Source of the DNA: Gramella sp. MT6
Lineage (GTDB): Bacteria > Bacteroidota > Bacteroidia > Flavobacteriales > Flavobacteriaceae
Length of the DNA stretch: 64,000 nt
NCBI RefSeq assembly: GCF_019357415.1
Contig: NZ_CP048410.1
Coordinates: 2,389,001-2,453,000, forward strand
Direction of reading: 5' to 3'
Shown: one piece after another, positions 1-64,000 of the stretch
Numbering within the stretch: position 1 is the stretch's first letter
Layout of the letters: each line of letters begins with the position of its first letter
Made by a program: the position numbers and the translations under genes
Notes under the pieces: generated by a model
The model's input: only the letters and a program-made list of their open reading frames with translations
Told to the model about the DNA's origin: nothing
The model's database searches: none

Positions 1-1137
1 CATGATAGTATGAATATCATGATCTGCCACTTCTTTCTTAGCATCGGCGAAATTCAGGAATTCATGATACACATGATCTAATTCAAGTTTGGTAAGATCG
101 TATCCCATTTTCTTCGCTTTGTAGGCTAAAGCAGCTCTTCCGCTGCGGGCAGTTAAAACAATAGCCGACTCGGTGACCCCGACATCGGCTGGATTTATAA
201 TTTCGTATGTTTCTCTGTTCTTGATGACGCCATCCTGGTGAATACCTGAGCTATGTGCAAAGGCATTCGCACCGACGATTGCCTTGTTCGGCTGGACGTA
301 CATTCCCATTTCTCTGGAGACCATTTTACTGGTATCATACAACAATTGCGGATTGATATCCGTATTCAATTGTAAATATGGATGTTGTCTCAAGATCATG
401 ACGACCTCTTCTAAGGCTGTATTCCCGGCACGTTCTCCAATACCATTGATGGTACATTCGATCTGTCTCGCGCCATTTGTGATTCCCGCAATGGCATTAG
501 CGGTAGCCAATCCAAGGTCATTATGGCAATGGCAGGAAATGATCACATTTTCGATGCCGATCACATTTTCCTTTAAATATTTGATCTTTTTCCCATATTC
601 TTCAGGAAGACAATATCCGGTTGTATCCGGAATATTCAATACGGTAGCGCCATTTCTCACCGCTTCTGAACACACTTTTGCAAGGAATTCGTTCTCGGTT
701 CTTCCGGCATCTTCGGCATAAAACTCAACATCATCAACGAAAGTTTTGGCAAAGGCAACGGCCTCACCAGCTCTTTCAATGATCTCCGGTCTGGTAGATT
801 TGAATTTATATTTAATATGAGAATCGGAAGTTCCAATTCCTGTATGTATTCTTGGTTTACGGGCAAATTTAAGCGCTTCGGCAGCAACTCTAATGTCATT
901 CTTAACAGCACGGGTCAGTCCACATACAGTTGCATTCTTAACGAGTTTCGAAATCTCGTTTACCGATTGAAAATCACCAGGACTTGAAACAGGAAAACCG
1001 GCTTCTATCACATCCACGCCCAGTTCATCCAGTCGCGCAGCAATTTTTAATTTTTGTTCAGTATTCAGTTTGCAGCCGGGGACTTGTTCTCCGTCCCTCA
1101 ATGTAGTGTCAAAAATTTCTACCTTTTCAGTACGCAT
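1..1137 (-). CDS. leuA: 2-isopropylmalate synthase, 3' end cut by window edge
   Basis: This is the first committed step of leucine synthesis: acetyl-CoA plus 2-oxoisovalerate gives 2-isopropylmalate. I translated it from the minus strand. It opens [20 protein letters not shown], and DTTLRDGEQ is the substrate and metal signature of the DRE-TIM metallolyases. Further on come an AGFP motif, the HCHNDLG metal-binding stretch and a GIGERAGN loop. The frame stays open to base 1, so only the last residues are missing. About 379 codons are present, which fits the short form common in Bacteroidota; whether a C-terminal leucine-feedback domain follows cannot be seen. The start is the ATG at 1135-1137. 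The gene reads out of the window, perhaps into leuB. Confidence 0.95.
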
Positions 1138-1244
1138 ATGAGATTTATTTTACTTTATCTTTATCTAAAGTATCGGAATAAGAATGCTTCGCCCACCCGG
1201 CAATGAAAAGCGTTACGATACTAAAGAAGGATAATTAGCCTCGT

Positions 1245-1266
1245 AAACCCTTGTTTTGTAGGGTTT
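1245..1266. promoter_or_regulatory. Inverted repeat upstream of the helical-repeat protein gene
   Basis: AAACCCT (1245-1251) and AGGGTTT (1260-1266) are perfect arms around an 8-base spacer, ending 19 bases before the next start codon. It has no T-run suited to termination, so it could be an operator or a short leader hairpin. This is inference from symmetry alone. Confidence 0.35.
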
Positions 1267-1285
1267 TGCAAAATATTGATTTACA

Positions 1286-2830
1286 ATGACCAATGACTTA
1301 ACCGAAAACCTGTTTTCTTTAATAAAATCCCTTTCTGCTTCTGAAAAGAGACAGTTTTCTCTATATGTGGGTAGGGTTGGAGTGAATTCAGATTCTAAAT
1401 TTCTGAATTTATATAAGGTGATGTCCCGTCAAAAAAAATACGATGAAGCAGAAATTCTGAAAAGTACCAGTATAAGTAAGCTTCAGCTTTCTAACGTAAA
1501 AACACATCTTTATAAGCAACTTTTAATTTCTCTCCGGCTGAATCCTGCCCATCAAAGCATCCCGGTACAGATAAGGGAGCAACTTGACTTTGCCTATATT
1601 CTTTATCATAAAGGGCTTTATCAACAAAGTTTGAAATTACTTGATAAAGTGAAAAGTCTTGCCCTGAATTACGAGGAAAAGAATGTCGCTTATGAGATTC
1701 TCGAGTTGGAAAAAATCATAGAATCGCAGTATATCACCCGGAGTATGAACAACCGTGCCGAAACTTTGATCAAGCAAACCGAAGAATTGAACCGGCTTAA
1801 TCTCATCTCCAGTAAACTTTCAAATCTGTCTCTGGAACTGTATTCTATTTTTCTGAAAATGGGTTATTGCAGAACAGAGGAGGAAGCTCAGGATATCAAG
1901 GATTACTTCAGAAAAAAATTACCAAGATATGATTTTAAGGAACTTGGATTTAAGGAGAGATTATGGCTGTACAAAGCACATTTATGGTACAGTTTCCTAA
2001 TCCAGGATTTCCTAGGTTGTTACCGTTATTCTATGAAATGGAAGGATCTTTTTGTTGAATATGAACATTTAATCCCTATTCATCCGGTTTCTTACTTAAA
2101 AGGCAACCATTATTTACTGGAATCACTGTTCTATTTGAATCATACAGATCTTTTTGAGGTTACTTTAAAAGAGCTTGAAGATTCCTTGCGCGATCCCAAG
2201 ATCCCTCATAACGACAATATTTCGGCATTATCATTCCTATATGTCTATTCCAATAAACTTAACCTTCGTTTTATGAAGGGTGAATTTGGAGACTCAGATG
2301 AGCTGGTAGAAAAGATCACCCAGAAGATCGCGAAATTCAAGGGTCGTATCGACGAACATCATATTATGGTTTTCTATTATAAGATCGCCTGTTTATATTT
2401 TGGCGATGGGAATAATAAAAAATGTATTGAATTCCTGAAAAAGATCATCAATAACAAATCCCTCGAAATGAGGGAAGATTTGATGTGCTTCTCCAGAATT
2501 CTAAATCTGGTGGCGCATTATGAAGCAGGTCTGGATTATCATCTTGATAGCCTGGTGAAATCGACCTATAAATTCCTGATCAAAATGGATGATATGCATG
2601 AGGTACAAAAGGAAATGATCAAATTCCTTAGAAATCTTCCTGATGTTTCTCCATTGGATATCAAAGATGAATTTAGAAAATTACATAATACTCTAAAGAA
2701 ATTTGAAGACCACCCTTATGAACGCAGAGCTTTTCTTTATTTGGACATTCTCTCCTGGCTTGAGAGTAATATCGAGAACAGGCCGGTAAAAGAGATCATT
2801 ACTGAGAAATTCAAGGAGCTTTCAAGATAA
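1286..2830 (+). CDS. Conserved hypothetical helical protein (TPR-like)
   Basis: A 514-residue protein with no signal peptide or membrane segment. It is rich in Leu, Lys, Glu and Tyr in helix-loop-helix patterns typical of TPR-like solenoids, for example around residues 95-330. The opening (MTNDLTENLFSLIKSLSASE) looks like the start of a cytosolic protein family seen in Flavobacteriia, but I do not know a function. A transporter gene follows 10 bases downstream on the same strand, so the two are probably cotranscribed. No enzymatic motif is visible; a scaffold or protein-interaction role is only a guess from the repeat-like helices. Confidence 0.75.
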   Translation: MTNDLTENLFSLIKSLSASEKRQFSLYVGRVGVNSDSKFLNLYKVMSRQKKYDEAEILKSTSISKLQLSNVKTHLYKQLLISLRLNPAHQSIPVQIREQLDFAYILYHKGLYQQSLKLLDKVKSLALNYEEKNVAYEILELEKIIESQYITRSMNNRAETLIKQTEELNRLNLISSKLSNLSLELYSIFLKMGYCRTEEEAQDIKDYFRKKLPRYDFKELGFKERLWLYKAHLWYSFLIQDFLGCYRYSMKWKDLFVEYEHLIPIHPVSYLKGNHYLLESLFYLNHTDLFEVTLKELEDSLRDPKIPHNDNISALSFLYVYSNKLNLRFMKGEFGDSDELVEKITQKIAKFKGRIDEHHIMVFYYKIACLYFGDGNNKKCIEFLKKIINNKSLEMREDLMCFSRILNLVAHYEAGLDYHLDSLVKSTYKFLIKMDDMHEVQKEMIKFLRNLPDVSPLDIKDEFRKLHNTLKKFEDHPYERRAFLYLDILSWLESNIENRPVKEIITEKFKELSR

Positions 2831-2840
2831 TTATAGGGAT

Positions 2841-3710
2841 TTGGCAGATAGGAAACATTTGATAAATATATTCCAGTTGAATCTAGCGGTTTTGCTCATC
2901 AGCACTTCCGGAGTTCTTGGTCGATATATTACTTTAGATCCGGTTACCACAATATTCTACAGGTGTATCCTCGCTGTTTTTGTTTTTTATCTCTATTGTC
3001 GCTGGAAAAAGATCGATCTAAAAATTGAAAACAAAAATGATCTCTTAAAGCTGATTCTTGGAGGACTCCTAATGGGAGGGCATTGGATCACCTATTTCTA
3101 TTCTCTCAAATTTTCCAGTGTAGCCATTGCTTTATTGTCGTTATTTACCTACCCGGTAATCACGGCATTCCTGGAACCAATCCTATTTAAAACAAAATTC
3201 AATAAAGTTCATATTGCTCTTGGAATATTAGTTCTGACAGGTATTTATTTTCTTAGTCCGAAATTCGATCTCGAAAACAATTACTTTATTGCCATAATTT
3301 TCGGGATCGCTTCTGCAATATTCTATGCCTTCCGGAATCTTTTGATGAAGCGGGAAGTTGAAAGATATAATGGGTCGGCGTTGATGTTCTACCAGATCCT
3401 GGTAGTTTCGATAGTGCTGATACCTTCCATTTTCTTCAGTGAATTTTCAGAAGTAACCAGTCAATGGAAACCCTTGCTGGTGCTAGCAATTCTTACAACA
3501 TGCATCGGTCATACTTTATTCCTGCAAAGCTTTAAGAATTTTACTATTACCACTGCAAGTATTATGAGTAGTATTCAGCCGGTATATGGAATAATTCTGG
3601 GAGCGATTTTCTTAAGTGAGATCCCTTCCCTAAAAACTTTAATAGGTGGAACTTTAATAATAAGCGCTGTCATTATTGAAAGTATTATCTCTGTTAAGAA
3701 TAATAAGTAA
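2841..3710 (+). CDS. DMT-superfamily (EamA) transporter
   Basis: A 289-residue inner-membrane protein with about ten hydrophobic segments in two five-helix halves, the normal size and layout for two EamA domains. The first half opens at LAVLLISTSGVLGRYI and the second near FIAIIFGIASAIFYAFRNL. Members export small metabolites or amino acids; the substrate cannot be read from sequence. The first possible start is TTG at 2841, just after the upstream stop, which suggests translational coupling; no ATG near the N-terminus would keep the first helix. It is convergent with the zinc peptidase gene, with 21 bases between the stops. Confidence 0.85.
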   Translation: MADRKHLINIFQLNLAVLLISTSGVLGRYITLDPVTTIFYRCILAVFVFYLYCRWKKIDLKIENKNDLLKLILGGLLMGGHWITYFYSLKFSSVAIALLSLFTYPVITAFLEPILFKTKFNKVHIALGILVLTGIYFLSPKFDLENNYFIAIIFGIASAIFYAFRNLLMKREVERYNGSALMFYQILVVSIVLIPSIFFSEFSEVTSQWKPLLVLAILTTCIGHTLFLQSFKNFTITTASIMSSIQPVYGIILGAIFLSEIPSLKTLIGGTLIISAVIIESIISVKNNK

Positions 3711-3731
3711 GTTTAGATTATTTTTTTGATA

Positions 3732-4577
3732 TCAATTAAGGATCTCGCTGAAAGTATCGCCCTGCCTGATGTCTCCGGAATTATAACCTCTCATAAACCA
3801 TTTCATGCGCTGTTCAGAAGTTCCATGAGTAAAGGAGTCTGGATTTACCCTGCCCGAGGTTTTTCTCTGGATCGCATCATCTCCAACGGCATTGGCGGCA
3901 CTTAAAGCTTCCTCAATATCACCTTCCTGAAGATATTGTTTGTTGTAATAAGCCCACACACCGGCATAAAAATCGGCCTGAAGCTCTAAAGCGACCGATA
4001 GTTCATTCGCCTCTTCCCGGCTAGTTTGTTGTTGTAATTGTCTTACTTTCGTGGCAGTTCCCAACAAATTCTGAACATGGTGGCCAACTTCGTGTGCCAT
4101 TACGTAAGCAATCGCAAAATCACCTCCTTGGGCACCAAACCTATCACGAAGTTCATTAAAGAAACTCAGGTCCATATAAACTTTTTGATCACCTGGACAG
4201 TAAAAAGGACCGCTGGCAGCAGAGGCGCCGCCACAGGCGGTTTGAACCGCATCGGTGAAAAGAACCATTCCCGGTTCTCTATATTGCATCCCGTTTTCAG
4301 AAAATATGGAATTCCAGGTGTCTTCGGTATACGCAAGAACCGTAGCTGTGAAATCTCCAAGTTCTTTTTCTTCAGGGGTAAGTTCTCTAACTTCAGTAGA
4401 ATTTCCGGAAGGTTCATCTAATTGGTCCAGGACAGAAATATCTCCGTCGCTAAGCACGAACTGGGCAATAACAAATATCAATCCTATAATTCCACCGCCA
4501 GCTATAAGTTTACCCTTTCCTGAACTTCCCCTGCGATCTTCCATATTATCGCTCTGTCTATTACCGCGCCATTTCAT
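3732..4577 (-). CDS. Neutral zinc metallopeptidase (YpfJ-like)
   Basis: This 281-residue protein matches the putative neutral zinc metallopeptidase family (YpfJ type). It has a short basic, Gly-rich cytosolic N-terminus with the family-typical MKWRGNRQSDNMEDRRG opening, one membrane anchor at about residues 23-43, and an extracytoplasmic zincin domain. The zinc motif is HEVGHH, with His162, Glu163 and His166. Length is normal for the family. The physiological substrate is unknown. It lies downstream of the pseudouridine synthase gene on the same strand, 51 bases after that gene's stop. Confidence 0.9.
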   Translation of the reverse strand: MKWRGNRQSDNMEDRRGSSGKGKLIAGGGIIGLIFVIAQFVLSDGDISVLDQLDEPSGNSTEVRELTPEEKELGDFTATVLAYTEDTWNSIFSENGMQYREPGMVLFTDAVQTACGGASAASGPFYCPGDQKVYMDLSFFNELRDRFGAQGGDFAIAYVMAHEVGHHVQNLLGTATKVRQLQQQTSREEANELSVALELQADFYAGVWAYYNKQYLQEGDIEEALSAANAVGDDAIQRKTSGRVNPDSFTHGTSEQRMKWFMRGYNSGDIRQGDTFSEILN

Positions 4578-4628
4578 TTTTTAAACTTTTATTTAAAAAT
4601 AATGAATTAAGAGTTTGGTAACTTTTAA

Positions 4629-5333
4629 TTATTTCATAATTGCATCCCAAATAGGATCTGATGGGGGAGGAGCAACAATGTGAATAAGCTCCTTTTTTAC
4701 CGGGTGTGTGAATTTTAATTCCCGTGAATGTAAATGAATGCTGGCGTCTTTGTTACTACGGTCAAATCCATATTTAAGATCACCTTTTATTGGGCAGCCA
4801 ATCGCCGATAACTGACTTCTTATCTGGTGGTGTCTGCCGGTATGAAGATCGATTTCCAGCAAATAGTAATTGTCCAGTTTTTTAAGTAACCGGTAATCCA
4901 GGATCGCTTTTTTACTATCGGGAACTTCATTTTTATGGGCGTAAGATTTATTCTGTTTAGAATTCCTCTTCATGTAATGAACCAGTTCACCGCTTTCATT
5001 TGGAGGCGGATTTTTTACAACAGCCCAATAGGTCTTTTTTGCTTTCTTATCTTGAAATAATTTATTCAGTCTAGGTAAGGCTTTAGAGGTCTTTGAGAAA
5101 ACTACGATTCCGCTGGTAGGACGGTCCAATCTGTGAACAACGCCCAAGTAAACATTACCTGGCTTGTTATATTTCTCCTTTAAATAAGACTTAACAACTT
5201 CACTCAAAGGCTTATCACCGGTCTTATCTCCCTGTACAATATCTCCTGCGCGCTTATTCACGATGATAATATGATTATCCTCGTGGAGTACTTTTAAATT
5301 ATTCTTGTTGGAGAATGTTTTTTCTGAATCCAA
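4629..5333 (-). CDS. RluA-family RNA pseudouridine synthase
   Basis: The 234-residue protein isomerises uridine to pseudouridine in rRNA or tRNA. The catalytic motif is HRLDRPTSG with Asp70, followed by VVFSKTSKA; a later LHTGRHHQIR block is the conserved RNA-binding and catalytic-core segment. There is no N-terminal S4 domain, so it is the short RluA/RluC catalytic type; the exact RNA target is uncertain. The start is a TTG at 5331-5333 because an in-frame stop lies directly upstream. It sits 77 bases after panB on the same strand and may be read with it. Confidence 0.9.
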   Translation of the reverse strand: MDSEKTFSNKNNLKVLHEDNHIIIVNKRAGDIVQGDKTGDKPLSEVVKSYLKEKYNKPGNVYLGVVHRLDRPTSGIVVFSKTSKALPRLNKLFQDKKAKKTYWAVVKNPPPNESGELVHYMKRNSKQNKSYAHKNEVPDSKKAILDYRLLKKLDNYYLLEIDLHTGRHHQIRSQLSAIGCPIKGDLKYGFDRSNKDASIHLHSRELKFTHPVKKELIHIVAPPPSDPIWDAIMK

Positions 5334-5410
5334 TTATGATAAGTTTATAGACGAATTATACTGAAACCTAATCTTAGTAATTATTAACTTTCAGCTTGCT
5401 AACTTCTAAC

Positions 5411-6229
5411 TTAGTATTGTTCGTCATCTGATGGAAAAGCTTTGCTTTTCACATCATCTCTGTAATTTTCAAATGCTTTGGTCATTTCAGCATGCAAATC
5501 GGCGTACCGTCTTAAAAACCTTGGATTGAACTCGTGGGTCATTCCTAACATATCATGAATAACCAGAACCTGTCCATCAACGCCATTACCGGCACCAATA
5601 CCAATAACAGGAATAGTAAGGCTTTCCGCAACTTCTTGGGCCAGTTTAGCTGGGACTTTCTCAAGAACCAATGCAAAACAACCCATTTTTTCGAGCATCT
5701 TAGCGTCAGATTTCAATTTCTCTGCTTCCTGATCTTCCTTAGCTCTAACCGTATAGGTTCCGAACTTATAGATTGATTGCGGGGTGAGCCCTAAATGTCC
5801 CATAACCGGGATCCCAGCATGGAGAATACGCTTTACGCTTTCCTTTACTTCTTTTCCGCCTTCAAGTTTAACCGCATGACCTCCACTTTCTTTCATGATC
5901 CTGATGGCCGACCTTAAAGCTTCTTTAGGGTCACTCTGATAACTTCCGAAAGGCAGGTCTACAACAACCAGGGCACGATTAATAGCTCTAACTACACTGG
6001 TAGCATGATAGATCATCTGGTCCAGGGTAATAGGAAGCGTAGTTTCATGGCCAGCCATAACATTACTGGCAGAGTCACCAACAAGGATCACATCTATCCC
6101 CGCACCATCAACAATTTGAGCCATGGTAAAATCGTATGCCGTAAGCATACTGATCTTTTCTCCGTTAGATTTCATGTCTACAAGAGACTTTGTGGTGATA
6201 CGTTTGTATTCCTTTTTGGCAACTGACAT
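5411..6229 (-). CDS. panB: 3-methyl-2-oxobutanoate hydroxymethyltransferase
   Basis: PanB transfers a hydroxymethyl group from methylene-tetrahydrofolate to 2-oxoisovalerate to make ketopantoate, the first step of pantothenate and CoA synthesis. Diagnostic stretches are [14 protein letters not shown], the metal-binding [12 protein letters not shown], the VKLEGG loop and IGIGAG near the C-terminus. The frame is open 48 bases further upstream, but family alignment favours the ATG at 6227-6229 ([14 protein letters not shown]), which gives the usual 272 residues; the upstream extension is hydrophobic and atypical. It is divergent from the NTF2-like gene and followed by the pseudouridine synthase. 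Confidence 0.96.
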
Positions 6230-6291
6230 TGGGTTGATTTTAAATTTGAGTAAAAGTAGTAAATTCGTGAGCCACATTCAAAACTACTTTC

Positions 6292-6753
6292 ATGATGAAA
6301 AGAATCTTATCAGTTGCCTTTTTTCTTATCAATATGACCGTTTTTGCACAGGCTGAAAAATCTTCAGACAGCCCTAAACAATTAGTGCTTGATTTCTTTG
6401 AAGCATTTCATGCTCAGGACACTGTGAAACTTAAAAATTTTGCGGTGGAAGGGACCATACTTCAATCAGTTTCAATGGATGCCGAAGGGAATACAAAACT
6501 GAGTACAGATGATTATTCAAAATTTATAAAAAGCATCGCGTCAATTCCTGCGGAAGCTAGCTTTCAAGAGAAATTGCATGAGTTTAGAATTGAAGAGAAC
6601 GGTCTTCTGGCTACAGTTACCACGCCTTATTCCTTTTATTATAATGGAAATTTAAGCCACTGCGGAGTGAACAGTTTTGAGCTGGTAAAGTTTAATGATG
6701 TATGGAAGATCACTTATTTGATAGATACCAGGACTAAGGAAAACTGTGATTAG
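6292..6753 (+). CDS. Secreted NTF2-like protein
   Basis: A 153-residue protein with a signal peptide (MMKRILSVAFFLINMTVFAQ, probable cleavage after the A-Q region). The mature part looks like a SnoaL/NTF2-like fold: an opening helix LVLDFFEAFHAQD, then alternating strands ending in a W-K-I-T-Y-L-I-D strand. Such small domains in secreted Bacteroidota proteins often have no known ligand, and no catalytic residues can be assigned. Two adjacent ATGs (6292 and 6295) are possible starts. Its stop codon overlaps that of the convergent FGE-like gene by four bases. Confidence 0.75.
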   Translation: MMKRILSVAFFLINMTVFAQAEKSSDSPKQLVLDFFEAFHAQDTVKLKNFAVEGTILQSVSMDAEGNTKLSTDDYSKFIKSIASIPAEASFQEKLHEFRIEENGLLATVTTPYSFYYNGNLSHCGVNSFELVKFNDVWKITYLIDTRTKENCD

Positions 6754-7778
6754 ATATCCTTTACACATCTGAAACCGGTATGTTCCAATCCGGTGTCTGG
6801 CGCTGAACTCATCCTGGCTGCATTTCTATAACCTGTGCAATAAGTTTCGCTGCAGAGAAAAGATCCGCCTCGAATTACCTTTTGCTGTTCCATATTCACG
6901 AATTCCTTAAAATATCCATCGGTTCTTTTATCGAGCCTCGAATAAGCATCGGGGTAATAAGTATCAAAGCACCATTCCCATACATTCCCTGAGGTTTCAT
7001 ATAATCCGAAGTCATTGGCCGGATAAGACATTACCGGGGCTTCTTTTTCAAAATGATCTTCAACCGAATTCTGTCTGGGAAAATTCCCCTGGAAGAAATT
7101 GGCCATTTCAGGAGCTTTTTCAAATTCATTTCCCCAATGATAAATAAGCGTGTCGTTACCTGCCCGGTTAAAATATTCATATTCAGCTTCGGTAGGAAGT
7201 CTTTTGCCGGCCCATTTAGCATAAGCCATTGCATCATACCATGATACCTGGACTACCGGGTAATTTTCTTTTCCTTCAATATCACTATCAGGTCCTGTTG
7301 GGTGTTGCCAATTCGCGCCTTTTACGAATTTCCACCACCATTCAGGATTATAAGGATCAAAAACCAAGGCACCGGCTTCATATTTCTTCCCCTTAATTTT
7401 GAAAGAGCGTTCAGCGGTGGTTACATAACCAGTTTCGTCTACAAATTCCTGAAATTGAGCGTTGGTCACTTCGGTCTTATCTACCCAGATAGGATTAATA
7501 TTTTCTTTATGTCGCGGAAATTCATCCTGGCGGGCCTGATTGCTATTTCCTCCCATCATAAAGCTACCTCCAGAAAGCTTAACCATATTAGATGTGGAAG
7601 AGGAATCTGCCCTGGTGTCTATAAATGAGATCTCCCTAAGATAATTTTTATGGTAGTCACCAAAATCCTTTTCGGGGACTTGATCAATCACCTGAATAGG
7701 TTTCGATTTTTTGTCGTCACCACATGAAGCGAGTATTAAAATACTGGAAAAAACTAGCGTGATCAGCTTAAGTTTCAA
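6750..7778 (-). CDS. Formylglycine-generating-enzyme-like lipoprotein (SUMF1 domain)
   Basis: A 342-residue lipoprotein with lipobox LASC (Cys19) and a full FGE-sulfatase domain from about residue 65. Landmarks are GGSFMMGG near the start, PVVQVSWYDAMAYAKWAGKR, GNVWEWCFD and, near the end, GGSFLCSETYCTGYRNAARM. The two cysteines of that last motif (about 309 and 314) have the spacing and context of the copper-binding redox pair of true formylglycine-generating enzymes, which oxidise a sulfatase cysteine to formylglycine. Gliding proteins GldJ/GldK share the fold, but this pair favours a real FGE. The start codon is TTG, supported by a consensus promoter 25 bases upstream. No sulfatase gene lies in the window. 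Confidence 0.85.
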   Translation of the reverse strand: MKLKLITLVFSSILILASCGDDKKSKPIQVIDQVPEKDFGDYHKNYLREISFIDTRADSSSTSNMVKLSGGSFMMGGNSNQARQDEFPRHKENINPIWVDKTEVTNAQFQEFVDETGYVTTAERSFKIKGKKYEAGALVFDPYNPEWWWKFVKGANWQHPTGPDSDIEGKENYPVVQVSWYDAMAYAKWAGKRLPTEAEYEYFNRAGNDTLIYHWGNEFEKAPEMANFFQGNFPRQNSVEDHFEKEAPVMSYPANDFGLYETSGNVWEWCFDTYYPDAYSRLDKRTDGYFKEFVNMEQQKVIRGGSFLCSETYCTGYRNAARMSSAPDTGLEHTGFRCVKDI

Positions 7779-7803
7779 GGCTTGTAATTTGAAAATTAAG
7801 CCT

Positions 7804-7835
7804 CAAATATAATGATAAAAAAACCGGAAAATCAA
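7804..7835 (-). promoter_or_regulatory. Bacteroidota-type promoter of the FGE-like gene
   Basis: On the minus strand, TTG (7835-7833), 21 bases, then TATATTTG (7811-7804) match the TTG-N17-23-TAnnTTTG consensus for the primary sigma factor of this phylum. The box ends 25 bases before the TTG start. The -33 element falls inside the loop of the upstream adh terminator hairpin. Confidence 0.65.
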
Positions 7836-7854
7836 TAATCTGACTTTCCGGTTT
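7821..7854 (-). terminator. Terminator after the alcohol dehydrogenase gene
   Basis: AAACCGGAAA (7821-7830) pairs with TTTCCGGTTT (7845-7854). Read on the minus strand the hairpin is followed by a T-run, as expected for a Rho-independent terminator of the dehydrogenase gene. Confidence 0.8.
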
Positions 7855-7874
7855 AATAGGCTAGCATTCGAAAT

Positions 7875-8879
7875 TTATGGTTTTAAAACCACTCTGAACC
7901 TTGCCTTATTATTCATCATCTTTTCAAAGGCTTCATTTGCCTTATCGAGTGGATATTCTTCTATCATTGGTTTAGTGCCTGTCATGGCACTAAAATTTAA
8001 GGTGTCTTCAGAATCTATCGCGGTTCCGCTTGGCCAACCCGCAGCAGATTTTCTGCCCATTAAGAGCTGCATAGGTGAAACTTCGATGGGTTCACCGGTT
8101 GCGGCAACCATTAATAGTTTACCATCAATGCCCAGCCCGTCTACAACTGCCGAAATAGCGTCGCTATGTGGTGCGGTGGCTAGAATCAATTTAGCACCTC
8201 CTAGTTTCTGTAATTCTTCGGCACCATCTTTTTCCCCGGTATTAATGAAGTGGTGAGCTCCAAGATCTTCCGCAAGGCTTTTTTTATCATCGCTATGGGA
8301 AATGGCTACAGTTTTCATTCCCATTTTTGAGGCATATTGGATAGCAAGATGTCCTAATCCTCCAATTCCCTGAACTGCGACCACATCACCGGCTCTTATT
8401 CCTGAATTTCTTAGTGCGTTATATACGGTAATACCTGCGCATAGTAATGGCGCGGCATCTGCAGATGATAATTCATCGGGAATTGCAGCAACGGCTTCTT
8501 TGGGAGCGGTCATATATTCAGCATAACCACCATCATAAGATATTCCGTTTATTTTACCATTCTGGCAGTTAATAAAATCTCCGCGTCTACAGGGCTCACA
8601 TTCAAAACAATGTCCTCCATGCCAGCCTACACCCACACGCTGACCTTTTTCCCAATTAGAAACATTTTCACCTACTTCTTCCACTATCCCAACAACCTCA
8701 TGTCCCGGAATCCTTGGATATTCAAGTCCAGGAAATCCACCGGCTTTTACAAAATTATCACTATGACAAATTCCGCATGCTTCTACTTTGATCAAAACTT
8801 CATTTTCAGAAGGGCTTGGTTTATCAACATCTTTAATGATGAAATCTCCTCCTGCTTTTTCTATTACTGCTGCTTTCAT
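7875..8879 (-). CDS. Zinc-dependent alcohol dehydrogenase
   Basis: A 334-residue medium-chain dehydrogenase/reductase of the AdhP/AdhA type that oxidises alcohols, or reduces aldehydes, with NAD(P). Catalytic zinc ligands are in the ACGICHSD motif (Cys38), GHE (His60, Glu61) and a later LLCAG cysteine. The structural zinc loop follows GGHCFECEPC. The nucleotide-binding fingerprint is GIGGLGHLAIQYA. The length is normal. It forms a single-gene unit with its own terminator; the gene behind it on the same strand begins with its own promoter. Substrate preference cannot be read from sequence. Confidence 0.93.
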   Translation of the reverse strand: MKAAVIEKAGGDFIIKDVDKPSPSENEVLIKVEACGICHSDNFVKAGGFPGLEYPRIPGHEVVGIVEEVGENVSNWEKGQRVGVGWHGGHCFECEPCRRGDFINCQNGKINGISYDGGYAEYMTAPKEAVAAIPDELSSADAAPLLCAGITVYNALRNSGIRAGDVVAVQGIGGLGHLAIQYASKMGMKTVAISHSDDKKSLAEDLGAHHFINTGEKDGAEELQKLGGAKLILATAPHSDAISAVVDGLGIDGKLLMVAATGEPIEVSPMQLLMGRKSAAGWPSGTAIDSEDTLNFSAMTGTKPMIEEYPLDKANEAFEKMMNNKARFRVVLKP

Positions 8880-9033
8880 ATGTTTTTAATATTTGATTTT
8901 TTAAAGGTCATATGCGATTCGCCTGAAAAGTTTCTGGATAGAAATAAATTTTCAAAAGGCTCATTTCATATTTATTTTATTGGAAGCAGAAGTTACGAAA
9001 TGAAGAGCGTAAAAAGCTATAAGGCTTTGTTAA

Positions 9034-9723
9034 TTAAGATAATGTAAAGGGGAGTAGGATGATAAGTACCATAGAATTATTCATGCTATGCATTAAAATA
9101 GGCCAGATCATTTCTTTATTTTCCAGTTTGATCTTGCCGAAGAAGAATCCTGCGATTATCCTGGGAAAGATCATCATAATAAGGACAAGGTCCAATTGAA
9201 AGCTGTCTACATAGTTATAAATGTGGACAAAACCGAAAATAATGGAACCTGCGATCCAGATGATTAGATAATACTTGTGGAGCCAATAACAGGCATATTT
9301 GTAGAACCTTGGCGGGATTAATTCTCCCAACGCATAATAGCACAAGAACAAACTACCAAATACAAGAGCATATTTAAGGAGCCAGTGAGCGTCTTCAGGA
9401 ATGAACAATGTGCTAATGATATACAGGATGGCACAGATAAAAAGTTTTAAGCTTGAGGCAGATGGTTTTAAGACACTTCTGAATATACTTTCCTCTAGAA
9501 TTGGAGCGGCAACAGCAGCCAGGAAAATGAATTGTAATGGACTTTCTTCCAGAATTTTCAAGATCTCTATTTGCTCATATTTCTGAAAATTCAGGTCAAA
9601 TATCAAAACATCTAAAACTTGAAGGCCTATAAAGAAGAGAAAATAACACAGGATCATTAAAGCAAAATTCCTGATAAGGTTTTTTACTTTTAATTCAAGA
9701 TTATTCTGCCTTAATAAATTCAA
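9034..9723 (-). CDS. CPBP-family intramembrane metalloprotease
   Basis: A 229-residue multi-pass membrane protein of the CAAX protease/bacteriocin-processing (Abi) family. Motif 1 is EESIFR (Glu77, Glu78, Arg82), motif 2 is FGFVHIYNY and motif 3 is HSMNNSM, so all conserved acidic, His and Asn positions of the active site are present. The natural substrate is unknown. The start codon appears to be TTG at 9721-9723, because the next in-frame ATG would delete the first helix. The gene lies 13 bases after the serine deaminase gene on the same strand and is probably cotranscribed with it. Confidence 0.85.
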   Translation of the reverse strand: MNLLRQNNLELKVKNLIRNFALMILCYFLFFIGLQVLDVLIFDLNFQKYEQIEILKILEESPLQFIFLAAVAAPILEESIFRSVLKPSASSLKLFICAILYIISTLFIPEDAHWLLKYALVFGSLFLCYYALGELIPPRFYKYACYWLHKYYLIIWIAGSIIFGFVHIYNYVDSFQLDLVLIMMIFPRIIAGFFFGKIKLENKEMIWPILMHSMNNSMVLIILLPFTLS

Positions 9724-9736
9724 ATTTGTATTCCGT

Positions 9737-11170
9737 TTAGCAATCGCTCAGGCTAACCTTAACTGCGAGTCCACCTTCAGAAGTTTCTTTATATTTCTTA
9801 TTCATATCCTTAGCTGTTTCCCACATGGTTTCAATAACCTTATCAAGTGGAACTTTAGCCCTGCTGGCGTCGCTTTCCATCGCGATTTCAGCAGCATTGA
9901 TTGCTTTGATAGCGCCCATGGCATTTCTTTCTATACATGGAACCTGTACTAGGCCGCCAATAGGATCACAGGTAAGTCCTAGATGATGTTCCATGGCAAT
10001 CTCACTGGCCATAAGAACCTGCTCTGGAGTTCCTCCCATAAGTTCTGTAAGTCCTCCTGCTGCCATTGCTGACGATACACCTATCTCTGCCTGGCAACCA
10101 CCCATGGCTGCTGAAATGGTAGCTCCTTTTTTGAAAAGACTTCCAATTTCGCCAGCTACCAGCATAAATTTCTTAATATCCTCATAGCTTGCATCATGGT
10201 TTTCAATAACCATATAATACATTAACACAGCCGGTACAGTTCCTGCACTACCATTAGTAGGAGCTGTAACCACACGACCCAGGGAAGCATTTACCTCATT
10301 TACACTTAAGGCGAAGCAGCTTACCCACTTTAATATCTGACGGAATTTCACCTCGGTTTGCCTGATGGCAGGAATCCAGTCATCTACACTGCTATAATTT
10401 GTTTCCCCTATCAAACGCTGATGCATTTCAAAGGCCCTTCTTTTCACGTTAAGGCCTCCGGGTAAGGTTCCTTCAGTATGGCAACCTATATACATAGACT
10501 CCAGCATAACTTTCCAGATCTCTTTGAATCCGGCATCGATCTCTTCATCTGTTCTAAGGGAACGCTCATTTTCGAGAACGATCTCTGAAATTGGTTTGTT
10601 CTCGGCTTTACAATATTCCAGAAGCTCTGTCGCTTTTTCAACAGGGAAGGGGAAGGCCTGAAAATTCTTCATTTTCTTGCTGGCATTCTTTCGTTCTTTT
10701 TTAACCACGAAACCGCCACCAATAGAGTAAAAGGAAGAAGAAGATTTTTTACCATTATAGAGGCATGCTCTAAAGGTCATTCCGTTAGGGTGGAATTCTA
10801 AGAACTTACGGTTGAATTTGATATCTTCAGCAATACTAAATTCAATATCTCTTTCACCGTTCAGTAAAAGTTTCCCCGTTTCTCTTATCCGTTCAATTTC
10901 TGACTCAAGAATGGTAATATCCATGGTCACAGGATCGTGCCCTAAAAGACCTAATAGAGTAGCGATATCTGTAGCATGCCCTTTACCAGTAAGGCTCAGC
11001 GATCCATAAAGATCTACATGTATCTTCTCGACATCATCAAATTTATCTTTTTTCTTAAGTTCGCCAATCCATCTTTGGGCAGCTCTCCAAGGGCCAAGAG
11101 TATGTGAGCTGGAAGGGCCTACGCCAACCTTCAGCATGTCAAAAACGCTAATACATTCAATTTTTCGCAT
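9737..11170 (-). CDS. sdaA: L-serine ammonia-lyase (iron-sulfur type)
   Basis: Converts L-serine to pyruvate and ammonia. The 477-residue protein is the fused single-chain form: an N-terminal beta domain ([22 protein letters not shown]) followed by the catalytic alpha domain. Cysteines suited to the labile [4Fe-4S] cluster occur in [20 protein letters not shown] and [13 protein letters not shown]. The length is typical. It has a consensus promoter in the gap before dnaK, which is transcribed divergently, and the CPBP protease gene follows 13 bases after its stop. Confidence 0.95.
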
Positions 11171-11190
11171 TCAGAGTAAAAATTTGAAGA

Positions 11191-11223
11191 CAAAAATAAG
11201 GATTTGTTAATGCTGCCCATCAA
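11191..11223 (-). promoter_or_regulatory. Bacteroidota-type promoter of sdaA
   Basis: On the minus strand, TTG (11223-11221), 22 bases, then TATTTTTG (11198-11191), about 20 bases before the sdaA start codon. It matches TTG-N17-23-TAnnTTTG. Confidence 0.6.
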
Positions 11224-11291
11224 AAATCGAGGAAATTATATGGGCCTCCTTTTTTGTGAAATGTGTGTGATGACAAGGTGTTTCAAAAAAG

Positions 11292-11332
11292 TGACAGTCT
11301 GTCAGAAGAATTGCGCTGGCATAATGATTGAC
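11292..11332 (+). promoter_or_regulatory. dnaK upstream element: perfect inverted repeat plus sigma-54-like box
   Basis: TGACAG-T-CTGTCA (11292-11304) is a perfect inverted repeat. Thirteen bases on, TGGCAT-N5-TTGAC (11317-11332) has the GG and TTG spacing of a sigma-54 -24/-12 promoter, although the last G-C pair of the -12 element reads GA. Initiation about 12 bases downstream would leave a leader of roughly 40 bases before dnaK. No TAnnTTTG box was found here. An operator plus an alternative-sigma promoter for heat shock is a reasonable inference. Confidence 0.45.
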
Positions 11333-11384
11333 TTCTAGTGACTGTAAAATTGATAAACTAACGTAAAAAACAAGTTATATAGTT

Positions 11385-13310
11385 ATGAGTAAAGTAATTG
11401 GAATTGACTTGGGTACCACCAACTCCTGCGTTGCCGTAATGGAAGGTAGCGAGCCAACGGTGATACCTAATGCCGAAGGAAAAAGAACTACACCTTCTGT
11501 TATCGCATTTGTAGAAGGTGGCGAGATAAAAGTTGGTGATCCTGCAAAACGTCAGGCAGTAACCAACCCACAGAAAACTATTTCTTCTATAAAGAGATTT
11601 ATGGGGAATAAGTATTCTGAATCTTCAAAAGAAGCGGGAAGAGTACCTTATACCGTAAAGAAAGGTGATAATGATACTCCACGTGTAGAAATCGACGGTC
11701 GTCTTTATACTCCACAGGAACTTTCAGCAATGGTACTTCAAAAAATGAAGAAAACTGCTGAGGATTATCTTGGACAGGATGTGACCGAAGCGGTTATTAC
11801 CGTTCCTGCATATTTTAATGACTCTCAGCGTCACGCAACAAAAGAAGCTGGTGAGATCGCAGGTCTTAAAGTAAGAAGAATTATTAACGAGCCAACCGCA
11901 GCAGCACTTGCTTACGGATTGGATAAAAAATCTCAGGATCAGAAGATCGCTGTGTATGACCTTGGTGGTGGTACTTTCGATATTTCTATTCTTGAGCTAG
12001 GTGACGGTGTATTTGAAGTACTTTCTACTAATGGTGATACTCACCTTGGTGGGGATGACTTTGATGAAGTATTGATCGATTACCTTGCAGATAATTTCCA
12101 GAAAGCTGAAGACATAGATCTTAGAAAAGATCCTATGGCGCTTCAACGTTTGAAAGAAGCTGCAGAGAAAGCGAAGATCGAATTATCTTCATCTTCTCAA
12201 ACAGAGATCAACCTTCCATATGTTACTGCTACTGCCAGCGGACCAAAGCACCTTGTAGAGACTATCACTCGTTCTAAGTTTGAGCAATTAGCTTCAGAAT
12301 TGGTAACAAGATCTATGGAGCCTGTGAAAAAAGCTCTTAGCGATGCAGGTCTTTCTAAAAGTGATATCGACGAGGTAATTCTTGTTGGTGGATCAACCCG
12401 TATTCCTAAGATCCAGGAAGAAGTAGAAGCATTCTTTGGTAAGAAGCCTTCTAAAGGTGTAAACCCCGATGAGGTTGTAGCAATTGGTGCAGCTATCCAG
12501 GGTGGTGTACTTACAGGAGATGTAAAAGATGTATTGCTTCTAGATGTTACTCCACTTTCTCTAGGTATTGAAACTATGGGAGGAGTAAACACTAAACTTA
12601 TCGAAGCGAACACTACGATCCCAACCAAGAAGTCACAGACCTTCTCTACAGCGGCAGATAATCAGCCTTCTGTTGAGATCCACGTACTTCAGGGAGAGCG
12701 TCCAATGGCGGCAGATAATAAGACAATTGGTAGATTCCACTTAGACGGAATTCCACCAGCGCCAAGAGGAACTCCTCAAATTGAAGTGACTTTCGATATT
12801 GATGCTAACGGTATCATTAAAGTAAGCGCGACAGATAAAGCGACAGGTAAGTCTCAGGATATTCGTATCGAAGCTTCTTCAGGATTGACAGAAGAAGAGA
12901 TCGAAAAAATGAAGAAAGAGGCTGAAGCGAATGCTGATGCTGATAAGAAAGCAAAAGAGAAAGTTGATAAGCTGAACGAAGCTGATGCAATGATCTTCCA
13001 GACTGAAAAGCAGCTGAAAGAATTTGGTGATAAACTTTCTGATGAGAAGAAGAAGCCAATCGAGGAAGCATTGGAAGAGCTTAAGAAAGCTTATGAAACT
13101 AAAGAAGTTGAAACTATTCAGCCTGCTTTAGACAAGATCAATGAGGCATGGAAAACTGCTTCAGAAGAAATGTATAAAGCACAGGCAGAAGCTCAGGGTG
13201 GAGCAAACGGACAGCCAGGTGGACCACAACAAGGTGCAACCGGAGCTGAAGGTGGAGACGCCAAGAGTGGAGATGATGTAGAGGATGTAGACTTCGAAGA
13301 AGTGAAGTAA
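11385..13310 (+). CDS. dnaK: Molecular chaperone DnaK (Hsp70)
   Basis: The main Hsp70: an ATP-driven chaperone for nascent and stress-damaged cytosolic proteins. The 641-residue length is standard. The ATPase domain opens [17 protein letters not shown], with the [11 protein letters not shown] and [16 protein letters not shown] signatures; the substrate domain begins near [15 protein letters not shown] Gly/Gln-rich tail ends in the conserved acidic DVDFEEVK. No grpE or dnaJ is adjacent, so it is a solo gene here, bounded by its own terminator. Codon usage looks more restricted than in its neighbours, as expected for a highly expressed gene. Confidence 0.99.
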
Positions 13311-13335
13311 TCTTTGAATCACAATAAATTTGAGA

Positions 13336-13368
13336 AAGCCTCGCAGAAATGCGGGGCTTTTTTATTTT
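13336..13368 (+). terminator. Terminator after dnaK
   Basis: AAGCC-t-CGCA, a short loop, TGCG-g-GGCTT and then a T-rich run; a classic Rho-independent hairpin 25 bases past the dnaK stop. Confidence 0.85.
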
Positions 13369-13417
13369 TTATACGCAACCTTATTTGATTAATTGTATCT
13401 AAATAAAAAATCCAATA

Positions 13418-13759
13418 ATGAAAAAGATCTTGTGCCTTATTACCTGTCTTTCATTTTTTTCCTGTTCAGATGACGATTTTCAAGGTTGTACAAATGCTGA
13501 AAGTAAAACCTGGTTCAATGAGTTTAAAGCAGAAATTGATGAAGATTGTTCGATCGAGGTATCAATTTTTAAGGGGAATTATAATGGAGAAACCGTCTAT
13601 TATCAACTAATTACAGATCCCCGGGTGAATTTCCAGGCTATGCTTGAATTTTATAATTGCGATGGTGAAGTAGTAGCAAATCTCACTGCTGAAGAAAGTA
13701 ATGAATACCTGAATGACCAGGCCGATAAGGATGAAAAAATTTATACCTGTTCAGAATAG
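13418..13759 (+). CDS. Small lipoprotein of unknown function
   Basis: A 113-residue protein with a lipoprotein signal (MKKILCLITCLSFFSC) and a mature N-terminus reading CSDDDF, the acidic +2 to +5 pattern associated with surface export of lipoproteins in Flavobacteriia. The rest contains four further cysteines and short beta-strand-like segments; no known domain is recognisable. It lies between the dnaK terminator and the convergent eutC, with 7 bases between its stop and that of eutC. Confidence 0.7.
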   Translation: MKKILCLITCLSFFSCSDDDFQGCTNAESKTWFNEFKAEIDEDCSIEVSIFKGNYNGETVYYQLITDPRVNFQAMLEFYNCDGEVVANLTAEESNEYLNDQADKDEKIYTCSE

Positions 13760-13766
13760 AGGATTT

Positions 13767-14519
13767 TTACTTCCTGTCTATCTGATCTGATAAATCAGCT
13801 TTTAACTTTACTCCGCTTAACTTTCTTCGAAAAGATTCTTTGATAAAGTATTGAAGTAATTTTGAAGCTCTTTCAATACTCAATCCATTTTCATGAATAT
13901 TGGAAATGCAGTTTCGGCGTTCATCTGTGATTCCCGATTTTGGATCGAAGGTAGTATAGATCCCCATACTTTTAGGAGAAGAAAGTCCGGGCCTTTCGCC
14001 AATTAAAACTGCCGTGAATTTCGCGCCGACTTTTTCAGCGATCTCATCACCAATGGCTACACGGCCATATTTTACAAGACATAAACCTATTTTATAATTA
14101 TTCAGTTGGGGAATAATTTCTTTGAGAAGCGGAATCGCTCTTTCATTAATTGCATCTGCAGCAAGTCCGTCGGTGAGAATAAAAAGGATATCAAAATTAC
14201 TCTTTTCAGTCTTGGTATCTTCTACCAGCTTTTTTCCAAAGTCCGGGCGTTTTAAATATTCTTTTCTATCAGAAACTTTGGTTTGAAATTGATAAACCGG
14301 AAGGTCAAATTCCTGAAGCTGTTCTAATAATTCTTTTTCTTTTAGATCTGAATAAATAGCGTCTTTCGTAAAGGCATGATCTTCCTGAAAACTTAGAACT
14401 TCTTTGGTTGGCAAACTGCCACCGGAATTTCCCAAAGCGATCCGGGCTTTTGAAAGTGATCTCAGGTTTTCCCAGGGATCTTTTTGCAAATAGCTTTTAT
14501 TTGAGATTTCCTTACTCAT
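13767..14519 (-). CDS. eutC: Ethanolamine ammonia-lyase small subunit
   Basis: The 250-residue small subunit of adenosylcobalamin-dependent ethanolamine ammonia-lyase, which helps bind the cofactor while EutB carries the substrate site. Family stretches are ARIALGNSGGSLPTKEVLSF near the N-terminus, FILTDGLAADAIN in the middle, and VLIGERPGLSSPKSMGIY toward the C-terminus. The start overlaps the eutB stop by four bases, which points to coupled translation. No EutA reactivase or shell-protein gene is near. Confidence 0.95.
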   Translation of the reverse strand: MSKEISNKSYLQKDPWENLRSLSKARIALGNSGGSLPTKEVLSFQEDHAFTKDAIYSDLKEKELLEQLQEFDLPVYQFQTKVSDRKEYLKRPDFGKKLVEDTKTEKSNFDILFILTDGLAADAINERAIPLLKEIIPQLNNYKIGLCLVKYGRVAIGDEIAEKVGAKFTAVLIGERPGLSSPKSMGIYTTFDPKSGITDERRNCISNIHENGLSIERASKLLQYFIKESFRRKLSGVKLKADLSDQIDRK

Positions 14520-15883
14520 GAATTCAGTTTTAGCATTTGCTCCTTGAGCTCTTTTCGATTTCCCTGCTCGTCAAAAATCCCCATTTTGAGCAGCCATTCC
14601 TTAAACTCCGGGGCAGGACGTTTATTCAGAACTTTTCGAAGATACATGGCATCGTGAAAGGAAGTTGACTGATAATTCAGCATGATGTCATCTGCTCCGG
14701 GTACGCCCATGATATAATTGCAGCCGGCTACACCTAAGAGAGTCAGCAGAGAATCCATATCATCCTGGTCGGCTTCAGCGTGATTGGTATAACAAACATC
14801 GCAGCCCATAGGTAAGCCGAGTAATTTTCCGCAGAAATGATCTTCCAATGCAGCCCGTATGATTTGTTTCCCATCATATAAATATTCAGGACCTATAAAA
14901 CCGACTACTGTATTTACCAGGAAAGGATCAAATTTTCGAGCCACTGCGTAAGCCCGAGCTTCAAGAGTTTGCTGATCTACTCCATGATGAGCATTGGCAG
15001 AAAGAGAGGAACCCTGTCCAGTCTCAAAATACATCATCTGGTTTCCGATGGTGCCACGATCTAATTCCTTACCGGCCTCATAAGCTTCTTGAAGTAATTT
15101 CAGATCAATTCCAAAAGAGGAGTTCGTTTTTTCGGTCCCGCCGATAGATTGAAAAATGAGATCTACCGGGGCTTTTTCAATTATTTCCAGTGTGGTGGTC
15201 AAATGGCTGAGAATGCAATTCTGAGTTGGGATCTCATATTGTAGCCTGAAATCGTCCAGTTGTTTTAATAATTTTGAGACTTCCTTTGGGTTATCTGAAG
15301 CAGGATTAATGCCTATCACCGCATCACCACATCCATACATGAGTCCGTCGATAATACTCGCCGCAATTCCTTTGGGATCGTCAGATGGATTATTCGGCTG
15401 TAATCGCACCGAAAAATGCCCTTTTTTACCAACTGTATTTCTGAATTTGGTGACCACTTCGATCTTTTGAGCTACGGATATCAGATCTTGATTTCTCATG
15501 ATCTTGGATACAGCCGCGGCCATTTCAGGAGTCAATCCAGAAGAGAGATCTTTTAAAGTCGCACCATCTACTTCATAGGAAAGAAGGTAATCTCTGAATT
15601 CAGCAATCGTAAAACTCGATATTGGTTTAAAGGCTTCTGCGTTATGATCATCGATTATCAACCGGGTAACTTCATCCTTTTCATAGGGGATCACCAGGTC
15701 ATCGAGGAATGTTTTCAGTGGAATTTCACTAAGACAATACTGCGCTGCAATACGCTCTTTGTTATCTTCCGCAGCAATTCCAGCGATTGCATCGCCAGAC
15801 CTTTCAGGTGTAGCTTTCGCCATCACCGTCTTCAGGTCTTTAAAAACATAGCTTTTACCGCGAAGAGTGAATTTATAGGCCAT
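14516..15883 (-). CDS. eutB: Ethanolamine ammonia-lyase large subunit
   Basis: The 455-residue catalytic subunit, which splits ethanolamine into acetaldehyde and ammonia through an adenosyl radical. It is a TIM barrel of normal length; recognisable segments include FRNTVGKKGHFSVRLQPNNP, GCGDAVIGINPASD, an ETGQGSSLSANAHHGVDQQT loop and GCDVCYTNHAEADQDDMD. The eutB-eutC pair stands alone without microcompartment genes, so acetaldehyde would be handled in the cytosol, for instance by soluble dehydrogenases encoded elsewhere. It lies downstream of a transporter gene on the same strand, 84 bases away, which may supply its substrate. Confidence 0.96.
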   Translation of the reverse strand: MAYKFTLRGKSYVFKDLKTVMAKATPERSGDAIAGIAAEDNKERIAAQYCLSEIPLKTFLDDLVIPYEKDEVTRLIIDDHNAEAFKPISSFTIAEFRDYLLSYEVDGATLKDLSSGLTPEMAAAVSKIMRNQDLISVAQKIEVVTKFRNTVGKKGHFSVRLQPNNPSDDPKGIAASIIDGLMYGCGDAVIGINPASDNPKEVSKLLKQLDDFRLQYEIPTQNCILSHLTTTLEIIEKAPVDLIFQSIGGTEKTNSSFGIDLKLLQEAYEAGKELDRGTIGNQMMYFETGQGSSLSANAHHGVDQQTLEARAYAVARKFDPFLVNTVVGFIGPEYLYDGKQIIRAALEDHFCGKLLGLPMGCDVCYTNHAEADQDDMDSLLTLLGVAGCNYIMGVPGADDIMLNYQSTSFHDAMYLRKVLNKRPAPEFKEWLLKMGIFDEQGNRKELKEQMLKLNS

Positions 15884-15967
15884 CTAGTTATATTCAGAAT
15901 AATTGAATTTACTAAATGAAAACTATATTGAGGGCTGAAAATTAGAGTTTTGCCTTTATTTAATATT

Positions 15968-17236
15968 TCAGGAAATCAAGGTGTAAATATAAACAAGGTT
16001 AAAAAGTATAAGTATCAAAAGGCTCAGTAGACTGAAAATTCTATATGTTTTTGAAGGTCGGTCTTCTTGCGCCATTTGGTCTCCGGTTACTAGTTTATAA
16101 TTGAACCATGCAATAAAAGGAGCTGAGAGAAAAGAAAGGGCTGTAGCGAAATCTATCAAGATTGTAAATGAGGCGGTAAAGAAGAATAGTATAATCAGGG
16201 ATAAACCAGGGATCAAAAAAACGTTGATCCGATAATTTTTCCATTTCCTTTCTGTTTCTGACTTCCCCTTTTTAGGATGCTCAGCAAAAATCTCTGAAAG
16301 CACGCGGGGAAAAGCATCGGTTACTGCCAGGGTAGTGGAGAACATAGCGATAAATGCTGCAACAGCTACAATTGGCTTACTCCAGTCGCCTAAAGTTTTT
16401 CCGTAGAGATCTATAAGCTGACCTGAAAATTCCACTCCGTTTCCGGAAAAGGTGGTTCCGCTTCCAAACATGATCAGGACACCCATCAGGAAGAAAAGAA
16501 GTCCGATGATCGCTGCAGCGAGGTACCCAACATTAAAATCGAAAAATGCTTCTTTGAGACTAGTGCGCTTTTTATTCCCTAATGCTTTTTCTCTGGTCCA
16601 GATGGAATGCCAGACGGATGCATCCAGGGGGATAGGCATCCATCCCATAAACGAAATTATAAAGGCAATGCCTGCTTTGTTCCATACTTCTGGAGCTTCG
16701 ATACTTAATGCGTTATCAAGTCTTCCTTCACCAAATGCCAGAATCACGGCCGTTAAAGTGGCTAAACCCAAAAGACTTACTATAACTTTCATGGTTTTGT
16801 CCAGTGCCGGATATTTACCAATAAGTAACAAACCTATACAAATTCCAATTATTATGAAGCTCCAGGTGAACGAGGACCAACCCATTCCAAACAGTCTTTC
16901 AGCAAGGCCGGCAGTAACAATGGTCACTGCAGCCTGAATGATAAACATGCTGCCCACAGTAATTATTATAAAGGTCCAATAAGGGAATTTTCCCAGTTTC
17001 CTATAGCCGGAAATAAGATGGTTACCGGTACCTGCGGCGTAACGAGGACCAAATTCCAGGAACGGATATTTGGTGATACAAGCCAGGATGAGGACCCAAA
17101 GTAACAAAAAGCCATAATCTGCTCCGGCACGGGTAGCCTGCACCAGGTGTGATACCCCAATGGCAGCGCCCGCCAGTAGAAATCCGGGACCTAGAGTTTT
17201 AAAAATTGAGGTTTTAGTATTACTTTTTAATTGCAT
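15968..17236 (-). CDS. NRAMP-fold membrane transporter with altered metal site
   Basis: A 422-residue protein with about eleven hydrophobic helices. The opening GPGFLLAGAAIGVSHLVQAT and AGADYGF align with helix 1 of NRAMP divalent-metal transporters, but the metal-binding DPGN is replaced by GVSH. In the helix 6 region the usual MPH reads MPIP (GWMPIPLDASVW). The metal ligands are therefore lost, and the substrate is probably not the standard Mn or Fe. It precedes eutBC on the same strand, so an amine such as ethanolamine or another eut-related solute is possible; this is inference from context. The start is ATG. Confidence 0.8.
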   Translation of the reverse strand: MQLKSNTKTSIFKTLGPGFLLAGAAIGVSHLVQATRAGADYGFLLLWVLILACITKYPFLEFGPRYAAGTGNHLISGYRKLGKFPYWTFIIITVGSMFIIQAAVTIVTAGLAERLFGMGWSSFTWSFIIIGICIGLLLIGKYPALDKTMKVIVSLLGLATLTAVILAFGEGRLDNALSIEAPEVWNKAGIAFIISFMGWMPIPLDASVWHSIWTREKALGNKKRTSLKEAFFDFNVGYLAAAIIGLLFFLMGVLIMFGSGTTFSGNGVEFSGQLIDLYGKTLGDWSKPIVAVAAFIAMFSTTLAVTDAFPRVLSEIFAEHPKKGKSETERKWKNYRINVFLIPGLSLIILFFFTASFTILIDFATALSFLSAPFIAWFNYKLVTGDQMAQEDRPSKTYRIFSLLSLLILILFNLVYIYTLIS

Positions 17237-17297
17237 TGAAAAAATGAATATATAAGTCTAGTTGAACCTGATTCAGCTTCCAGAAAGTTCCTGAAAC

Positions 17298-17313
17298 TCC
17301 CGAAACATCGGGA
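17298..17313. repeat. Short GC-rich palindrome between transporter and hydrolase genes
   Basis: TCCCGA-AACA-TCGGGA forms a perfect 6-base stem in an AT-rich gap. It lies just past the stop of the hydrolase gene and upstream of the transporter start. The lack of a T-run argues against a standard terminator; a REP-like element or weak terminator are both possible. Confidence 0.4.
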
Positions 17314-17334
17314 CAGGATCACTAGAGAGTCAAA

Positions 17335-17970
17335 TTAAGCAAATTTCGAGATCAATTGAGTGTTTACTTCATGTCCGCCTTCGAAGGTAAGTATCTCAAG
17401 GTTTTTAGGAAATAGATCTTTGAGCCGGGCTTCTTCTACCTTGACTATTCCAGATTTAAGATATTCATCTTGGGTTCCATAAATAAAACTGAAGTTTGTC
17501 CTATCAAGAAACTTAAAATCATCTGCTGTTAATTCCTGTGGAACTTTTCCGGAATGCATGATAAGGTTCTTACATCTAATATTTCTTCTGGCGATAAACC
17601 TTGTAGCTACTGAAACTCCCTGCGAATACCCCATAATATTAAGATTTTCAATTTTAGATATGCCTTCAGCTTTATAAACTGCATCCAGGTAATTCAATAC
17701 ATTTTCGATCTCCAATTCGGTATTTTCTCTGGTAAGCCATGAAGCGCCAATATGCCTGTATTCTCCATTTAAATAATATTTTGAAGGTGCCTGCGGGATA
17801 ATTATATAATTCTCCTGCTTGTCCAAATGTTTAAAATACTTGAGAAAGTATTTGCTCAGGTATCCAATCCCATGAAATACAAGCCAGACAGTTTTAGTGT
17901 TTTCAGTTAATTCATTAAGAGTTTGATAGGTGTTAGTTGAAGTATAGGAAACTGAATTTTCTTTTATCAT
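17335..17970 (-). CDS. Alpha/beta hydrolase (carboxylesterase/phospholipase type)
   Basis: A 211-residue serine hydrolase of the small esterase/phospholipase family. The nucleophile elbow is GYSQG, the acid is probably the Asp in GTQDEYL and the catalytic His is in EGGHEV near the C-terminus; the oxyanion loop is VFHGIGY. There is no signal peptide, so it is cytosolic. The substrate is unknown. It sits upstream of the NRAMP-like gene and eutBC on the same strand, separated by the palindrome. Confidence 0.85.
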   Translation of the reverse strand: MIKENSVSYTSTNTYQTLNELTENTKTVWLVFHGIGYLSKYFLKYFKHLDKQENYIIIPQAPSKYYLNGEYRHIGASWLTRENTELEIENVLNYLDAVYKAEGISKIENLNIMGYSQGVSVATRFIARRNIRCKNLIMHSGKVPQELTADDFKFLDRTNFSFIYGTQDEYLKSGIVKVEEARLKDLFPKNLEILTFEGGHEVNTQLISKFA

Positions 17971-18201
17971 AGACCATTAAATTGTGTGGTAATAATATCA
18001 AAACTAGGGAAATCACCTATTAGATAGTCTTCTATCTTCATATATTTTTGTACAAGATGCCCTCCTGAATCCATTTACTATACCTCACGAGGAGCTATAC
18101 TTTTCCAAAACCCTACTAATTCCCCCTGCGAAATCAATCGATACCATTGGTATTGAATGATTATCTAGTGTTTTGTTATTAACCATTCAATATTTATAAT
18201 T
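17971..18201 (+). promoter_or_regulatory. Control region of the solitary modular lipoprotein gene
   Basis: This gap holds GGGAAATCACCTAT at 18007-18020 (an exact 14-base match to the region before the luxR-type gene), a TATTTTTG box (18043-18050), the inverted repeat ATACCA-T-TGGTAT (18141-18153) and, immediately before the gene, the AT-rich leader with TTATTAACCATTC (18176-18188) shared with the tandem array. Together these suggest common control with the array 20 kb away; this is inferred from shared sequence only. Confidence 0.5.
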
Positions 18202-20163
18202 ATGAAAAATTTCAAATTTCAACAATTCCTAATTGCATTTCTGGCAGTACTGGTATTTTCCTGTAGCAAGGATGATAAGGTATCTCCAGATGATTTGATC
18301 AGTGAAGATGTGGCCGTAGTTCATTTAGGACCTATTCTTAATCAATTTAACAATCAGCAGACAAGGCAGTCATTAGACGGAATTCCTGATTGTAGCGAAG
18401 AGGCTCCAGGTTTTGCACAGATCTCGCTTACTTATGGAGATGATGATACTCCGGTTGAGGTAGTGGTCGAAATTCTGGAAGACGAGAATGGCCTTTTTAC
18501 AGCTTATGATGATGCACTGGAAATACCAATTCCAGGTGGTTCCAATACAGTTTCAGTAACCTTGAATGATTTTCTTGTTTGGACCAATGTAGATGATGCT
18601 CCTGGAGAGGTTATTTGGGCGGCACCAAAAACTGGTAGTGATTATGCAGCTTTTGTAGATAATCCCCTCCCATTTAGCTGGGATTTGAGAGCAGGATCTA
18701 AAACCTATACCAATGTAGATGTTCTTTGCTTTGACGATAGGGTAGTGAATTTATATGGATATCAATTCTTCGATATAACTCCTGAAGTTATTTATGAGCT
18801 ATGTTTCTTTGCGAATTATTGTTCAGATGCTGGAAGACATTATACTGCTAATTATAGTCTTGATATTTATTATGGTATTTCGGCTAATGGAACACCGCTA
18901 TATTCTGGTGAAGTTCCTATGATCGGAGAAGATGGTGAATTTTATGCCGATCCTCTGTGTTTGGCGATCCCCGGACCTCAAAATGATGAAGCAGATGATG
19001 TTCCTTACCTATATTATGAGGCTACATTATTAGATTGGGAAGATAATTATGGTAGTGCAAACGGTCAAACCATTAGTGGAACCTGGAGCTGGAATGATAT
19101 CGAAGGGCTGTTAAATGAAGATGGAGAAACCTCTGAATATTTCCACGCTTTCATTAATTGTGGTGATGAGGGTAACGGCCCGGTAGACTCAGATCAAGAT
19201 GGAATTCCAGATATCGAAGATAACTGTCCAAATGTTCCTAATCCAGATCAGGCTGATGCAGATATGAACGGAGTTGGCGACGCTTGTGAACCAGGGAATG
19301 ATGATGATGGCGATGGTGTGCCAAATGATATTGATGAATGTCCAGATACAGATCCAGGTGTAGAAGTAGACGAAGTAGGATGTGAGAGTATTCAGGTGCC
19401 TGGAAGGGATATAGTCGTGCTAAATGATGCTAACATATTCGATCAGAATTCTATGCAGGACCCAAATAATGTGAGATTTGTACAAAACCTGGTCAATTTT
19501 ACAACCACAGGTAGTAGAAATGATGGTAGAACATTTATGTTCGATACCGGAAAAAATACCTCTTGTCCACAATGTCCGGATATATGGGCAACTATGCGAA
19601 GTGTGATCACTAATGAAGGTTTTACTATTTCAGATATTTCCTCTACTAATGGGTCTTTGACAAATATTCCGACAGATGTTAAGATCATTATGCTGGTGAT
19701 GCCAACTTATCAATATACAATTGAGGAGATCAATACATTAAAATCCTTCGCGGCAGAAGGTGGTAGGATAATTTTTATGGGAGAACATGAACTCTATTAC
19801 GGAGCAGGTATTGCTATCGAAAATCAGTTTCTAATCAATATGGGTGCTGTACTGCGAAATACCGGAGGATATGTAGACTGTCTGGATTTTAATGGAGCAC
19901 CTCCAAAAGTGATCCCGTCTGAATCTATAAGGAATCACCCGATCATGGAAGGTATTGATGGTTTATCTATTGCCTGTGCATCTATTATAGAACCGGGTGA
20001 AGGTGACTTCGCTTTATTTTATGATACTACCAATACTAATGTACTGGGAGGTGTTGCCAAAATAGATACCGAGCCTATCAGAAGTTCAGTTCCAGTAGAG
20101 AAATCTGCGCAATATGATATTATTGAAAATAGTCGAATTAAAGCGACCTTGACAGGTAACTAA
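18202..20163 (+). CDS. Modular surface lipoprotein, solitary paralog (P1)
   Basis: A 653-residue lipoprotein (Cys21; mature CSKDD start, suited to surface export). Residues about 30-325 are the array's shared domain (ECS, VxCFDDR, ELCFFANYC, DPLC and FINC cysteines). About 329-395 are thrombospondin type 3-like calcium repeats (DSDQDGIPDIEDNCP and similar). About 400-653 look like a class I glutamine-amidotransferase/DUF4350-like alpha/beta domain (IIMLVMPTYQYTIEEINTL, GGRIIFMGEHE), without an obvious catalytic Cys-His-Glu triad. It is followed by a terminator and the menaquinone genes. Function is unknown; adhesion or a cell-surface structural role is a guess. Its unusual C-terminal module sets it apart from the tandem copies. 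Confidence 0.8.
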   Translation: MKNFKFQQFLIAFLAVLVFSCSKDDKVSPDDLISEDVAVVHLGPILNQFNNQQTRQSLDGIPDCSEEAPGFAQISLTYGDDDTPVEVVVEILEDENGLFTAYDDALEIPIPGGSNTVSVTLNDFLVWTNVDDAPGEVIWAAPKTGSDYAAFVDNPLPFSWDLRAGSKTYTNVDVLCFDDRVVNLYGYQFFDITPEVIYELCFFANYCSDAGRHYTANYSLDIYYGISANGTPLYSGEVPMIGEDGEFYADPLCLAIPGPQNDEADDVPYLYYEATLLDWEDNYGSANGQTISGTWSWNDIEGLLNEDGETSEYFHAFINCGDEGNGPVDSDQDGIPDIEDNCPNVPNPDQADADMNGVGDACEPGNDDDGDGVPNDIDECPDTDPGVEVDEVGCESIQVPGRDIVVLNDANIFDQNSMQDPNNVRFVQNLVNFTTTGSRNDGRTFMFDTGKNTSCPQCPDIWATMRSVITNEGFTISDISSTNGSLTNIPTDVKIIMLVMPTYQYTIEEINTLKSFAAEGGRIIFMGEHELYYGAGIAIENQFLINMGAVLRNTGGYVDCLDFNGAPPKVIPSESIRNHPIMEGIDGLSIACASIIEPGEGDFALFYDTTNTNVLGGVAKIDTEPIRSSVPVEKSAQYDIIENSRIKATLTGN

Positions 20164-20177
20164 TATTAATTATATAG

Positions 20178-20212
20178 ATAAAAAAAGTCTCCACTAGGAG
20201 GCTTTTTTTATT
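20178..20212 (+). terminator. Terminator after modular lipoprotein P1
   Basis: AAAAAAG-t-CTCC, loop ACTA, GGAG-g-CTTTTTTT; a strong T-tailed hairpin 15 bases after the stop. Confidence 0.85.
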
Positions 20213-20319
20213 TTCCAGAAGGTAATTCATAAAATTAAATTTTAACATGTTTGTAATTTTAGCTGTTTCCAGAGGTTACAACTGTTTCGTACTTTTACGC
20301 TATAACCAAACCAAAAATA

Positions 20320-20742
20320 ATGACGAAGGAAGAACTTTTGGAGTTATCCAAAAAGGTATGCAAGAACACCCTGATGGAAACTCTTGAAATCGAATTTACA
20401 GAAATAGGTGATGATTATTTAATAGCAAAAATGCCGGTGAATTCCAGGGTGCATCAGCCAGATGGAGTTTTGCATGGGGGAGCCAGTGTGGCCCTTGCCG
20501 AAAGTGTGGGCAGCATGGCCAGCTATGTTTTTCTGGATAGGGAGAATTTTTTTGTTCGCGGGATTGAAATTAATGCCAATCATTTAAAAAGTATTAAAGA
20601 AGGCTGGGTTTTCGCCAAAGCGACCTTTATTCATAAAGGTAGAACTACCCAGTTGTTTGAAATAAGAATTACCGATGAGGCTGCAAACCTTATTTCAATC
20701 GTAAAACTTACGACTATCTCACTGCCAAAAGAAAAGAAATAA
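20320..20742 (+). CDS. Hotdog-fold thioesterase (PaaI/MenI-like)
   Basis: A 140-residue single-hotdog thioesterase. The active-site segment is HQPDGVLHGGASVALAESVGSMA, in which the Gln/Asp/His/Glu pattern matches the YdiI/PaaI class; the family's GIEINANHLKSIKEG strand follows. The TAA stop is directly followed by the menF ATG, so the genes are coupled. This context suggests a 1,4-dihydroxy-2-naphthoyl-CoA hydrolase (MenI role) in menaquinone synthesis; that assignment is from position rather than sequence. Confidence 0.85.
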   Translation: MTKEELLELSKKVCKNTLMETLEIEFTEIGDDYLIAKMPVNSRVHQPDGVLHGGASVALAESVGSMASYVFLDRENFFVRGIEINANHLKSIKEGWVFAKATFIHKGRTTQLFEIRITDEAANLISIVKLTTISLPKEKK

Positions 20743-21891
20743 ATGGATTCTGTAGATTTTTATAACCAGCTTAAAGCTCATTATATAGAGCATAAGCCAA
20801 TAGTCGCTTACAGGAAACCGGGAGAAGATAATGTAAAAGCTATGCTTCAGGTTGATGCTGAAAATTACCAGGTGAGTGATCTTTCTGAAAGCGGATTTGT
20901 TTTTGCTCCATTTAATCCTGAAGACGTTTCCTATATAATTCCTGCTGGAAAATCTAAAACAATAGATTACGATTTTCTAGTGGAAGAAGTAGAGGGTATG
21001 CCTTTTGATCAGGATAATCTTGATTCTGTAGATTTTGAATACATGGAGGAGGACCAGAAGAGACATGAGAATCTGGTACAAAAAGGTATAGATGAGATCA
21101 GGCAGAGACATTTTAAAAAAGTGGTTTTATCCAGGTCTGAAAAAGTTCAGGTACTTGATCCAGATCCATTAAGGATATTTAAAAATCTTCTGGAGAAATA
21201 TCCAGGTGCCATGGTATATCTCTGGTTTCATCCCGAGACCGGATTCTGGCTTGGAGCTACACCTGAAACCTTACTGCATGTAGAAAGGAATAGGTTCAAT
21301 ACAATGGCTCTTGCTGGGACACAGCTTTTCCAGGGAGAGACAGATGTAGAATGGGATAGCAAGGAGGTTGAAGAACAACTTTTTGTGACCGATTATATTC
21401 TGGAATCATTAGAAGATCTTCCAGGTGTAGAAAATATTAAAACTTCCAGGCCTTATTCAGCAAGGGCAGGTAACCTGCTCCATATATGCACCGATATTTT
21501 TGGATATCTCAAGGATCCGGAAAATCTAAAAGATCTTATTGAGACAATTCATCCAACTCCAGCTGTTTGCGGGTTACCAAGACAGGAAGCTTTGGATTTT
21601 ATTCTTAAAAATGAAGATCATTCCCGGGAGTTCTATTCAGGTTACCTGGGAGAATTAAACCTAAAGACAGAACATAAAAGAAATTCCAATCAACGAAATC
21701 AGGAGAACCAGCAATTTGTATCTATTTCTAAGCAAACTGAACTTTTCGTAAATCTTAGGTGTATGAAATTAAAGGATGGTGATGCCCGTATTTATGTAGG
21801 TGGAGGTATTACAAAAGACTCCAACGCTGCCGATGAATGGATGGAAACCGTGAACAAATCACAGACCATGAAATCTGTACTTGTTAAATAA
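20743..21891 (+). CDS. menF: Isochorismate synthase
   Basis: Converts chorismate to isochorismate, the entry step of menaquinone synthesis. The 382-residue protein has the chorismate-utilising enzyme domain in its C-terminal two thirds: KVVLSRSEKV, WLGATPETLL, MALAGTQ, the HPTPAVCGLPR motif, and IYVGGGITKDSNAADEW at the end. The N-terminal part (about 100 residues) is divergent, as usual in this phylum. It directly abuts the thioesterase gene and precedes menD by 50 bases. Confidence 0.95.
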   Translation: MDSVDFYNQLKAHYIEHKPIVAYRKPGEDNVKAMLQVDAENYQVSDLSESGFVFAPFNPEDVSYIIPAGKSKTIDYDFLVEEVEGMPFDQDNLDSVDFEYMEEDQKRHENLVQKGIDEIRQRHFKKVVLSRSEKVQVLDPDPLRIFKNLLEKYPGAMVYLWFHPETGFWLGATPETLLHVERNRFNTMALAGTQLFQGETDVEWDSKEVEEQLFVTDYILESLEDLPGVENIKTSRPYSARAGNLLHICTDIFGYLKDPENLKDLIETIHPTPAVCGLPRQEALDFILKNEDHSREFYSGYLGELNLKTEHKRNSNQRNQENQQFVSISKQTELFVNLRCMKLKDGDARIYVGGGITKDSNAADEWMETVNKSQTMKSVLVK

Positions 21892-21941
21892 GGTCAAAAA
21901 CCAGCCCTGAAATTACCTGTAAATTGTAATTTTGGAGTTCT

Positions 21942-23675
21942 ATGAAGTACTCTAAAATTCCCGTTGCACGCTCGGTTGTTGCTCTTTGCGTAGCAAAAGA
22001 TATAAAACACGTGGTAATCTCTCCAGGTTCCAGGAATGCACCCTTAACAATAGGTTTTACCCATCATGATGATATTAAGGCTTACAGCATTGTAGATGAG
22101 CGTTGTGCGGCTTTCTTTGCATTGGGAATGGCCCAGCAGTTGAAGAAGCCGGTTGCACTTGTTTGTACTTCAGGTTCGGCATTGCTTAATTACTATCCTG
22201 CTATAGCTGAAGCTTTTTATAGTGATATACCTTTGGTTGTTATTTCAGCAGATCGTCCAATAGAACGTATAGATATTGGGGATGGGCAAACCATCAGGCA
22301 AAAGAATGTCTTCGAGAACCACATTTTATATTCGGCCAACCTATATTCTGAATTGGTTTTAGAGAATGAAGCTTTAGATCCTAAGCTTCAACAAAAGCAA
22401 TTTGAAGCTCAGAAACATAATGAAAGGGAGGTAAATCTAGCCCTGAATAAGGCTATAGAAGAAAAAGGACCAGTTCATATAAATGTACCTTTCTATGAGC
22501 CATTATATGATACCGTTGAAAATATAGAAGTAAGCCCATTGCAGATTTTCCCTGAAATAAAGGAAAGGCATTATTCTGAAAATCAATTAAGCAGTTACGT
22601 TAAAGAATGGAATAGGGCAAAAAGGAAAATGGTAATTGTAGGGGTAGCTCAACCTAATGCAGTAGAACAGAAATTTCTGGATAAACTGGCTAAAGATCCT
22701 AGCGTAATTGTGCTTACTGAAACGACTTCCAATCTTCATCAATCGGAATTCTTCACAAGGATAGACACGCTAATTGGTCCGATAGAAAAAGATGAGAACC
22801 GGAAAGAGCTCTTCAAACAACTGCAACCTGATATTCTTCTGACTTTTGGGGGCATGATCATCTCCAAGAAGATCAAAGCCTTTTTAAGGAATCACAATCC
22901 GCAGCACCATTGGCATGTTGATCAAAAGAAAGCTTACAATACTTTCTTTTGCCTGAATAAGCATTTTGAAACCGATGTGAACTCATTTCTTTCAGAATTC
23001 CTGCCACTTACCACCACTGGAGAAAGTGAATATGGTAAGTTCTGGAAAGAGATTAAAAGTAAAAGACAGAAAAGACATGAGGAGTATATGGCAGAGATCC
23101 CTTATTCAGATCTTAAAGCCATGCAGCAAATAGTTCCGGAGGTTCCTCAAAATTCCATCGTTCATTTTGGGAATAGTTCAACTATCAGGTACGCCCAACT
23201 TTTCCAATGGCACCCGAGTCTTAAAACCTTCTGTAATCGTGGTACTAGTGGTATAGATGGTAGTGTTTCTACGGCGGTAGGAGCAGCGGCCATTAGCATG
23301 GATCCTGTACTAATGATCACCGGAGACCTGAGTTTTTTCTATGACAGTAATGCTTTATGGAATAACCATATACCTTCCAATTTCCGAATTGTAGTACTTA
23401 ACAATCAAGGGGGTGGTATTTTCAGGATCTTACCCGGGAATAAGAATTCAGAAAATTTTGACAGATATTTTGAGACGGTTCATGATATGAAAGCAAAGCC
23501 GCTTTGCGAATTGTACAATATTGAATATTCCGAAGCAGATTCAGAAGAAACTTTACAAAATAACTTAACAGGATTCTTTGAAAAATCAGACCGGCCAAAA
23601 CTTCTGGAAATTTTTACACCTAGAAAACTGAATGATGAGGTTTTACTCGAGTATTTCAATTTTATGAAATCTTAA
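21942..23675 (+). CDS. menD: 2-succinyl-5-enolpyruvyl-6-hydroxy-3-cyclohexene-1-carboxylate synthase
   Basis: A thiamine-diphosphate enzyme that condenses isochorismate with 2-oxoglutarate, the second step of menaquinone synthesis. The 577-residue length is normal. The N-terminal domain shows HVVISPGSRNAPLTIG, DERCAAFFALGMA and PVALVCTSGSALLNYYPA. The ThDP-binding part has TSGIDGSVSTAVGAA, ITGDLSFFYDSNALW and the NNQGGGIFRILPG segment. It is the third gene of the thioesterase-menF-menD run; a TAATTTTG stretch at 21927-21934 just before the ATG may give an extra start but has no -33 partner. Confidence 0.97.
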   Translation: MKYSKIPVARSVVALCVAKDIKHVVISPGSRNAPLTIGFTHHDDIKAYSIVDERCAAFFALGMAQQLKKPVALVCTSGSALLNYYPAIAEAFYSDIPLVVISADRPIERIDIGDGQTIRQKNVFENHILYSANLYSELVLENEALDPKLQQKQFEAQKHNEREVNLALNKAIEEKGPVHINVPFYEPLYDTVENIEVSPLQIFPEIKERHYSENQLSSYVKEWNRAKRKMVIVGVAQPNAVEQKFLDKLAKDPSVIVLTETTSNLHQSEFFTRIDTLIGPIEKDENRKELFKQLQPDILLTFGGMIISKKIKAFLRNHNPQHHWHVDQKKAYNTFFCLNKHFETDVNSFLSEFLPLTTTGESEYGKFWKEIKSKRQKRHEEYMAEIPYSDLKAMQQIVPEVPQNSIVHFGNSSTIRYAQLFQWHPSLKTFCNRGTSGIDGSVSTAVGAAAISMDPVLMITGDLSFFYDSNALWNNHIPSNFRIVVLNNQGGGIFRILPGNKNSENFDRYFETVHDMKAKPLCELYNIEYSEADSEETLQNNLTGFFEKSDRPKLLEIFTPRKLNDEVLLEYFNFMKS

Positions 23676-23741
23676 GCATCGTCTAACATTTCTTAAGATT
23701 CATAATCCTTATCTTTGATCGTTTAATCAAAAAAAAGAATT

Positions 23742-24086
23742 ATGAGTAAACTTGATGAAAAAGTAGGACAATATTTAGATGATCTTAGATCTAAGGTTGG
23801 AGAATCTAATCCTGATGTAGACCTTGTGCGAAAGATCGCAGAATCAATGGGGCCAAGCATTTATAATGCAGACGCGGAGACTGTTTCGTCTTCCAGTGAA
23901 TCTGAAGTTGAAACGGTGAAAAAGAATTTTGTGATGAAAAAGCTGGGGGTAGACGATGAGTCTAAAGTAAACGAGGCTGTAAATCAGGTTCTGGAAAAAT
24001 ATGGTAAATCAAACAGAAATAAATACAGAGTAGTAGTTTACTATTTGCTAACCAAGCATTTCGGGAAGGAAAGCCTTTATAAATAA
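23742..24086 (+). CDS. DUF2853-family small helical protein
   Basis: A 114-residue cytosolic protein, all-helical and charged, with the DUF2853 pattern: an N-terminal MSKLDEKVGQYLDDLRSKVG, a middle with KNFVMKKLGVDD, and a C-terminal YRVVVYYLLTKHFGKESLY. No role is established for the family. A TATCTTTG box lies 24 bases before the ATG (23710-23717), and a strong terminator follows, so it is likely monocistronic and perhaps well expressed. Confidence 0.85.
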   Translation: MSKLDEKVGQYLDDLRSKVGESNPDVDLVRKIAESMGPSIYNADAETVSSSSESEVETVKKNFVMKKLGVDDESKVNEAVNQVLEKYGKSNRNKYRVVVYYLLTKHFGKESLYK

Positions 24087-24102
24087 TATTGAATTCTACA
24101 AT

Positions 24103-24141
24103 TTAATCCGTTTTTGGGATAATCCCTTAAACGGATTTTTT
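24103..24141 (+). terminator. Terminator after the DUF2853 gene
   Basis: AATCCGTTT pairs with AAACGGATT around an inner GGGAT-AATCCC hairpin; a T-run follows on the plus strand. Confidence 0.8.
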
Positions 24142-24185
24142 TATTTATGATTAAGACTATCTTTGTAAGCTAAAGTTTTTATTAT

Positions 24186-25022
24186 ATGATCCAATTAGGA
24201 GAGTTCCATAATTTGATAATAATCAGAGAATCTGATCACGGTATTTACCTTGAGAATGAAGAAGGGGATGAGGTTCTACTACCCAATAAGTATGTGCCTG
24301 AAACCTGGATGGTCTATGATAAGATCGAGGTTTTTGTTTATCTGGACCATGAAGAAAGGCCGGTAGCAACTACCCTGAAACCAAAAATCAAGCTTGATCA
24401 GTTTGGAAAACTGACCTGTGTGGAAGTAAATAAATTTGGAGCCTTTCTGGATTGGGGATTAGAGAAACACCTCTTCGTTCCATTTAAAGAGCAGGTCATC
24501 CCGATGCAGACGGGTAGCGAATATCTAGTGTTTTGCTATCTGGATCTGGAAACCGGTAGACTCGCGGCTTCCTCTAAAGTTCATGCGTTTCTTGATAATT
24601 CAGAACTAACTGTAAAACCCTTTGAACAGGTAGAGTTACTGGTAAGTAACGAGACAGATCTAGGGCATAATGTAATTGTGAATCAATTGCATTTAGGATT
24701 GATCTACCACGATGAAGTTTTCAAACCACTTAAGATAGGTGATTCTGTTACTGGCTACATTAAAAAGATAAGAGAAGACAATAAGATAGATATTACTTTG
24801 CAAAGGCCTGGCTATCGCAGTATCGAACCAAACGCGCAAAAGATCCTCGACAGGTTAAAAGCTGCTGGTGGATTTATGGATATTTCAGATAAGTCTGCTC
24901 CAGAAGAAATTAAGAATAGGCTTCAGATGAGTAAAAAGAGCTTTAAAAAAGCTGCTGGAAATCTTTATAAACAACGGTTAATCGAGATCAAGGAAGACGG
25001 GATACATCTTAAAGATCAATAA
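24186..25022 (+). CDS. S1-domain RNA-binding protein (CvfB-like)
   Basis: A 278-residue protein of the CvfB family: tandem S1-type OB-fold domains followed by a winged helix. Visible S1 strands include KLTCVEVNKFGAFLDWGLEKHLFVPF and IGDSVTGYIKKIREDNKIDITL. The C-terminal ILDRLKAAGGFMDISDK and MSKKSFKKAAGNLYKQRLIEI fit the winged helix. CvfB proteins bind RNA and affect virulence or stress regulators in Gram-positives; the role here is unknown. A TATCTTTG box sits at 24158-24165. It overlaps the convergent gene on the minus strand by 7 bases. Confidence 0.9.
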   Translation: MIQLGEFHNLIIIRESDHGIYLENEEGDEVLLPNKYVPETWMVYDKIEVFVYLDHEERPVATTLKPKIKLDQFGKLTCVEVNKFGAFLDWGLEKHLFVPFKEQVIPMQTGSEYLVFCYLDLETGRLAASSKVHAFLDNSELTVKPFEQVELLVSNETDLGHNVIVNQLHLGLIYHDEVFKPLKIGDSVTGYIKKIREDNKIDITLQRPGYRSIEPNAQKILDRLKAAGGFMDISDKSAPEEIKNRLQMSKKSFKKAAGNLYKQRLIEIKEDGIHLKDQ

Positions 25023-25468
25023 CCATAGCGATAAGGAGAATATATCCTGGTATTAAAACCTCTTTGATTGTAATTGTTCATGAAAGGGTTTGAATAATAG
25101 GGATTCATAAAATTATCATTTGGATCCCTTCTTTGAAAATCTCCAGAGATCTCAAATAATTTTTTCTCCTTTTCCTTTCTTTGAGGTAATGGAGAGCCCA
25201 GATCTATTTCTCTCTGAACCCTATTTCTATTTGTTTTATCAATAACTGCCAGCATATCTATTTCTTCGCTCTGAAATTGATCTTTTAAATGAAGAAAAGA
25301 TCCATCTGGTAAATTGAAACTGGATTGCTGTTGCCAGGTAAAACTAAACTCCCTCCAGGTATTATCAATACTTCGGTTACTTATTTCAAAATCTTTCTTA
25401 TCCCAGTATTCCTGGGCTTGTAAGCCGAAACTTAGAAGTAGAAATAATATAGATAAGCTTAATTTCAT
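25016..25468 (-). CDS. Secreted protein of unknown function
   Basis: A 150-residue protein with a clear signal peptide (LSLSILFLLLSFGLQAQ). The mature part has no recognised domain; the last 35 residues are rich in Asn, Tyr, Arg and Phe (a YYSNPFMNNYNQRGF-like tail), a low-complexity pattern seen in some envelope-associated proteins. It is convergent with the CvfB-like gene and divergent from the DUF2059 gene. I cannot assign a role. Confidence 0.65.
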   Translation of the reverse strand: MKLSLSILFLLLSFGLQAQEYWDKKDFEISNRSIDNTWREFSFTWQQQSSFNLPDGSFLHLKDQFQSEEIDMLAVIDKTNRNRVQREIDLGSPLPQRKEKEKKLFEISGDFQRRDPNDNFMNPYYSNPFMNNYNQRGFNTRIYSPYRYGY

Positions 25469-25617
25469 TTTATGATTTTTTCAATATTTATCAAAAACAG
25501 TGCAAACCTGAATAGATAATTATAGAAATATAAAATTAAGGAAAAAAAATTTTGCTTCAGGGTTTTTTAGAGGAAACGGTTACTTTAGCTTTTTAAGATT
25601 TTACCTAAAAGACAATA

Positions 25618-26022
25618 ATGAAAAAACTACTTTTTACGATTGCACTAGTAAGTATTGGTTTTACTGCTTTTGCACAGCAATCAAGTTCTATTGAGACCAA
25701 GGCAATTAAATTAATTGAATTAACCTCCGGGCAGCAATTTGATATTATGACAGAACCTTTAGTGAAAATGGTACCCGAAGAGAACAGGGAAGCATTTAAA
25801 AAGGACCTGGCGCAAAGCACAGAAGAACTGTACAAAAAAATGGCTACGGTTTATACCGAAAGTTTCACGGAAGAAGAGCTGGATAAGATATTAGCTTTTT
25901 ACGACACTCCGGTAGGCAAGAAAATGGTTGCCGTTACTCCTGAACTCACTAAAAAAGGAATGGAAATAGGCCAGGCTTGGGGAATGGAATTACAACCTTT
26001 AATAGCCAAATACACAAAATAG
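25618..26022 (+). CDS. DUF2059-family secreted protein
   Basis: A 134-residue protein with a signal peptide (MKKLLFTIALVSIGFTAFAQ). The mature helical domain contains the DUF2059 core YTESFTEEELDKILAFYDTPVGKKM, in which the FYxTPxGKK segment is diagnostic. No biochemical function is established for the family. The gene is followed by a terminator, so it is probably transcribed alone. Confidence 0.88.
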   Translation: MKKLLFTIALVSIGFTAFAQQSSSIETKAIKLIELTSGQQFDIMTEPLVKMVPEENREAFKKDLAQSTEELYKKMATVYTESFTEEELDKILAFYDTPVGKKMVAVTPELTKKGMEIGQAWGMELQPLIAKYTK

Positions 26023-26042
26023 ATCATCACCCATAAAAATTA

Positions 26043-26077
26043 TAGCCTGCCTGTTTAATTACGGCAGGCTTTTTTAA
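26043..26077 (+). terminator. Terminator after the DUF2059 gene
   Basis: AGCCTGCC (26044-26051) pairs with GGCAGGCT (26063-26070), followed by a T-run. Confidence 0.85.
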
Positions 26078-26131
26078 TGATGCTTTTCCGAAATGGAATG
26101 AAAACTCTATTTTTACTACAAAATTAGAATC

Positions 26132-26971
26132 ATGTCCAAAATTGACTGGAAAATAGTAAAGGAATACGAGGATATCACCTATAAAAAATATAATGGCGTA
26201 GCCAGAATCGCTTTCAATCGTCCTGATGTTCGCAATGCCTTCAGGCCTAAAACAACTTCAGAATTACTGGATGCATTTCATGATGCACATGAAGATACAT
26301 CTATTGGAGCTGTACTTTTATCTGCTGAAGGACCTTCTTCAAAAGACGGAAAATGGGCCTTCTGCAGTGGGGGAGATCAAAAAGCCCGGGGACACCAGGG
26401 ATACGTGGGAGAAGATGGTTATCACAGGTTGAACATTCTGGAAGTTCAAAGATTAATTAGGTTTATGCCTAAGGCTATAATTTGTGTGGTTCCCGGTTGG
26501 GCTGTAGGTGGAGGTCATAGTCTACATGTGGTCTGCGATCTAACTCTGGCAAGTAAGGAACACGCTATCTTTAAACAGACAGATGCAGACGTTACCAGTT
26601 TTGATGCTGGTTATGGATCTGCCTACCTCGCTAAAATGGTAGGACAGAAGAAAGCCCGTGAGATTTTCTTCCTTGGTAGAAATTACTCTGCACAGGAAGC
26701 CTACGAAATGGGAATGGTAAATGCTGTGATCCCTCATGATGAGCTAGAGGATACCGCTTATGAATGGGCACAGGAGATCCTGGCAAAATCACCTACCTCT
26801 ATTAAAATGCTGAAATTCGCCATGAATCTTACTGATGATGGAATGGTAGGGCAACAGGTATTTGCCGGTGAAGTTACCAGGCTGGCCTACATGACCGACG
26901 AGGCCAAAGAGGGTAGAGATGCATTCCTTGAAAAGCGTAAGCCAAACTTTGAGAAAAAATGGATACCATAA
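26132..26971 (+). CDS. menB: 1,4-dihydroxy-2-naphthoyl-CoA synthase
   Basis: A crotonase-fold enzyme that closes the second ring of the menaquinone precursor. The 279-residue protein shows VARIAFNRPDVRNAFRPKT, the FCSGGDQKARG loop that discriminates MenB from ordinary enoyl-CoA hydratases, the VVPGWAVGGGHSLHVVCDL oxyanion region, and SFDAGYGSAYLAKMVG with the catalytic Asp/Tyr area. It belongs to the same pathway as menF and menD about 2.5-6 kb upstream, but intervening genes have their own terminators, so it is a separate unit. Confidence 0.97.
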   Translation: MSKIDWKIVKEYEDITYKKYNGVARIAFNRPDVRNAFRPKTTSELLDAFHDAHEDTSIGAVLLSAEGPSSKDGKWAFCSGGDQKARGHQGYVGEDGYHRLNILEVQRLIRFMPKAIICVVPGWAVGGGHSLHVVCDLTLASKEHAIFKQTDADVTSFDAGYGSAYLAKMVGQKKAREIFFLGRNYSAQEAYEMGMVNAVIPHDELEDTAYEWAQEILAKSPTSIKMLKFAMNLTDDGMVGQQVFAGEVTRLAYMTDEAKEGRDAFLEKRKPNFEKKWIP

Positions 26972-27054
26972 CTTTTTAAGGTAAGAACGCAACTTTTGGT
27001 GATTTTTTACATCTAATCAATAAGAAACGGTTAGAATTAAAAAAATATTTTCAA

Positions 27055-27618
27055 ATGTTCAAACTTACCTCTAAAGTTAAAGTGCTAAGCATCTTATTAC
27101 TGGGATTTTTCTATTTTTCATGTGAAAAGGAATCTTCAGCTAACCTGGAAACAGAAATATCTGGAGAGAGTGGTATTACCTATAATACAAGTAAAGATAC
27201 CTGGGAAGAGTTGAAAAATAAAATGGGTGACTCATACAATTATACTACTGAAACTAAATTCTGGAATGGATTTGAAGATAAAACCATTATTCAGGTAGAA
27301 GAAGGCGAAGTGGTAAGTCGGGAATATGAATCCAGAAGGGTAACCTATGTGAATGGTGAACAGAATATTGAAATCATTGAAAGTTACTCGGAAAGTTCTT
27401 CTGACCTCAACTCTCATGAGAATGGTGCCGAAACCTTGACGATCAATGAACTTTATGATACTTGTTTGTCCGAATATCTTGTAGTTGACGAAACTGAGAA
27501 TACCATATATTTTGATACTTTCAATTCAGGAGTAATTAGTATTTGCGGTTATAGGGATAATAGTTGTGCTGATGATTGTTTCCGTGGATTTCAAATTACA
27601 GAGTTCAACTGGGAATAA
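27055..27618 (+). CDS. Lipoprotein of unknown function
   Basis: A 187-residue protein with lipobox YFSC and a mature N-terminus CEKESS. The rest is acidic and predicted to be mostly beta strand; four cysteines cluster in the C-terminal third (TCLSEY, ISICGY, NSCADDCF), probably forming disulfides. No known domain is visible. Another small lipoprotein gene starts 38 bases downstream, so the two may form a pair of surface or periplasmic lipoproteins. Confidence 0.65.
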   Translation: MFKLTSKVKVLSILLLGFFYFSCEKESSANLETEISGESGITYNTSKDTWEELKNKMGDSYNYTTETKFWNGFEDKTIIQVEEGEVVSREYESRRVTYVNGEQNIEIIESYSESSSDLNSHENGAETLTINELYDTCLSEYLVVDETENTIYFDTFNSGVISICGYRDNSCADDCFRGFQITEFNWE

Positions 27619-27656
27619 TAAAAGATAATTGTAACCAACTAGTCAAATCAATTTTT

Positions 27657-28229
27657 ATGAAAAAACTATTTTGCCTGATTACCGTCATAGCTTGTATTTC
27701 CTGTACGGAAAGCCACGAAGAATTAAGTATAGATAATGCACCTTCTGAAGAACTTGAACTCACCGAGGATACAAATGTAGAGGATGAAAGCCAAGAAGAT
27801 GTAGAGGATACAAATGTAGAAGATGAAAGCCCAGAAGATGTAGAGGTAGAGATTGATCTACCTCAGACCTGGAAGCTGTTTAAAATGACCTGTCAAACTT
27901 CTGAAACCTGTGAAACAACAGGAGAAGATATGTTTTACCAGGACACCTATATTTTTAGTGAAGATATGACCGTCTTAAAGGTTAGAATAAAGGATAATGA
28001 TACTCTAAAGATCGAAGGTGTTTTTAATGTTACTGGAACTGAATTTGAAACCTACGCTTTCAATATAGATTACGAGGGGGAAGCTACACCAGAAGATATA
28101 GATATTATATCGGGTTGCTATAGCCGAAAAGAATATTTATTCATAACCGAGCAGGACGAGGGGGTTCTAAAAAATGACTGGGATACTTGCGATGGTCCTG
28201 GTTTATTTTATACGCAGGTAACTGAATAG
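27657..28229 (+). CDS. Acidic lipoprotein with a 13-residue tandem repeat
   Basis: A 190-residue lipoprotein (signal MKKLFCLITVIACISC, mature start CTES). Residues 38-63 are two copies of DTNVEDES(Q/P)EDVE, an acidic spacer. The remaining ~125 residues begin WKLFKMTCQTSETCETTG and resemble a lipocalin-like beta domain with paired cysteines, but the match is weak. The frame is open upstream to 27576; the signal peptide fixes the start at the ATG of 27657. A bidirectional-looking terminator separates it from the E1 gene on the other strand. Confidence 0.7.
   Translation: MKKLFCLITVIACISCTESHEELSIDNAPSEELELTEDTNVEDESQEDVEDTNVEDESPEDVEVEIDLPQTWKLFKMTCQTSETCETTGEDMFYQDTYIFSEDMTVLKVRIKDNDTLKIEGVFNVTGTEFETYAFNIDYEGEATPEDIDIISGCYSRKEYLFITEQDEGVLKNDWDTCDGPGLFYTQVTE
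27768..27845 (+). repeat. 39-base tandem duplication inside a lipoprotein gene
   Basis: Two 39-base units (27768-27806 and 27807-27845) differ at only two positions and keep the reading frame, encoding the acidic 13-residue repeat. Near identity suggests a recent in-frame slippage duplication. Confidence 0.9.
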
Positions 28230-28246
28230 TGAATTATACATTATTA

Positions 28247-28282
28247 AAAAAAAGCCATGAATTTTACATCATGGCTTTTTTA
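28247..28282. terminator. Bidirectional terminator between lipoprotein and E1 genes
   Basis: AAAAAAGCCATGA and TCATGGCTTTTTT (stem GCCATGA 28254-28260 with TCATGGC 28269-28275) have A/T runs on both sides, so the hairpin can serve both convergent genes. Confidence 0.85.
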
Positions 28283-28301
28283 TTTTCGGTTAACTTAAAA
28301 A

Positions 28302-30707
28302 TTATCTCAGCTTGGGATATTTATTTGGATCAGATTCATGCATAATTGAATAAATCTTTTCGAAGATATCCTCCGGTGAGGGCTTTGAGAAATAATCCCC
28401 ATCTGTGCCGTATGCCGGTCTGTGTTCTTTAGCAGTAAGAGTTTGTGGTTTGCTATCTAAAAACCTGTAGGCATTCTGCTCATCAAGGACTTTTTGCAAT
28501 ATAAATGCAGAAGCTCCTCCTGGCACATCTTCATCTATAACCAGTAATCTATTGGTTTTCTCTACACTCTTCACAATATCATGATTAATATCGAATGGTA
28601 GAAGTGATTGTACGTCGATAAGTTCGGCATTGATATCTACTTCCTGTAGTTCCCTGGCAACATCCTCTACAATTCTCAAGGTAGATCCATACGAAACCAA
28701 AGTGATATCAGTTCCTTCCTTAACAGTTTCAGTCACACCTATCGGCGTTTTGAATTTACCTAGATTAGTTGGTAATTTCTCTTTTAAGCGGTAACCGTTA
28801 AGACATTCAATAACAAGGGCAGGAGTATCGAGATCTAAAAGTGTATTATAAAACCCTGCAGCTTTTGTCATATTACGGGGAACAAGTACAAACATTCCTC
28901 GTAGAAGATTTAGAAGTCCTCCCATTTGCGAACCACTGTGCCAGATACCTTCCAGCCTGTGGCCACGGGTTCTAACAATAAGCGGTGCCTTTTGCTTTCC
29001 TTTTGTTCTATAATGTACAGTAGCCAGATCGTCACTCATTCCCTGCAGGCAATACATTACATAATCTAAATACTGGATCTCAGCGATAGGTCTAAGGCCA
29101 CGCATGGACATTCCAATTCCCTGTCCTAGAATAGTGGCTTCTCTAATTCCTGTATCAGAAACTCTAAATTCTCCAAATTTTTTCTGAAGTCCTTCCAGTC
29201 CCTGGTTAACATCTCCGATCTCTCCTGAATCTTCTCCGAAGATCAACGTCTCTGGTCTGTTACTAAAAATAGCATCGAAGTTATCTCTTAAAATAATTCT
29301 CGCGTCAACTTCTTCAGCTTCCTCATCATAATCTGGCAGGATTTCTACCTGGGTATCTTCTTCTTTATATAAATAGGTCGCATAATCATCATGTGCCTGT
29401 TCAGAAAAATCATTTAGCCAGTTAATTAGTGCAGCTTTTTCAGAAGACTCTTCACCGATCAAATATCTAAGACATCTTCTTCCTGCCGAAACCAGATCCT
29501 TTTTCAAAGGTTCCTTATTTCCAGCAACCTCTTTTTTGATAGACTTGATAAAATTTCCATTAGCACTTGCCTTAGCAACATCTTCCAGAAGTTTCACCAA
29601 TTCCTTTCGTTTGGAAAGAGTAGGGTTTAAATATGCGGTCCAGGCATTATGCTTGGCCGTTCTTATTTCTTTTTTTATTTCTTTTTCAAGCTCGTCCAGT
29701 TTATCTGCGGTAGCAAAATCATTTTCTATGATCCATTCTCTGAACTTAAGATTGCAATCGTGTTCTTTCTCCCACTTAAGTCTTTCTTCAGATTTATATC
29801 TTTCGTGGGATCCTGAGGTGGAGTGTCCTTGTGGTTGAGTTAATTCGATCACATGAATAAGAACAGGGCAATGCTCTTTTCTGGCAAATGCTGAAGCTTT
29901 TTCATAAGTGTCTACAAGTTTGGGGTAATCCCAACCTTCTACAACCAGGATCTCATATCCTTTATTTTCTTCATCTCTCTGAAATCCTTTCAGAATTTCG
30001 GAAATATTTTCCTTGGTGGTTTGATGTCTTGCGTGTACAGAGATTCCATATTCGTCATCCCAGACATTCATAACCATTGGCACCTGTAATACACCCGCCG
30101 CGTTAATGGTTTCCCAGAAATGACCTTCACTGGTGCTTGCATTACCAATGGTACCCCAGGCCACTTCATTTCCATTCTCAGAAAATTTAGCTGCCTCTAT
30201 TCCATCCACATTTCGGTAGATCTTGGAAGCCTGGGCTAAACCAAGCAGGCGAGGCATTTGGCCGGCAGTAGGAGAAATATCTGAACTGGAATTTTTCTGT
30301 TCCATCAAATTTTTCCATTCTCCATTTTCGTCCAGACTATGGGTCATAAAATGACCGCCCATCTGGCGTCCTGCAGACATTGGTTCATTTTCTATATTGG
30401 TATCGGCGTAAAGGCCGGCAAAAAATTGTTCTGGTGTAAGTTCATTGATTGCCATCATGAAGGTTTGATCACGGTAATATCCAGATCTAAAATCTCCATT
30501 TTTAAAAGCTTTTGCCATGGCTAATTGCGGTACTTCCTTTCCGTCACCAAATATTCCGAACTTCGCCTTCCCGGTAAGCACCTCTCTTCGGCCTAAAAGG
30601 CTACATTCCCGGCTGGTAACAGCTGTTCTGTAATCTTTAAGCACCTGAGACTTGAATTCATCAAATGAAATTGAATTTTCAGTTTGTGTTTCGCTTTGCA
30701 TGAACAT
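28302..30707 (-). CDS. Fused E1 alpha/beta 2-oxoacid dehydrogenase
   Basis: This ~800-residue protein joins the alpha and beta subunits of a thiamine-diphosphate 2-oxoacid dehydrogenase E1, most like the branched-chain type. The alpha half has GYYRDQTFMMAI, the GTIGNASTSEGHFWETINAA ThDP motif and QPQGHSTSGSHERY. The beta half begins near residue 470 with ILRDNFDAIFSNRPETLIFGED, then GIREATILGQGIGMSMRGLRP and EIQYLDY. The longest open frame starts at a TTG inside the promoter box, so the ATG at 30705-30707 (or 30699-30701) is the likely start. The fused arrangement is common in Bacteroidota. E2 and E3 are not in the window. Confidence 0.93.
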   Translation of the reverse strand: MFMQSETQTENSISFDEFKSQVLKDYRTAVTSRECSLLGRREVLTGKAKFGIFGDGKEVPQLAMAKAFKNGDFRSGYYRDQTFMMAINELTPEQFFAGLYADTNIENEPMSAGRQMGGHFMTHSLDENGEWKNLMEQKNSSSDISPTAGQMPRLLGLAQASKIYRNVDGIEAAKFSENGNEVAWGTIGNASTSEGHFWETINAAGVLQVPMVMNVWDDEYGISVHARHQTTKENISEILKGFQRDEENKGYEILVVEGWDYPKLVDTYEKASAFARKEHCPVLIHVIELTQPQGHSTSGSHERYKSEERLKWEKEHDCNLKFREWIIENDFATADKLDELEKEIKKEIRTAKHNAWTAYLNPTLSKRKELVKLLEDVAKASANGNFIKSIKKEVAGNKEPLKKDLVSAGRRCLRYLIGEESSEKAALINWLNDFSEQAHDDYATYLYKEEDTQVEILPDYDEEAEEVDARIILRDNFDAIFSNRPETLIFGEDSGEIGDVNQGLEGLQKKFGEFRVSDTGIREATILGQGIGMSMRGLRPIAEIQYLDYVMYCLQGMSDDLATVHYRTKGKQKAPLIVRTRGHRLEGIWHSGSQMGGLLNLLRGMFVLVPRNMTKAAGFYNTLLDLDTPALVIECLNGYRLKEKLPTNLGKFKTPIGVTETVKEGTDITLVSYGSTLRIVEDVARELQEVDINAELIDVQSLLPFDINHDIVKSVEKTNRLLVIDEDVPGGASAFILQKVLDEQNAYRFLDSKPQTLTAKEHRPAYGTDGDYFSKPSPEDIFEKIYSIMHESDPNKYPKLR

Positions 30708-30722
30708 ATTTTTGGATGGTAA

Positions 30723-30753
30723 CAAATGTAACGAAAAGTATGATTAAATACAA
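30723..30753 (-). promoter_or_regulatory. Bacteroidota-type promoter of the E1 gene
   Basis: On the minus strand, TTG (30753-30751), 20 bases, TACATTTG (30730-30723). It matches the consensus and implies a short leader of about 10 bases. It rules out the TTG at 30725 as a start codon. Confidence 0.7.
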
Positions 30754-30896
30754 TTCAAATTTTTGAGCTAAAATTGATAATAATGTAATTTTAACCTTTA
30801 TTTGTTATTTATTTTAGAATTAAAGAGTTCAGTATTCCGAATTTGTTGATAATACCGAAATTGAGATAGGGATAATTTAATAATTAGATTTCTGGC

Positions 30897-33707
30897 TTAA
30901 TACCAACGCCTGGTAAATAACCTTATTAAGGTATTCAGGTCCAGTGCTACGATAAATCTAACCCTTTGATCATAATCCGGTTGTCCTATTTCCCAGCCTA
31001 AACTCGAATAAACAGGAAAGAACAGTTCAAAATAGTCCTGCACCAGGCTCACCCTGATTCCTGAATCGTATAAAAATTCGCCTTTTTCTCCACGATTTTT
31101 AACAACTCCCATATCTGCATATGCATAGATCCAATTCCAGATATTTGTACTGGCATTAACAGTTGTTAGCCATTCATTGGCAAATTCTGGCTGCAATTGG
31201 GATTTAAATCCACCTTCTGCAACAATGATCTGCTGGCTGAATAAACCGCTACCCTGGCTACGGCCATAATAATTATAATCGAACATATAATCTGTGGGTC
31301 GGTCCAGAGCAAAACTGAAATAATCGTTGGACCTGGCGTCATTGTAAAGAAATGCTCCTGAGAAAAACCTTAGATTTATCTGGCGATTATTGGTAAATAG
31401 CTTCCTGTATTCCGCCGTAATAGCCACTTTACTGAATTTATCTGAAAGCTGATAATCAAAAGAAGCGGTCAAATGTTTCAGGAAATTAGGATTGCTATAG
31501 CTGTAATTTACATTAAAGACATTGTAGTCTGGTTGAAGTAATGGTGCTTCAGAATTTTGATCCCTGCGCACATTTACATTTCTAAGAAGCAACCTTTGGC
31601 GTTCGTTACTTCTCAAGTATGAATTTCTAAATGCAAAGCTCAGGAATGGGGTAAACTTCTCATAAAACAAGCCATAGCCGTAGGAGAAACGTGTTCCTCC
31701 AATTCCGTAGTAAATCCCATATAGCTCTTTATTCTCAAATTGATGGGCATTATATATGGAAGCTGATCCCACAAGGGTCTCACTATTAAAGCCGTATTTC
31801 GGTGAAATCGCGAAATTAAAAGTTCGGTTAAGGATGGTTTTATTATATAATTTGGGACCAATCGACACACCGTCATAAAGGTTATAATCGAACTCTGGCA
31901 TAAAGAATATCTGGTGATACCTTGGATCTTCCACATCCTGTAATAGTCTAAACTGGATAGGTTTGTTCAATAGTTTGGTAACACCGGCATAATTGTTTCG
32001 CTGATTAAATTCAGGAATCTCCTGGTTATAGTTTAGTGCCAGTCGCTCTATGTCTTTTTTCGGGATGGTAACACTCATGGTGTCCCTCACATTTTCTACC
32101 CAGGTCTTATAAACTTCCTTGCCGTTTTTAAGCCCGTACAAACTAACAGGCATAGAATTATTCCGTCTGTTTTCTATGGTAACTTTCAGGGAGTCCTCAA
32201 GTTTTTCGACATTCTGGATCTTGAAGTCGATCTTTTTGTTTGTATTTACATAGTCATCAAAAAACCATGAAATATCCTTCTTGGCGTTTTTCTGAAGAAT
32301 TTCCGCAAAGTCTTCATCGGTAACCCTTTTAAGTTTATATTTTTTGTAGAATTCAGAAATAGATTGATTTACAGATTCGTCGCCAAGGAACTCTTCGAGG
32401 TATTTTAATCCAACGCCAGCCTTGTAGGCATTTGCTATGTTCTTATTGAATTTAACCAAAGAATCCTGGCTCGTAGTTAGAGGTTGATCCAGGTTGAGCC
32501 TGGCCATATTCATATAAAGAAACTGGTATTGGTCGTTGAATTCCAGATCTGCTAAATGGAACCAGCGAATCCCTATGATCTTGCTAAGGCTACCAATGAG
32601 TTTCATATTAGGATAATAAGTGTCTACATAATCCATCATAAGTGAAACCATTATGGCATCTGTAACCCACTTTTCCTGTCTGGGGTTAATAAAAATGGTG
32701 TTCTTCAAAAAATTGGATGTAATGGTTTTGAACAGTTTGATGTCATATTGAAAACCATCTGGGAATGGCCTAATAAAGCTTGGTAATTGGTTAAGGCCAT
32801 AAATAGGACTGTTCAAATAATCCTCCTGGGTAATAAAAATGTTCTTATGGGGATACGAACCGAGTCTTTGCTCAAGGAAGCCAACAGTTCGTTCTAATAG
32901 TGTATTCTTAATATCAAACTGGATATCTTCATCACGAATGTTAGTGATCACCTGATTTCCGTTTGCGCTAATAGATTCGAAAATAAAAGATTTGGTTAAG
33001 TAAAATTCGCTGTCTACTCGGTCTTTTCCTTCAAAATTAATGGTTTTAAAGCCCTGCCTGGTCTGGGTACGGGTAAGGTTAAGGCCAGACGCTGCATAGT
33101 ATTCCGTAGGAACATCAATCTTTACGTTGATGCTATATGGTTTTACATATTGCATTCCCAGATCCTTATGGCTGTAAAGTTTCCAGCCATTATCTAAAGG
33201 TGCAGGCACCATGTACCAGTATCTTAACTTATAATTACCTTCATCATCACGGCCATACCTGGTGAATTTATCATCGGGAATTTTCAGGTCATACTTTAAA
33301 TTTAAGCTTATGGAGTCACCCGGTTTCAGGGGTTGCTTAAGTTTAATTCTAAGTAGGTCCACGACATTTCCCGGCCTATCCCAATCCAGGTCCAGATCTT
33401 CGGAATCCCTGATCGAATTAATAGTGGTGTGACCTCTTTCATGATCTTTCGCAAAATGAAAACGTCTCGCATAATCCTCTGCGAAACGTTTTGCTAATGC
33501 TGAAGTTTTGGTACTGAAAGCATTGTTCCAGTCATTCAGGTAAATCGTTACCAATTCCCTGTTTTCGGTATTTACAAACTTGATATTTTGGTCTATACTA
33601 ATCGTATGAATGCTATCGATAAGGCGTGCGCTCACATCGATGGCATTCTGAGCAGAAAGACATCCTGAAAAAAGTAAAAATATCAGGAAAGACTGAAGGT
33701 GTTTCAA
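30897..33707 (-). CDS. M1-peptidase-like protein without zinc site, with probable outer-membrane barrel
   Basis: A 936-residue secreted protein (signal near SFLIFLLFSGCLSAQ). Residues about 25-540 follow the layout of M1 aminopeptidases, with an N-terminal beta-saddle (DSISLNLKYDLKIPDD) and a helical domain ending in EDFAEILQKNAKKDISWFFDDYV. Where the GxMEN exopeptidase and HExxH-E zinc motifs should be, the sequence reads SPIYGLNQLP and FINPRQEKWVTDAIM, so it is a likely pseudo-peptidase. From about 600 onward alternating aromatic strands ending in FTRRWY look like an outer-membrane barrel. The start codon is TTG. Role unknown; a surface or transport-associated scaffold is a guess. Confidence 0.8.
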   Translation of the reverse strand: MKHLQSFLIFLLFSGCLSAQNAIDVSARLIDSIHTISIDQNIKFVNTENRELVTIYLNDWNNAFSTKTSALAKRFAEDYARRFHFAKDHERGHTTINSIRDSEDLDLDWDRPGNVVDLLRIKLKQPLKPGDSISLNLKYDLKIPDDKFTRYGRDDEGNYKLRYWYMVPAPLDNGWKLYSHKDLGMQYVKPYSINVKIDVPTEYYAASGLNLTRTQTRQGFKTINFEGKDRVDSEFYLTKSFIFESISANGNQVITNIRDEDIQFDIKNTLLERTVGFLEQRLGSYPHKNIFITQEDYLNSPIYGLNQLPSFIRPFPDGFQYDIKLFKTITSNFLKNTIFINPRQEKWVTDAIMVSLMMDYVDTYYPNMKLIGSLSKIIGIRWFHLADLEFNDQYQFLYMNMARLNLDQPLTTSQDSLVKFNKNIANAYKAGVGLKYLEEFLGDESVNQSISEFYKKYKLKRVTDEDFAEILQKNAKKDISWFFDDYVNTNKKIDFKIQNVEKLEDSLKVTIENRRNNSMPVSLYGLKNGKEVYKTWVENVRDTMSVTIPKKDIERLALNYNQEIPEFNQRNNYAGVTKLLNKPIQFRLLQDVEDPRYHQIFFMPEFDYNLYDGVSIGPKLYNKTILNRTFNFAISPKYGFNSETLVGSASIYNAHQFENKELYGIYYGIGGTRFSYGYGLFYEKFTPFLSFAFRNSYLRSNERQRLLLRNVNVRRDQNSEAPLLQPDYNVFNVNYSYSNPNFLKHLTASFDYQLSDKFSKVAITAEYRKLFTNNRQINLRFFSGAFLYNDARSNDYFSFALDRPTDYMFDYNYYGRSQGSGLFSQQIIVAEGGFKSQLQPEFANEWLTTVNASTNIWNWIYAYADMGVVKNRGEKGEFLYDSGIRVSLVQDYFELFFPVYSSLGWEIGQPDYDQRVRFIVALDLNTLIRLFTRRWY

Positions 33708-33784
33708 TTAGTAATAGATTTAGAACTGATAAGCAATCAGGGCTAAATATAATCAAACTTTGATTCCTTCAATAGCCCAATTAA

Positions 33785-34474
33785 CTAGAAATTAGGACTA
33801 AGATTATATTCGCCATAGAATTGATCAAGTATTTCAATTACTTCATCTTCTGTATCCACTACCTGGACCAGATCTATATCTGCTTCGCTAATATTCTGAA
33901 AGCTATCCAGTAGAGTGCTTTTGATCCAGTCTACGAGTCCACCCCAGAACTCACTACCTACGAGGATAATAGGGAATTTATCGATCTTATGTGTCTGTAT
34001 AAGTGTAATAGCTTCAAATAACTCATCTAAAGTTCCAAATCCTCCAGGCATCACTACAAAACCCTGAGAGTATTTTACGAACATTACCTTTCTTACGAAG
34101 AAGTAATCGAAATCCAGACTCTTATCATTGTCTATATAGGGATTGTCATGCTGTTCAAACGGAAGTTCAATATTTAGTCCAACCGAAGTTCCTCCGGCTA
34201 GGTGAGCTCCTTTATTTCCTGCTTCCATGATTCCGGGACCACCACCGGTAATTACGCCATAACCATGGTCAACAATTTTCTTAGCTACTTTTTCTGCCAG
34301 TTTATAATATTTCATATCTGGCTTGGTTCTGGCTGAACCAAAAATTGAAACGCAGGGGCCAATCTGACTTAATTTTTCGTATCCATTTACGAATTCGCCC
34401 ATGATCTTAAAGATCGCCCAGGAATCATTTGTTTTTATCTCATTCCAGGCTTTGTTCCTATTTTGTGTCTTCAT
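33785..34474 (-). CDS. LOG-family phosphoribohydrolase (TIGR00730 Rossmann fold)
   Basis: A 229-residue protein of the LOG/lysine decarboxylase-like family, which hydrolyses nucleoside monophosphates (cytokinin-like substrates or AMP) to base and ribose phosphate. The signatures are GGGPGIMEAGNKGA and PGGFGTLDELFEAITL, the latter containing the PGGxGTxxE active-site motif. The physiological role in Bacteroidota is not settled. The start is 9 bases after the uvrA stop on the same strand, so it is almost certainly cotranscribed with uvrA. Confidence 0.92.
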   Translation of the reverse strand: MKTQNRNKAWNEIKTNDSWAIFKIMGEFVNGYEKLSQIGPCVSIFGSARTKPDMKYYKLAEKVAKKIVDHGYGVITGGGPGIMEAGNKGAHLAGGTSVGLNIELPFEQHDNPYIDNDKSLDFDYFFVRKVMFVKYSQGFVVMPGGFGTLDELFEAITLIQTHKIDKFPIILVGSEFWGGLVDWIKSTLLDSFQNISEADIDLVQVVDTEDEVIEILDQFYGEYNLSPNF

Positions 34475-34483
34475 TCTTTTTAA

Positions 34484-37315
34484 TTAGTGTAATTCCTTTT
34501 TAAGGAATTTTGCAGTATAACTTTTTGTGTTTTTAATGATCTCTTCTGGAGTTCCGGTGGCCACAACTTCACCGCCACCTTTTCCGCCTTCATAACCAAT
34601 ATCAATAATATAGTCTGCCATTTTGATCACATCCATATTATGTTCAATAATTAGAACGGTATTCCCTTTATTGGTCAGGGTGTTTAGAACTTCCATCAAT
34701 ACACGGATATCTTCAAAATGAAGTCCCGTGGTTGGCTCGTCTAATATATAGAAAGTATTTCCAGTATCACGCTTGGAAAGTTCAGTTGCCAGCTTTATCC
34801 TCTGGGCTTCACCACCAGATAGGGTTGTAGATTGCTGACCCAGACTGATATAGCCCAATCCTACATCCTGAATTGTTTTTAATTTCCTGAAAATTTTCGG
34901 GATATTCTCGAAAAAAGGAGTCGCTTCATCGATGGTCATTTCCAGAATATCTGCAATAGACTTTCCTTTATAACGTATTTCAAGGGTTTCCCGATTGAAT
35001 CTTTTTCCCTGACAGGTTTCGCATTCTACATAAACATCGGGTAGGAAATTCATCTCTATGACTCTTAATCCACCTCCTTTACAGGTCTCGCATCTTCCGC
35101 CTTTGACATTGAAGCTAAATCTTCCCGGTTTATATCCTCTAATAAGGGCTTCCGGAGTTTTTGCGAAAAGGTTCCTTATTTCTGAAAAAACACCGGTGTA
35201 TGTTGCCGGGTTCGACCTTGGCGTTCTACCAATAGGGCTCTGGTTGATGTCTATTACCTTGTCTATATGGTCCAGACCTTTAATGCTCTTATATGGTTTA
35301 GGTTTCTTAACGCCATTAAAATAATGCGCGTTCATGATAGGATAGAGGGTTTCATTGATCAAAGTGGACTTTCCACTACCAGAAACTCCTGTAACCGCGA
35401 TCATCTTGCCCAGAGGAATACTTATATTAACCTTTTTAAGGTTGTTACCCGTTGCTCCTTTTAATTCTATTTTCTTACCGTTCCCTTTTCTGCGCTCTTT
35501 TGGAACCGGGATCTCCTTCTTACCACTAAGATAATCAGCAGTTAAAGTATCATGCTCCATAAGTTCAGCAGGAGTTCCTTCACTAATGATCTCACCTCCA
35601 TGTTTTCCTGCTCTAGGACCTATATCTATCACATGATCTGCCCGCTCTATCATATCTTTATCGTGTTCTACCACGATTACGGTATTTCCTATATCTCGAA
35701 GGGATTCGAGTGAATTAATGAGCTTCTCATTATCCCGTTGGTGCAAACCAATACTAGGCTCATCAAGTATATACAGGACACCAACCAGTTGGGAGCCAAT
35801 CTGGGTAGCAAGTCTAATCCTTTGAGCTTCTCCACCAGAAAGTGATTTAGAACTACGGTTAAGGTTAAGGTATGTTAAACCAACATCCAATAGGAACTGT
35901 AGTCTTGTCCTGATCTCCTTTATTACCTCTTCCGCGATTTGTAATTGTTTTTCAGAAAGGTTCTTTTCAATGCCTTCAAACCATTCAAATAGGTCGGTAA
36001 TATCAAGATGAGAAAGTTCTGAAATATTCTTGTTGTAGATCCTGAAGTATAAAGCTTCTTTTTTAAGCCTTGAACCTTCACATTCTGGACAGGTTACCTT
36101 GTCCATATATTCTTTAGACCAGCGTCTTAAAGAAGAGGAATCATTATTACGGTAAGTAGCTTCAATAAAGTTCGCGACTCCTTCAAAATCTATTTTATAA
36201 TCGCGTGTTATACCTAAAGCTTTAGATTCACGCGAAAATTTTTCCTTCCCGCCATGCAAGATCATATCGAGTGCTTCCTGTGGAATTTTCTTGATTGGGT
36301 CGGTTAATTTAAACTCAAATCTTTCAGCTATCAATTCCAACTGAGAAAATACCCAGTTCTTTTTTTGAGGCCCGTGAGGCGCAAGTCCACCATTCTTAAT
36401 AGATAAAGATTTGTCCGGTATGATCTTATCGATATTCACTTGGTAAAGACTTCCTATACCATTACAATTGGGGCACGCCCCTTTGGGTGAATTGAAAGAG
36501 AAACTGTTTGGTTCAGGATTAGGATAACTTATTCCTGTGGTAGGACACATTAGGTTTCTACTGAAATACCTGATGTTTCCGGTATCCTGTTCAAGGATCA
36601 TAAGCGTATCATCCCCATGATACATGGCGGTTTTAATGCTTTCGTTTAAACGCTTATCTGAATCTGGTTTTTCTTCTATTTTTAGCCGGTCAATAACAAT
36701 TTCGATATCGTGGGTTTTATACCTGTCCAGTTTCATTCCCTTCTCGATATCCACGACCTCTTCATCTGTTCGAACCTTGATAAAGCCTTGTTTTGCGATC
36801 TGCTCGAATAATTCCCTGTAGTGACCCTTTCGGCTTCTTACCACGGGCGCAAGAATACTTACTTTTTTATCCTTAAAATCTTCAAGGATTAATTCCTTTA
36901 TCTGGGAATCTGTATAACTAACCATCTTTTCGCCTGTATTATAGCTATATGCTTCACCAGCCCTGGCAAAAAGTAAACGGAGAAAATCATAGATCTCTGT
37001 AATTGTACCAACCGTACTCCTGGGATTTTTACTGGTTGTTTTTTGTTCTATAGCAATCACAGGGGAGAGGCCATCAATTTTATCCACATCTGGCCGTTCG
37101 AGGCTTCCCAGAAATTGTCTCGCATAAGCCGAAAATGTTTCTATATAACGCCGTTGTCCTTCTGCATAAATAGTGTCAAATGCCAATGATGATTTTCCAG
37201 ATCCGGAAAGGCCTGTAATTACCACAAGCTTCTCCCGTGGAATATTAACATCAATATTTTTTAGGTTATGGACTCGGGCGCCTAATACTTCAATTCTATC
37301 TTCAGTTTTTGCCAT
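34484..37315 (-). CDS. uvrA: Excinuclease ABC subunit A
   Basis: The DNA-damage sensor of nucleotide excision repair, a tandem ABC ATPase. The ~943-residue protein has two Walker A motifs ([14 protein letters not shown] and [10 protein letters not shown]), two LSGGEAQRI signatures and zinc-binding CxxC pairs (for example [14 protein letters not shown] and CETCQG). A longer open frame begins with TTG at 37327, but a TAACTTTG box at 37340-37333 would place transcription start about there, so the ATG at 37313-37315 ([10 protein letters not shown]) is preferred. The LOG gene follows directly. Confidence 0.98.
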
Positions 37316-37327
37316 AAATTTTTTCAA

Positions 37328-37692
37328 GGTGGCAAAGTTACTTATTGTAATTATATATAAAAAGCTATTGTCAATCTACTGATGTTAAGGTTGATGTAAT
37401 TTTTTGCCGTAAGCTTTAATATTATTAAAAGAACGGCGGAAATTAGTTGAAGAAATCAAAAGTTGGCCAAGGATTTTAAGTCTTAAAATCAGCCATTAAA
37501 CTTTAATTTAACTTATTGAATGTCAGGATAATATTACTTGTTTTTTTTCACTGTAATGGGGGAAATCACCTATATTTGAATCTCCCACAAACACTTTCCC
37601 AGATCTTTTTCCTATGAATGCCTAGGACATTAATTCATGTCTGTAATGCATGCCCTGTATTGAAAAAATTATTAATTAGTTTTTAATGCCGT
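37328..37692 (+). promoter_or_regulatory. Gap between uvrA and the LuxR-type regulator
   Basis: The 365-base gap carries the uvrA -7 box (37333-37340, minus strand), AT-rich sequence, and near the right end ATGGGGGAAATCACC (37556-37570) with a TATATTTG box at 37571-37578. GGGAAATCACCTAT here (37560-37573) is the exact 14-base sequence seen upstream of lipoprotein P1, and ATGGGGGAAA recurs inverted after the regulator gene. It may be an autoregulatory operator; that is inference. No small gene or RNA is apparent. Confidence 0.5.
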
Positions 37693-37695
37693 TTG

Positions 37696-38706
37696 ATGAT
37701 GGAAAAAAAACAACTACTCATTGTTAGCAGGAATCAGGATTTTGTAAATAAGTTAATTGAGCATCTAAGCGTAAGCTATGAGGTCACTTCAGAGAAATCT
37801 ATACATGTAGCCTATAATATCGCGCTTTCTCTTTTACCCGATATTATTTTCTTTGATAAAGTGTCTTACAATAAAGCTTCAGATTTTCGGAATCTAAAGA
37901 ATTTTAAATCCACCCATTTCCTGACAAAAAGTTTCCTGATGGTTCGTCTCAAAGATAAAGAGAAGGGTGCCTTAACTAAAAGGTATAAATCTATCATAGA
38001 TGAATACATACCCGAAAAGATGAGCGTAGAGCTAATCGCTTCTAACATTCTCAAGAACAATAAGTCGAAAAGTTTTAATTACTGGCATGATTGCTTTATG
38101 GGACTTTTCAATCTTATGACTCAGCCTATCGTTCTATTACAACAGAATAATATTATCGCGATGAACGATTCCTTTAAAAAAACCTTTCGTTTAGAAAATA
38201 CTGATGGTCTAAGACTCACTGATTTCGTGAACGTTGAAAATAAAGCAAAAGTTAAAACCAGCCTTAGAAATTTTGCCAGAGGCAAGCATATGAAGGCGGT
38301 GACTACCACATCTCTCCTTATTAATAATGACAAGCTAAGAAATGCCAAGATCAGTTTCTCCAAACTTAGCCGCAATATCACAGACCAATTTATAATGATG
38401 ATCGATTTTTCTGGAGATGAGCACGCAATGGATGAGAGTATAGGAAGTCACGCAGATCAGGTGGAAAAATGTTTTAAGGAGAATAGTGAGTTGGCAGAAT
38501 TCAGTTTTACTAAACGAGAGAAGGAGATCATCTCCTTATTATGTAAAGGTTATAAAACGAAAGAGATTTCAGATGCTTTATTCATTTCACCTAAAACTAT
38601 AGAAAAGCATAGATCTAATATTATTAAGAGAACTAATTCAGAAACTATTTTGGAGAGTATAATCTACGCAATTAACCATAATTTAGTGGATCTCCCGAAA
38701 TCCTAG
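37696..38706 (+). CDS. Orphan LuxR-type regulator with degenerate receiver
   Basis: A 336-residue regulator. Residues 5-115 resemble a response-regulator receiver: a candidate Asp is present in PDIIFFDKV, but the acidic pair after strand 1 is missing (LLIVSRNQD), so phosphorylation in the normal way is doubtful. A PAS-like middle (about 130-245) begins PIVLLQQNNIIAMNDSFKKTF. The C-terminal LuxR helix-turn-helix is FTKREKEIISLLCKGYKTKE followed by ISPKTIEKHRSNII. The longest frame opens with TTG at 37693; ATG 37696 or 37699 is likelier. No histidine kinase is adjacent. It lies just upstream of the lipoprotein array and may control it. Confidence 0.87.
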   Translation: MMEKKQLLIVSRNQDFVNKLIEHLSVSYEVTSEKSIHVAYNIALSLLPDIIFFDKVSYNKASDFRNLKNFKSTHFLTKSFLMVRLKDKEKGALTKRYKSIIDEYIPEKMSVELIASNILKNNKSKSFNYWHDCFMGLFNLMTQPIVLLQQNNIIAMNDSFKKTFRLENTDGLRLTDFVNVENKAKVKTSLRNFARGKHMKAVTTTSLLINNDKLRNAKISFSKLSRNITDQFIMMIDFSGDEHAMDESIGSHADQVEKCFKENSELAEFSFTKREKEIISLLCKGYKTKEISDALFISPKTIEKHRSNIIKRTNSETILESIIYAINHNLVDLPKS

Positions 38707-39115
38707 ACAAGGTATAATTATCTGTTAAATAGGGGGTTATTTGATTATTATACGGGTTTTCCCCCATGCTTATCACGAAGTTAGTTTCATACATTTACTG
38801 TGATTCTGATAAAAGGTAATAACCTTAAAGCTTTTTGTCTGAAGTTATCCTTACCCCCCAAATCACTACAATTTACTGATCTGTTACACTACTTCCCATG
38901 GGGAAGGTCTGTATGTATATATTTATTAACCATTCTAAATATTATTAACCAATACTGAATAATATGAAAGCGTAAATTACTTAAAACCAAATCTAAAAAT
39001 TTCCCCGAATCGATATTGTTGATCCCTAGACCCTATTTGGCAGATCTGCCAGATACCGGGTGTTGAAAATAGTTTATTAACCATTCTAAATTTTATTAAC
39101 CAAAACTTTATCATT
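38707..39115 (+). promoter_or_regulatory. Gap before the lipoprotein array, with G/C-run motifs and palindromes
   Basis: The 409 bases hold TTTCCCCCAT (38758-38767, the inverse of the motif before the regulator), the inverted repeat CTTCCC-ATG-GGGAAG (38892-38906), an extra AACCATTC leader copy (38923-38952) with a dead start codon, the 14-base perfect palindrome TGGCAGATCTGCCA (39038-39051), and the active leader (39074-39103) of lipoprotein P2. The symmetric sites look like operators. No open frame of useful length is present. Confidence 0.5.
38923..38975 (+). pseudogene. Vestigial leader and start of a lost lipoprotein paralog
   Basis: Bases 38923-38952 match 29 of 30 positions of the leader before P2 (39074-39103). 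At the usual distance comes ATG (38964-38966), but the frame reads ATG AAA GCG TAA and stops at 38975. The following ~100 bases show no signal peptide or paralog sequence. The simplest reading is a remnant of a deleted or aborted gene copy, or a duplicated control element. Confidence 0.55.
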
Positions 39116-40510
39116 ATGAAAAACATTAAAAGTTATCTGGCATTCTGTGCGGTCTTCGTGCTGATACTCGCTGGATGTAGTAAGGATGAACCCGGAACAA
39201 ATGATGGTCCGGCGTCGTCAGAAACCGCTGTACTTCAATTAGGGCCTCTATTGAATAACCCCGCAACCAGGGCGGCGATTAAACAAGAAGAACAGGACAT
39301 TCCTGAATGTTCTGATGAAGCTCCTGGTTTTGCCCAGTTATCCATTATTTACGGACCAGATGATACTCCAAAAGAGAATATCATAGTACCTATTTTAGAG
39401 GATGATCAGGGCTTATTCACAGCTTACTCAGAAGATCTGGAACTTCCAGTCCCTTCAGGTGAAACTACCGTTTCGGTTACTCTCACAGAATTTGTGGTGT
39501 GGACCAATGATGGTGGAAGCCCAGGCGAGGTTATTTGGGTCGCCCCAATAGAAGGTAGCGAATTTGCAGATTTTGTAGACCAGCCTGTTGGTGAAAATTT
39601 CACTTTCGATCTAAGAGCTGGATCTAAAAATTATATAAACGTAGACGTTATATGTTATGATGACCGTGATGTGAATCTATATGGTTATCAATTCTTTACC
39701 ATTACACCAATTCCACTTATCAAGTTCTGTATTTTCGGAAACTACTGTACTCCAGAAGGAAGACATTTTGTAGCCTCTTACAGCGTGAACGTATGGGAAA
39801 GCAATGATGGTGAAAAAGGAGATCCTATTTATACCGGTTTACAGAACATAGTAGAAGGAGAAGGCAGCGAAGCTTATTCAGATCCGTTATGTTTCTTTTT
39901 ACCAGACAGACCTGATGTAGATGATAATGAGGAAGAATACTATGTAGAGATCACATTATTATCTGATACTCCTGGATATGATGGAGATGATATAGTATTT
40001 GCCGAAGGACCAATTTCTGTAACTGAGATCAAAATGTTCTTTGGTGAAGATGGAACTTTAGATTACTACCATTTCCAATATGGTTGTGATGATGGAGTGC
40101 CACCACCATTTGGTCAGCCAGATGCTAAGAGATATAAAGCTTGTATCAAATATCTTGATGATGAAGATGAAGTAGCAGGATTTGCATATCTGTCATTAGA
40201 TGGAACTGTATTGCAAGCCGTAACTTCTTTATTCGGGCTTAAAGTAGGTGAAATGCATCCGCAACACATTCATGAGAACGCTTCTTGTGGAGATTATGGT
40301 CCGGTAGCCGTGGCTCTGGATTATAACGAAGGAGGATTCCCTGTAGCTCAGCTATTCAATGGAGTATCTTTCCTTAATTATGCCGAAACCATTCCTGGTT
40401 TCTTCTTACAGGATCTGGAAGATAGGACCGTTGTAGTTCATGGTAAGGATGTAAATGGAGAATACGCACCGGGCGAACCAGTAGCCTGTGGTGAATTCGA
40501 GGAATACTAA
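39116..40510 (+). CDS. Modular surface lipoprotein, array member P2 (CHRD/SOD-like C-terminus)
   Basis: A 464-residue lipoprotein (Cys21 in LILAGCSKDE; surface-export-like CSKDE). Residues about 30-330 are the shared domain: ECSDEAPGFAQL, PVPSGETTVSVTLTEFVVWT, LRAGSKNYINVDVICYDDRD, LIKFCIFGNYC and DPLCFF. From about 338 the sequence changes to a beta-rich domain with EMHPQHIHENASC and RTVVVHGKD, resembling the CHRD or Cu/Zn-SOD-like fold, where paired His residues could bind metal. I am unsure of that identification. It is first in the tandem array and has its own leader and terminator. Confidence 0.8.
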   Translation: MKNIKSYLAFCAVFVLILAGCSKDEPGTNDGPASSETAVLQLGPLLNNPATRAAIKQEEQDIPECSDEAPGFAQLSIIYGPDDTPKENIIVPILEDDQGLFTAYSEDLELPVPSGETTVSVTLTEFVVWTNDGGSPGEVIWVAPIEGSEFADFVDQPVGENFTFDLRAGSKNYINVDVICYDDRDVNLYGYQFFTITPIPLIKFCIFGNYCTPEGRHFVASYSVNVWESNDGEKGDPIYTGLQNIVEGEGSEAYSDPLCFFLPDRPDVDDNEEEYYVEITLLSDTPGYDGDDIVFAEGPISVTEIKMFFGEDGTLDYYHFQYGCDDGVPPPFGQPDAKRYKACIKYLDDEDEVAGFAYLSLDGTVLQAVTSLFGLKVGEMHPQHIHENASCGDYGPVAVALDYNEGGFPVAQLFNGVSFLNYAETIPGFFLQDLEDRTVVVHGKDVNGEYAPGEPVACGEFEEY

Positions 40511-40520
40511 GAAAAAAACA

Positions 40521-40556
40521 CAAATCCCGGCCCTTTTCAAGGGTTCGGGATTTTAA
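40521..40556 (+). terminator. Terminator after P2
   Basis: AAATCCCG pairs with CGGGATTTT around an inner CCC-TTTTCAA-GGG hairpin. It ends just before the leader of P3. Confidence 0.75.
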
Positions 40557-40587
40557 ATATTAATTAACCATTCGTAAATATTTTAAT

Positions 40588-42654
40588 ATGAGAACAATCA
40601 AAAATTACATGGCATACCTCGCCATTTTTCTTCTACTGTTTTCTTCCTGTACCAAGGATGAAACAGTTCCGGGAAACGGAGAGGTTTCCGATGATGTAGC
40701 TAGCTTATATCTTGGGCCAGTTTTAGAAAATTTGGCAAATCAAAGCCGCCAACAGGAGCAAGATGTTCCTGAATGCTCAACCGATGATCCAGCTTATGCA
40801 CAGATCAGATTAACTTATGGAGAATCTAACACTCCAGTTGAGGTTGTAGTAGATATTTTACAGGATGATCAGGGACTTTTTACTGCATACGATGATGCAT
40901 TGGAAATTCCGATTCCTTCAGGTGAAACTACTGTTTCTGTAACCTTAACAGATTTCGTAGTATGGAATGATGTAGATGGAGCTCCCGGAGTACCAATTTG
41001 GGTAGCACCAAAAGAAGGAAGTGAGTATGCGCAATTTGTATCAGATCCACTTTCCAATACATTTACTTTAAGAGCAGGTTCTAAGAATTATGTAAATGTT
41101 GATGTGATTTGTTATGATGATAGGGATGTAAATCTTTATGGATATTTATTCTTTGATATTAATCCAATTCCTCTTTATGAATTCTGTGTTTTTGCAAACT
41201 TCTGTATATCTGAAGGTGGTAGAGATTATGTAGCTAATTATAGTTTCGACCTTTATGCGTATTCAGGAGAAGAAGCAGAAGATAATCCGGTAACCGATGA
41301 GTCGCTTTACACTTCTATTTACATGGATAAAATGCCTGTAACAGGTTTAGACGGAGAAACATATTATGCAGATCCATTATGTCTACCTATTCCGGCAGGT
41401 GATTCTGAGAATCCAGATGCTCCATATTTATATTATGAGATTACTCTGGAAGACTGGGATGGATACTATGGAGAAGCACCAGATGTAACTCAGTCGGGTT
41501 ATTTATCATGGAATCAAGTTCAAGCTTTATTAGATGAAGATGGAGATGACAGTACTGTAGATTATATGCATTTCTTCCTGAATTGTCCAGGTGGAGGAGA
41601 TCCAACCTGTGAAATAGACACAGACCAGGATGGTGTTCCAGATTGCGATGATATCTGTCCGGGATTTGATGATACCATAGATACTGATGAAGATGGTGTG
41701 CCAGACGGCTGTGATGAATGTGCAGAAGGAGATGATAATATAGATACAGACGAAGATGGTTATGCAGATGCGTGTGACAATTGTCCTCAGGCTTCAAACC
41801 AGGACCAGGCAGATAGCGATGGTGATGGAGTAGGTGATGCCTGTGATGAATGTGTTGATGAATTTGGAGAGCCAGACTTCTTTGGATGTCCAAATGATCC
41901 ATGTATTGATCAACCAGATCCTGACGGAGATGGAGTGAGAGGTATTTGCGATAACTGTCCAGATGTTGCTAATGCAGACCAGGCTGATTCTGATGAAGAT
42001 GGCGTTGGAGATGCATGTGACACGTGTCCAGACTACGATGATACTGCAGATGAAGATGGAGATGGAGTGCCTGATGGCTGTGATGTATGTCCAGGTTTTG
42101 ATGATAATGCCGACGTAGATGCCGATGGAGTGCCAGATGGTTGTGATGTTTGTGAAGACGGAGACGACACGGTAGATACAGATGGAGACGGAATTCCTGA
42201 TGACTGTGAAAATCCTGACGGAGAAGGGGCATGTGAAACCGCCTTTATGTTTGGAGACACTCCTATCAACACCTTTAATAATGTAAACAGATGGGGATGG
42301 GCAGAATTATTTGATGATGCCGATGGTACTTCTCAAACCTTTAAGATTTGGGCAGGTGCAGGACAAAATGATACTTCTAAAGGAACTCACGTTGGAGATG
42401 CAACGGTAACCTTAAATGGTGATGGAGACGTAGAACTGGATATAGATATTTTCAGTGGCTACTCATTTGATGAGCTACATGTTAATCTATCTGAGGATCA
42501 ACCTTCAGGAAATACAGCTAAGGCTCCAGGACAATACAATAGAAATGGAGAAGTAAGTGCTGATGTAACAGAATACACATTTGATTTCAATAATACAGAT
42601 GGAGATTTCTGGATCATAGTACATGCTGTTACCTGTGGTATAGAAGAAGATTAA
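40588..42654 (+). CDS. Modular surface lipoprotein, array member P3 (long TSP3 repeat region)
   Basis: A 688-residue lipoprotein (FSSC, Cys21, then TKDE). The shared domain covers about 30-338. About 340-545 is a long thrombospondin type 3-like array of DxDxDGxxDxxD and Cys-containing loops (for example DEDGVPDGCDECAEGDD), which should bind many calcium ions and form a stiff stalk. The C-terminal 546-688 domain contains NRWGWAELFDDADGTSQTFK and GAGQNDTSKGTHVGDATVTL, a module that seems to recur in secreted proteins of this phylum but has no known role. The leader core AACCATTC is at 40566-40573. Confidence 0.82.
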   Translation: MRTIKNYMAYLAIFLLLFSSCTKDETVPGNGEVSDDVASLYLGPVLENLANQSRQQEQDVPECSTDDPAYAQIRLTYGESNTPVEVVVDILQDDQGLFTAYDDALEIPIPSGETTVSVTLTDFVVWNDVDGAPGVPIWVAPKEGSEYAQFVSDPLSNTFTLRAGSKNYVNVDVICYDDRDVNLYGYLFFDINPIPLYEFCVFANFCISEGGRDYVANYSFDLYAYSGEEAEDNPVTDESLYTSIYMDKMPVTGLDGETYYADPLCLPIPAGDSENPDAPYLYYEITLEDWDGYYGEAPDVTQSGYLSWNQVQALLDEDGDDSTVDYMHFFLNCPGGGDPTCEIDTDQDGVPDCDDICPGFDDTIDTDEDGVPDGCDECAEGDDNIDTDEDGYADACDNCPQASNQDQADSDGDGVGDACDECVDEFGEPDFFGCPNDPCIDQPDPDGDGVRGICDNCPDVANADQADSDEDGVGDACDTCPDYDDTADEDGDGVPDGCDVCPGFDDNADVDADGVPDGCDVCEDGDDTVDTDGDGIPDDCENPDGEGACETAFMFGDTPINTFNNVNRWGWAELFDDADGTSQTFKIWAGAGQNDTSKGTHVGDATVTLNGDGDVELDIDIFSGYSFDELHVNLSEDQPSGNTAKAPGQYNRNGEVSADVTEYTFDFNNTDGDFWIIVHAVTCGIEED

Positions 42655-42665
42655 TTATAAATAAT

Positions 42666-42692
42666 AACCGGCTAGTTTTCCAGCCGGTTTTA
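42666..42692 (+). terminator. Terminator after P3
   Basis: AACCGGCT, loop AGTTTTCC, AGCCGGTT, then TTAA; the stem is strong and the T-run short. Confidence 0.7.
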
Positions 42693-42757
42693 ACTCTTAT
42701 ATCTTAAAAACAGAGATATATAATAACCATTCTAAATATTAACTAAAACTTGAAAAA

Positions 42758-43780
42758 ATGAAAACATTTAAATTTTATTTGGCGATAGTCGCCGTGTTCT
42801 CTTTGCTCCTTACTTCTTGTAGTAAAGATGAGGTTGGGCCTGAAGACTCAATATCAGAAAATGTAGCAAGTCTGAGTCTAGGACCTGTATTACAATCCAT
42901 GGATTTAAATAGACAACAGATTACACCAGATGATACCCCTGAATGTTCAGATCTTCCACCTGCCTTTGCTCAAATTAGGTTGGTGTATGGGGATGATGAC
43001 ACTGAGGTAATTACCATAGTAAGCATTCTATCTGATGATCAGGGACTATTTACCGAATATAGTGATGATCTGGAAATACCAATTCCAAGCGGAGAAACAT
43101 CAGTATCAGTTACTTTAACAGATTTTGTTGTTTGGAGTGATAATGGCGGAGCACCTGGAGAAGTGATCTGGGTAGCACCAAAAGATGATAGTGAATTCGA
43201 TATGTTCGTTGATGACCCTCTTGAAAATACTTTTTCACTTAGAGCGGGATCTAAAAATTATGTAAATGTAGATGTGATTTGTTTCGATGATCGTGAAGTA
43301 AATCTATATGGATACCAATTCTTTGATATAACTCCAATCCCACTTTATGAGTTCTGTATTTTCGCGAACTACTGTACAGACGAAGGTAGACACTATACTG
43401 CAGATTATACCTTCTCTTTATATGAATATGATGCAGAAGCAGAAGATGGAAAAGGTGAGATGATCTATTCAGACTTATCTCCTAATACAGGAATGTCTGA
43501 TGGTACATTCTGGGCAGATCCATTATGTGTTGCTATTCCTGGACCAGGTGATGCAGCAAGTGATGAACCTTATTTAGTATTTGAAGCTACTCTTGTAGAC
43601 TGGAATTATACTGCAGACGATGATGATGAAATGGTGATTACACAGGAACTTACCTGGGATACCGTAGAATCTCTATTGAATAGAGATGGAGATGATGAAA
43701 CTACTAACTACTGGCATATTTTCTTCAATTGTGATGAAGAAGATGGTCCTAGTGGTGATGCAGCAGCTGTTCCACTATAG
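42758..43780 (+). CDS. Modular surface lipoprotein, array member P4 (shared domain only)
   Basis: A 340-residue lipoprotein (LTSC, Cys21, CSKDE) that consists almost only of the shared domain and so defines its limits: from about residue 30 to the last paired cysteine in IFFNCDEEDG (about 328), followed by a 12-residue tail. All six conserved domain cysteines are present: ECSD, VICFDD, EFCIF, ANYC, DPLC and FFNC. Its leader contains AACCATTCTAAATATT (42725-42740). No adhesive or enzymatic motif is recognised. Possibly the basal or minimal form of the family. Confidence 0.8.
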   Translation: MKTFKFYLAIVAVFSLLLTSCSKDEVGPEDSISENVASLSLGPVLQSMDLNRQQITPDDTPECSDLPPAFAQIRLVYGDDDTEVITIVSILSDDQGLFTEYSDDLEIPIPSGETSVSVTLTDFVVWSDNGGAPGEVIWVAPKDDSEFDMFVDDPLENTFSLRAGSKNYVNVDVICFDDREVNLYGYQFFDITPIPLYEFCIFANYCTDEGRHYTADYTFSLYEYDAEAEDGKGEMIYSDLSPNTGMSDGTFWADPLCVAIPGPGDAASDEPYLVFEATLVDWNYTADDDDEMVITQELTWDTVESLLNRDGDDETTNYWHIFFNCDEEDGPSGDAAAVPL

Positions 43781-43790
43781 AAATTTATTA

Positions 43791-43824
43791 AATCTAACCC
43801 GGTGATATCTCCGGGTTAGATTCT
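43791..43824 (+). terminator. Terminator after P4
   Basis: TCTAACCCGG (43793-43802) pairs perfectly with CCGGGTTAGA (43811-43820), followed by TTCTTT. Confidence 0.8.
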
Positions 43825-43862
43825 TTAATAATGTATTGCACAATTAATCCAAAACTAATATT

Positions 43863-45683
43863 ATGAGATTATTAAAAAATTATATGGCATTTTTTGCCCT
43901 CATTGCTTTATTGTTTTCTTCTTGTTCTAAAGATGAAACAGTAAACGTTGATGGAGATGTGGCAGATAATGCAGCAAGTATTTATTTTGGGCCAGTTCTA
44001 GCAGATCTTGGAAATCAATTTTCAAGACAACAGGAACAAGACATTCCGGAATGTTCAACCGACGATCCGGCTTATGCCCAAATTAAATTAACTTATGGGG
44101 AAGACGATACTCCCGTAGAAGTGGTTGTAGAAATATTACAGGATGATCAGGGACTTTTTACTGCATATGACGATGCACTTGAAATTCCAATCCCTTCTGG
44201 AGAAACTACAGTTTCTGTAACCTTAACAGATTTTGTAGTGTGGAATGATGTTGATGGTGCACCAGGTATGCCAATCTGGGTAGCTCCAAAAGAGGGTAGT
44301 GAATACGCTCAATTTGTATCAGATCCACTTTCTAATACATTTAATTTAAGAGCTGGGTCAAAGAATTATGTCAATGTAGATGTGATTTGTTTTGATGACC
44401 GTGATGTGAACCTATATGGATATCAATTCTTCGATATCAATCCTGTTCCGCTTTATGAATTCTGCGTATTTGCCAACTATTGTACAGATGCTGGTAGACA
44501 TTACACTGCAGATTATACCTTCGCAATTTACGAGTACGATGCCGAGGCAGAGGATGGTAAAGGTGAAATGATCTACGAAGGATTATCTCCAGAAACCGGA
44601 AATGACGATGGTACTTATTGGGCAGATCCACTTTGTGTGGTAATTCCTGGACCAGGCGATGTAGCTTCAGATCAACCTTACCTGGTATTTGAAGCAACCT
44701 TATCAGATTGGGATGGATATTATACCGCAGAGGAAGATGATGAGTCCGTAATTACAGAAACACTTTCATGGGATATGATCCAGATGTTGTTTGACGAGGA
44801 TGGAAGCGATGAAACTACAGAATACTGGCACATTTTCTTTAACTGTGCGTCAGATGATGGTCCTGTATGCGATATAAATGATCCTGAGGCAGATTGTGAT
44901 AATGACGGAATTCCGAATGGAGAGGACAACTGTCCACAAACTTCGAACGAAGATCAGGCTGATTTTGATGAAGACGGTTTAGGAGATGTATGTGATCCGG
45001 ATATTGATAATGACGGTGTTCCAAATGATGAAGATGATTGTGACATGCAAGTTCCAGATGTAGATGAAGATGGAGATGGATGTGAAGATATAGATCCTGG
45101 ATGTGATCCTGAAGATGCTGCAGCAGATTGTGATAATGATGGTATTCCTAATGGAGAAGACAATTGTCCGGCTATTTCAAATAGCGATCAGGCCGACTTT
45201 GATGAAGACGGTATGGGTGACGCATGTGATCCTGATATAGATAACGATGGAGTTCCTAATGCTGAGGATGATTGTGATTTTGAAGTTCCTGTTGTTGATG
45301 AAGACGGAGATGGTTGCGAGGATGAGGCTGGGAGTGATTGTGAGTGGACCATAACAGATCCTGGAACAAATTGCTTTAGAGCTACTTTAAATGGTGAAGG
45401 AGATTCATTTGTTGAAATTACTCTCGATACCGGTGTTCCACTATTTGAAGAAGGTGAAATTGTTGCTGCCGGAACATTTGGAATTACTTTGACCGGTAGT
45501 GGTCTAGAGTATAATTTTGATACTGGTACGGCTACTGTTCCTCAATATAATATTCAGGTAACAGATTCATCTGGTGGCGCTATAGCATGCTCTGACCAGG
45601 ATGATGACAATAATATTGTGGAAGGATCATTCACTTATCCTATCTACGTAAGAGTTGCGGCTAACATTTGTGAGCCTAATTAA
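43863..45683 (+). CDS. Modular surface lipoprotein, array member P5 (mosaic, duplicated TSP3 block)
   Basis: A 606-residue lipoprotein (FSSC, Cys21, CSKDE). The shared domain spans about 30-335, but its two halves have different affinities: residues 1 to about 185 are nearly identical to P3, while about 200-335 (YDAEAEDGKGEMIY onward) match P4. About 340-487 are two copies of a 75-residue TSP3-type calcium-binding block. The C-terminal 490-606 domain is beta-rich with no recognised family. The leader differs from its sisters, with only AATTAATCC before the ATG. It ends the array. Confidence 0.82.
   Translation: MRLLKNYMAFFALIALLFSSCSKDETVNVDGDVADNAASIYFGPVLADLGNQFSRQQEQDIPECSTDDPAYAQIKLTYGEDDTPVEVVVEILQDDQGLFTAYDDALEIPIPSGETTVSVTLTDFVVWNDVDGAPGMPIWVAPKEGSEYAQFVSDPLSNTFNLRAGSKNYVNVDVICFDDRDVNLYGYQFFDINPVPLYEFCVFANYCTDAGRHYTADYTFAIYEYDAEAEDGKGEMIYEGLSPETGNDDGTYWADPLCVVIPGPGDVASDQPYLVFEATLSDWDGYYTAEEDDESVITETLSWDMIQMLFDEDGSDETTEYWHIFFNCASDDGPVCDINDPEADCDNDGIPNGEDNCPQTSNEDQADFDEDGLGDVCDPDIDNDGVPNDEDDCDMQVPDVDEDGDGCEDIDPGCDPEDAAADCDNDGIPNGEDNCPAISNSDQADFDEDGMGDACDPDIDNDGVPNAEDDCDFEVPVVDEDGDGCEDEAGSDCEWTITDPGTNCFRATLNGEGDSFVEITLDTGVPLFEEGEIVAAGTFGITLTGSGLEYNFDTGTATVPQYNIQVTDSSGGAIACSDQDDDNNIVEGSFTYPIYVRVAANICEPN
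44880..45329 (+). repeat. Two in-frame 225-base TSP3-encoding repeats in P5
   Basis: Unit 1 begins at 44880 (residue 340) and unit 2 at 45105 (residue 415). Both encode DCDNDGIPNGEDNCP, a DQADFDEDG loop, DPDIDNDGVPN and VDEDGDGCED. Protein identity is very high while many third codon positions differ, so the duplication is not fresh. Confidence 0.85.
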
Positions 45684-45770
45684 ATTAAAGAAATTAACCC
45701 GACTGAATTATTTGACCGGGGGGTGACTAATTTTGCGGGTTAAATACTCATTCCTTTGTGGAATGTGTGG

Positions 45771-45802
45771 AGCTGTCCGGATCTTTCCGGACAGCTTTTT
45801 TA
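45771..45802 (+). terminator. Terminator after P5
   Basis: AGCTGTCCGG (45771-45780), loop ATCTTT, CCGGACAGCT (45787-45796), then a T-run; a perfect 10-base stem. Confidence 0.9.
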
Positions 45803-46123
45803 TTTCAATAAAAAGATTGATTATTTCTAAAAAGTTATATGTTTAAATCTGTCAGTGAATAATTTAAGTTCATTTTAAACCATGTTTTTTTAATCTAAGT
45901 ATTGTGAAATCTAATGGTTTCAGTCGTTCTTTTAATTTTAAAATAAGTCGATTCTCAATTACCCAAATCTTGAGTTGAACTTAATTTTTAGAATTGTGTA
46001 AGAATTTGATTGTTAAAATTTTAGCAGAATATTTAGTTAATTTTTTTGGAATAGACTTTGTAATTCACTGACCGAATTAGAAAAACTAAAACAATTTTTA
46101 AACGCAAAACAAAAGACCTACTT
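45803..46123. other. AT-rich gap before the first astacin gene
   Basis: About 320 bases of AT-rich sequence with no open frame of note, no strong hairpin and no TTG-N17-23-TAnnTTTG promoter; a near match (TAGACTTTG, one base too long) lies about 65 bases before the gene. I see nothing else in it. Confidence 0.5.
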
Positions 46124-47173
46124 ATGAGAAAATTGAAATTATTCTTCTGGCTACCTGTTCTATCTATAATGGCATGTAGCGATGACCCCGTATCAGAAGA
46201 AGTTCAAGTAGAAAATGAAAACCAAATCGAAACCTCAAATTCAAAAGATCCTCTAGTAGAGATAGCATACCCAGATTCAAAAGGTGCTGTTACTGATATT
46301 TATTATACTGGTGTGAAAATGCCTGTAGAAAATATTGACGGGAAGTATATTTACCAGGGTGATATCATTATTCCAAGAGGGAAAGCCTCTAAAAGTCCCG
46401 TAAAGCTGGTATATGAGAAGGGTGAAAAAGCACCTGAAAACAAAAGTGTAGGACGTACTTCTGCATATTGGACAGACAACACTGTATACTACGAAATTGA
46501 CGGAAGTTTACCAGACAAAGACCGTGTTTATGACGCAATTAGTCACTGGGAAGCGAATACAAACCTGGAATTTGTAAAACGTTCTGGGCAGTCAAATTAT
46601 ATTTATTTCACTCCAGGTTCTGGTTGTTCCTCTTACGTGGGAATGATAGGTGGTAAGCAAAATATCACCCTTGCTTCAGCTTGTTCAACTGGTAATACAA
46701 TACATGAAATTGGACATGCTGTTGGTTTATGGCACGAACAAAGTCGTGCAGACAGAGATAACCACGTAACAATTCACTGGAATAATATTCAGAGTGGAAG
46801 AGATTACAATTTTGAAACTTACGTGGAAGCAGGTTATGATGGTAAAGAATTCACTACAAGCCTTGACTTTGGATCTATAATGATGTACAGTCCTTATTCT
46901 TTTTCAAGTAATGGAGAACCTACCATAACTAAAAAAGATGGTTCATTATACAGTGCTCAAAGAAGTTCTTTATCTAGTGGAGATATCAAGGGAGCAAATT
47001 CCATGTATTCTGCTGATGGTGGTGGATCTGGTGGTGAATATGTTAACGGTGAATATTACACAATCGAGGGTCTTAGAGTTCTAAGAAACTGGGATAGATG
47101 GTACTATTATTCCTCTAGAGGTTGGCGAGAAGTCGAATTGAGAGATGGAACTTGGTATTATGTTTTTGAATAA
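46124..47173 (+). CDS. Astacin-family (M12A) metalloprotease lipoprotein, copy 1
   Basis: A 349-residue zinc protease with lipobox IMAC (Cys18) and an acidic CSDDP mature start. The catalytic domain (about residues 100-300) has the astacin zinc motif HEIGHAVGLWHEQSRADRD with His194 first, and the Met-turn SIMMYSPYSF. An N-terminal segment of about 80 residues may act as a propeptide. The last ~45 residues (GEYYTIEGLRVLRNWDRWYY) form a small aromatic module shared with copy 2. A surface-anchored protease acting on proteins or peptides outside the cell is likely. It neighbours the lipoprotein array and has its own terminator. Confidence 0.92.
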   Translation: MRKLKLFFWLPVLSIMACSDDPVSEEVQVENENQIETSNSKDPLVEIAYPDSKGAVTDIYYTGVKMPVENIDGKYIYQGDIIIPRGKASKSPVKLVYEKGEKAPENKSVGRTSAYWTDNTVYYEIDGSLPDKDRVYDAISHWEANTNLEFVKRSGQSNYIYFTPGSGCSSYVGMIGGKQNITLASACSTGNTIHEIGHAVGLWHEQSRADRDNHVTIHWNNIQSGRDYNFETYVEAGYDGKEFTTSLDFGSIMMYSPYSFSSNGEPTITKKDGSLYSAQRSSLSSGDIKGANSMYSADGGGSGGEYVNGEYYTIEGLRVLRNWDRWYYYSSRGWREVELRDGTWYYVFE

Positions 47174-47181
47174 TATTTATT

Positions 47182-47214
47182 AAAAAGACTCGGTATTTAT
47201 ACCGAGTCTTTTTT
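47182..47214 (+). terminator. Terminator after astacin copy 1
   Basis: AAAAGACTCGGTA, loop TTTA, TACCGAGTC and then TTTTTT. Confidence 0.9.
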
Positions 47215-47407
47215 GTGTAAATAAAATGTTAATGCCACACTCAATGGGGATTATTTACACAGTTAAATTTTTAACAGTCTTAAATACCGAATTTTAGGAT
47301 TTCCGACGAAAGACAAAATTAATCGATTAATAACCGTAATTTTTCCAGCAGTTCAGAATAGCCCCAATCTATTTAAATCTGCCATTTTTTAACTTAACAA
47401 CTTACTT

Positions 47408-48493
47408 ATGAAAAATCTAAAGTACCTTTTAGTAATTCCATTTCTTATTTTAATTGCCTGCAGCGAAGATGAAGTTTCTGAATCTATCAATTCAGAGAAT
47501 GAAATTCAATCGTATTTCATCGACGATCTAACTGAAATCGCATTTCCAGGTAAGGAAGGAGTGGTTTCAGATATTTTCTTCGCCGGTAAAAAACTTGCAG
47601 TAGAAGAGATCAATGGTAAATATATTTATCAAGGCGATATTTTTCTTCCGGAAAATAATATATCCAAAAGTCCGGTGAAATTGGTTTTGGATGCTGATGA
47701 AGATATTAATGCAATTAATAAAAGTGTAGGTCGCACAAAGTTCTTCTGGCCAGAGAATACCGTTTTTTATGAGATAGACCCAGCTTTACCTAATCAGCAA
47801 CGTGTTGCAGATGCTATTAATCATTGGGAATCGAATACTGCTGTTAAATTCGTGAAACGAACTTCAGAATCTAACTATGTCTATTTTACTCCTGGTGGTG
47901 GATGCTCTTCTTATGTTGGAATGATTGGGGGAAGGCAGCCTATAACTTTGGCAGATGGTTGTTCAACTGGAAATACAATACATGAGATTGGGCATGCAGT
48001 AGGCTTATGGCATGAGCAGAGTAGAGCAGATCGTGACCAAACTATTTCAGTTCACTTCGATAATATTATTTCTGGACGTGAGCATAATTTCTATACTTAT
48101 GAAGAAGCAGGATGGGATGGAGCAGAATATACTGCGGGACTGGATCTTGGATCTATAATGATGTATAGTCCTTATTCCTTTTCAGCAAACGGTCAACCTA
48201 CGATTACTAAAAAAGATGGTTCTCTTTATTCTGCGCAAAGAGCAGGTCTATCTTCTGGTGATATTGAAGGAATTAGTGTGTTGTATCCGGAAGCTGTAAC
48301 TGAGCCGGAGCCAACAGAGCCAGAGCCAACAGAGCCAGAGCCGACTAATCCAGAACCAGAATATATTAATGGAGAGTATTATGTGATTGAAGGCGTGATG
48401 GTGCTAAGAAAAGATGATACCTGGTGGGTAGAAAAAGGAAAAAACCTCAAAGAAGTAGAGTTGATTGATGGTAGATGGAGACTGGTGAAATAA
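47408..48493 (+). CDS. Astacin-family (M12A) metalloprotease lipoprotein, copy 2
   Basis: A 361-residue paralog of the preceding protease: lipobox LIAC (Cys18), CSEDE start, zinc motif HEIGHAVGLWHEQSRADRD with His192 first, Met-turn SIMMYSPYSF and the same C-terminal aromatic module (GEYYVIEGVMVLRKDDTWW). It differs by a proline/glutamate linker (repeated TEPEP) between the catalytic domain and that module, probably a flexible spacer. Sequence identity over the catalytic domain is high, so the pair arose by tandem duplication. It ends in a terminator that also borders the opposite-strand ACP phosphodiesterase-like gene. Confidence 0.92.
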   Translation: MKNLKYLLVIPFLILIACSEDEVSESINSENEIQSYFIDDLTEIAFPGKEGVVSDIFFAGKKLAVEEINGKYIYQGDIFLPENNISKSPVKLVLDADEDINAINKSVGRTKFFWPENTVFYEIDPALPNQQRVADAINHWESNTAVKFVKRTSESNYVYFTPGGGCSSYVGMIGGRQPITLADGCSTGNTIHEIGHAVGLWHEQSRADRDQTISVHFDNIISGREHNFYTYEEAGWDGAEYTAGLDLGSIMMYSPYSFSANGQPTITKKDGSLYSAQRAGLSSGDIEGISVLYPEAVTEPEPTEPEPTEPEPTNPEPEYINGEYYVIEGVMVLRKDDTWWVEKGKNLKEVELIDGRWRLVK

Positions 48494-48514
48494 AATATTT
48501 AATTTTTCAAAGAG

Positions 48515-48540
48515 AAAGACCGGCAAGTGCCGGTCTTTTT
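48515..48540. terminator. Terminator after astacin copy 2
   Basis: AAAGACCGGC pairs with GCCGGTCTTT around a tight AAGT loop; A and T runs flank it on both sides, so it can act for both convergent genes. Confidence 0.8.
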
Positions 48541-49132
48541 ATTTCTTATTCAGTTCATCAAGTTTTTCATCTGAAAATTGAATTATGTCTTCAAAGAATT
48601 TCTCAAATTCAGCTTTAAATTCTGGGTAATATTCTTTGAGCTCTCTGGTAGCTTCATTCATATTAGATTTTCTTCCAGTCCTGCGATTCATTCCTGAAAG
48701 AACTTTTTCAATGCCCTCAATACTAGCATAACTTAAGAGCCAATTGTCCTTTATCATGTAAGGGAGAAAATTTTTGACTCGCCCAGGAAGTACTTCAAAA
48801 TTTTCATTTAATAGTTTATAAAAATCCAGGGTGTATTTTTCTAACGGCACTTCAGAATAATTTCTCCAGTTTGCGGCTAAAAAGTGATCATAAAAAATAT
48901 CTACTATAATGCCACTATAATGACTATAACTGGAAAACAGGCGCTGCGTGCTTTGCCTGAAAACCGGATGCGTATCTGTATAATAATCGATCGCTCTGTG
49001 AAGTACAATTCCTTTTTGCAACTCTTTAGGGTACTTTAAATATTTCTTTCCCTTTATAGAGTCTGCCATAAAATTTCCGATCCTTATTTGATCATTATCA
49101 CCCGATAGATAAATATGTGCCAGAAAATTCAT
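48539..49132 (-). CDS. ACP phosphodiesterase-like protein (AcpH/DUF479)
   Basis: A 197-residue protein of the acyl-carrier-protein phosphodiesterase family, which in E. coli removes the phosphopantetheine arm from ACP. The family opening MNFLAHIYLSGDNDQIRIGN (with the conserved NFLAH) fixes the start at the ATG of 49130-49132 rather than 15 bases upstream. Further on are GNFMADSIKG, VLHRAIDYYTDTHP and IIVDIFYDHFLAANW with conserved His and Asp residues. The role in Bacteroidota is not tested. It is convergent with the astacin gene. Confidence 0.88.
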   Translation of the reverse strand: MNFLAHIYLSGDNDQIRIGNFMADSIKGKKYLKYPKELQKGIVLHRAIDYYTDTHPVFRQSTQRLFSSYSHYSGIIVDIFYDHFLAANWRNYSEVPLEKYTLDFYKLLNENFEVLPGRVKNFLPYMIKDNWLLSYASIEGIEKVLSGMNRRTGRKSNMNEATRELKEYYPEFKAEFEKFFEDIIQFSDEKLDELNKK

Positions 49133-49273
49133 TTCGGGAAGATACAAATTAAACTTTGGGAGGGTTAATTTTTGTTAAGTTTTGGAGAGTAGGAGGGTAG
49201 CCATGTATATTTGTGAAATATTGAAATCCCTACGTTTTTTAGATAAATCATTGAATAAATATTAAACAGACGA

Positions 49274-50659
49274 ATGACATTAATAAAATCTATTTCCGGA
49301 ATTAGAGGAACAATTGGAGGAAGAACAGGAGAGAATTTAACTCCTGTAGATACTGTAAAATTTGCTGCAGCATATGGCACCTGGCTGAAAGAACATTCAG
49401 ATAAGAAAAAACTTAAGGTGGTTGTTGGTAGGGATGCCAGGATTTCCGGTAAAATGATACAGGAGCTTACCATGAATACTTTAACTGGGCTGGGGATAGA
49501 TGTTATCGATCTGGGATTGTCTACTACACCAACGGTGGAAGTGGCAGTTCCTCTGGAAAAAGCAGATGGTGGAATAATTCTAACCGCAAGTCATAATCCT
49601 AAACAATGGAATGCCCTGAAACTTTTGAATAGTAAGGGTGAATTTTTGGATGGTGAAGCAGGAGCTAATATTCTTGAGATTGCAGAGAAGGAAGGTTTTA
49701 ATTTTTCTGAAGTTGATGAACTTGGTGAAATTTCTGTAATTGATGACTATATTGATAGGCATATTGATGAAGTTTTAAAGCTTAAACTTGTAGATGCAGA
49801 TAAAGTAGCCAAAGCGAATTTAAAGGTGGCCGTAGACGCAGTGAATTCAACAGGAGGAATCGCTATTCCTGCCTTGTTAAAGCGTATGGGAGTAGAGGTT
49901 ATCGAACTATATTGCGAACCAAATGGTCATTTTCCTCACAATCCCGAACCTTTGAAGGAGCATCTGAAAGATATCTGTGAATTGGTGAAAAAAGAAAAAG
50001 CAGATTTCGGAATTGTAGTAGATCCAGATGTAGACAGGCTGGCTTTTATAGATGAGAATGGTGAAATGTTTGGTGAAGAGTATACTCTTGTGGCGTGCGC
50101 AGATTATGTGCTGTCTAAAACGCCCGGAAATACGGTAAGTAATTTATCTTCTTCCAGAGCGCTTCGCGATATTACCCAAAAACATAATGGAAGTTATGAA
50201 GCCAGTGCCGTGGGAGAAGTGAATGTGGTTCAGCTTATGAAAGATAATGAAGCCATTATAGGAGGAGAAGGTAATGGAGGAATTATTTATCCTGAAGCTC
50301 ATTATGGTAGGGATAGCCTGGTAGGTTCAGCTCTTTTTCTTACCTATTTGGCTGAAAACGGTAAAAAAGTCTCTGAAATTAGAAAAGAATACCCATCTTA
50401 TTTCATGAGCAAAAATAAGATCGAATTAACTCCAGGTCTTGACGTAGATGGTATTTTGAAATCGGTTGAAGAAAGACATGCCCAGGAGGAGATTACTACG
50501 GTAGACGGAGTAAAGATCGATTTTCCGGAAAATTGGGTTCATCTTAGAAAATCAAATACCGAGCCTATTATCAGGATATATACCGAAGCGAAATCGCAGC
50601 AGGAGGCAGATGATCTTGCTCAGAAAATGATCAAGGAGATCCAGGATATAATTTCTTAA
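49274..50659 (+). CDS. glmM: Phosphoglucosamine mutase
   Basis: Interconverts glucosamine-6-phosphate and glucosamine-1-phosphate for peptidoglycan and LPS precursors. The 461-residue protein has the phosphohexomutase pattern: ISGIRGTIGG at the N-terminus, the phosphoserine loop TASHNPKQWNALK with Ser106, the metal site DPDVDRLAFID, the sugar-binding GEGNGG loop and the C-terminal phosphate-binding RKSNTEPIIRIY. It could be a general phosphohexomutase, but GlmM is the best fit. Its stop overlaps that of the convergent acyltransferase gene by four bases. Confidence 0.93.
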   Translation: MTLIKSISGIRGTIGGRTGENLTPVDTVKFAAAYGTWLKEHSDKKKLKVVVGRDARISGKMIQELTMNTLTGLGIDVIDLGLSTTPTVEVAVPLEKADGGIILTASHNPKQWNALKLLNSKGEFLDGEAGANILEIAEKEGFNFSEVDELGEISVIDDYIDRHIDEVLKLKLVDADKVAKANLKVAVDAVNSTGGIAIPALLKRMGVEVIELYCEPNGHFPHNPEPLKEHLKDICELVKKEKADFGIVVDPDVDRLAFIDENGEMFGEEYTLVACADYVLSKTPGNTVSNLSSSRALRDITQKHNGSYEASAVGEVNVVQLMKDNEAIIGGEGNGGIIYPEAHYGRDSLVGSALFLTYLAENGKKVSEIRKEYPSYFMSKNKIELTPGLDVDGILKSVEERHAQEEITTVDGVKIDFPENWVHLRKSNTEPIIRIYTEAKSQQEADDLAQKMIKEIQDIIS

Positions 50660-51561
50660 TCTATAACTTCAGCATTTTTAGGAATGGGCTCATTGCGATG
50701 TTTCCATCGTTTATGGGTCCATAGATAATATTCCGGTTTTTTATAGATCTGCTCTTCAAGGTATTCAAAGAATTTTTTTGTGATCGCATTCTCAGGTTCA
50801 GCCGGAGCTTTTTCTGTGATAGGCTTAAGGGTTGCTTCATAATATCCACGCCCAACTTTCTCAACATGCAGATAAACTACGGCCATATCCAGTTTTCGGG
50901 CAAGTCTGTCTGAACCTTCGAATACAGGAACTCTTATTCCCATAAAGTGAAGCCAATGTTTTGCCCGGCTTAGTTTAGGTGACTGGTCGGCGATCATGGC
51001 ATAATTGCCGAGTATCCCGTTTTCCTGGTTATACCTTATAACATCTGTTGTTTGGCGAGTTGATATTAAGGTGCCCCCAAATCTTCCCCTGATTTTTTTC
51101 ACAAGAGTATCAAACCGTTTATTCTTGATTGGTTTATATATTCCATAGGTCTTGTATTTCAGACCATATAGCTGTAAGGCATTTATCCATTCATAACTGG
51201 CATAATGGCCTAGCATTATTACAAGACTCTTATCCAGGCTTTCTAATTTTCGCAGGTATTCCACATTAGTAAAGGTGAAGCGCTTTTCGATTTCCTTTTC
51301 AGAGATCGAGATACTTTTGATCATCTCGAGGAACATATCACACATATGGCTATAGAATGCCTTTTGAATTCTTTTTATTTCCTTCTCAGATTTTTCAGGA
51401 AAAACCAGCTCAAGGTTTTCACGAACTGTTTTTTTTCGATATCCAATAATGTGATATACAAGAAAAAAGACCGCATCAGAGAACAAATAAAATAACCGGA
51501 AAGGCAGAATGGAAACCAGCCATAGGATAGGGTAGATCAACCAGAAAACTAATCCTTGCAT
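50656..51561 (-). CDS. Lipid A acyltransferase (LpxL/HtrB family)
   Basis: A 301-residue inner-membrane protein that adds secondary acyl chains to lipid A. After a hydrophobic N-terminal anchor (LVFWLIYPILWLVSILPF) comes the acyltransferase core, with the HX4E-type active site in MLGHYASYEW, the MIADQSPK segment and the FEGSDRLARKLDMAVVYLHV stretch. The length is normal for LpxL/LpxM. Which lipid A position is acylated is not visible. It starts 52 bases from the divergent rhomboid gene, with mirror-image -7 boxes in between. Confidence 0.9.
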   Translation of the reverse strand: MQGLVFWLIYPILWLVSILPFRLFYLFSDAVFFLVYHIIGYRKKTVRENLELVFPEKSEKEIKRIQKAFYSHMCDMFLEMIKSISISEKEIEKRFTFTNVEYLRKLESLDKSLVIMLGHYASYEWINALQLYGLKYKTYGIYKPIKNKRFDTLVKKIRGRFGGTLISTRQTTDVIRYNQENGILGNYAMIADQSPKLSRAKHWLHFMGIRVPVFEGSDRLARKLDMAVVYLHVEKVGRGYYEATLKPITEKAPAEPENAITKKFFEYLEEQIYKKPEYYLWTHKRWKHRNEPIPKNAEVID

Positions 51562-51575
51562 AAAAAAACTTTCGG

Positions 51576-51594
51576 CAAATATATGGTATATTTG
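51576..51594. promoter_or_regulatory. Mirror-image -7 boxes between acyltransferase and rhomboid genes
   Basis: CAAATATA-TGG-TATATTTG is a perfect 8-base inverted repeat. Each arm is a TAnnTTTG box for one of the two divergent genes, 12-20 bases from their start codons. TTG partners exist but at 25 and 28 bases, slightly beyond the usual spacing. Confidence 0.55.
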
Positions 51595-51613
51595 AAACTA
51601 AACTTAAGCAAAT

Positions 51614-52261
51614 ATGGGAGAATTAAGCCTTGCAACGCTCGTTGTGATTGCCGTGAACGTTCTGGTTTCATTTAAAGGTTTTAGTGATCAATCTTTTTTC
51701 AATAAATACAAATTCAATATTTCAGATATAAAGCAAGGGTCTAAATTTCAGATCTTTACTTCTGGATTTTTACATGTAGATACTGGCCATCTATTCGTAA
51801 ATATGTTAACCCTTTACTTTTTCGCCAATGTCCTTATCTATAATTTAGGTGCAATCGCCTTTATCGTAATTTATCTTGGTAGCTTATTACTAGGGAATCT
51901 GCTTTCTTATTTTTTTCACAAAGATGACTATAATTATACGGCCGTTGGAGCTAGTGGAGCTGTAATGGGAGTGCTATACTCAGCGATCTTATTACAACCT
52001 GATATGACCCTAGGTCTATTTTTTGTGATTCCCGTGCCGGCCTATGTATTTGGTATTGGTTATTTATTGTATACCATTTACGGGATGAAGCGAAGAACAG
52101 ACAACATTGGTCACGATGCGCATTTTGGTGGTGCTACCGGTGGGTATCTAATAACTATGCTTTTTGCACCCTGGGTTTTTGAAACACATCTTTTAATGGT
52201 GGTTCTTCTTGCCATACCTATTGTGATATTATTTTTTCTACAAAGAACCGGCCGAATCTAG
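51614..52261 (+). CDS. Rhomboid-family intramembrane serine protease
   Basis: A 215-residue six-helix membrane protein. The catalytic serine is Ser114 in GASGAVMG, and the partner histidine is His170 in GHDAHFGGATGGYL; the HVDTGHLFVNM helix 2 motif is also present. Rhomboids cleave transmembrane segments of other proteins; the target here is unknown. The length is that of a minimal rhomboid without extra cytosolic domains. The SIMPL gene follows after 48 bases and may be read from the same promoter. Confidence 0.92.
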   Translation: MGELSLATLVVIAVNVLVSFKGFSDQSFFNKYKFNISDIKQGSKFQIFTSGFLHVDTGHLFVNMLTLYFFANVLIYNLGAIAFIVIYLGSLLLGNLLSYFFHKDDYNYTAVGASGAVMGVLYSAILLQPDMTLGLFFVIPVPAYVFGIGYLLYTIYGMKRRTDNIGHDAHFGGATGGYLITMLFAPWVFETHLLMVVLLAIPIVILFFLQRTGRI

Positions 52262-52309
52262 TTTGGTATTCTTCTTGGTTAGAATCAACCGTAACTAAAA
52301 ACTATTTAT

Positions 52310-52996
52310 ATGAAAAAAATGATATTCTTTATTGCTCTAACCGCCGTTTTACCGGTTTTAGCTCAGCAAAGCAAGGAAGTGCCCGTAGTAAACGTAACCG
52401 GAGAGGGTGTTGTAAAAGTTGAACCAGACGAAGTTCTTATAAAATCAAGAATAGAACATGAAGGTTCCTCTGCTGCTGAGGTGAAAAAACAGAATGACGC
52501 GGTTGTCGACAAGGTTATAAGTTACTTGAAATCTCAGGGCGTGGAGGAAAAAGATATTCAAACAGATTATGTGAACCTCAATAAACGCTACGATTATAAT
52601 GACAAAACATATAGTTTCGTCGCAAATCAAGCAATTTCAATCACTCTTCATGATATTAAAGATTATGAGAAAATAATGAAAGGGCTTTTGGAAAATGGAT
52701 TGAATCGAATAGATGGAATTCAATTTAAATCTTCCGAAATGGAGAAATATGAAAAGGAAGCCAGGAAATTAGCGGTTTTGGATGCTCAATCACGGGCTAA
52801 AGAACTTGCTGAACCTCTAGGTCAGGAAATAGGGAAAGCGATAACTATTAGTGAAATGGATTATAATAATTTTCAGCCAGTGTATCGGATGGATGAAGCT
52901 GTAGAAATGAGTGCTGCTAAAGGCAGCCAGCAAACTATAGCTCCGGGGGAATTAGAGATCAAGATCAAAGTAAGTGTTGGTTTTGAGTTGAAATAA
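52310..52996 (+). CDS. SIMPL-domain (DUF541) periplasmic protein
   Basis: A 228-residue protein with a signal peptide (KMIFFIALTAVLPVLAQQ). The mature part is a SIMPL/DUF541 domain: NVTGEGVVKVEPDEVLIKSR, then VISYLKSQGVEEKDIQTDYV, and ARKLAVLDAQSRAKELAEPLG. Some family members (BP26, Oxa1-like YggE) form oligomeric periplasmic assemblies or protect from oxidative stress; the role here is unknown. A strong terminator follows the stop. Confidence 0.92.
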   Translation: MKKMIFFIALTAVLPVLAQQSKEVPVVNVTGEGVVKVEPDEVLIKSRIEHEGSSAAEVKKQNDAVVDKVISYLKSQGVEEKDIQTDYVNLNKRYDYNDKTYSFVANQAISITLHDIKDYEKIMKGLLENGLNRIDGIQFKSSEMEKYEKEARKLAVLDAQSRAKELAEPLGQEIGKAITISEMDYNNFQPVYRMDEAVEMSAAKGSQQTIAPGELEIKIKVSVGFELK

Positions 52997-52997
52997 A

Positions 52998-53026
52998 AAA
53001 AAGCGCCACTTAGGCGCTTTTTTTAT
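52998..53026. terminator. Terminator between SIMPL and TlpA-like genes
   Basis: AAAAGCGCC, loop ACTTA, GGCGCTTTT with A and T runs on both sides; it can serve both convergent genes. Confidence 0.88.
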
Positions 53027-53042
53027 TAAATATTCAAGAAAA

Positions 53043-54164
53043 TTACTGAAGTAATTCTCCAATTTTATTTGAAAGGGCATCACCTCGAAGATTTTTTGCA
53101 ACAATGATCCCGTTCTCGTCAAGCACAAAAGTTGCGGGTATAGCATTTACTCTATATTGCTTCGCGACAGGCTCATTCCAGAACTTAAGATTTGAAACGT
53201 GCTTCCATTGCTCAAGGTTGTCTTCTTCAATTGCCTTCAGCCATTTATCTTTCTGACCAGGTCTGTCTAGCGAAACACTAATTATATTCAATCCCTGATC
53301 CTTATACTTGTTGTAAGTTCTAACAAGATTTGGATTTTCTACTCTACAAGGCTTGCACCACGCTGCCCAAAAATCTACTACAGTCACTTTACCAAGATTA
53401 TCTTCAAGTGATAACTGTTCACCATCTGGAGTAGGAGCAGTAAATGCAGGAGCTTTACTTCCTACTTCAGCAGCAAGATTATTATCCAGTGTTTCCTTTA
53501 AAGTTTTAGCTAATGGAGTTTCTTTCAACCTTTCTGAAATTTCAGAATACATCTCTCTAACTTCAGGGGAAGAATGAGATCTCATATTTAGCATATCCAT
53601 CAACAACATCACAGAAACATAGGAATCTTTATTACGATTGAATAGTTCTTCCTTGTAATTCTTATCGTTATCTCTTATTTCAGCCTGTGCTTCTCTGAGA
53701 CTATTAAGTTTAGCAGTGTCTTTTTCCATAGCAGCCTGGCGCATTTCTTTTTGCATATCTACCATTCTTTGATTAAGCTCCTTTAAATGATCAAGATATT
53801 CAGCTAAGGCCTTATTTTCTTTACCACCACTAATCTTCGTGTTTCTGATACTGTCTTTATCTATATCGAAACTGATCTTCTGGTTTTCAGTAATAAATAC
53901 CACATTCCCATTAACTCCTTCAAATCTTAAGAAGCTCAAGCCTGGTTGATCCGGATCTTCCAAATCAATTTCGAATTTTCCATCTTTAATGACCGCGGTG
54001 TCAACTGGTTTAAGACTGCTGGTTGTTTCATCTCTTTCTGAAATGTAGACCTTTTTACCGTCCTCAATTCCATCTATAGTTCCGCTAAGGTAGTAGCCCT
54101 TATCTTCCTGGCATCCTGTTAAAATTAAAGCGAAACCAAAAATCAATAATGCTATTTTTCTCAT
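53043..54164 (-). CDS. TlpA-like thioredoxin-fold lipoprotein
   Basis: A 373-residue lipoprotein (LTGC, Cys18). Residues about 25-120 resemble the DUF4369 beta domain that often precedes TlpA modules in Bacteroidota; 120-220 are helical and charged; about 235-373 are an AhpC/TSA-TlpA thioredoxin domain with the redox pair WCKPC (Cys270, Cys273) and the cis-proline segment in NAIPATFVLDENG. Such proteins reduce or maintain disulfides in the periplasm, for instance for cytochrome maturation. The specific partner is unknown. Confidence 0.92.
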   Translation of the reverse strand: MRKIALLIFGFALILTGCQEDKGYYLSGTIDGIEDGKKVYISERDETTSSLKPVDTAVIKDGKFEIDLEDPDQPGLSFLRFEGVNGNVVFITENQKISFDIDKDSIRNTKISGGKENKALAEYLDHLKELNQRMVDMQKEMRQAAMEKDTAKLNSLREAQAEIRDNDKNYKEELFNRNKDSYVSVMLLMDMLNMRSHSSPEVREMYSEISERLKETPLAKTLKETLDNNLAAEVGSKAPAFTAPTPDGEQLSLEDNLGKVTVVDFWAAWCKPCRVENPNLVRTYNKYKDQGLNIISVSLDRPGQKDKWLKAIEEDNLEQWKHVSNLKFWNEPVAKQYRVNAIPATFVLDENGIIVAKNLRGDALSNKIGELLQ

Positions 54165-54300
54165 TTGTTATAAAATTTTTCACAAAAATAAAGAACTACC
54201 TTCTCTTAGTACTTCATATTTTATAAATTATTGTTAATTCTCTTGTCGTTGGACTTCTTGGGCTTCCATAACTTTTAATTTTACCTTAAATTATCGGGTT

Positions 54301-56667
54301 ATGACGCAGCAATTAAAAGAGTTTCCTTTAGAGATAAAGATCAGTTTTCATAAAGTGATCGAGCAATATCAGAAGGAAGTTAAAGAGATAGAAAGCAGTA
54401 TATCCAAAAACTACATGGAGGATATGCTTAATTATATTTCAGATTATCCCGAGCTTTCAGAAGGTTTTCAGGATCTTGATCTTTTGAAAAAATACAGGGA
54501 ACCTATTAAGATCCTGCTGGATGACCTTTTCCCAAATATTCTTACTAACAATGAAATTAAGGCCGCTTCGGTACCTTTTCATGATATCCTTTTCAATAAA
54601 TCTAAAAGGCTGAAGCAGATTTTGAAGAAAGCAGGAGATGATTTTCAACTGACTTTTCGAAATACCGATGATGAACTTATTTATATCTATGCCTGTATTC
54701 AGATATTAAAGCATTGCTATGGTTATACTATGGATATTTCCAGGCCATTATATTATGATATTCCAGATGAACAGGGTATACGAAGGCATTACAGAGTGGC
54801 GATGAATGCAGATTTCGTGGAAATCATCAAAAAAGATAGTGCGCCAGAGATCACTCAGGAAGATGTAGACAAGTTGCTTCAAAATGTGGATGATCTCAAA
54901 TTATGGAAAGAGAAGATACCACCTAATAGCTATATTTTTAAAGGATTTACTATTGTTAATCTAACCGATGTTACTATTGATGATGCGATCTCTGAATTAA
55001 AAACCACCTTATTATTTGAGGAGGTAAATGAGACCGAAGAGCTGCAGAAACTTCAGGAAATATTCAGGTCTATCTACAAGATCTCAGATCTCAGGGTAGG
55101 ATTTACCGTTTTTAACCGTAGAGATATGGTTTTTGAAAGGATGGATAATGAGGAAGCTACCAGTTTTATTCTGGATCAAAAACTTGTTAATGATTGTGAT
55201 ACTGGAATATGTGAACGTGGATTTCAGAAGCTGATTGACGAAAACGCCTATTTTACTATCTCTAATGTGGATGATTATATTAAGGATAATGATAATCTTC
55301 TGGCTAAAAACCTTAAAAAGAATAATGTAAAAAGTTGCCTTCTAGCTCCAATTGCTAAAAATGGAAAGCTATTAGGTGTACTAGAACTGGTTTCTCAGAG
55401 AAAGAATGAGCTAAATAGTATTAATGCGATCAAGTTGGATGATATTTTGCCTTATATAGTTACGACGGTTGAAAGAAATCGTAATGATTTCGAGAACCGG
55501 GTTAAAGCTGTTATTCAAAGTGAATGTACTTCTATTCACCCCAGCGTGCTTTGGGTCTTTGAAAAGGAAGCCAAAAAATTTATACGGGATCTTGATAAAG
55601 ATGGTCTGGCATCATTTAAAGATATTACCTTTAAGGATGTATTTCCATTATATGGTCAGATAGATATCGTGGCCTCTTCTGAAGCGCGAAATGAAGCCAT
55701 TAAAAGGGATCTTCTGGATCAATTAGATATCATTCTTGATATTATTGAAAAAGCCTATAAGATCGAAGAATTACCCATTTATGATCAGGTAAAATACAGG
55801 ATTTCAGATTTTAGGGAAGAGCTATTAGATACCTTGAATGCCAGTAGCGAACAAAAGGTTTTCAATTTGCTGCAGAAAGAGGTGAATCCTCTTATGAGCC
55901 ACTTGAAAAAGCAATCTGATGAGATCAAAAATCTTGTTGACGATTATTCTAAAATGCTTAATCCTGAAACCGGGTTGGTATATAATCACCGAAAAAAGTA
56001 TGATGATACTGTGCAACAGATAAATCGTACCATGTCGAGATATATTGATAAAAAGCAGATTCAGGCTCAGGAAATATATCCACATTATTTTGAAAGATAT
56101 AAAACAGATGGCGTAGACCATAATATGTATATAGGCGCTTCCATGGCCAATAAGAGGCCATTTAATAAGGTTTATTTATTCAATCTAAGGCTGTGGCAAT
56201 TAAGCACCATGTGTGAAATGGAAAATCGTTTCTACCAGTTACAGGAAAATACCCCTATAAAACTCGAAGCAGCTTCTTTAATCCTTGTTTATAACAGTAC
56301 GATGTCTATTCGATATAGAATGGATGAAAAGAAATTTGATGTTGATGGCACCTATAATGCCAGGTACGAGATCATTAAAAAACGTATCGATAAAGCTTTT
56401 GTAAAAGGAACTGAGGAGCGGGTCACTCAAAAAGGGAAAATGACCATTGTTTATTCCCAGGGTAGTGACGAGAGAGAGTATTTACAATACATAAAGTATC
56501 TTCAGGCAAAAAGTTATTTTGGTGATGAAGTGGAATTATTAGAGCTTGAAGATGTTCAGGGTGTGGTTGGATTGAAAGCTATCCGGGTAAATATACTATA
56601 TACCCCAGATAGCAATCATCCTGAAAAAGTTATAAATTATGAAGATCTAATGGAAGAATTACATTAG
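54301..56667 (+). CDS. Large GAF-domain protein of unknown function
   Basis: A 788-residue cytosolic protein without a signal peptide. A GAF-like domain is visible at about residues 255-400 (IYKISDLRVGFTVFNRRDM, SCLLAPIAKNGKLLGVLELVS). The flanking ~250 N-terminal and ~390 C-terminal residues are mostly helical and match no family I know; the tail contains HYFERYKTDGVDHNMYIGAS. It has no output domain such as a kinase, cyclase or HTH. GAF domains often bind cyclic nucleotides or small ligands, notable because the convergent neighbour carries a Pycsar-effector-like module. The stops of the two genes overlap by 9 bases. Confidence 0.82.
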   Translation: MTQQLKEFPLEIKISFHKVIEQYQKEVKEIESSISKNYMEDMLNYISDYPELSEGFQDLDLLKKYREPIKILLDDLFPNILTNNEIKAASVPFHDILFNKSKRLKQILKKAGDDFQLTFRNTDDELIYIYACIQILKHCYGYTMDISRPLYYDIPDEQGIRRHYRVAMNADFVEIIKKDSAPEITQEDVDKLLQNVDDLKLWKEKIPPNSYIFKGFTIVNLTDVTIDDAISELKTTLLFEEVNETEELQKLQEIFRSIYKISDLRVGFTVFNRRDMVFERMDNEEATSFILDQKLVNDCDTGICERGFQKLIDENAYFTISNVDDYIKDNDNLLAKNLKKNNVKSCLLAPIAKNGKLLGVLELVSQRKNELNSINAIKLDDILPYIVTTVERNRNDFENRVKAVIQSECTSIHPSVLWVFEKEAKKFIRDLDKDGLASFKDITFKDVFPLYGQIDIVASSEARNEAIKRDLLDQLDIILDIIEKAYKIEELPIYDQVKYRISDFREELLDTLNASSEQKVFNLLQKEVNPLMSHLKKQSDEIKNLVDDYSKMLNPETGLVYNHRKKYDDTVQQINRTMSRYIDKKQIQAQEIYPHYFERYKTDGVDHNMYIGASMANKRPFNKVYLFNLRLWQLSTMCEMENRFYQLQENTPIKLEAASLILVYNSTMSIRYRMDEKKFDVDGTYNARYEIIKKRIDKAFVKGTEERVTQKGKMTIVYSQGSDEREYLQYIKYLQAKSYFGDEVELLELEDVQGVVGLKAIRVNILYTPDSNHPEKVINYEDLMEELH

Positions 56668-57843
56668 ATAAAATGATAAGATGTAAGCCAGGACAGAAAT
56701 TATAATTCCCGACATAAAAACTGTATAAGTAAGCCTTAGCAAATAATATTTTCTATGTAGAACTTTACCCAGGAGGTGTAAATCCAGGGTCAGCATTTCG
56801 TAGACATAATCCTTGTCTTTGATTAGTTCTCCCATTGCCCATTTAAACTGGTCGAAAGGCATTTTATGGTAATTCCCGAAGAACAGAAGGTTTACTTCTC
56901 TTTTCTTTACCTGTTCCCTTGTAAATTCACCGCTGGTAATATTTGGGCGCGTAGACATAATTGAAAGAATGATCGATGCTACACTAAATAGTATAAGGAT
57001 TAGAGTAGGAACCAGAAGATGTTTGTTAGATGCTGCTTCCAACTTTGGGATCATATCTGCAATTGCAAGGGAAATGATAATAGCATTAACTGAAAGAAGG
57101 ATATTCGCTTTGGTATCTGCAATATCGCTAAGTTTTATATGATTCCTTAAAGTAGTTCTGTAAAGAGTTTGAATACTTCTTTCAGGATTTTCATTTTTAT
57201 ATTTAGCCTTCATGCGAGCTTTATGCTCCTCTTTTTTAAGCTTTTTCTGCTGTTTGTTCTTGCTTTCAATAAGTTCAAGGAGATTTTCCTCCTTCTTTGG
57301 TTCCCATTCTTTTATAGCATAATCTGTATAGTACTGGTGCTTTTCAGTAAATACAAGAATATTCTCTTCCAGCCATTCTGCATTTGTGAAATGCTTCACG
57401 TTATGGAGTTCCAACTCCTGCCTAAGAAGTTCACTGGTTTCCTCGAAATATTTTTTGCCAAAATGAGAGGAGTCTGCATCACGAATGATCTTTTCGCCTA
57501 AACATTCGGGAATCTTTGAAAAATTGGTGGCAAGAATGTATTTCTTGACCTTGTCTATTAGTTCTTGGGTGGCATTATTGTCTTTTAAGAAAGCTTCAGC
57601 TATTTCGGCACTTTTCTGTTCGTGGCCTTTATAGGTATGAATGTATCCTGTGTCATGCAGCCATGCCGCTAGCATTAGCGCCTCTTCCTCTTTAACATTA
57701 ATTTCAGAATTATCGATTAATTCTTTAGTACTTTTAACCACACGCTGTGTATGCTGGTAGTTATGATATATAAAGGTGTTCGGCAGTTTTTCTTTAAATA
57801 ATTCTTCAACAAATTTATCAGCTTTCTCTATGAGATTATTCAT
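56659..57843 (-). CDS. HD-domain phosphohydrolase fused to Pycsar-effector-like membrane module
   Basis: A 394-residue protein. Residues 1-190 form an HD phosphohydrolase: His31 in HNYQHTQRVV, His63-Asp64 in AAWLHDTGY, and Asp in RDADSSHF. Residues about 195-235 are a charged linker. About 228-394 match the PycTM/DUF5706 effector module: RTTLRNHIKLSDIADTKANI followed by two close helices (LLSVNAIIISLAIADMIP, LVPTLILILFSVASIILSIM) and a third and fourth at the C-terminus. In Pycsar defence, PycTM proteins damage the membrane on binding cCMP or cUMP. No cyclase gene is adjacent, so the role here may be signalling rather than defence. Confidence 0.85.
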   Translation of the reverse strand: MNNLIEKADKFVEELFKEKLPNTFIYHNYQHTQRVVKSTKELIDNSEINVKEEEALMLAAWLHDTGYIHTYKGHEQKSAEIAEAFLKDNNATQELIDKVKKYILATNFSKIPECLGEKIIRDADSSHFGKKYFEETSELLRQELELHNVKHFTNAEWLEENILVFTEKHQYYTDYAIKEWEPKKEENLLELIESKNKQQKKLKKEEHKARMKAKYKNENPERSIQTLYRTTLRNHIKLSDIADTKANILLSVNAIIISLAIADMIPKLEAASNKHLLVPTLILILFSVASIILSIMSTRPNITSGEFTREQVKKREVNLLFFGNYHKMPFDQFKWAMGELIKDKDYVYEMLTLDLHLLGKVLHRKYYLLRLTYTVFMSGIIISVLAYILSFYLM

Positions 57844-57900
57844 ACATGAAGTTCTTAATTGTAACGCCCAAATTACAAAAAAAATTGACCAATATTTTCT

Positions 57901-60900
57901 ATGAAAAAAGTTAAACTTTTAGCCCCATTTTTTATTCTGTTCCTTGTTTTTTCTTGTGTTACCGTGGCACCAAAATATGCTGAGGAGCAAAAAGAGTCCG
58001 ATTTTGGTTACCCGAAAAATAAGGAAATTGAAAAGTCATTTTATCTAATTGGCGATGCCGGTTACTCTCCACCCGGTGGCACTTCTTTAGGCCTTATTGC
58101 TTTTAAAAGATACCTGGATTCGGTTAATAAAACAGAGAACTATACTATTTTCCTTGGAGATAATATTTATCCTGATGGGATGCCCCCAAAAGATTCCCCA
58201 GAAAGGGAAGAGGCAGAATATCGACTGGACGCGCAATTAGATGCTATAGAAAACTATAAGGGGAAGGTTGTTTTTATTCCCGGAAACCACGACTGGTATA
58301 ATGAAAAACTTGAAGGTCTTGAAAGGCAGAAAGATTATCTGAAAAGTAAATTTGAGGAAATCCTGGTTTGGAGCCCTGAAATTGGCTGCGGACTAGAGTC
58401 TATCGAAATTTCAGAAAATATTCAATTGATCGTGATCGACTCTCAGTGGTATCTGGAGGATTGGGATAAGAATCCTAAGATCAATGACGACTGCGAGCAA
58501 ATAAAGACCAGGGAAGCAATGTTCCTTGAGGTTGAATCTGAGATCAAAAAGAACCAAAACAAAACTATTCTAATAGCGCTTCACCATCCTATTTACACCA
58601 ATGGGGTGCATGGAGGTCAATATACTATTGATAGGCATATTTATCCGTCTCAAAAGAAAATTCCCCTTCCAATATTAGGATCTCTGGCCACTCTTATTAG
58701 AACTACCGGTGGAGTTTCCATTCAGGATGCTCAAAATAACAGGTATAAATCTCTGGCTACAAGGCTCTCTACCATTGCCAGGGGAAATGAAAGATTGATC
58801 TTTGTTTCCGGTCATGAACATTCCCTTCAGTACATTGAACACGATAGTGTGAAACAGATAGTTTCGGGATCGGGTTCAAAAGCTTCCTATGCGACACTAA
58901 GTAACGATGGACTGTTTGCTTATAATGGACAGGGTTTCGCTGTACTTGATATTTTTAAAGATGGTTCAGTGTGGGCTAGTTTCTACGGAAATGAAGACAA
59001 TAAACCAAAATTGCTTTTTCAGAAGCAGGTGATGGAGACTCCTATTCCATTTGAATTCAAGGAATATCCAGAAAGTTTCCCTCAAACAATAACTACATCC
59101 ATTTACAAGGAGTCTGAAACTGAAAAAGGTACAGTTCACAAGACTGTTTGGGGTGAGCGATATCGCGAATTATATGGTACAGATGTGACCCTGAAGGTTG
59201 CAGATCTGGACACTCTCTATGGCGGATTAGAGGTGGTTCGTGAAGGCGGAGGACATCAGACCGTTTCCCTGCGTGTTAAAGATAGCCTGGGACGTGAATA
59301 CAATATTAGGAGAGTTAGAAAGGATGCTCTAAGATTTTTGCAGAATGTAGCTTTTAAAAATCAACCAGTTGAAGATAAGCTTGAAAATACAGTGGCAGAT
59401 AATCTTCTGACAGATTTTTATACTGCTGCACATCCATATGGTTTTCTTACCATTCCAACTTTAAGTGAAGCGGCTGGAGTATATCATACAAATCCAGAGG
59501 TTTTTTATCTTCCGAAGCAGAAAGCTCTTGGAAAATATAATTCAGTACATGGAGATGATATTTATATGATCGTGGAAAGACCTGAAGAAGGTTGGACGGG
59601 ATATGAATCTTTTGGAAGCCCAGATCATGATATTGTGAGTACTGCAGATATGATCGAGAGATTAAGAAGGGATGAAAAGTATATCCTTGATGAAGCTTCT
59701 TATGTGCGAGCCAGGATCTTCGACATGCTAATTGGAGATTGGGACAGGCACCAGGACCAGTGGCGCTGGTCTGAGATCGAAAACAATGAGGGAGAACATC
59801 ATTTTAAACCTGTGCCCAGGGATAGGGACCAGGTATTTTCTAATTTTGATGGCGCATTTTTCGGAACACTAAGAGCTATTACGGGGTTTGCCAATCAATT
59901 TGCGGTATATGGAGATAATATTAAGGATGTAGAGTGGTTCAACATAGCTGCTTTAGGTCTGGATAGATCGCTAATCCAGAACGTAGGGAAGTCTACCTGG
60001 CTGGAACAGGCAAAATTCATCCAAGAGAATGTGACAGATGAAACTATAGAGGAGGCCTTTTCAAAATTACCTGAAGAAACCAAAGGAAAAGCTACCCAGG
60101 AATTAATTGAAAATGTAAAAGGTAGAAGAGATAATATCGTTGATATTGCTGAACGATATTATGACCATTTTGCTAACCTCGCGATAGTAACCGGAACAGA
60201 TAAAGATGATTTCATAGATATTGTAAGGCTTTCAGATAATGAAACCAGGGTGACTATTACCCGAAATAAGGATGGTGAAAGAGCTGAAAAACTAAGCGAC
60301 AAGATCTATAAATATGAAGAGACAAAAGAGATCTGGGTCTATGGATTAGATGATGATGATAAGATCAACGTTAAGGGAGATGGCCCTGCCAAGATATTCT
60401 TAAGGGTAATTGGTGGTCAGAATAACGATATCTACACAGTTGATTATGGTAAAAATTTAAAAGTTTATGATCACAAATCACTACCTAATACCATTGAAAA
60501 AATTGATGGAGCTAAATTAAGGCTTACAGATAATTACGAGATCAATACCTATGATAAGGATAAAAAGACTTTTTCTTCTGGGTCTATAACCCCTGGAATT
60601 GGCTATAATCCAGACTCTGGATTTTCATTTGGTTTGGAATTTGTAAAGTCGATCAATAAGTTCAAAAGAAATCCATTTACTTCTCAACATACTTTTTCCG
60701 GTGAGGTACATTCAGCAACGAATGGATTCGCACTAGATTATGAAGCTGAATTTGCAACAATTGTGGGTAGTTATAATTTGCAGGTTGGAGCCAATTTCGC
60801 TAGTCCGAATTTTTCAGAGAACTTTTTCGGTTTTGGTAATGAAACTGAAAATTTCGAAGATGAGCTCGGTCTAAGTTACAATAGGGTAGGATTAAGTGAA

Positions 60901-61620
60901 TATGGTGTAAGAGCCGCACTTGTGAATAAAACTCCTTTTGGTAGCTATTTTGGTTTTACCGCCAGTTTTGAAGGTATAGAAGTTCAGCAGGAAGATGGAA
61001 GATTTATTACTGAAGACTTCGTAAGTGAAGATCCAGATTTTTTCGATAGAAAATACTTTGCTGGTCTGGATGCTATGTATAGATATGAAAGTTATGATGA
61101 TGTGCTGAATCCAACCAGGGGAATGCTTTTTGAACTGAACCTTGGAGCGAAAATTAATACAGCAGATCCAGGCAGGCAGTATGGTTATTTCAAACCATAT
61201 ATGGGATTCTATAATGCCCTTACCAGAAACCGTAAATTAGTAATAAAGACCAGAGCTGAAGCTCATATAAATATTGGTAAGGAATATGAATTCTACCAAT
61301 CTGCACAATTGGGCGCCGATAGTGGCCTTAGGGGATACAGATTAGAAAGATATTCCGGAAAAAGCTCTTTTGGTACGGGAGCAGATCTTAGATATTCATT
61401 CAATACCATAAAGACGAGCTTTTTACCTTTCCAACCAGGTATTTATGCAGGTTATGATTTGGGAAGAGTATGGATGGATACTCAGGATAGTGATAAATGG
61501 CATGACAGTTACGGAGGAGGTATCTGGATTAATAGTGCTGATGCTATACAGGGGAATTTCAGTATCTTTGCTGGTGAAGAAGGAGCCAGGTTTCAATTTG
61601 GGATCGGGTTCAAGTTTTAA
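57901..61620 (+). CDS. Metallophosphoesterase / kinase-like / outer-membrane barrel lipoprotein
   Basis: A 1239-residue lipoprotein (VFSC, Cys19). Residues about 45-330 are a complete calcineurin-like phosphoesterase: LIGDAGYS, FLGDNIYPDG, IPGNHDWYN, LHHPIYTNG and SGHEHS. Residues about 435-700 look like an atypical kinase fold: a Gly-rich segment EGGGHQTVSLRV, basic RRVRK, MLIGDWDRHQDQW with Asp615, and PRDRDQ with Asp641 and Asp643 about 26 residues later. From ~900 on, alternating strands ending FQFGIGFKF are an outer-membrane barrel of the BamA/surface-antigen type. The phosphoesterase and barrel calls are strong; the kinase-like call is my inference. Substrate unknown. Confidence 0.88.
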   Translation: MKKVKLLAPFFILFLVFSCVTVAPKYAEEQKESDFGYPKNKEIEKSFYLIGDAGYSPPGGTSLGLIAFKRYLDSVNKTENYTIFLGDNIYPDGMPPKDSPEREEAEYRLDAQLDAIENYKGKVVFIPGNHDWYNEKLEGLERQKDYLKSKFEEILVWSPEIGCGLESIEISENIQLIVIDSQWYLEDWDKNPKINDDCEQIKTREAMFLEVESEIKKNQNKTILIALHHPIYTNGVHGGQYTIDRHIYPSQKKIPLPILGSLATLIRTTGGVSIQDAQNNRYKSLATRLSTIARGNERLIFVSGHEHSLQYIEHDSVKQIVSGSGSKASYATLSNDGLFAYNGQGFAVLDIFKDGSVWASFYGNEDNKPKLLFQKQVMETPIPFEFKEYPESFPQTITTSIYKESETEKGTVHKTVWGERYRELYGTDVTLKVADLDTLYGGLEVVREGGGHQTVSLRVKDSLGREYNIRRVRKDALRFLQNVAFKNQPVEDKLENTVADNLLTDFYTAAHPYGFLTIPTLSEAAGVYHTNPEVFYLPKQKALGKYNSVHGDDIYMIVERPEEGWTGYESFGSPDHDIVSTADMIERLRRDEKYILDEASYVRARIFDMLIGDWDRHQDQWRWSEIENNEGEHHFKPVPRDRDQVFSNFDGAFFGTLRAITGFANQFAVYGDNIKDVEWFNIAALGLDRSLIQNVGKSTWLEQAKFIQENVTDETIEEAFSKLPEETKGKATQELIENVKGRRDNIVDIAERYYDHFANLAIVTGTDKDDFIDIVRLSDNETRVTITRNKDGERAEKLSDKIYKYEETKEIWVYGLDDDDKINVKGDGPAKIFLRVIGGQNNDIYTVDYGKNLKVYDHKSLPNTIEKIDGAKLRLTDNYEINTYDKDKKTFSSGSITPGIGYNPDSGFSFGLEFVKSINKFKRNPFTSQHTFSGEVHSATNGFALDYEAEFATIVGSYNLQVGANFASPNFSENFFGFGNETENFEDELGLSYNRVGLSEYGVRAALVNKTPFGSYFGFTASFEGIEVQQEDGRFITEDFVSEDPDFFDRKYFAGLDAMYRYESYDDVLNPTRGMLFELNLGAKINTADPGRQYGYFKPYMGFYNALTRNRKLVIKTRAEAHINIGKEYEFYQSAQLGADSGLRGYRLERYSGKSSFGTGADLRYSFNTIKTSFLPFQPGIYAGYDLGRVWMDTQDSDKWHDSYGGGIWINSADAIQGNFSIFAGEEGARFQFGIGFKF

Positions 61621-61647
61621 TGATATAACTTAGTTGATATAAAATAA

Positions 61648-61678
61648 AAAGCCCCCGCTACTTGCGGGGGCTTTTTTT
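61648..61678. terminator. Terminator between the barrel lipoprotein and mscS genes
   Basis: AAAAGCCCCCGC, loop TACTT, GCGGGGGCTTTTTTT; a very strong stem with A and T runs on opposite sides, usable in both directions. Confidence 0.92.
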
Positions 61679-61695
61679 AGTTCTAAAAAGCAACT

Positions 61696-62577
61696 TTACT
61701 CTTCAGATTTATTTAATGCCAGTTTATTGCTGAAATTAATTGTGCGAATAGGGAATGGAATGTTGACTCCTTTACCGTCATAGGCTTTCTTAATCGCAAT
61801 AATAGCTTCGTTCTGAGCTACCAGAATATCTCTGTTCTTAGTTACATCTGTCCAGAATCGAACCGTAAAATTTATTGAACTATCACCAAATTCGTTATAC
61901 ATGAATTCAACTTCCTCATTACCTCTTTGTGGAAATAGATCTTTTATAACTTGCAACGTAAGATCTCTGACCATTTCCAGATCTGATTCATATCCAACCC
62001 CACAATTAACAAAAACTCTTGATCTTGCAGTTCTGGTAAAATTCTTAAATGGTTCTTCAATTATCTTGGAATTCGGGATCACTACATAATTGTTATCAGA
62101 TTGTTTGATCACAATATTTCTCAGGTTAATTTCTGTAACCGTCCCCGCATAGCCATTAGTTTCTACCCAATCTCCAATTTGGAGCTCTGGAAGAAAACTT
62201 AAGATCAAACCAGAAAAGGTGTTATTAAGAGTTCCCTGGAGTGCTAAACCAATAGCTAAACCAACCACACCAGCACCAGCTAGTACTGAAGTAAGGACTT
62301 TATCAAGATTCAGGAGCCCGAGGGCAATAAAAAATCCTATAAGTATTACAATGGCCTTAATAACCTTGACCGTCATTAACCTTATAGAATCCTGTTTGAT
62401 TTGATTTCTGGTGACGCGTTCAAATAATTGTCCTATATATTTCGCAATAAAAGTAAAGACAATGAAAACGATTACGGCCAGAAGAAAATTTGGAAGGCCT
62501 AGAATCAATGAGTCTAGCCATCCACTTAATTTTTCAGTTATGCCGCTTAAAGAATCCTGAATGTTGAAATCCTCCAT
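61696..62577 (-). CDS. MscS-family mechanosensitive channel
   Basis: A 293-residue small-conductance mechanosensitive channel that releases solutes on osmotic downshock. One or two N-terminal helices lead to the pore helix region LAGAGVVGLAIGLALQGTLN with the Gly/Ala packing of TM3, followed by the beta domain (IGDWVETNGYAGTVTEINLR) and a C-terminal domain. The length is typical of MscS itself. It lies 13 bases after the dps-like gene on the same strand and is probably cotranscribed with it as a stress pair. Confidence 0.95.
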   Translation of the reverse strand: MEDFNIQDSLSGITEKLSGWLDSLILGLPNFLLAVIVFIVFTFIAKYIGQLFERVTRNQIKQDSIRLMTVKVIKAIVILIGFFIALGLLNLDKVLTSVLAGAGVVGLAIGLALQGTLNNTFSGLILSFLPELQIGDWVETNGYAGTVTEINLRNIVIKQSDNNYVVIPNSKIIEEPFKNFTRTARSRVFVNCGVGYESDLEMVRDLTLQVIKDLFPQRGNEEVEFMYNEFGDSSINFTVRFWTDVTKNRDILVAQNEAIIAIKKAYDGKGVNIPFPIRTINFSNKLALNKSEE

Positions 62578-62590
62578 ATTTTAGTTTTGG

Positions 62591-63088
62591 TTATTTTTTT
62601 ACCGGTTTATGTTGATCACTAGTTTTCATTTTCCAGGCATCCAACATCCAACTTGTTTTTTCAAGCTCACGGATATAAGCGCCAATGAGATCTATAGTTC
62701 CTTCATCATCTGCGGCATCAGCGGTATCTATGACCTTTCTCATTTGTTTTAAAATCGCCCCATGGTCATCAAGGAGAATTTCGATCATTTTCTTATCTGT
62801 GATATCTGATGGAGATTCCTTCAAATTTGAATCTTTAAGATATTCACTAAGGTTACTGGTTGGCTGGTATCTTAGAGTAAGAATACGCTCAGCAATTTCA
62901 TCAACCTTCAATTTTGCATCATCATACAATTCCTCGAACTTTTCATGGAGATCGAAAAAGTTTTTGCCAATTACATTCCAGTGAAAGTTACGAAGCTTTT
63001 GGTAATATATGTGATAATCAGCTAATAGGATATTTAGTTCCTCAACTGTTTTCTTTGTCTTATCTGAATCTAAACCTAAGTAATTCAT
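62591..63088 (-). CDS. dps: Dps/ferritin-like DNA-protection protein
   Basis: A 165-residue four-helix ferritin-like protein. The Dps ferroxidase residues are present: YYQKLRNFHWNV, FFDLHEKFEELYDD and VDEIAERIL carry the His, Asp and Glu ligands shared across subunits. Dps stores iron, detoxifies peroxide and can bind DNA; the slightly basic C-terminus (HKPVKK) may contribute. A consensus promoter lies 33 bases upstream, and mscS follows after 13 bases. Confidence 0.94.
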   Translation of the reverse strand: MNYLGLDSDKTKKTVEELNILLADYHIYYQKLRNFHWNVIGKNFFDLHEKFEELYDDAKLKVDEIAERILTLRYQPTSNLSEYLKDSNLKESPSDITDKKMIEILLDDHGAILKQMRKVIDTADAADDEGTIDLIGAYIRELEKTSWMLDAWKMKTSDQHKPVKK

Positions 63089-63120
63089 AGTTTTTATTTA
63101 TCGTTTTTTAAAATTCAATA

Positions 63121-63150
63121 CAAATTTACAATGGAAGCTTTGTTTTGCAA
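63121..63150 (-). promoter_or_regulatory. Bacteroidota-type promoter of the dps-mscS unit
   Basis: On the minus strand, TTG (63150-63148), 19 bases, TAAATTTG (63128-63121); a full match to TTG-N17-23-TAnnTTTG. Confidence 0.7.
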
Positions 63151-63186
63151 ATTTCCATCCTCACTTTAATAGAAGTTTAACTTAGG

Positions 63187-63507
63187 TTATCCAAGGGATC
63201 TATGGTCTTTTAAATCTAATTTTTCCATCATTTTTTTAGAAACCTGTCCACTGGATACTCCATATCCATCAACTAGAACTCCCTTATGATTATTTGAGGT
63301 GGTAATTGCATAAAGAATCGCATTATCATCAGGATTACTCATTCCTTCAAATCGTAATACCTTATCAACTTCAAACTCTTCAACCCCGAAAGTTTGTTTT
63401 TTGGATTTTAATTCGATCTCTTCATCCAAAAGGTTAAAATCTTCTTCATAACCTTCCTCTAATTTTAATTTATTTATCGCTTGAGATAATGTACCGTAAT
63501 CTTTCAT
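63187..63507 (-). CDS. Small conserved Bacteroidota protein
   Basis: A 106-residue cytosolic protein: MKDYGTLSQAINKLKLEEGY, an acidic middle, and C-terminal YAITTSNNHKGVLVDGYGV. Homologs of this size in the phylum are often labelled phosphoribosylpyrophosphate synthetase in databases, but at this length it cannot be that enzyme, and no PRPP motif is present. The function is unknown. It lies upstream of dps on the same strand but the dps promoter between them suggests separate units. Confidence 0.75.
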   Translation of the reverse strand: MKDYGTLSQAINKLKLEEGYEEDFNLLDEEIELKSKKQTFGVEEFEVDKVLRFEGMSNPDDNAILYAITTSNNHKGVLVDGYGVSSGQVSKKMMEKLDLKDHRSLG

Positions 63508-63615
63508 TTTATTTGAATTTTATTTCTAATTCAAATTACACTGAAAGCCGCATTTGAGCAAAAACTTAGAGGGGTTTAGGATAAGTTTAACTCCAATAAT
63601 AGCGGTGTTTTCCCG

Positions 63616-63753
63616 CTATTCATCCCGATTCTTTGAACGAAAAAAACTTAAGGGTAGTAGAATCACCAGAAAGAAATACCAGCCAGTGACCAGGCCGATA
63701 ATAGTTATAATTGCCGCGATAATATAAAACCAGTATGAATTGGGAATTTTCAT
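63616..63753 (-). CDS. Small membrane protein, 45 residues
   Basis: Found by reading the minus strand from the ATG at 63753: MKIPNSYWFYIIAAIITIIG, then a second hydrophobic stretch (WYFFLVILLPLSFF) and a charged tail (RSKNRDE). Two membrane helices in a hairpin are likely. The ATG overlaps the stop of the upstream partial gene by four bases (ATGA), which supports translation by coupling. No family is recognised. Confidence 0.6.
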   Translation of the reverse strand: MKIPNSYWFYIIAAIITIIGLVTGWYFFLVILLPLSFFRSKNRDE

Positions 63754-64000
63754 AGCAGGAATAAAATTAAAATGATCAAAACCAGATAGAAGATCCAGTA
63801 ATGCTTTAAATTCAAAGGGTTATTCCCGAAAAGGAATTTTGTCAGTCTGAAGTAAAAATGTCTGTTTTTAGCTATATGATTATAGGCGTGATCACTGAAC
63901 TTACGGAAAAAATTATTGCTCTGGTAAAGTTCATGATGGAAAGTAGTGCCAGAGTGCCAGAGACTTCTGTAAGCAGAGTCTGGGCCACTGTAGACTTTTC
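63750..64000 (-). CDS. C-terminal part of a membrane-anchored protein, possibly DCC/DUF393 type
   Basis: The minus strand is open from the window edge to a TGA at 63750-63752, giving 83 residues. The first ~60 include FFRKFSDHAYNHIAKNRHFY, which resembles the conserved end of DCC-type (DUF393) thiol-disulfide proteins; the last ~22 are a hydrophobic helix (WIFYLVLIILILFLL). The upstream part with any CxxC motif is outside the window, so the assignment is tentative. It is coupled to the 45-residue protein. Confidence 0.5.
   Translation of the reverse strand, partial: KVYSGPDSAYRSLWHSGTTFHHELYQSNNFFRKFSDHAYNHIAKNRHFYFRLTKFLFGNNPLNLKHYWIFYLVLIILILFLL

Follow-up and report, generated by a model that had tools for sequence, protein, structure and literature searches.

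The 64,000-nucleotide stretch of Gramella sp. MT6 DNA analyzed here (the window) contains an array of lipoprotein genes that share one domain, the anchor. The array genes and the flanking genes named here lie on the forward strand. Downstream of a LuxR-type regulator gene (37693..38706), P2 (39116..40510) encodes an anchor (to ~40105) and a head with a Cu/Zn-superoxide dismutase (SOD) fold (~40106-40507). P3 (40588..42654) joins an anchor (to ~41595) to a TSP3 spacer (~41596-42252) and a head of the RWGW type (~42253-42651). P4 (42758..43780) is the anchor domain alone, whereas P5 (43863..45683) has a mosaic anchor (to ~44864), a TSP3 spacer (~44865-45353), and a head (~45354-45680). A dispersed fifth member, P1 (18202..20163, forward strand), carries an anchor (to ~19182), a TSP3 spacer, and a head with weak GATase/ABC_transp_aux resemblance. 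These reading frames, the position of the regulator, and the domain-alone nature of P4 agree with the initial annotation of the window. A structured RNA element follows the last stop codon (45684..45809, forward strand; terminator at 45769-45798). Beyond it lie two genes for predicted lipoproteins of the astacin family, the first an M12A metallopeptidase (46124..47173, Astacin E 1e-47) and the second (47408..48493, Astacin E 2e-45) present at many, not all, of the loci shown. The two astacins, the structured RNA, and recombination within the anchor were absent from the initial annotation.

The five lipoproteins of the window have in common a domain of ~310 residues with six conserved cysteines, as had been proposed. 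Cys21, Cys63, and Cys200 are invariant in 115 relatives, Cys175, Cys206, and Cys257 are conserved at 99%, and the sixth conserved cysteine (C305 of the mature protein) shows no variation across 76 rows. The predicted signal cysteine was found at residue 21 in all five, and the start described as acidic and surface-export-like reads S/T-K-D-D/E after Cys21 in 5/5. By a simple rule, the first Cys is followed by K-(D/E)2 in 144/211 proteins of the family; the same rule, which can choose a Cys inside the signal, leaves 67/211 without the motif. The export-signal optimum measured in Capnocytophaga is C-X-K-(D/E)2-X, and the signal of F. johnsoniae differs from it (PMC5080379). The array proteins share with Bacteroidota lipoproteins carrying this signal both C-X-K-(D/E)2 and a start of the signal peptidase II type; however, the signal was measured in another genus, and the sections of that paper available to us name no family with this anchor (PMC5080379). 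Taken from sequence, these features suggest that the array lipoproteins are probably lipid-anchored at the cell surface.

Searched against its own genome, P4 matched seven places (E 5e-234 to 4e-47): P4 itself, the four other members in the window, and two elsewhere. Relatives of the anchor comprise 163 distinct proteins in Christiangramia/Gramella, Salegentibacter, Gillisia, and Salinimicrobium, and none of 173 pattern matches in viral contigs was a relative. The arrays do not vary freely but follow an order. A PAS-LuxR regulator lies directly upstream in 35/46 arrays, in line with the linkage noted initially, and an astacin lipoprotein lies directly downstream in 33/46. The regulator, the astacin, the SOD-like head gene, and the 3' RNA are largely conserved, and variation is greatest in the heads encoded by the later genes. 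One account of this arrangement is that the proteins are ordinary paralogous lipoproteins with no common job, their heads scattered by duplication and promiscuous TSP3 repeats and their order merely historical. Dispersed members fit this account, having other heads and neither regulator nor astacin adjoining, and repeats do favor recombination. However, a full-length regulator orthologue was found in 24/59 genomes searched, one per genome, and these are the same 24 that hold close members of the anchor family. Moreover, the RNA and the astacin keep near-fixed distances in 34/34 loci given, and a single 3' RNA core is present in 22/24 genomes. We consider paralogy without a common function unlikely.

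The regulator matches GerE above the Pfam cut-off (E 2e-14), with weaker matches to PAS_8 and PAS_9 below it. Between the regulator and P2 lies an operator-like palindrome, TATACGGGTTTTCCCCCATG (38749..38768). A similar palindrome occurs at 24/24 distinct Christiangramia loci and at 10/21 other loci. Scanning the genome at no more than one mismatch detected three places, two of them flanking the regulator, versus one for the backward control. A weaker copy upstream of the regulator (37555..37570, reverse strand) has two mismatches and is not general in relatives. Streptomyces PAS-LuxR regulators such as PimM combine PAS with a LuxR helix-turn-helix and have a palindrome with a GGG-N4-CCC core beside their target genes, a core likewise present here (PMC9774167, as far as accessible to us). 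PimM-type regulators belong to another phylum, however, and in the window the PAS match is sub-threshold, the outer bases of the palindrome differ, and the palindrome is a candidate operator. A genome-wide regulon based on the leader motif TTATTAACCATTCTAAA was rejected, as only three places lay within one mismatch: two in the P2 leader and one in another intergenic gap (L153). That gap has what we take, from their sequences, to be a gene for an M3-type peptidase on one side and one of purE type on the other. An invertible promoter found little support: the inverted repeats listed were not perfect, and thousands of bases separate the two arms in most of them.

At the other end of the array, the structured RNA of ~115 nt was found at the last stop codon in 34/34 loci given. 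The model was built from 17 of these 34. Double changes occur in 14/27 pairs, counted on an alignment fitted to the RNA structure; the covariation shows a conserved RNA structure at the level of sequence comparison. An Rfam 15 scan of the window returned no match, and for the element the best sub-threshold rows reached 22-23 bits against cut-offs of 42-60. Two further ideas were set aside. The best duplex between the RNA core and the P2 leader ranked within the lowest 5/100 shuffles for only 5/18 genomes, and the genome of the window has a degenerate version of the main site. Comparison by eye with the attC core of integrons gave no fit to an integron-type site at the array end.

In agreement with the initial annotation, which recognized no named family for the anchor, searches of Pfam, NCBIfam, and PDB sequences matched no curated family. 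DUF4458 matched 7/37 anchor members at E ≤ 1 (best 9e-4; sub-threshold as judged from the bit score listed for the first member) and P4 itself not at all. The best Foldseek match of the P4 model was BT_0210 (4ecn, E 1e-5). The anchor weakly resembles DUF4458 and the BT_0210-type domains found at the N termini of surface proteins in Bacteroides (TM 0.23 and 0.10), but these do not cover its six-cysteine, two-part domain. Confidence is low in the anchor region of the P2 model (mean pLDDT 74.0). In the P4 model, an early strand leads into a linker modeled with low confidence (residues 31-40, pLDDT 57). Of the 197 proteins counted, all have Lys or Arg in this linker and 138 have [KR]Q. These features, together with the lipoprotein start, the protease gene linked to the arrays, and the recurrence of domain-alone, P4-like members in other genera, would suit a type V-pilus-like filament built from the anchor as a fimbrillin-type subunit. 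In such a filament, P4 would make up the stalk, proteins with heads would serve as tip or side subunits, and cleavage within the N-terminal linker would free a groove for polymerization. Foldseek also matched P4 to the Bacteroidales adhesin/fimbrial structures 3pay (E 5e-4), 3r4r, 4k4k, and 3liu. However, the TM-scores are ~0.2 (E 5e-4 to 6e-3), no Pfam fimbrillin model matched, and the NCBIfam Mfa1 model touches only residues 2-38, the signal region. The donor strand of type V pilins is expected at the C-terminal end, a place occupied here by the heads, and astacins do not usually cleave at Lys or Arg. The type V pilins FimA and Mfa1, as presented in the portion of PMC11316588 available to us, resemble the array proteins as surface lipoproteins (putatively so here) with a beta-sandwich and possible N-terminal processing, but the anchor lacks sequence membership among them, has low TM-scores and C-terminal heads, and was seen with no fimbrial gene cluster. 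A pilus is a doubtful reading of the locus.

Among the heads, that of P2 had been called CHRD/SOD-like. The model and Foldseek gave it a Cu/Zn-SOD fold (best match 7b4p, E 2e-5; TM by target 0.53-0.72 against full-length single SOD chains among the 50 rows listed). By sequence, 24 P2-type heads gave 9 Pfam matches to Sod_Cu and 1 to CHRD, all below cut-off. The QHIH pair, one further His, and two Cys are invariant in 24/24, the pair and the two Cys being shared with Cu/Zn SOD. However, the heads are ~20% identical to Cu/Zn SOD, are anchored as parts of lipoproteins, and do not conserve the zinc-site residues or the full set of copper and zinc ligands among the 24 rows. The only invariant histidines are H50, H52, and H108; an active Cu/Zn enzyme has more ligands than three His, and dismutase activity is therefore doubtful. 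The amidotransferase-like label given to the P1 head is weakly supported, since its matches to ABC_transp_aux and GIFT are all sub-threshold. The TSP3 repeats recognized initially lie above the Pfam cut-off in P1, P3, and P5; such repeats bind calcium, and the spacers are accompanied by Ig-like modules. RWGW is the commonest head, and it and the later heads look Ig-like at best. Heads in relatives include haloperoxidase, DUF7133/sugar-dehydrogenase-type, FAA-hydrolase, and PPC modules, with a haloperoxidase fusion present in Salinimicrobium. Single-linkage clustering of the last 110 residues gave 28 clusters among 191 tails, which are not counts of folds because one of them, H0, links two or more types of head. 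Surface redox or stress defense, with the anchor a mere tether for SOD-like, haloperoxidase-, and dehydrogenase-type heads acting on reactive oxygen, metals, and halides, would suit those three head types but seems improbable given the three-histidine P2-type site, the Ig-like RWGW and later heads, and the unsuited FAA-hydrolase and PPC heads.

The initial proposal that one anchor carries different heads was borne out, and the heads are exchanged at fixed positions. Between C. oceanisediminis and C. bathymodioli, the regulator, astacin, four anchors, and two heads are 87-92% identical; at position 4, the anchor is 91% identical and the head 33%. Position-4 heads fall into groups of 92, 75, and 66% identity, against 21-33% in other pairs. 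Since most low-identity heads score somewhat above 30 shuffles, some of the differences may reflect remote relatives that have diverged quickly. The replacement between sister species is a clear case of a head swap as judged from sequence. The P5 anchor is a mosaic of P3 and P4 (p ≤ 1e-4). In a quick LG+G4 tree of 201/211 anchors, from which ten rows had been left out as too short or very distant, neighbors with different heads cluster together (G022, G006/G008, L140, and L117), and the same heads are found on distant anchors. We infer that swaps proceed by homologous recombination through anchor or spacer DNA.

Taking these observations together, we favor, at a probability of roughly 55%, a clade-specific locus that presents exchangeable heads on lipid anchors at the cell surface, with possible trimming by the astacin. 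Each array gene would yield a lipoprotein lipidated at Cys21, which the C-X-K-(D/E)2 start probably directs to the outer face of the outer membrane. The two-part beta domain with six cysteines common to all would form a stem, and the Asp-rich TSP3-type spacer would keep the C-terminal head off the membrane. Heads would be cassettes, replaced by recombination with anchor and position retained. The dedicated PAS-LuxR-type regulator would drive the array, with the GGGG-N4-CCCC palindrome as its probable site of action, and the conserved RNA would close it as a 3'-UTR element or small RNA. Linkage suggests that trimming or shedding of displayed proteins is the likeliest task of the neighboring astacin lipoprotein. 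The display system presenting varied heads, as first suggested, thus stands in its single anchor, its varied heads, and the match to an export signal; display at the surface itself is the probable part. Against display, P4-type proteins have no head, and no common target of the heads would explain the set. A more elaborate version, in which cassettes exchange at fixed loci by docking on anchor/TSP3 DNA upstream and the RNA gene downstream, and the RNA, as a new family, also couples array expression to a head-processing astacin, is tentative and unlikely.

No title on the anchor family was found in the literature, which is weak evidence of absence because subscription papers lie largely outside the coverage; nor was any paper found combining Christiangramia and lipoprotein, and a multi-omics paper on G. 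flava (PMC5306329) contained none of five terms looked for. With this locus, a group of marine Flavobacteriaceae has a dedicated, conserved means of joining SOD-like, haloperoxidase, hydrolase, and Ig-like modules to one probable surface stem, and the two sister species provide a natural example of head replacement. The structured RNA at the 3' end is well supported and has no Rfam family, and because it is tied to one locus, its role can be tested by single deletions. The anchor may also serve as a display tag in Bacteroidota.

Sequence comparison among relatives shows a locus of modular proteins with a common anchor, heads replaced at fixed positions, mosaic anchors, and linkage to a regulator, a structured RNA and an astacin; it is best explained, with moderate confidence, by surface display. 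The export signal would place the array lipoproteins on the cell surface (PMC5080379 gives C-X-K-(D/E)2-X as the optimum export signal in Capnocytophaga), a PAS-LuxR-type protein would control the array, and the predicted astacin metallopeptidase would trim or shed the displayed proteins.

ORF calls in the window, part of a single 3.77-Mb contig, recovered the five lipoproteins where the initial annotation had placed them and with the anatomy it described: P2 to P5 in tandem (39116 to 45683) and P1 dispersed (18202), with P4 consisting of the anchor alone. A search of the host's own genome found two more family members outside the window. The anchor begins with the signal, ends near residue 330, and includes Cys21 and six conserved cysteines. 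The earlier view that it has no named family held: P4 had no match in Pfam and an NCBIfam match only at its N terminus, and a PDB sequence search returned nothing convincing (best profile E value, 0.086). DUF4458 matched 7 of 37 scanned anchor members (best E value, 9e-4). Mature P4 was modeled with AlphaFold2 from 76 sequences (mean pLDDT, 85.3; pTM, 0.54); the model comprises chiefly beta strands in two stretches with a low-confidence segment between them. Foldseek ranked Bacteroides BT_0210 first (4ecn; E value, 1e-5), followed by a Bacillus TIE protein, the B. ovatus putative adhesin 3pay (E value, 5e-4), and pilins of Gram-positive bacteria; an E value of ≤0.001 was reached in 5 of 908 rows, and TM-scores were about 0.2. 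For the modeled domain, this ranking points to a stalk-like beta fold, not to family membership. The weak fold matches, together with a basic residue in the flexible anchor linker of 197/197 proteins counted (14 of 211 were left out), are the basis for an alternative to display, a pilus-like filament, which we consider improbable.

Under surface display, the variable heads would be the displayed modules. They follow TSP3 spacers in P1, P3, and P5 that contain 35 to 39% Asp plus Glu and no Lys or Arg. The P2 head model (pLDDT of about 80 to 95 in most blocks) had Cu/Zn superoxide dismutases as its top PDB matches (best E value, 2e-5). P2-type heads retain QHIH, one further His, and two Cys in 24/24 rows; the zinc-site residues are not conserved, so this head may plausibly bind metal, but we make no claim of dismutase activity. 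Among the heads of relatives is a vanadium haloperoxidase that follows the anchor (PDB 4cit; E value, 2e-33; residues 333 to 707 of 712). Two Salinimicrobium loci encode anchor-haloperoxidase-type fusions, assigned by the 4cit match in L147 (8001 to 10136) and by tail similarity in L152 (8001 to 10196). Other heads in relatives matched DUF7133, FAA-hydrolase, and PPC above Pfam cutoffs and, below them, GSDH, DUF4350, and Lcl_C (the last in a single distant member). The RWGW head of P3 had no convincing match, the best for its profile being designed Ig-type proteins (E value, 0.002). Antisense to the repeat-rich part of P3 lies a His-rich ORF of 153 amino acids (41441 to 41902, minus strand), which probably only mirrors the Asp-rich repeats.

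Heads were compared by position in seven Christiangramia arrays with a common four-gene order (21 pairs). At position 4, three pairs were alike over the last 115 residues: the window genome with C. gaetbulicola (92% identity), C. echinicola with C. aestuarii (75%), and C. lutea with C. oceanisediminis (66%). The remaining 18 pairs were 21 to 33% identical; since most low-identity pairs outscored 30 shuffles, some of these heads may be remote relatives. Position-2 heads were 77 to 92% identical inside each of two three-species groups and 31 to 44% identical between the groups, as likewise for C. echinicola. Position-1 heads were 52 to 91% identical over all 21 pairs. The clearest head swap is between C. 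oceanisediminis and C. bathymodioli, in which the regulator (92%), the astacin (87%), the four anchors (88 to 92%), and the heads at positions 1 and 2 (both 91%) are alike and the position-4 heads share 33% identity. At the DNA level, position 4 of this pair is 78 to 88% identical across anchor and spacer and 51 to 64% identical in the head. The proposal that one anchor carries different heads is borne out, with heads replaced at fixed positions.

Anchors recombine as well. The N-terminal (residues 22 to 175) and C-terminal (200 to 328) parts of the P5 anchor are 86 and 46% identical to P3 and 66 and 75% identical to P4, and none of 10,000 permutations of the order of the 98 informative sites gave as sharp a split. 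The same mosaic occurs in C. gaetbulicola (86/46 and 68/77) and, less strongly, in C. lutea (85/51 and 81/75); the remaining species show different patterns. On a quick tree built from 201 anchors, adjacent genes with unlike heads clustered in the genomes G022 (support, 100) and G006/G008 (100) and the loci L140 (100) and L117 (88), and four clusters of head sequences (H1, H0, H4, and H19) reappeared on distant anchors. Such grouping can reflect anchor homogenization as well as head movement; either way, anchors and heads have recombined relative to each other.

A scan of named genomes gave 115 matches, of which the best 80 were kept; these fell in 65 loci, encoding 163 distinct proteins, from Christiangramia/Gramella, Salegentibacter, Gillisia, Salinimicrobium, and one short contig labeled Methanohalobium. 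The last (L108, 3.7 kb), titled with an archaeal name, carries Salegentibacter-like array genes, and its label is probably a binning error. Among the 46 arrays in these loci (groups of at least two adjacent members), uvrA lay upstream in 34, the regulator (37693 to 38706 in the window) within 900 nt upstream in 35, and the astacin (46124) within 1,200 nt downstream in 33, cutoffs that narrowly miss the L125 regulator and the L140 astacin. By group, regulator and astacin accompanied 15/17 and 15/17 Christiangramia, 12/19 and 12/19 Salegentibacter, 3/4 and 2/4 Gillisia, and 5/5 and 4/5 Salinimicrobium arrays, and neither (0/1 each) the Methanohalobium-labeled array. Both Christiangramia exceptions were P1-type pairs, and all seven Salegentibacter exceptions were second, downstream pairs. 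The gene with the SOD-like head came first in seven arrays compared closely and second or third in Gillisia/Salinimicrobium arrays (L129, L140, L127, and L151); certain two-gene Christiangramia arrays lack it. The locus is more ordered than first described. At one dispersed locus, three species (L070 2248, L071 2230, and L072 2796) have the anchor alone (307 to 312 amino acids) and relatives have a tail of ~225 residues, which looks like head loss.

Directly past the last stop codon lies an element of ~115 nt (45684 to 45809) with a fold of -50.7 kcal/mol (z, -7.25) in the window copy. Its core, ACCGGGGGGTGACTAAT, was invariant in 17/17 aligned Christiangramia genomes; a 15-base piece occurred once each in 22/24 genomes of the genus, the two others being 73% and 67% complete, and in 0/35 others. 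A covariance model built from the 17 Christiangramia sequences placed the element at the same site in 12 Salegentibacter loci (53.9 to 90.5 bits), directly past the stop in Gillisia L110 and L118 (34 to 36 bits), about 290 nt off in Gillisia L129 (33 bits), and in Salinimicrobium L151 (34 bits). Scores of ≤27.8 bits near the array end in L127, L130, L134, L140, and L144 are at noise level, since antisense and unrelated places score 28 to 30. The element was present in 34/34 loci (22 Christiangramia and 12 Salegentibacter), all picked for having an array and 17 of them used to build the model; its start lies between -10 and +11 nt relative to the stop, and its end 243 to 329 nt ahead of the astacin start. 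In the 34-locus alignment, which was fitted to the structure, 97.7% of 903 cells pair and 14/27 pairs show double changes (61 cells versus a shuffled mean of 11; 0/500 shuffles); the unfitted 17-row alignment shows them in 8/27 pairs. No Rfam family reached its cutoff. By these comparisons, the element is a new structured RNA belonging to the locus. Because it ends in an intrinsic terminator, it is most likely a 3'-UTR element or small RNA, although it could also be an astacin switch. Past the stop, C. oceanisediminis and C. bathymodioli DNA is 99% identical in the first 100-nt block, 57 to 80% in the next three, and about 90% beyond. That anchor/TSP3 DNA upstream and the RNA gene downstream serve as docking sequences for head exchange, with the RNA also coupling array expression to the astacin, seems doubtful, and slightly more so because the 99% block is the RNA itself and identity drops again behind it.

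P4 matches were found in 26/59 genomes searched, host included: 23/24 of the host genus (the genome without a match is 73% complete), a Salinimicrobium genome, and, from another family of the same order, the genomes G036 and G051, whose distant tandem copies (L056 and L057; 22 to 24% identity to P4) lack a full-length regulator orthologue. In a family sample of one genome per genus, 34/199 Flavobacteriaceae genomes matched, three with strong full-length matches and 31 with weak, N-terminal ones. Many other genera of the Flavobacteriaceae have proteins of ~600 residues that weakly matched the first ~120 profile positions only (e.g., G100:C4:11007-11369); these may share a first half-domain with the anchor or merely the signal region.

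Full-length regulator orthologues (E value, <1e-90) occurred in 24/59 genomes, exactly those with close family members; the next-best match had an E value of 5e-14. A simple pattern for a GGGG-N4-CCCC-type palindrome matched the gap between regulator and first gene in 24/24 distinct Christiangramia loci and 10/21 others, with seventeen loci excluded as presumed duplicates. The palindrome resembles the PAS-LuxR operator CTVGGGAWWTCCCBAG given in PMC9774167. The host genome has three sites within one mismatch of a pattern based on the window; two flank the regulator, and the pattern read backward as a control had one site. The copy upstream of the regulator is not general among relatives. In the P2 leader, the pre-start motif TTATTAACCATTCTAAA occurs a second time, directly ahead of a tiny ORF (38923 to 38975; ATG AAA NNN stop), and a mini-ORF of this type is present in 14/18 leaders.
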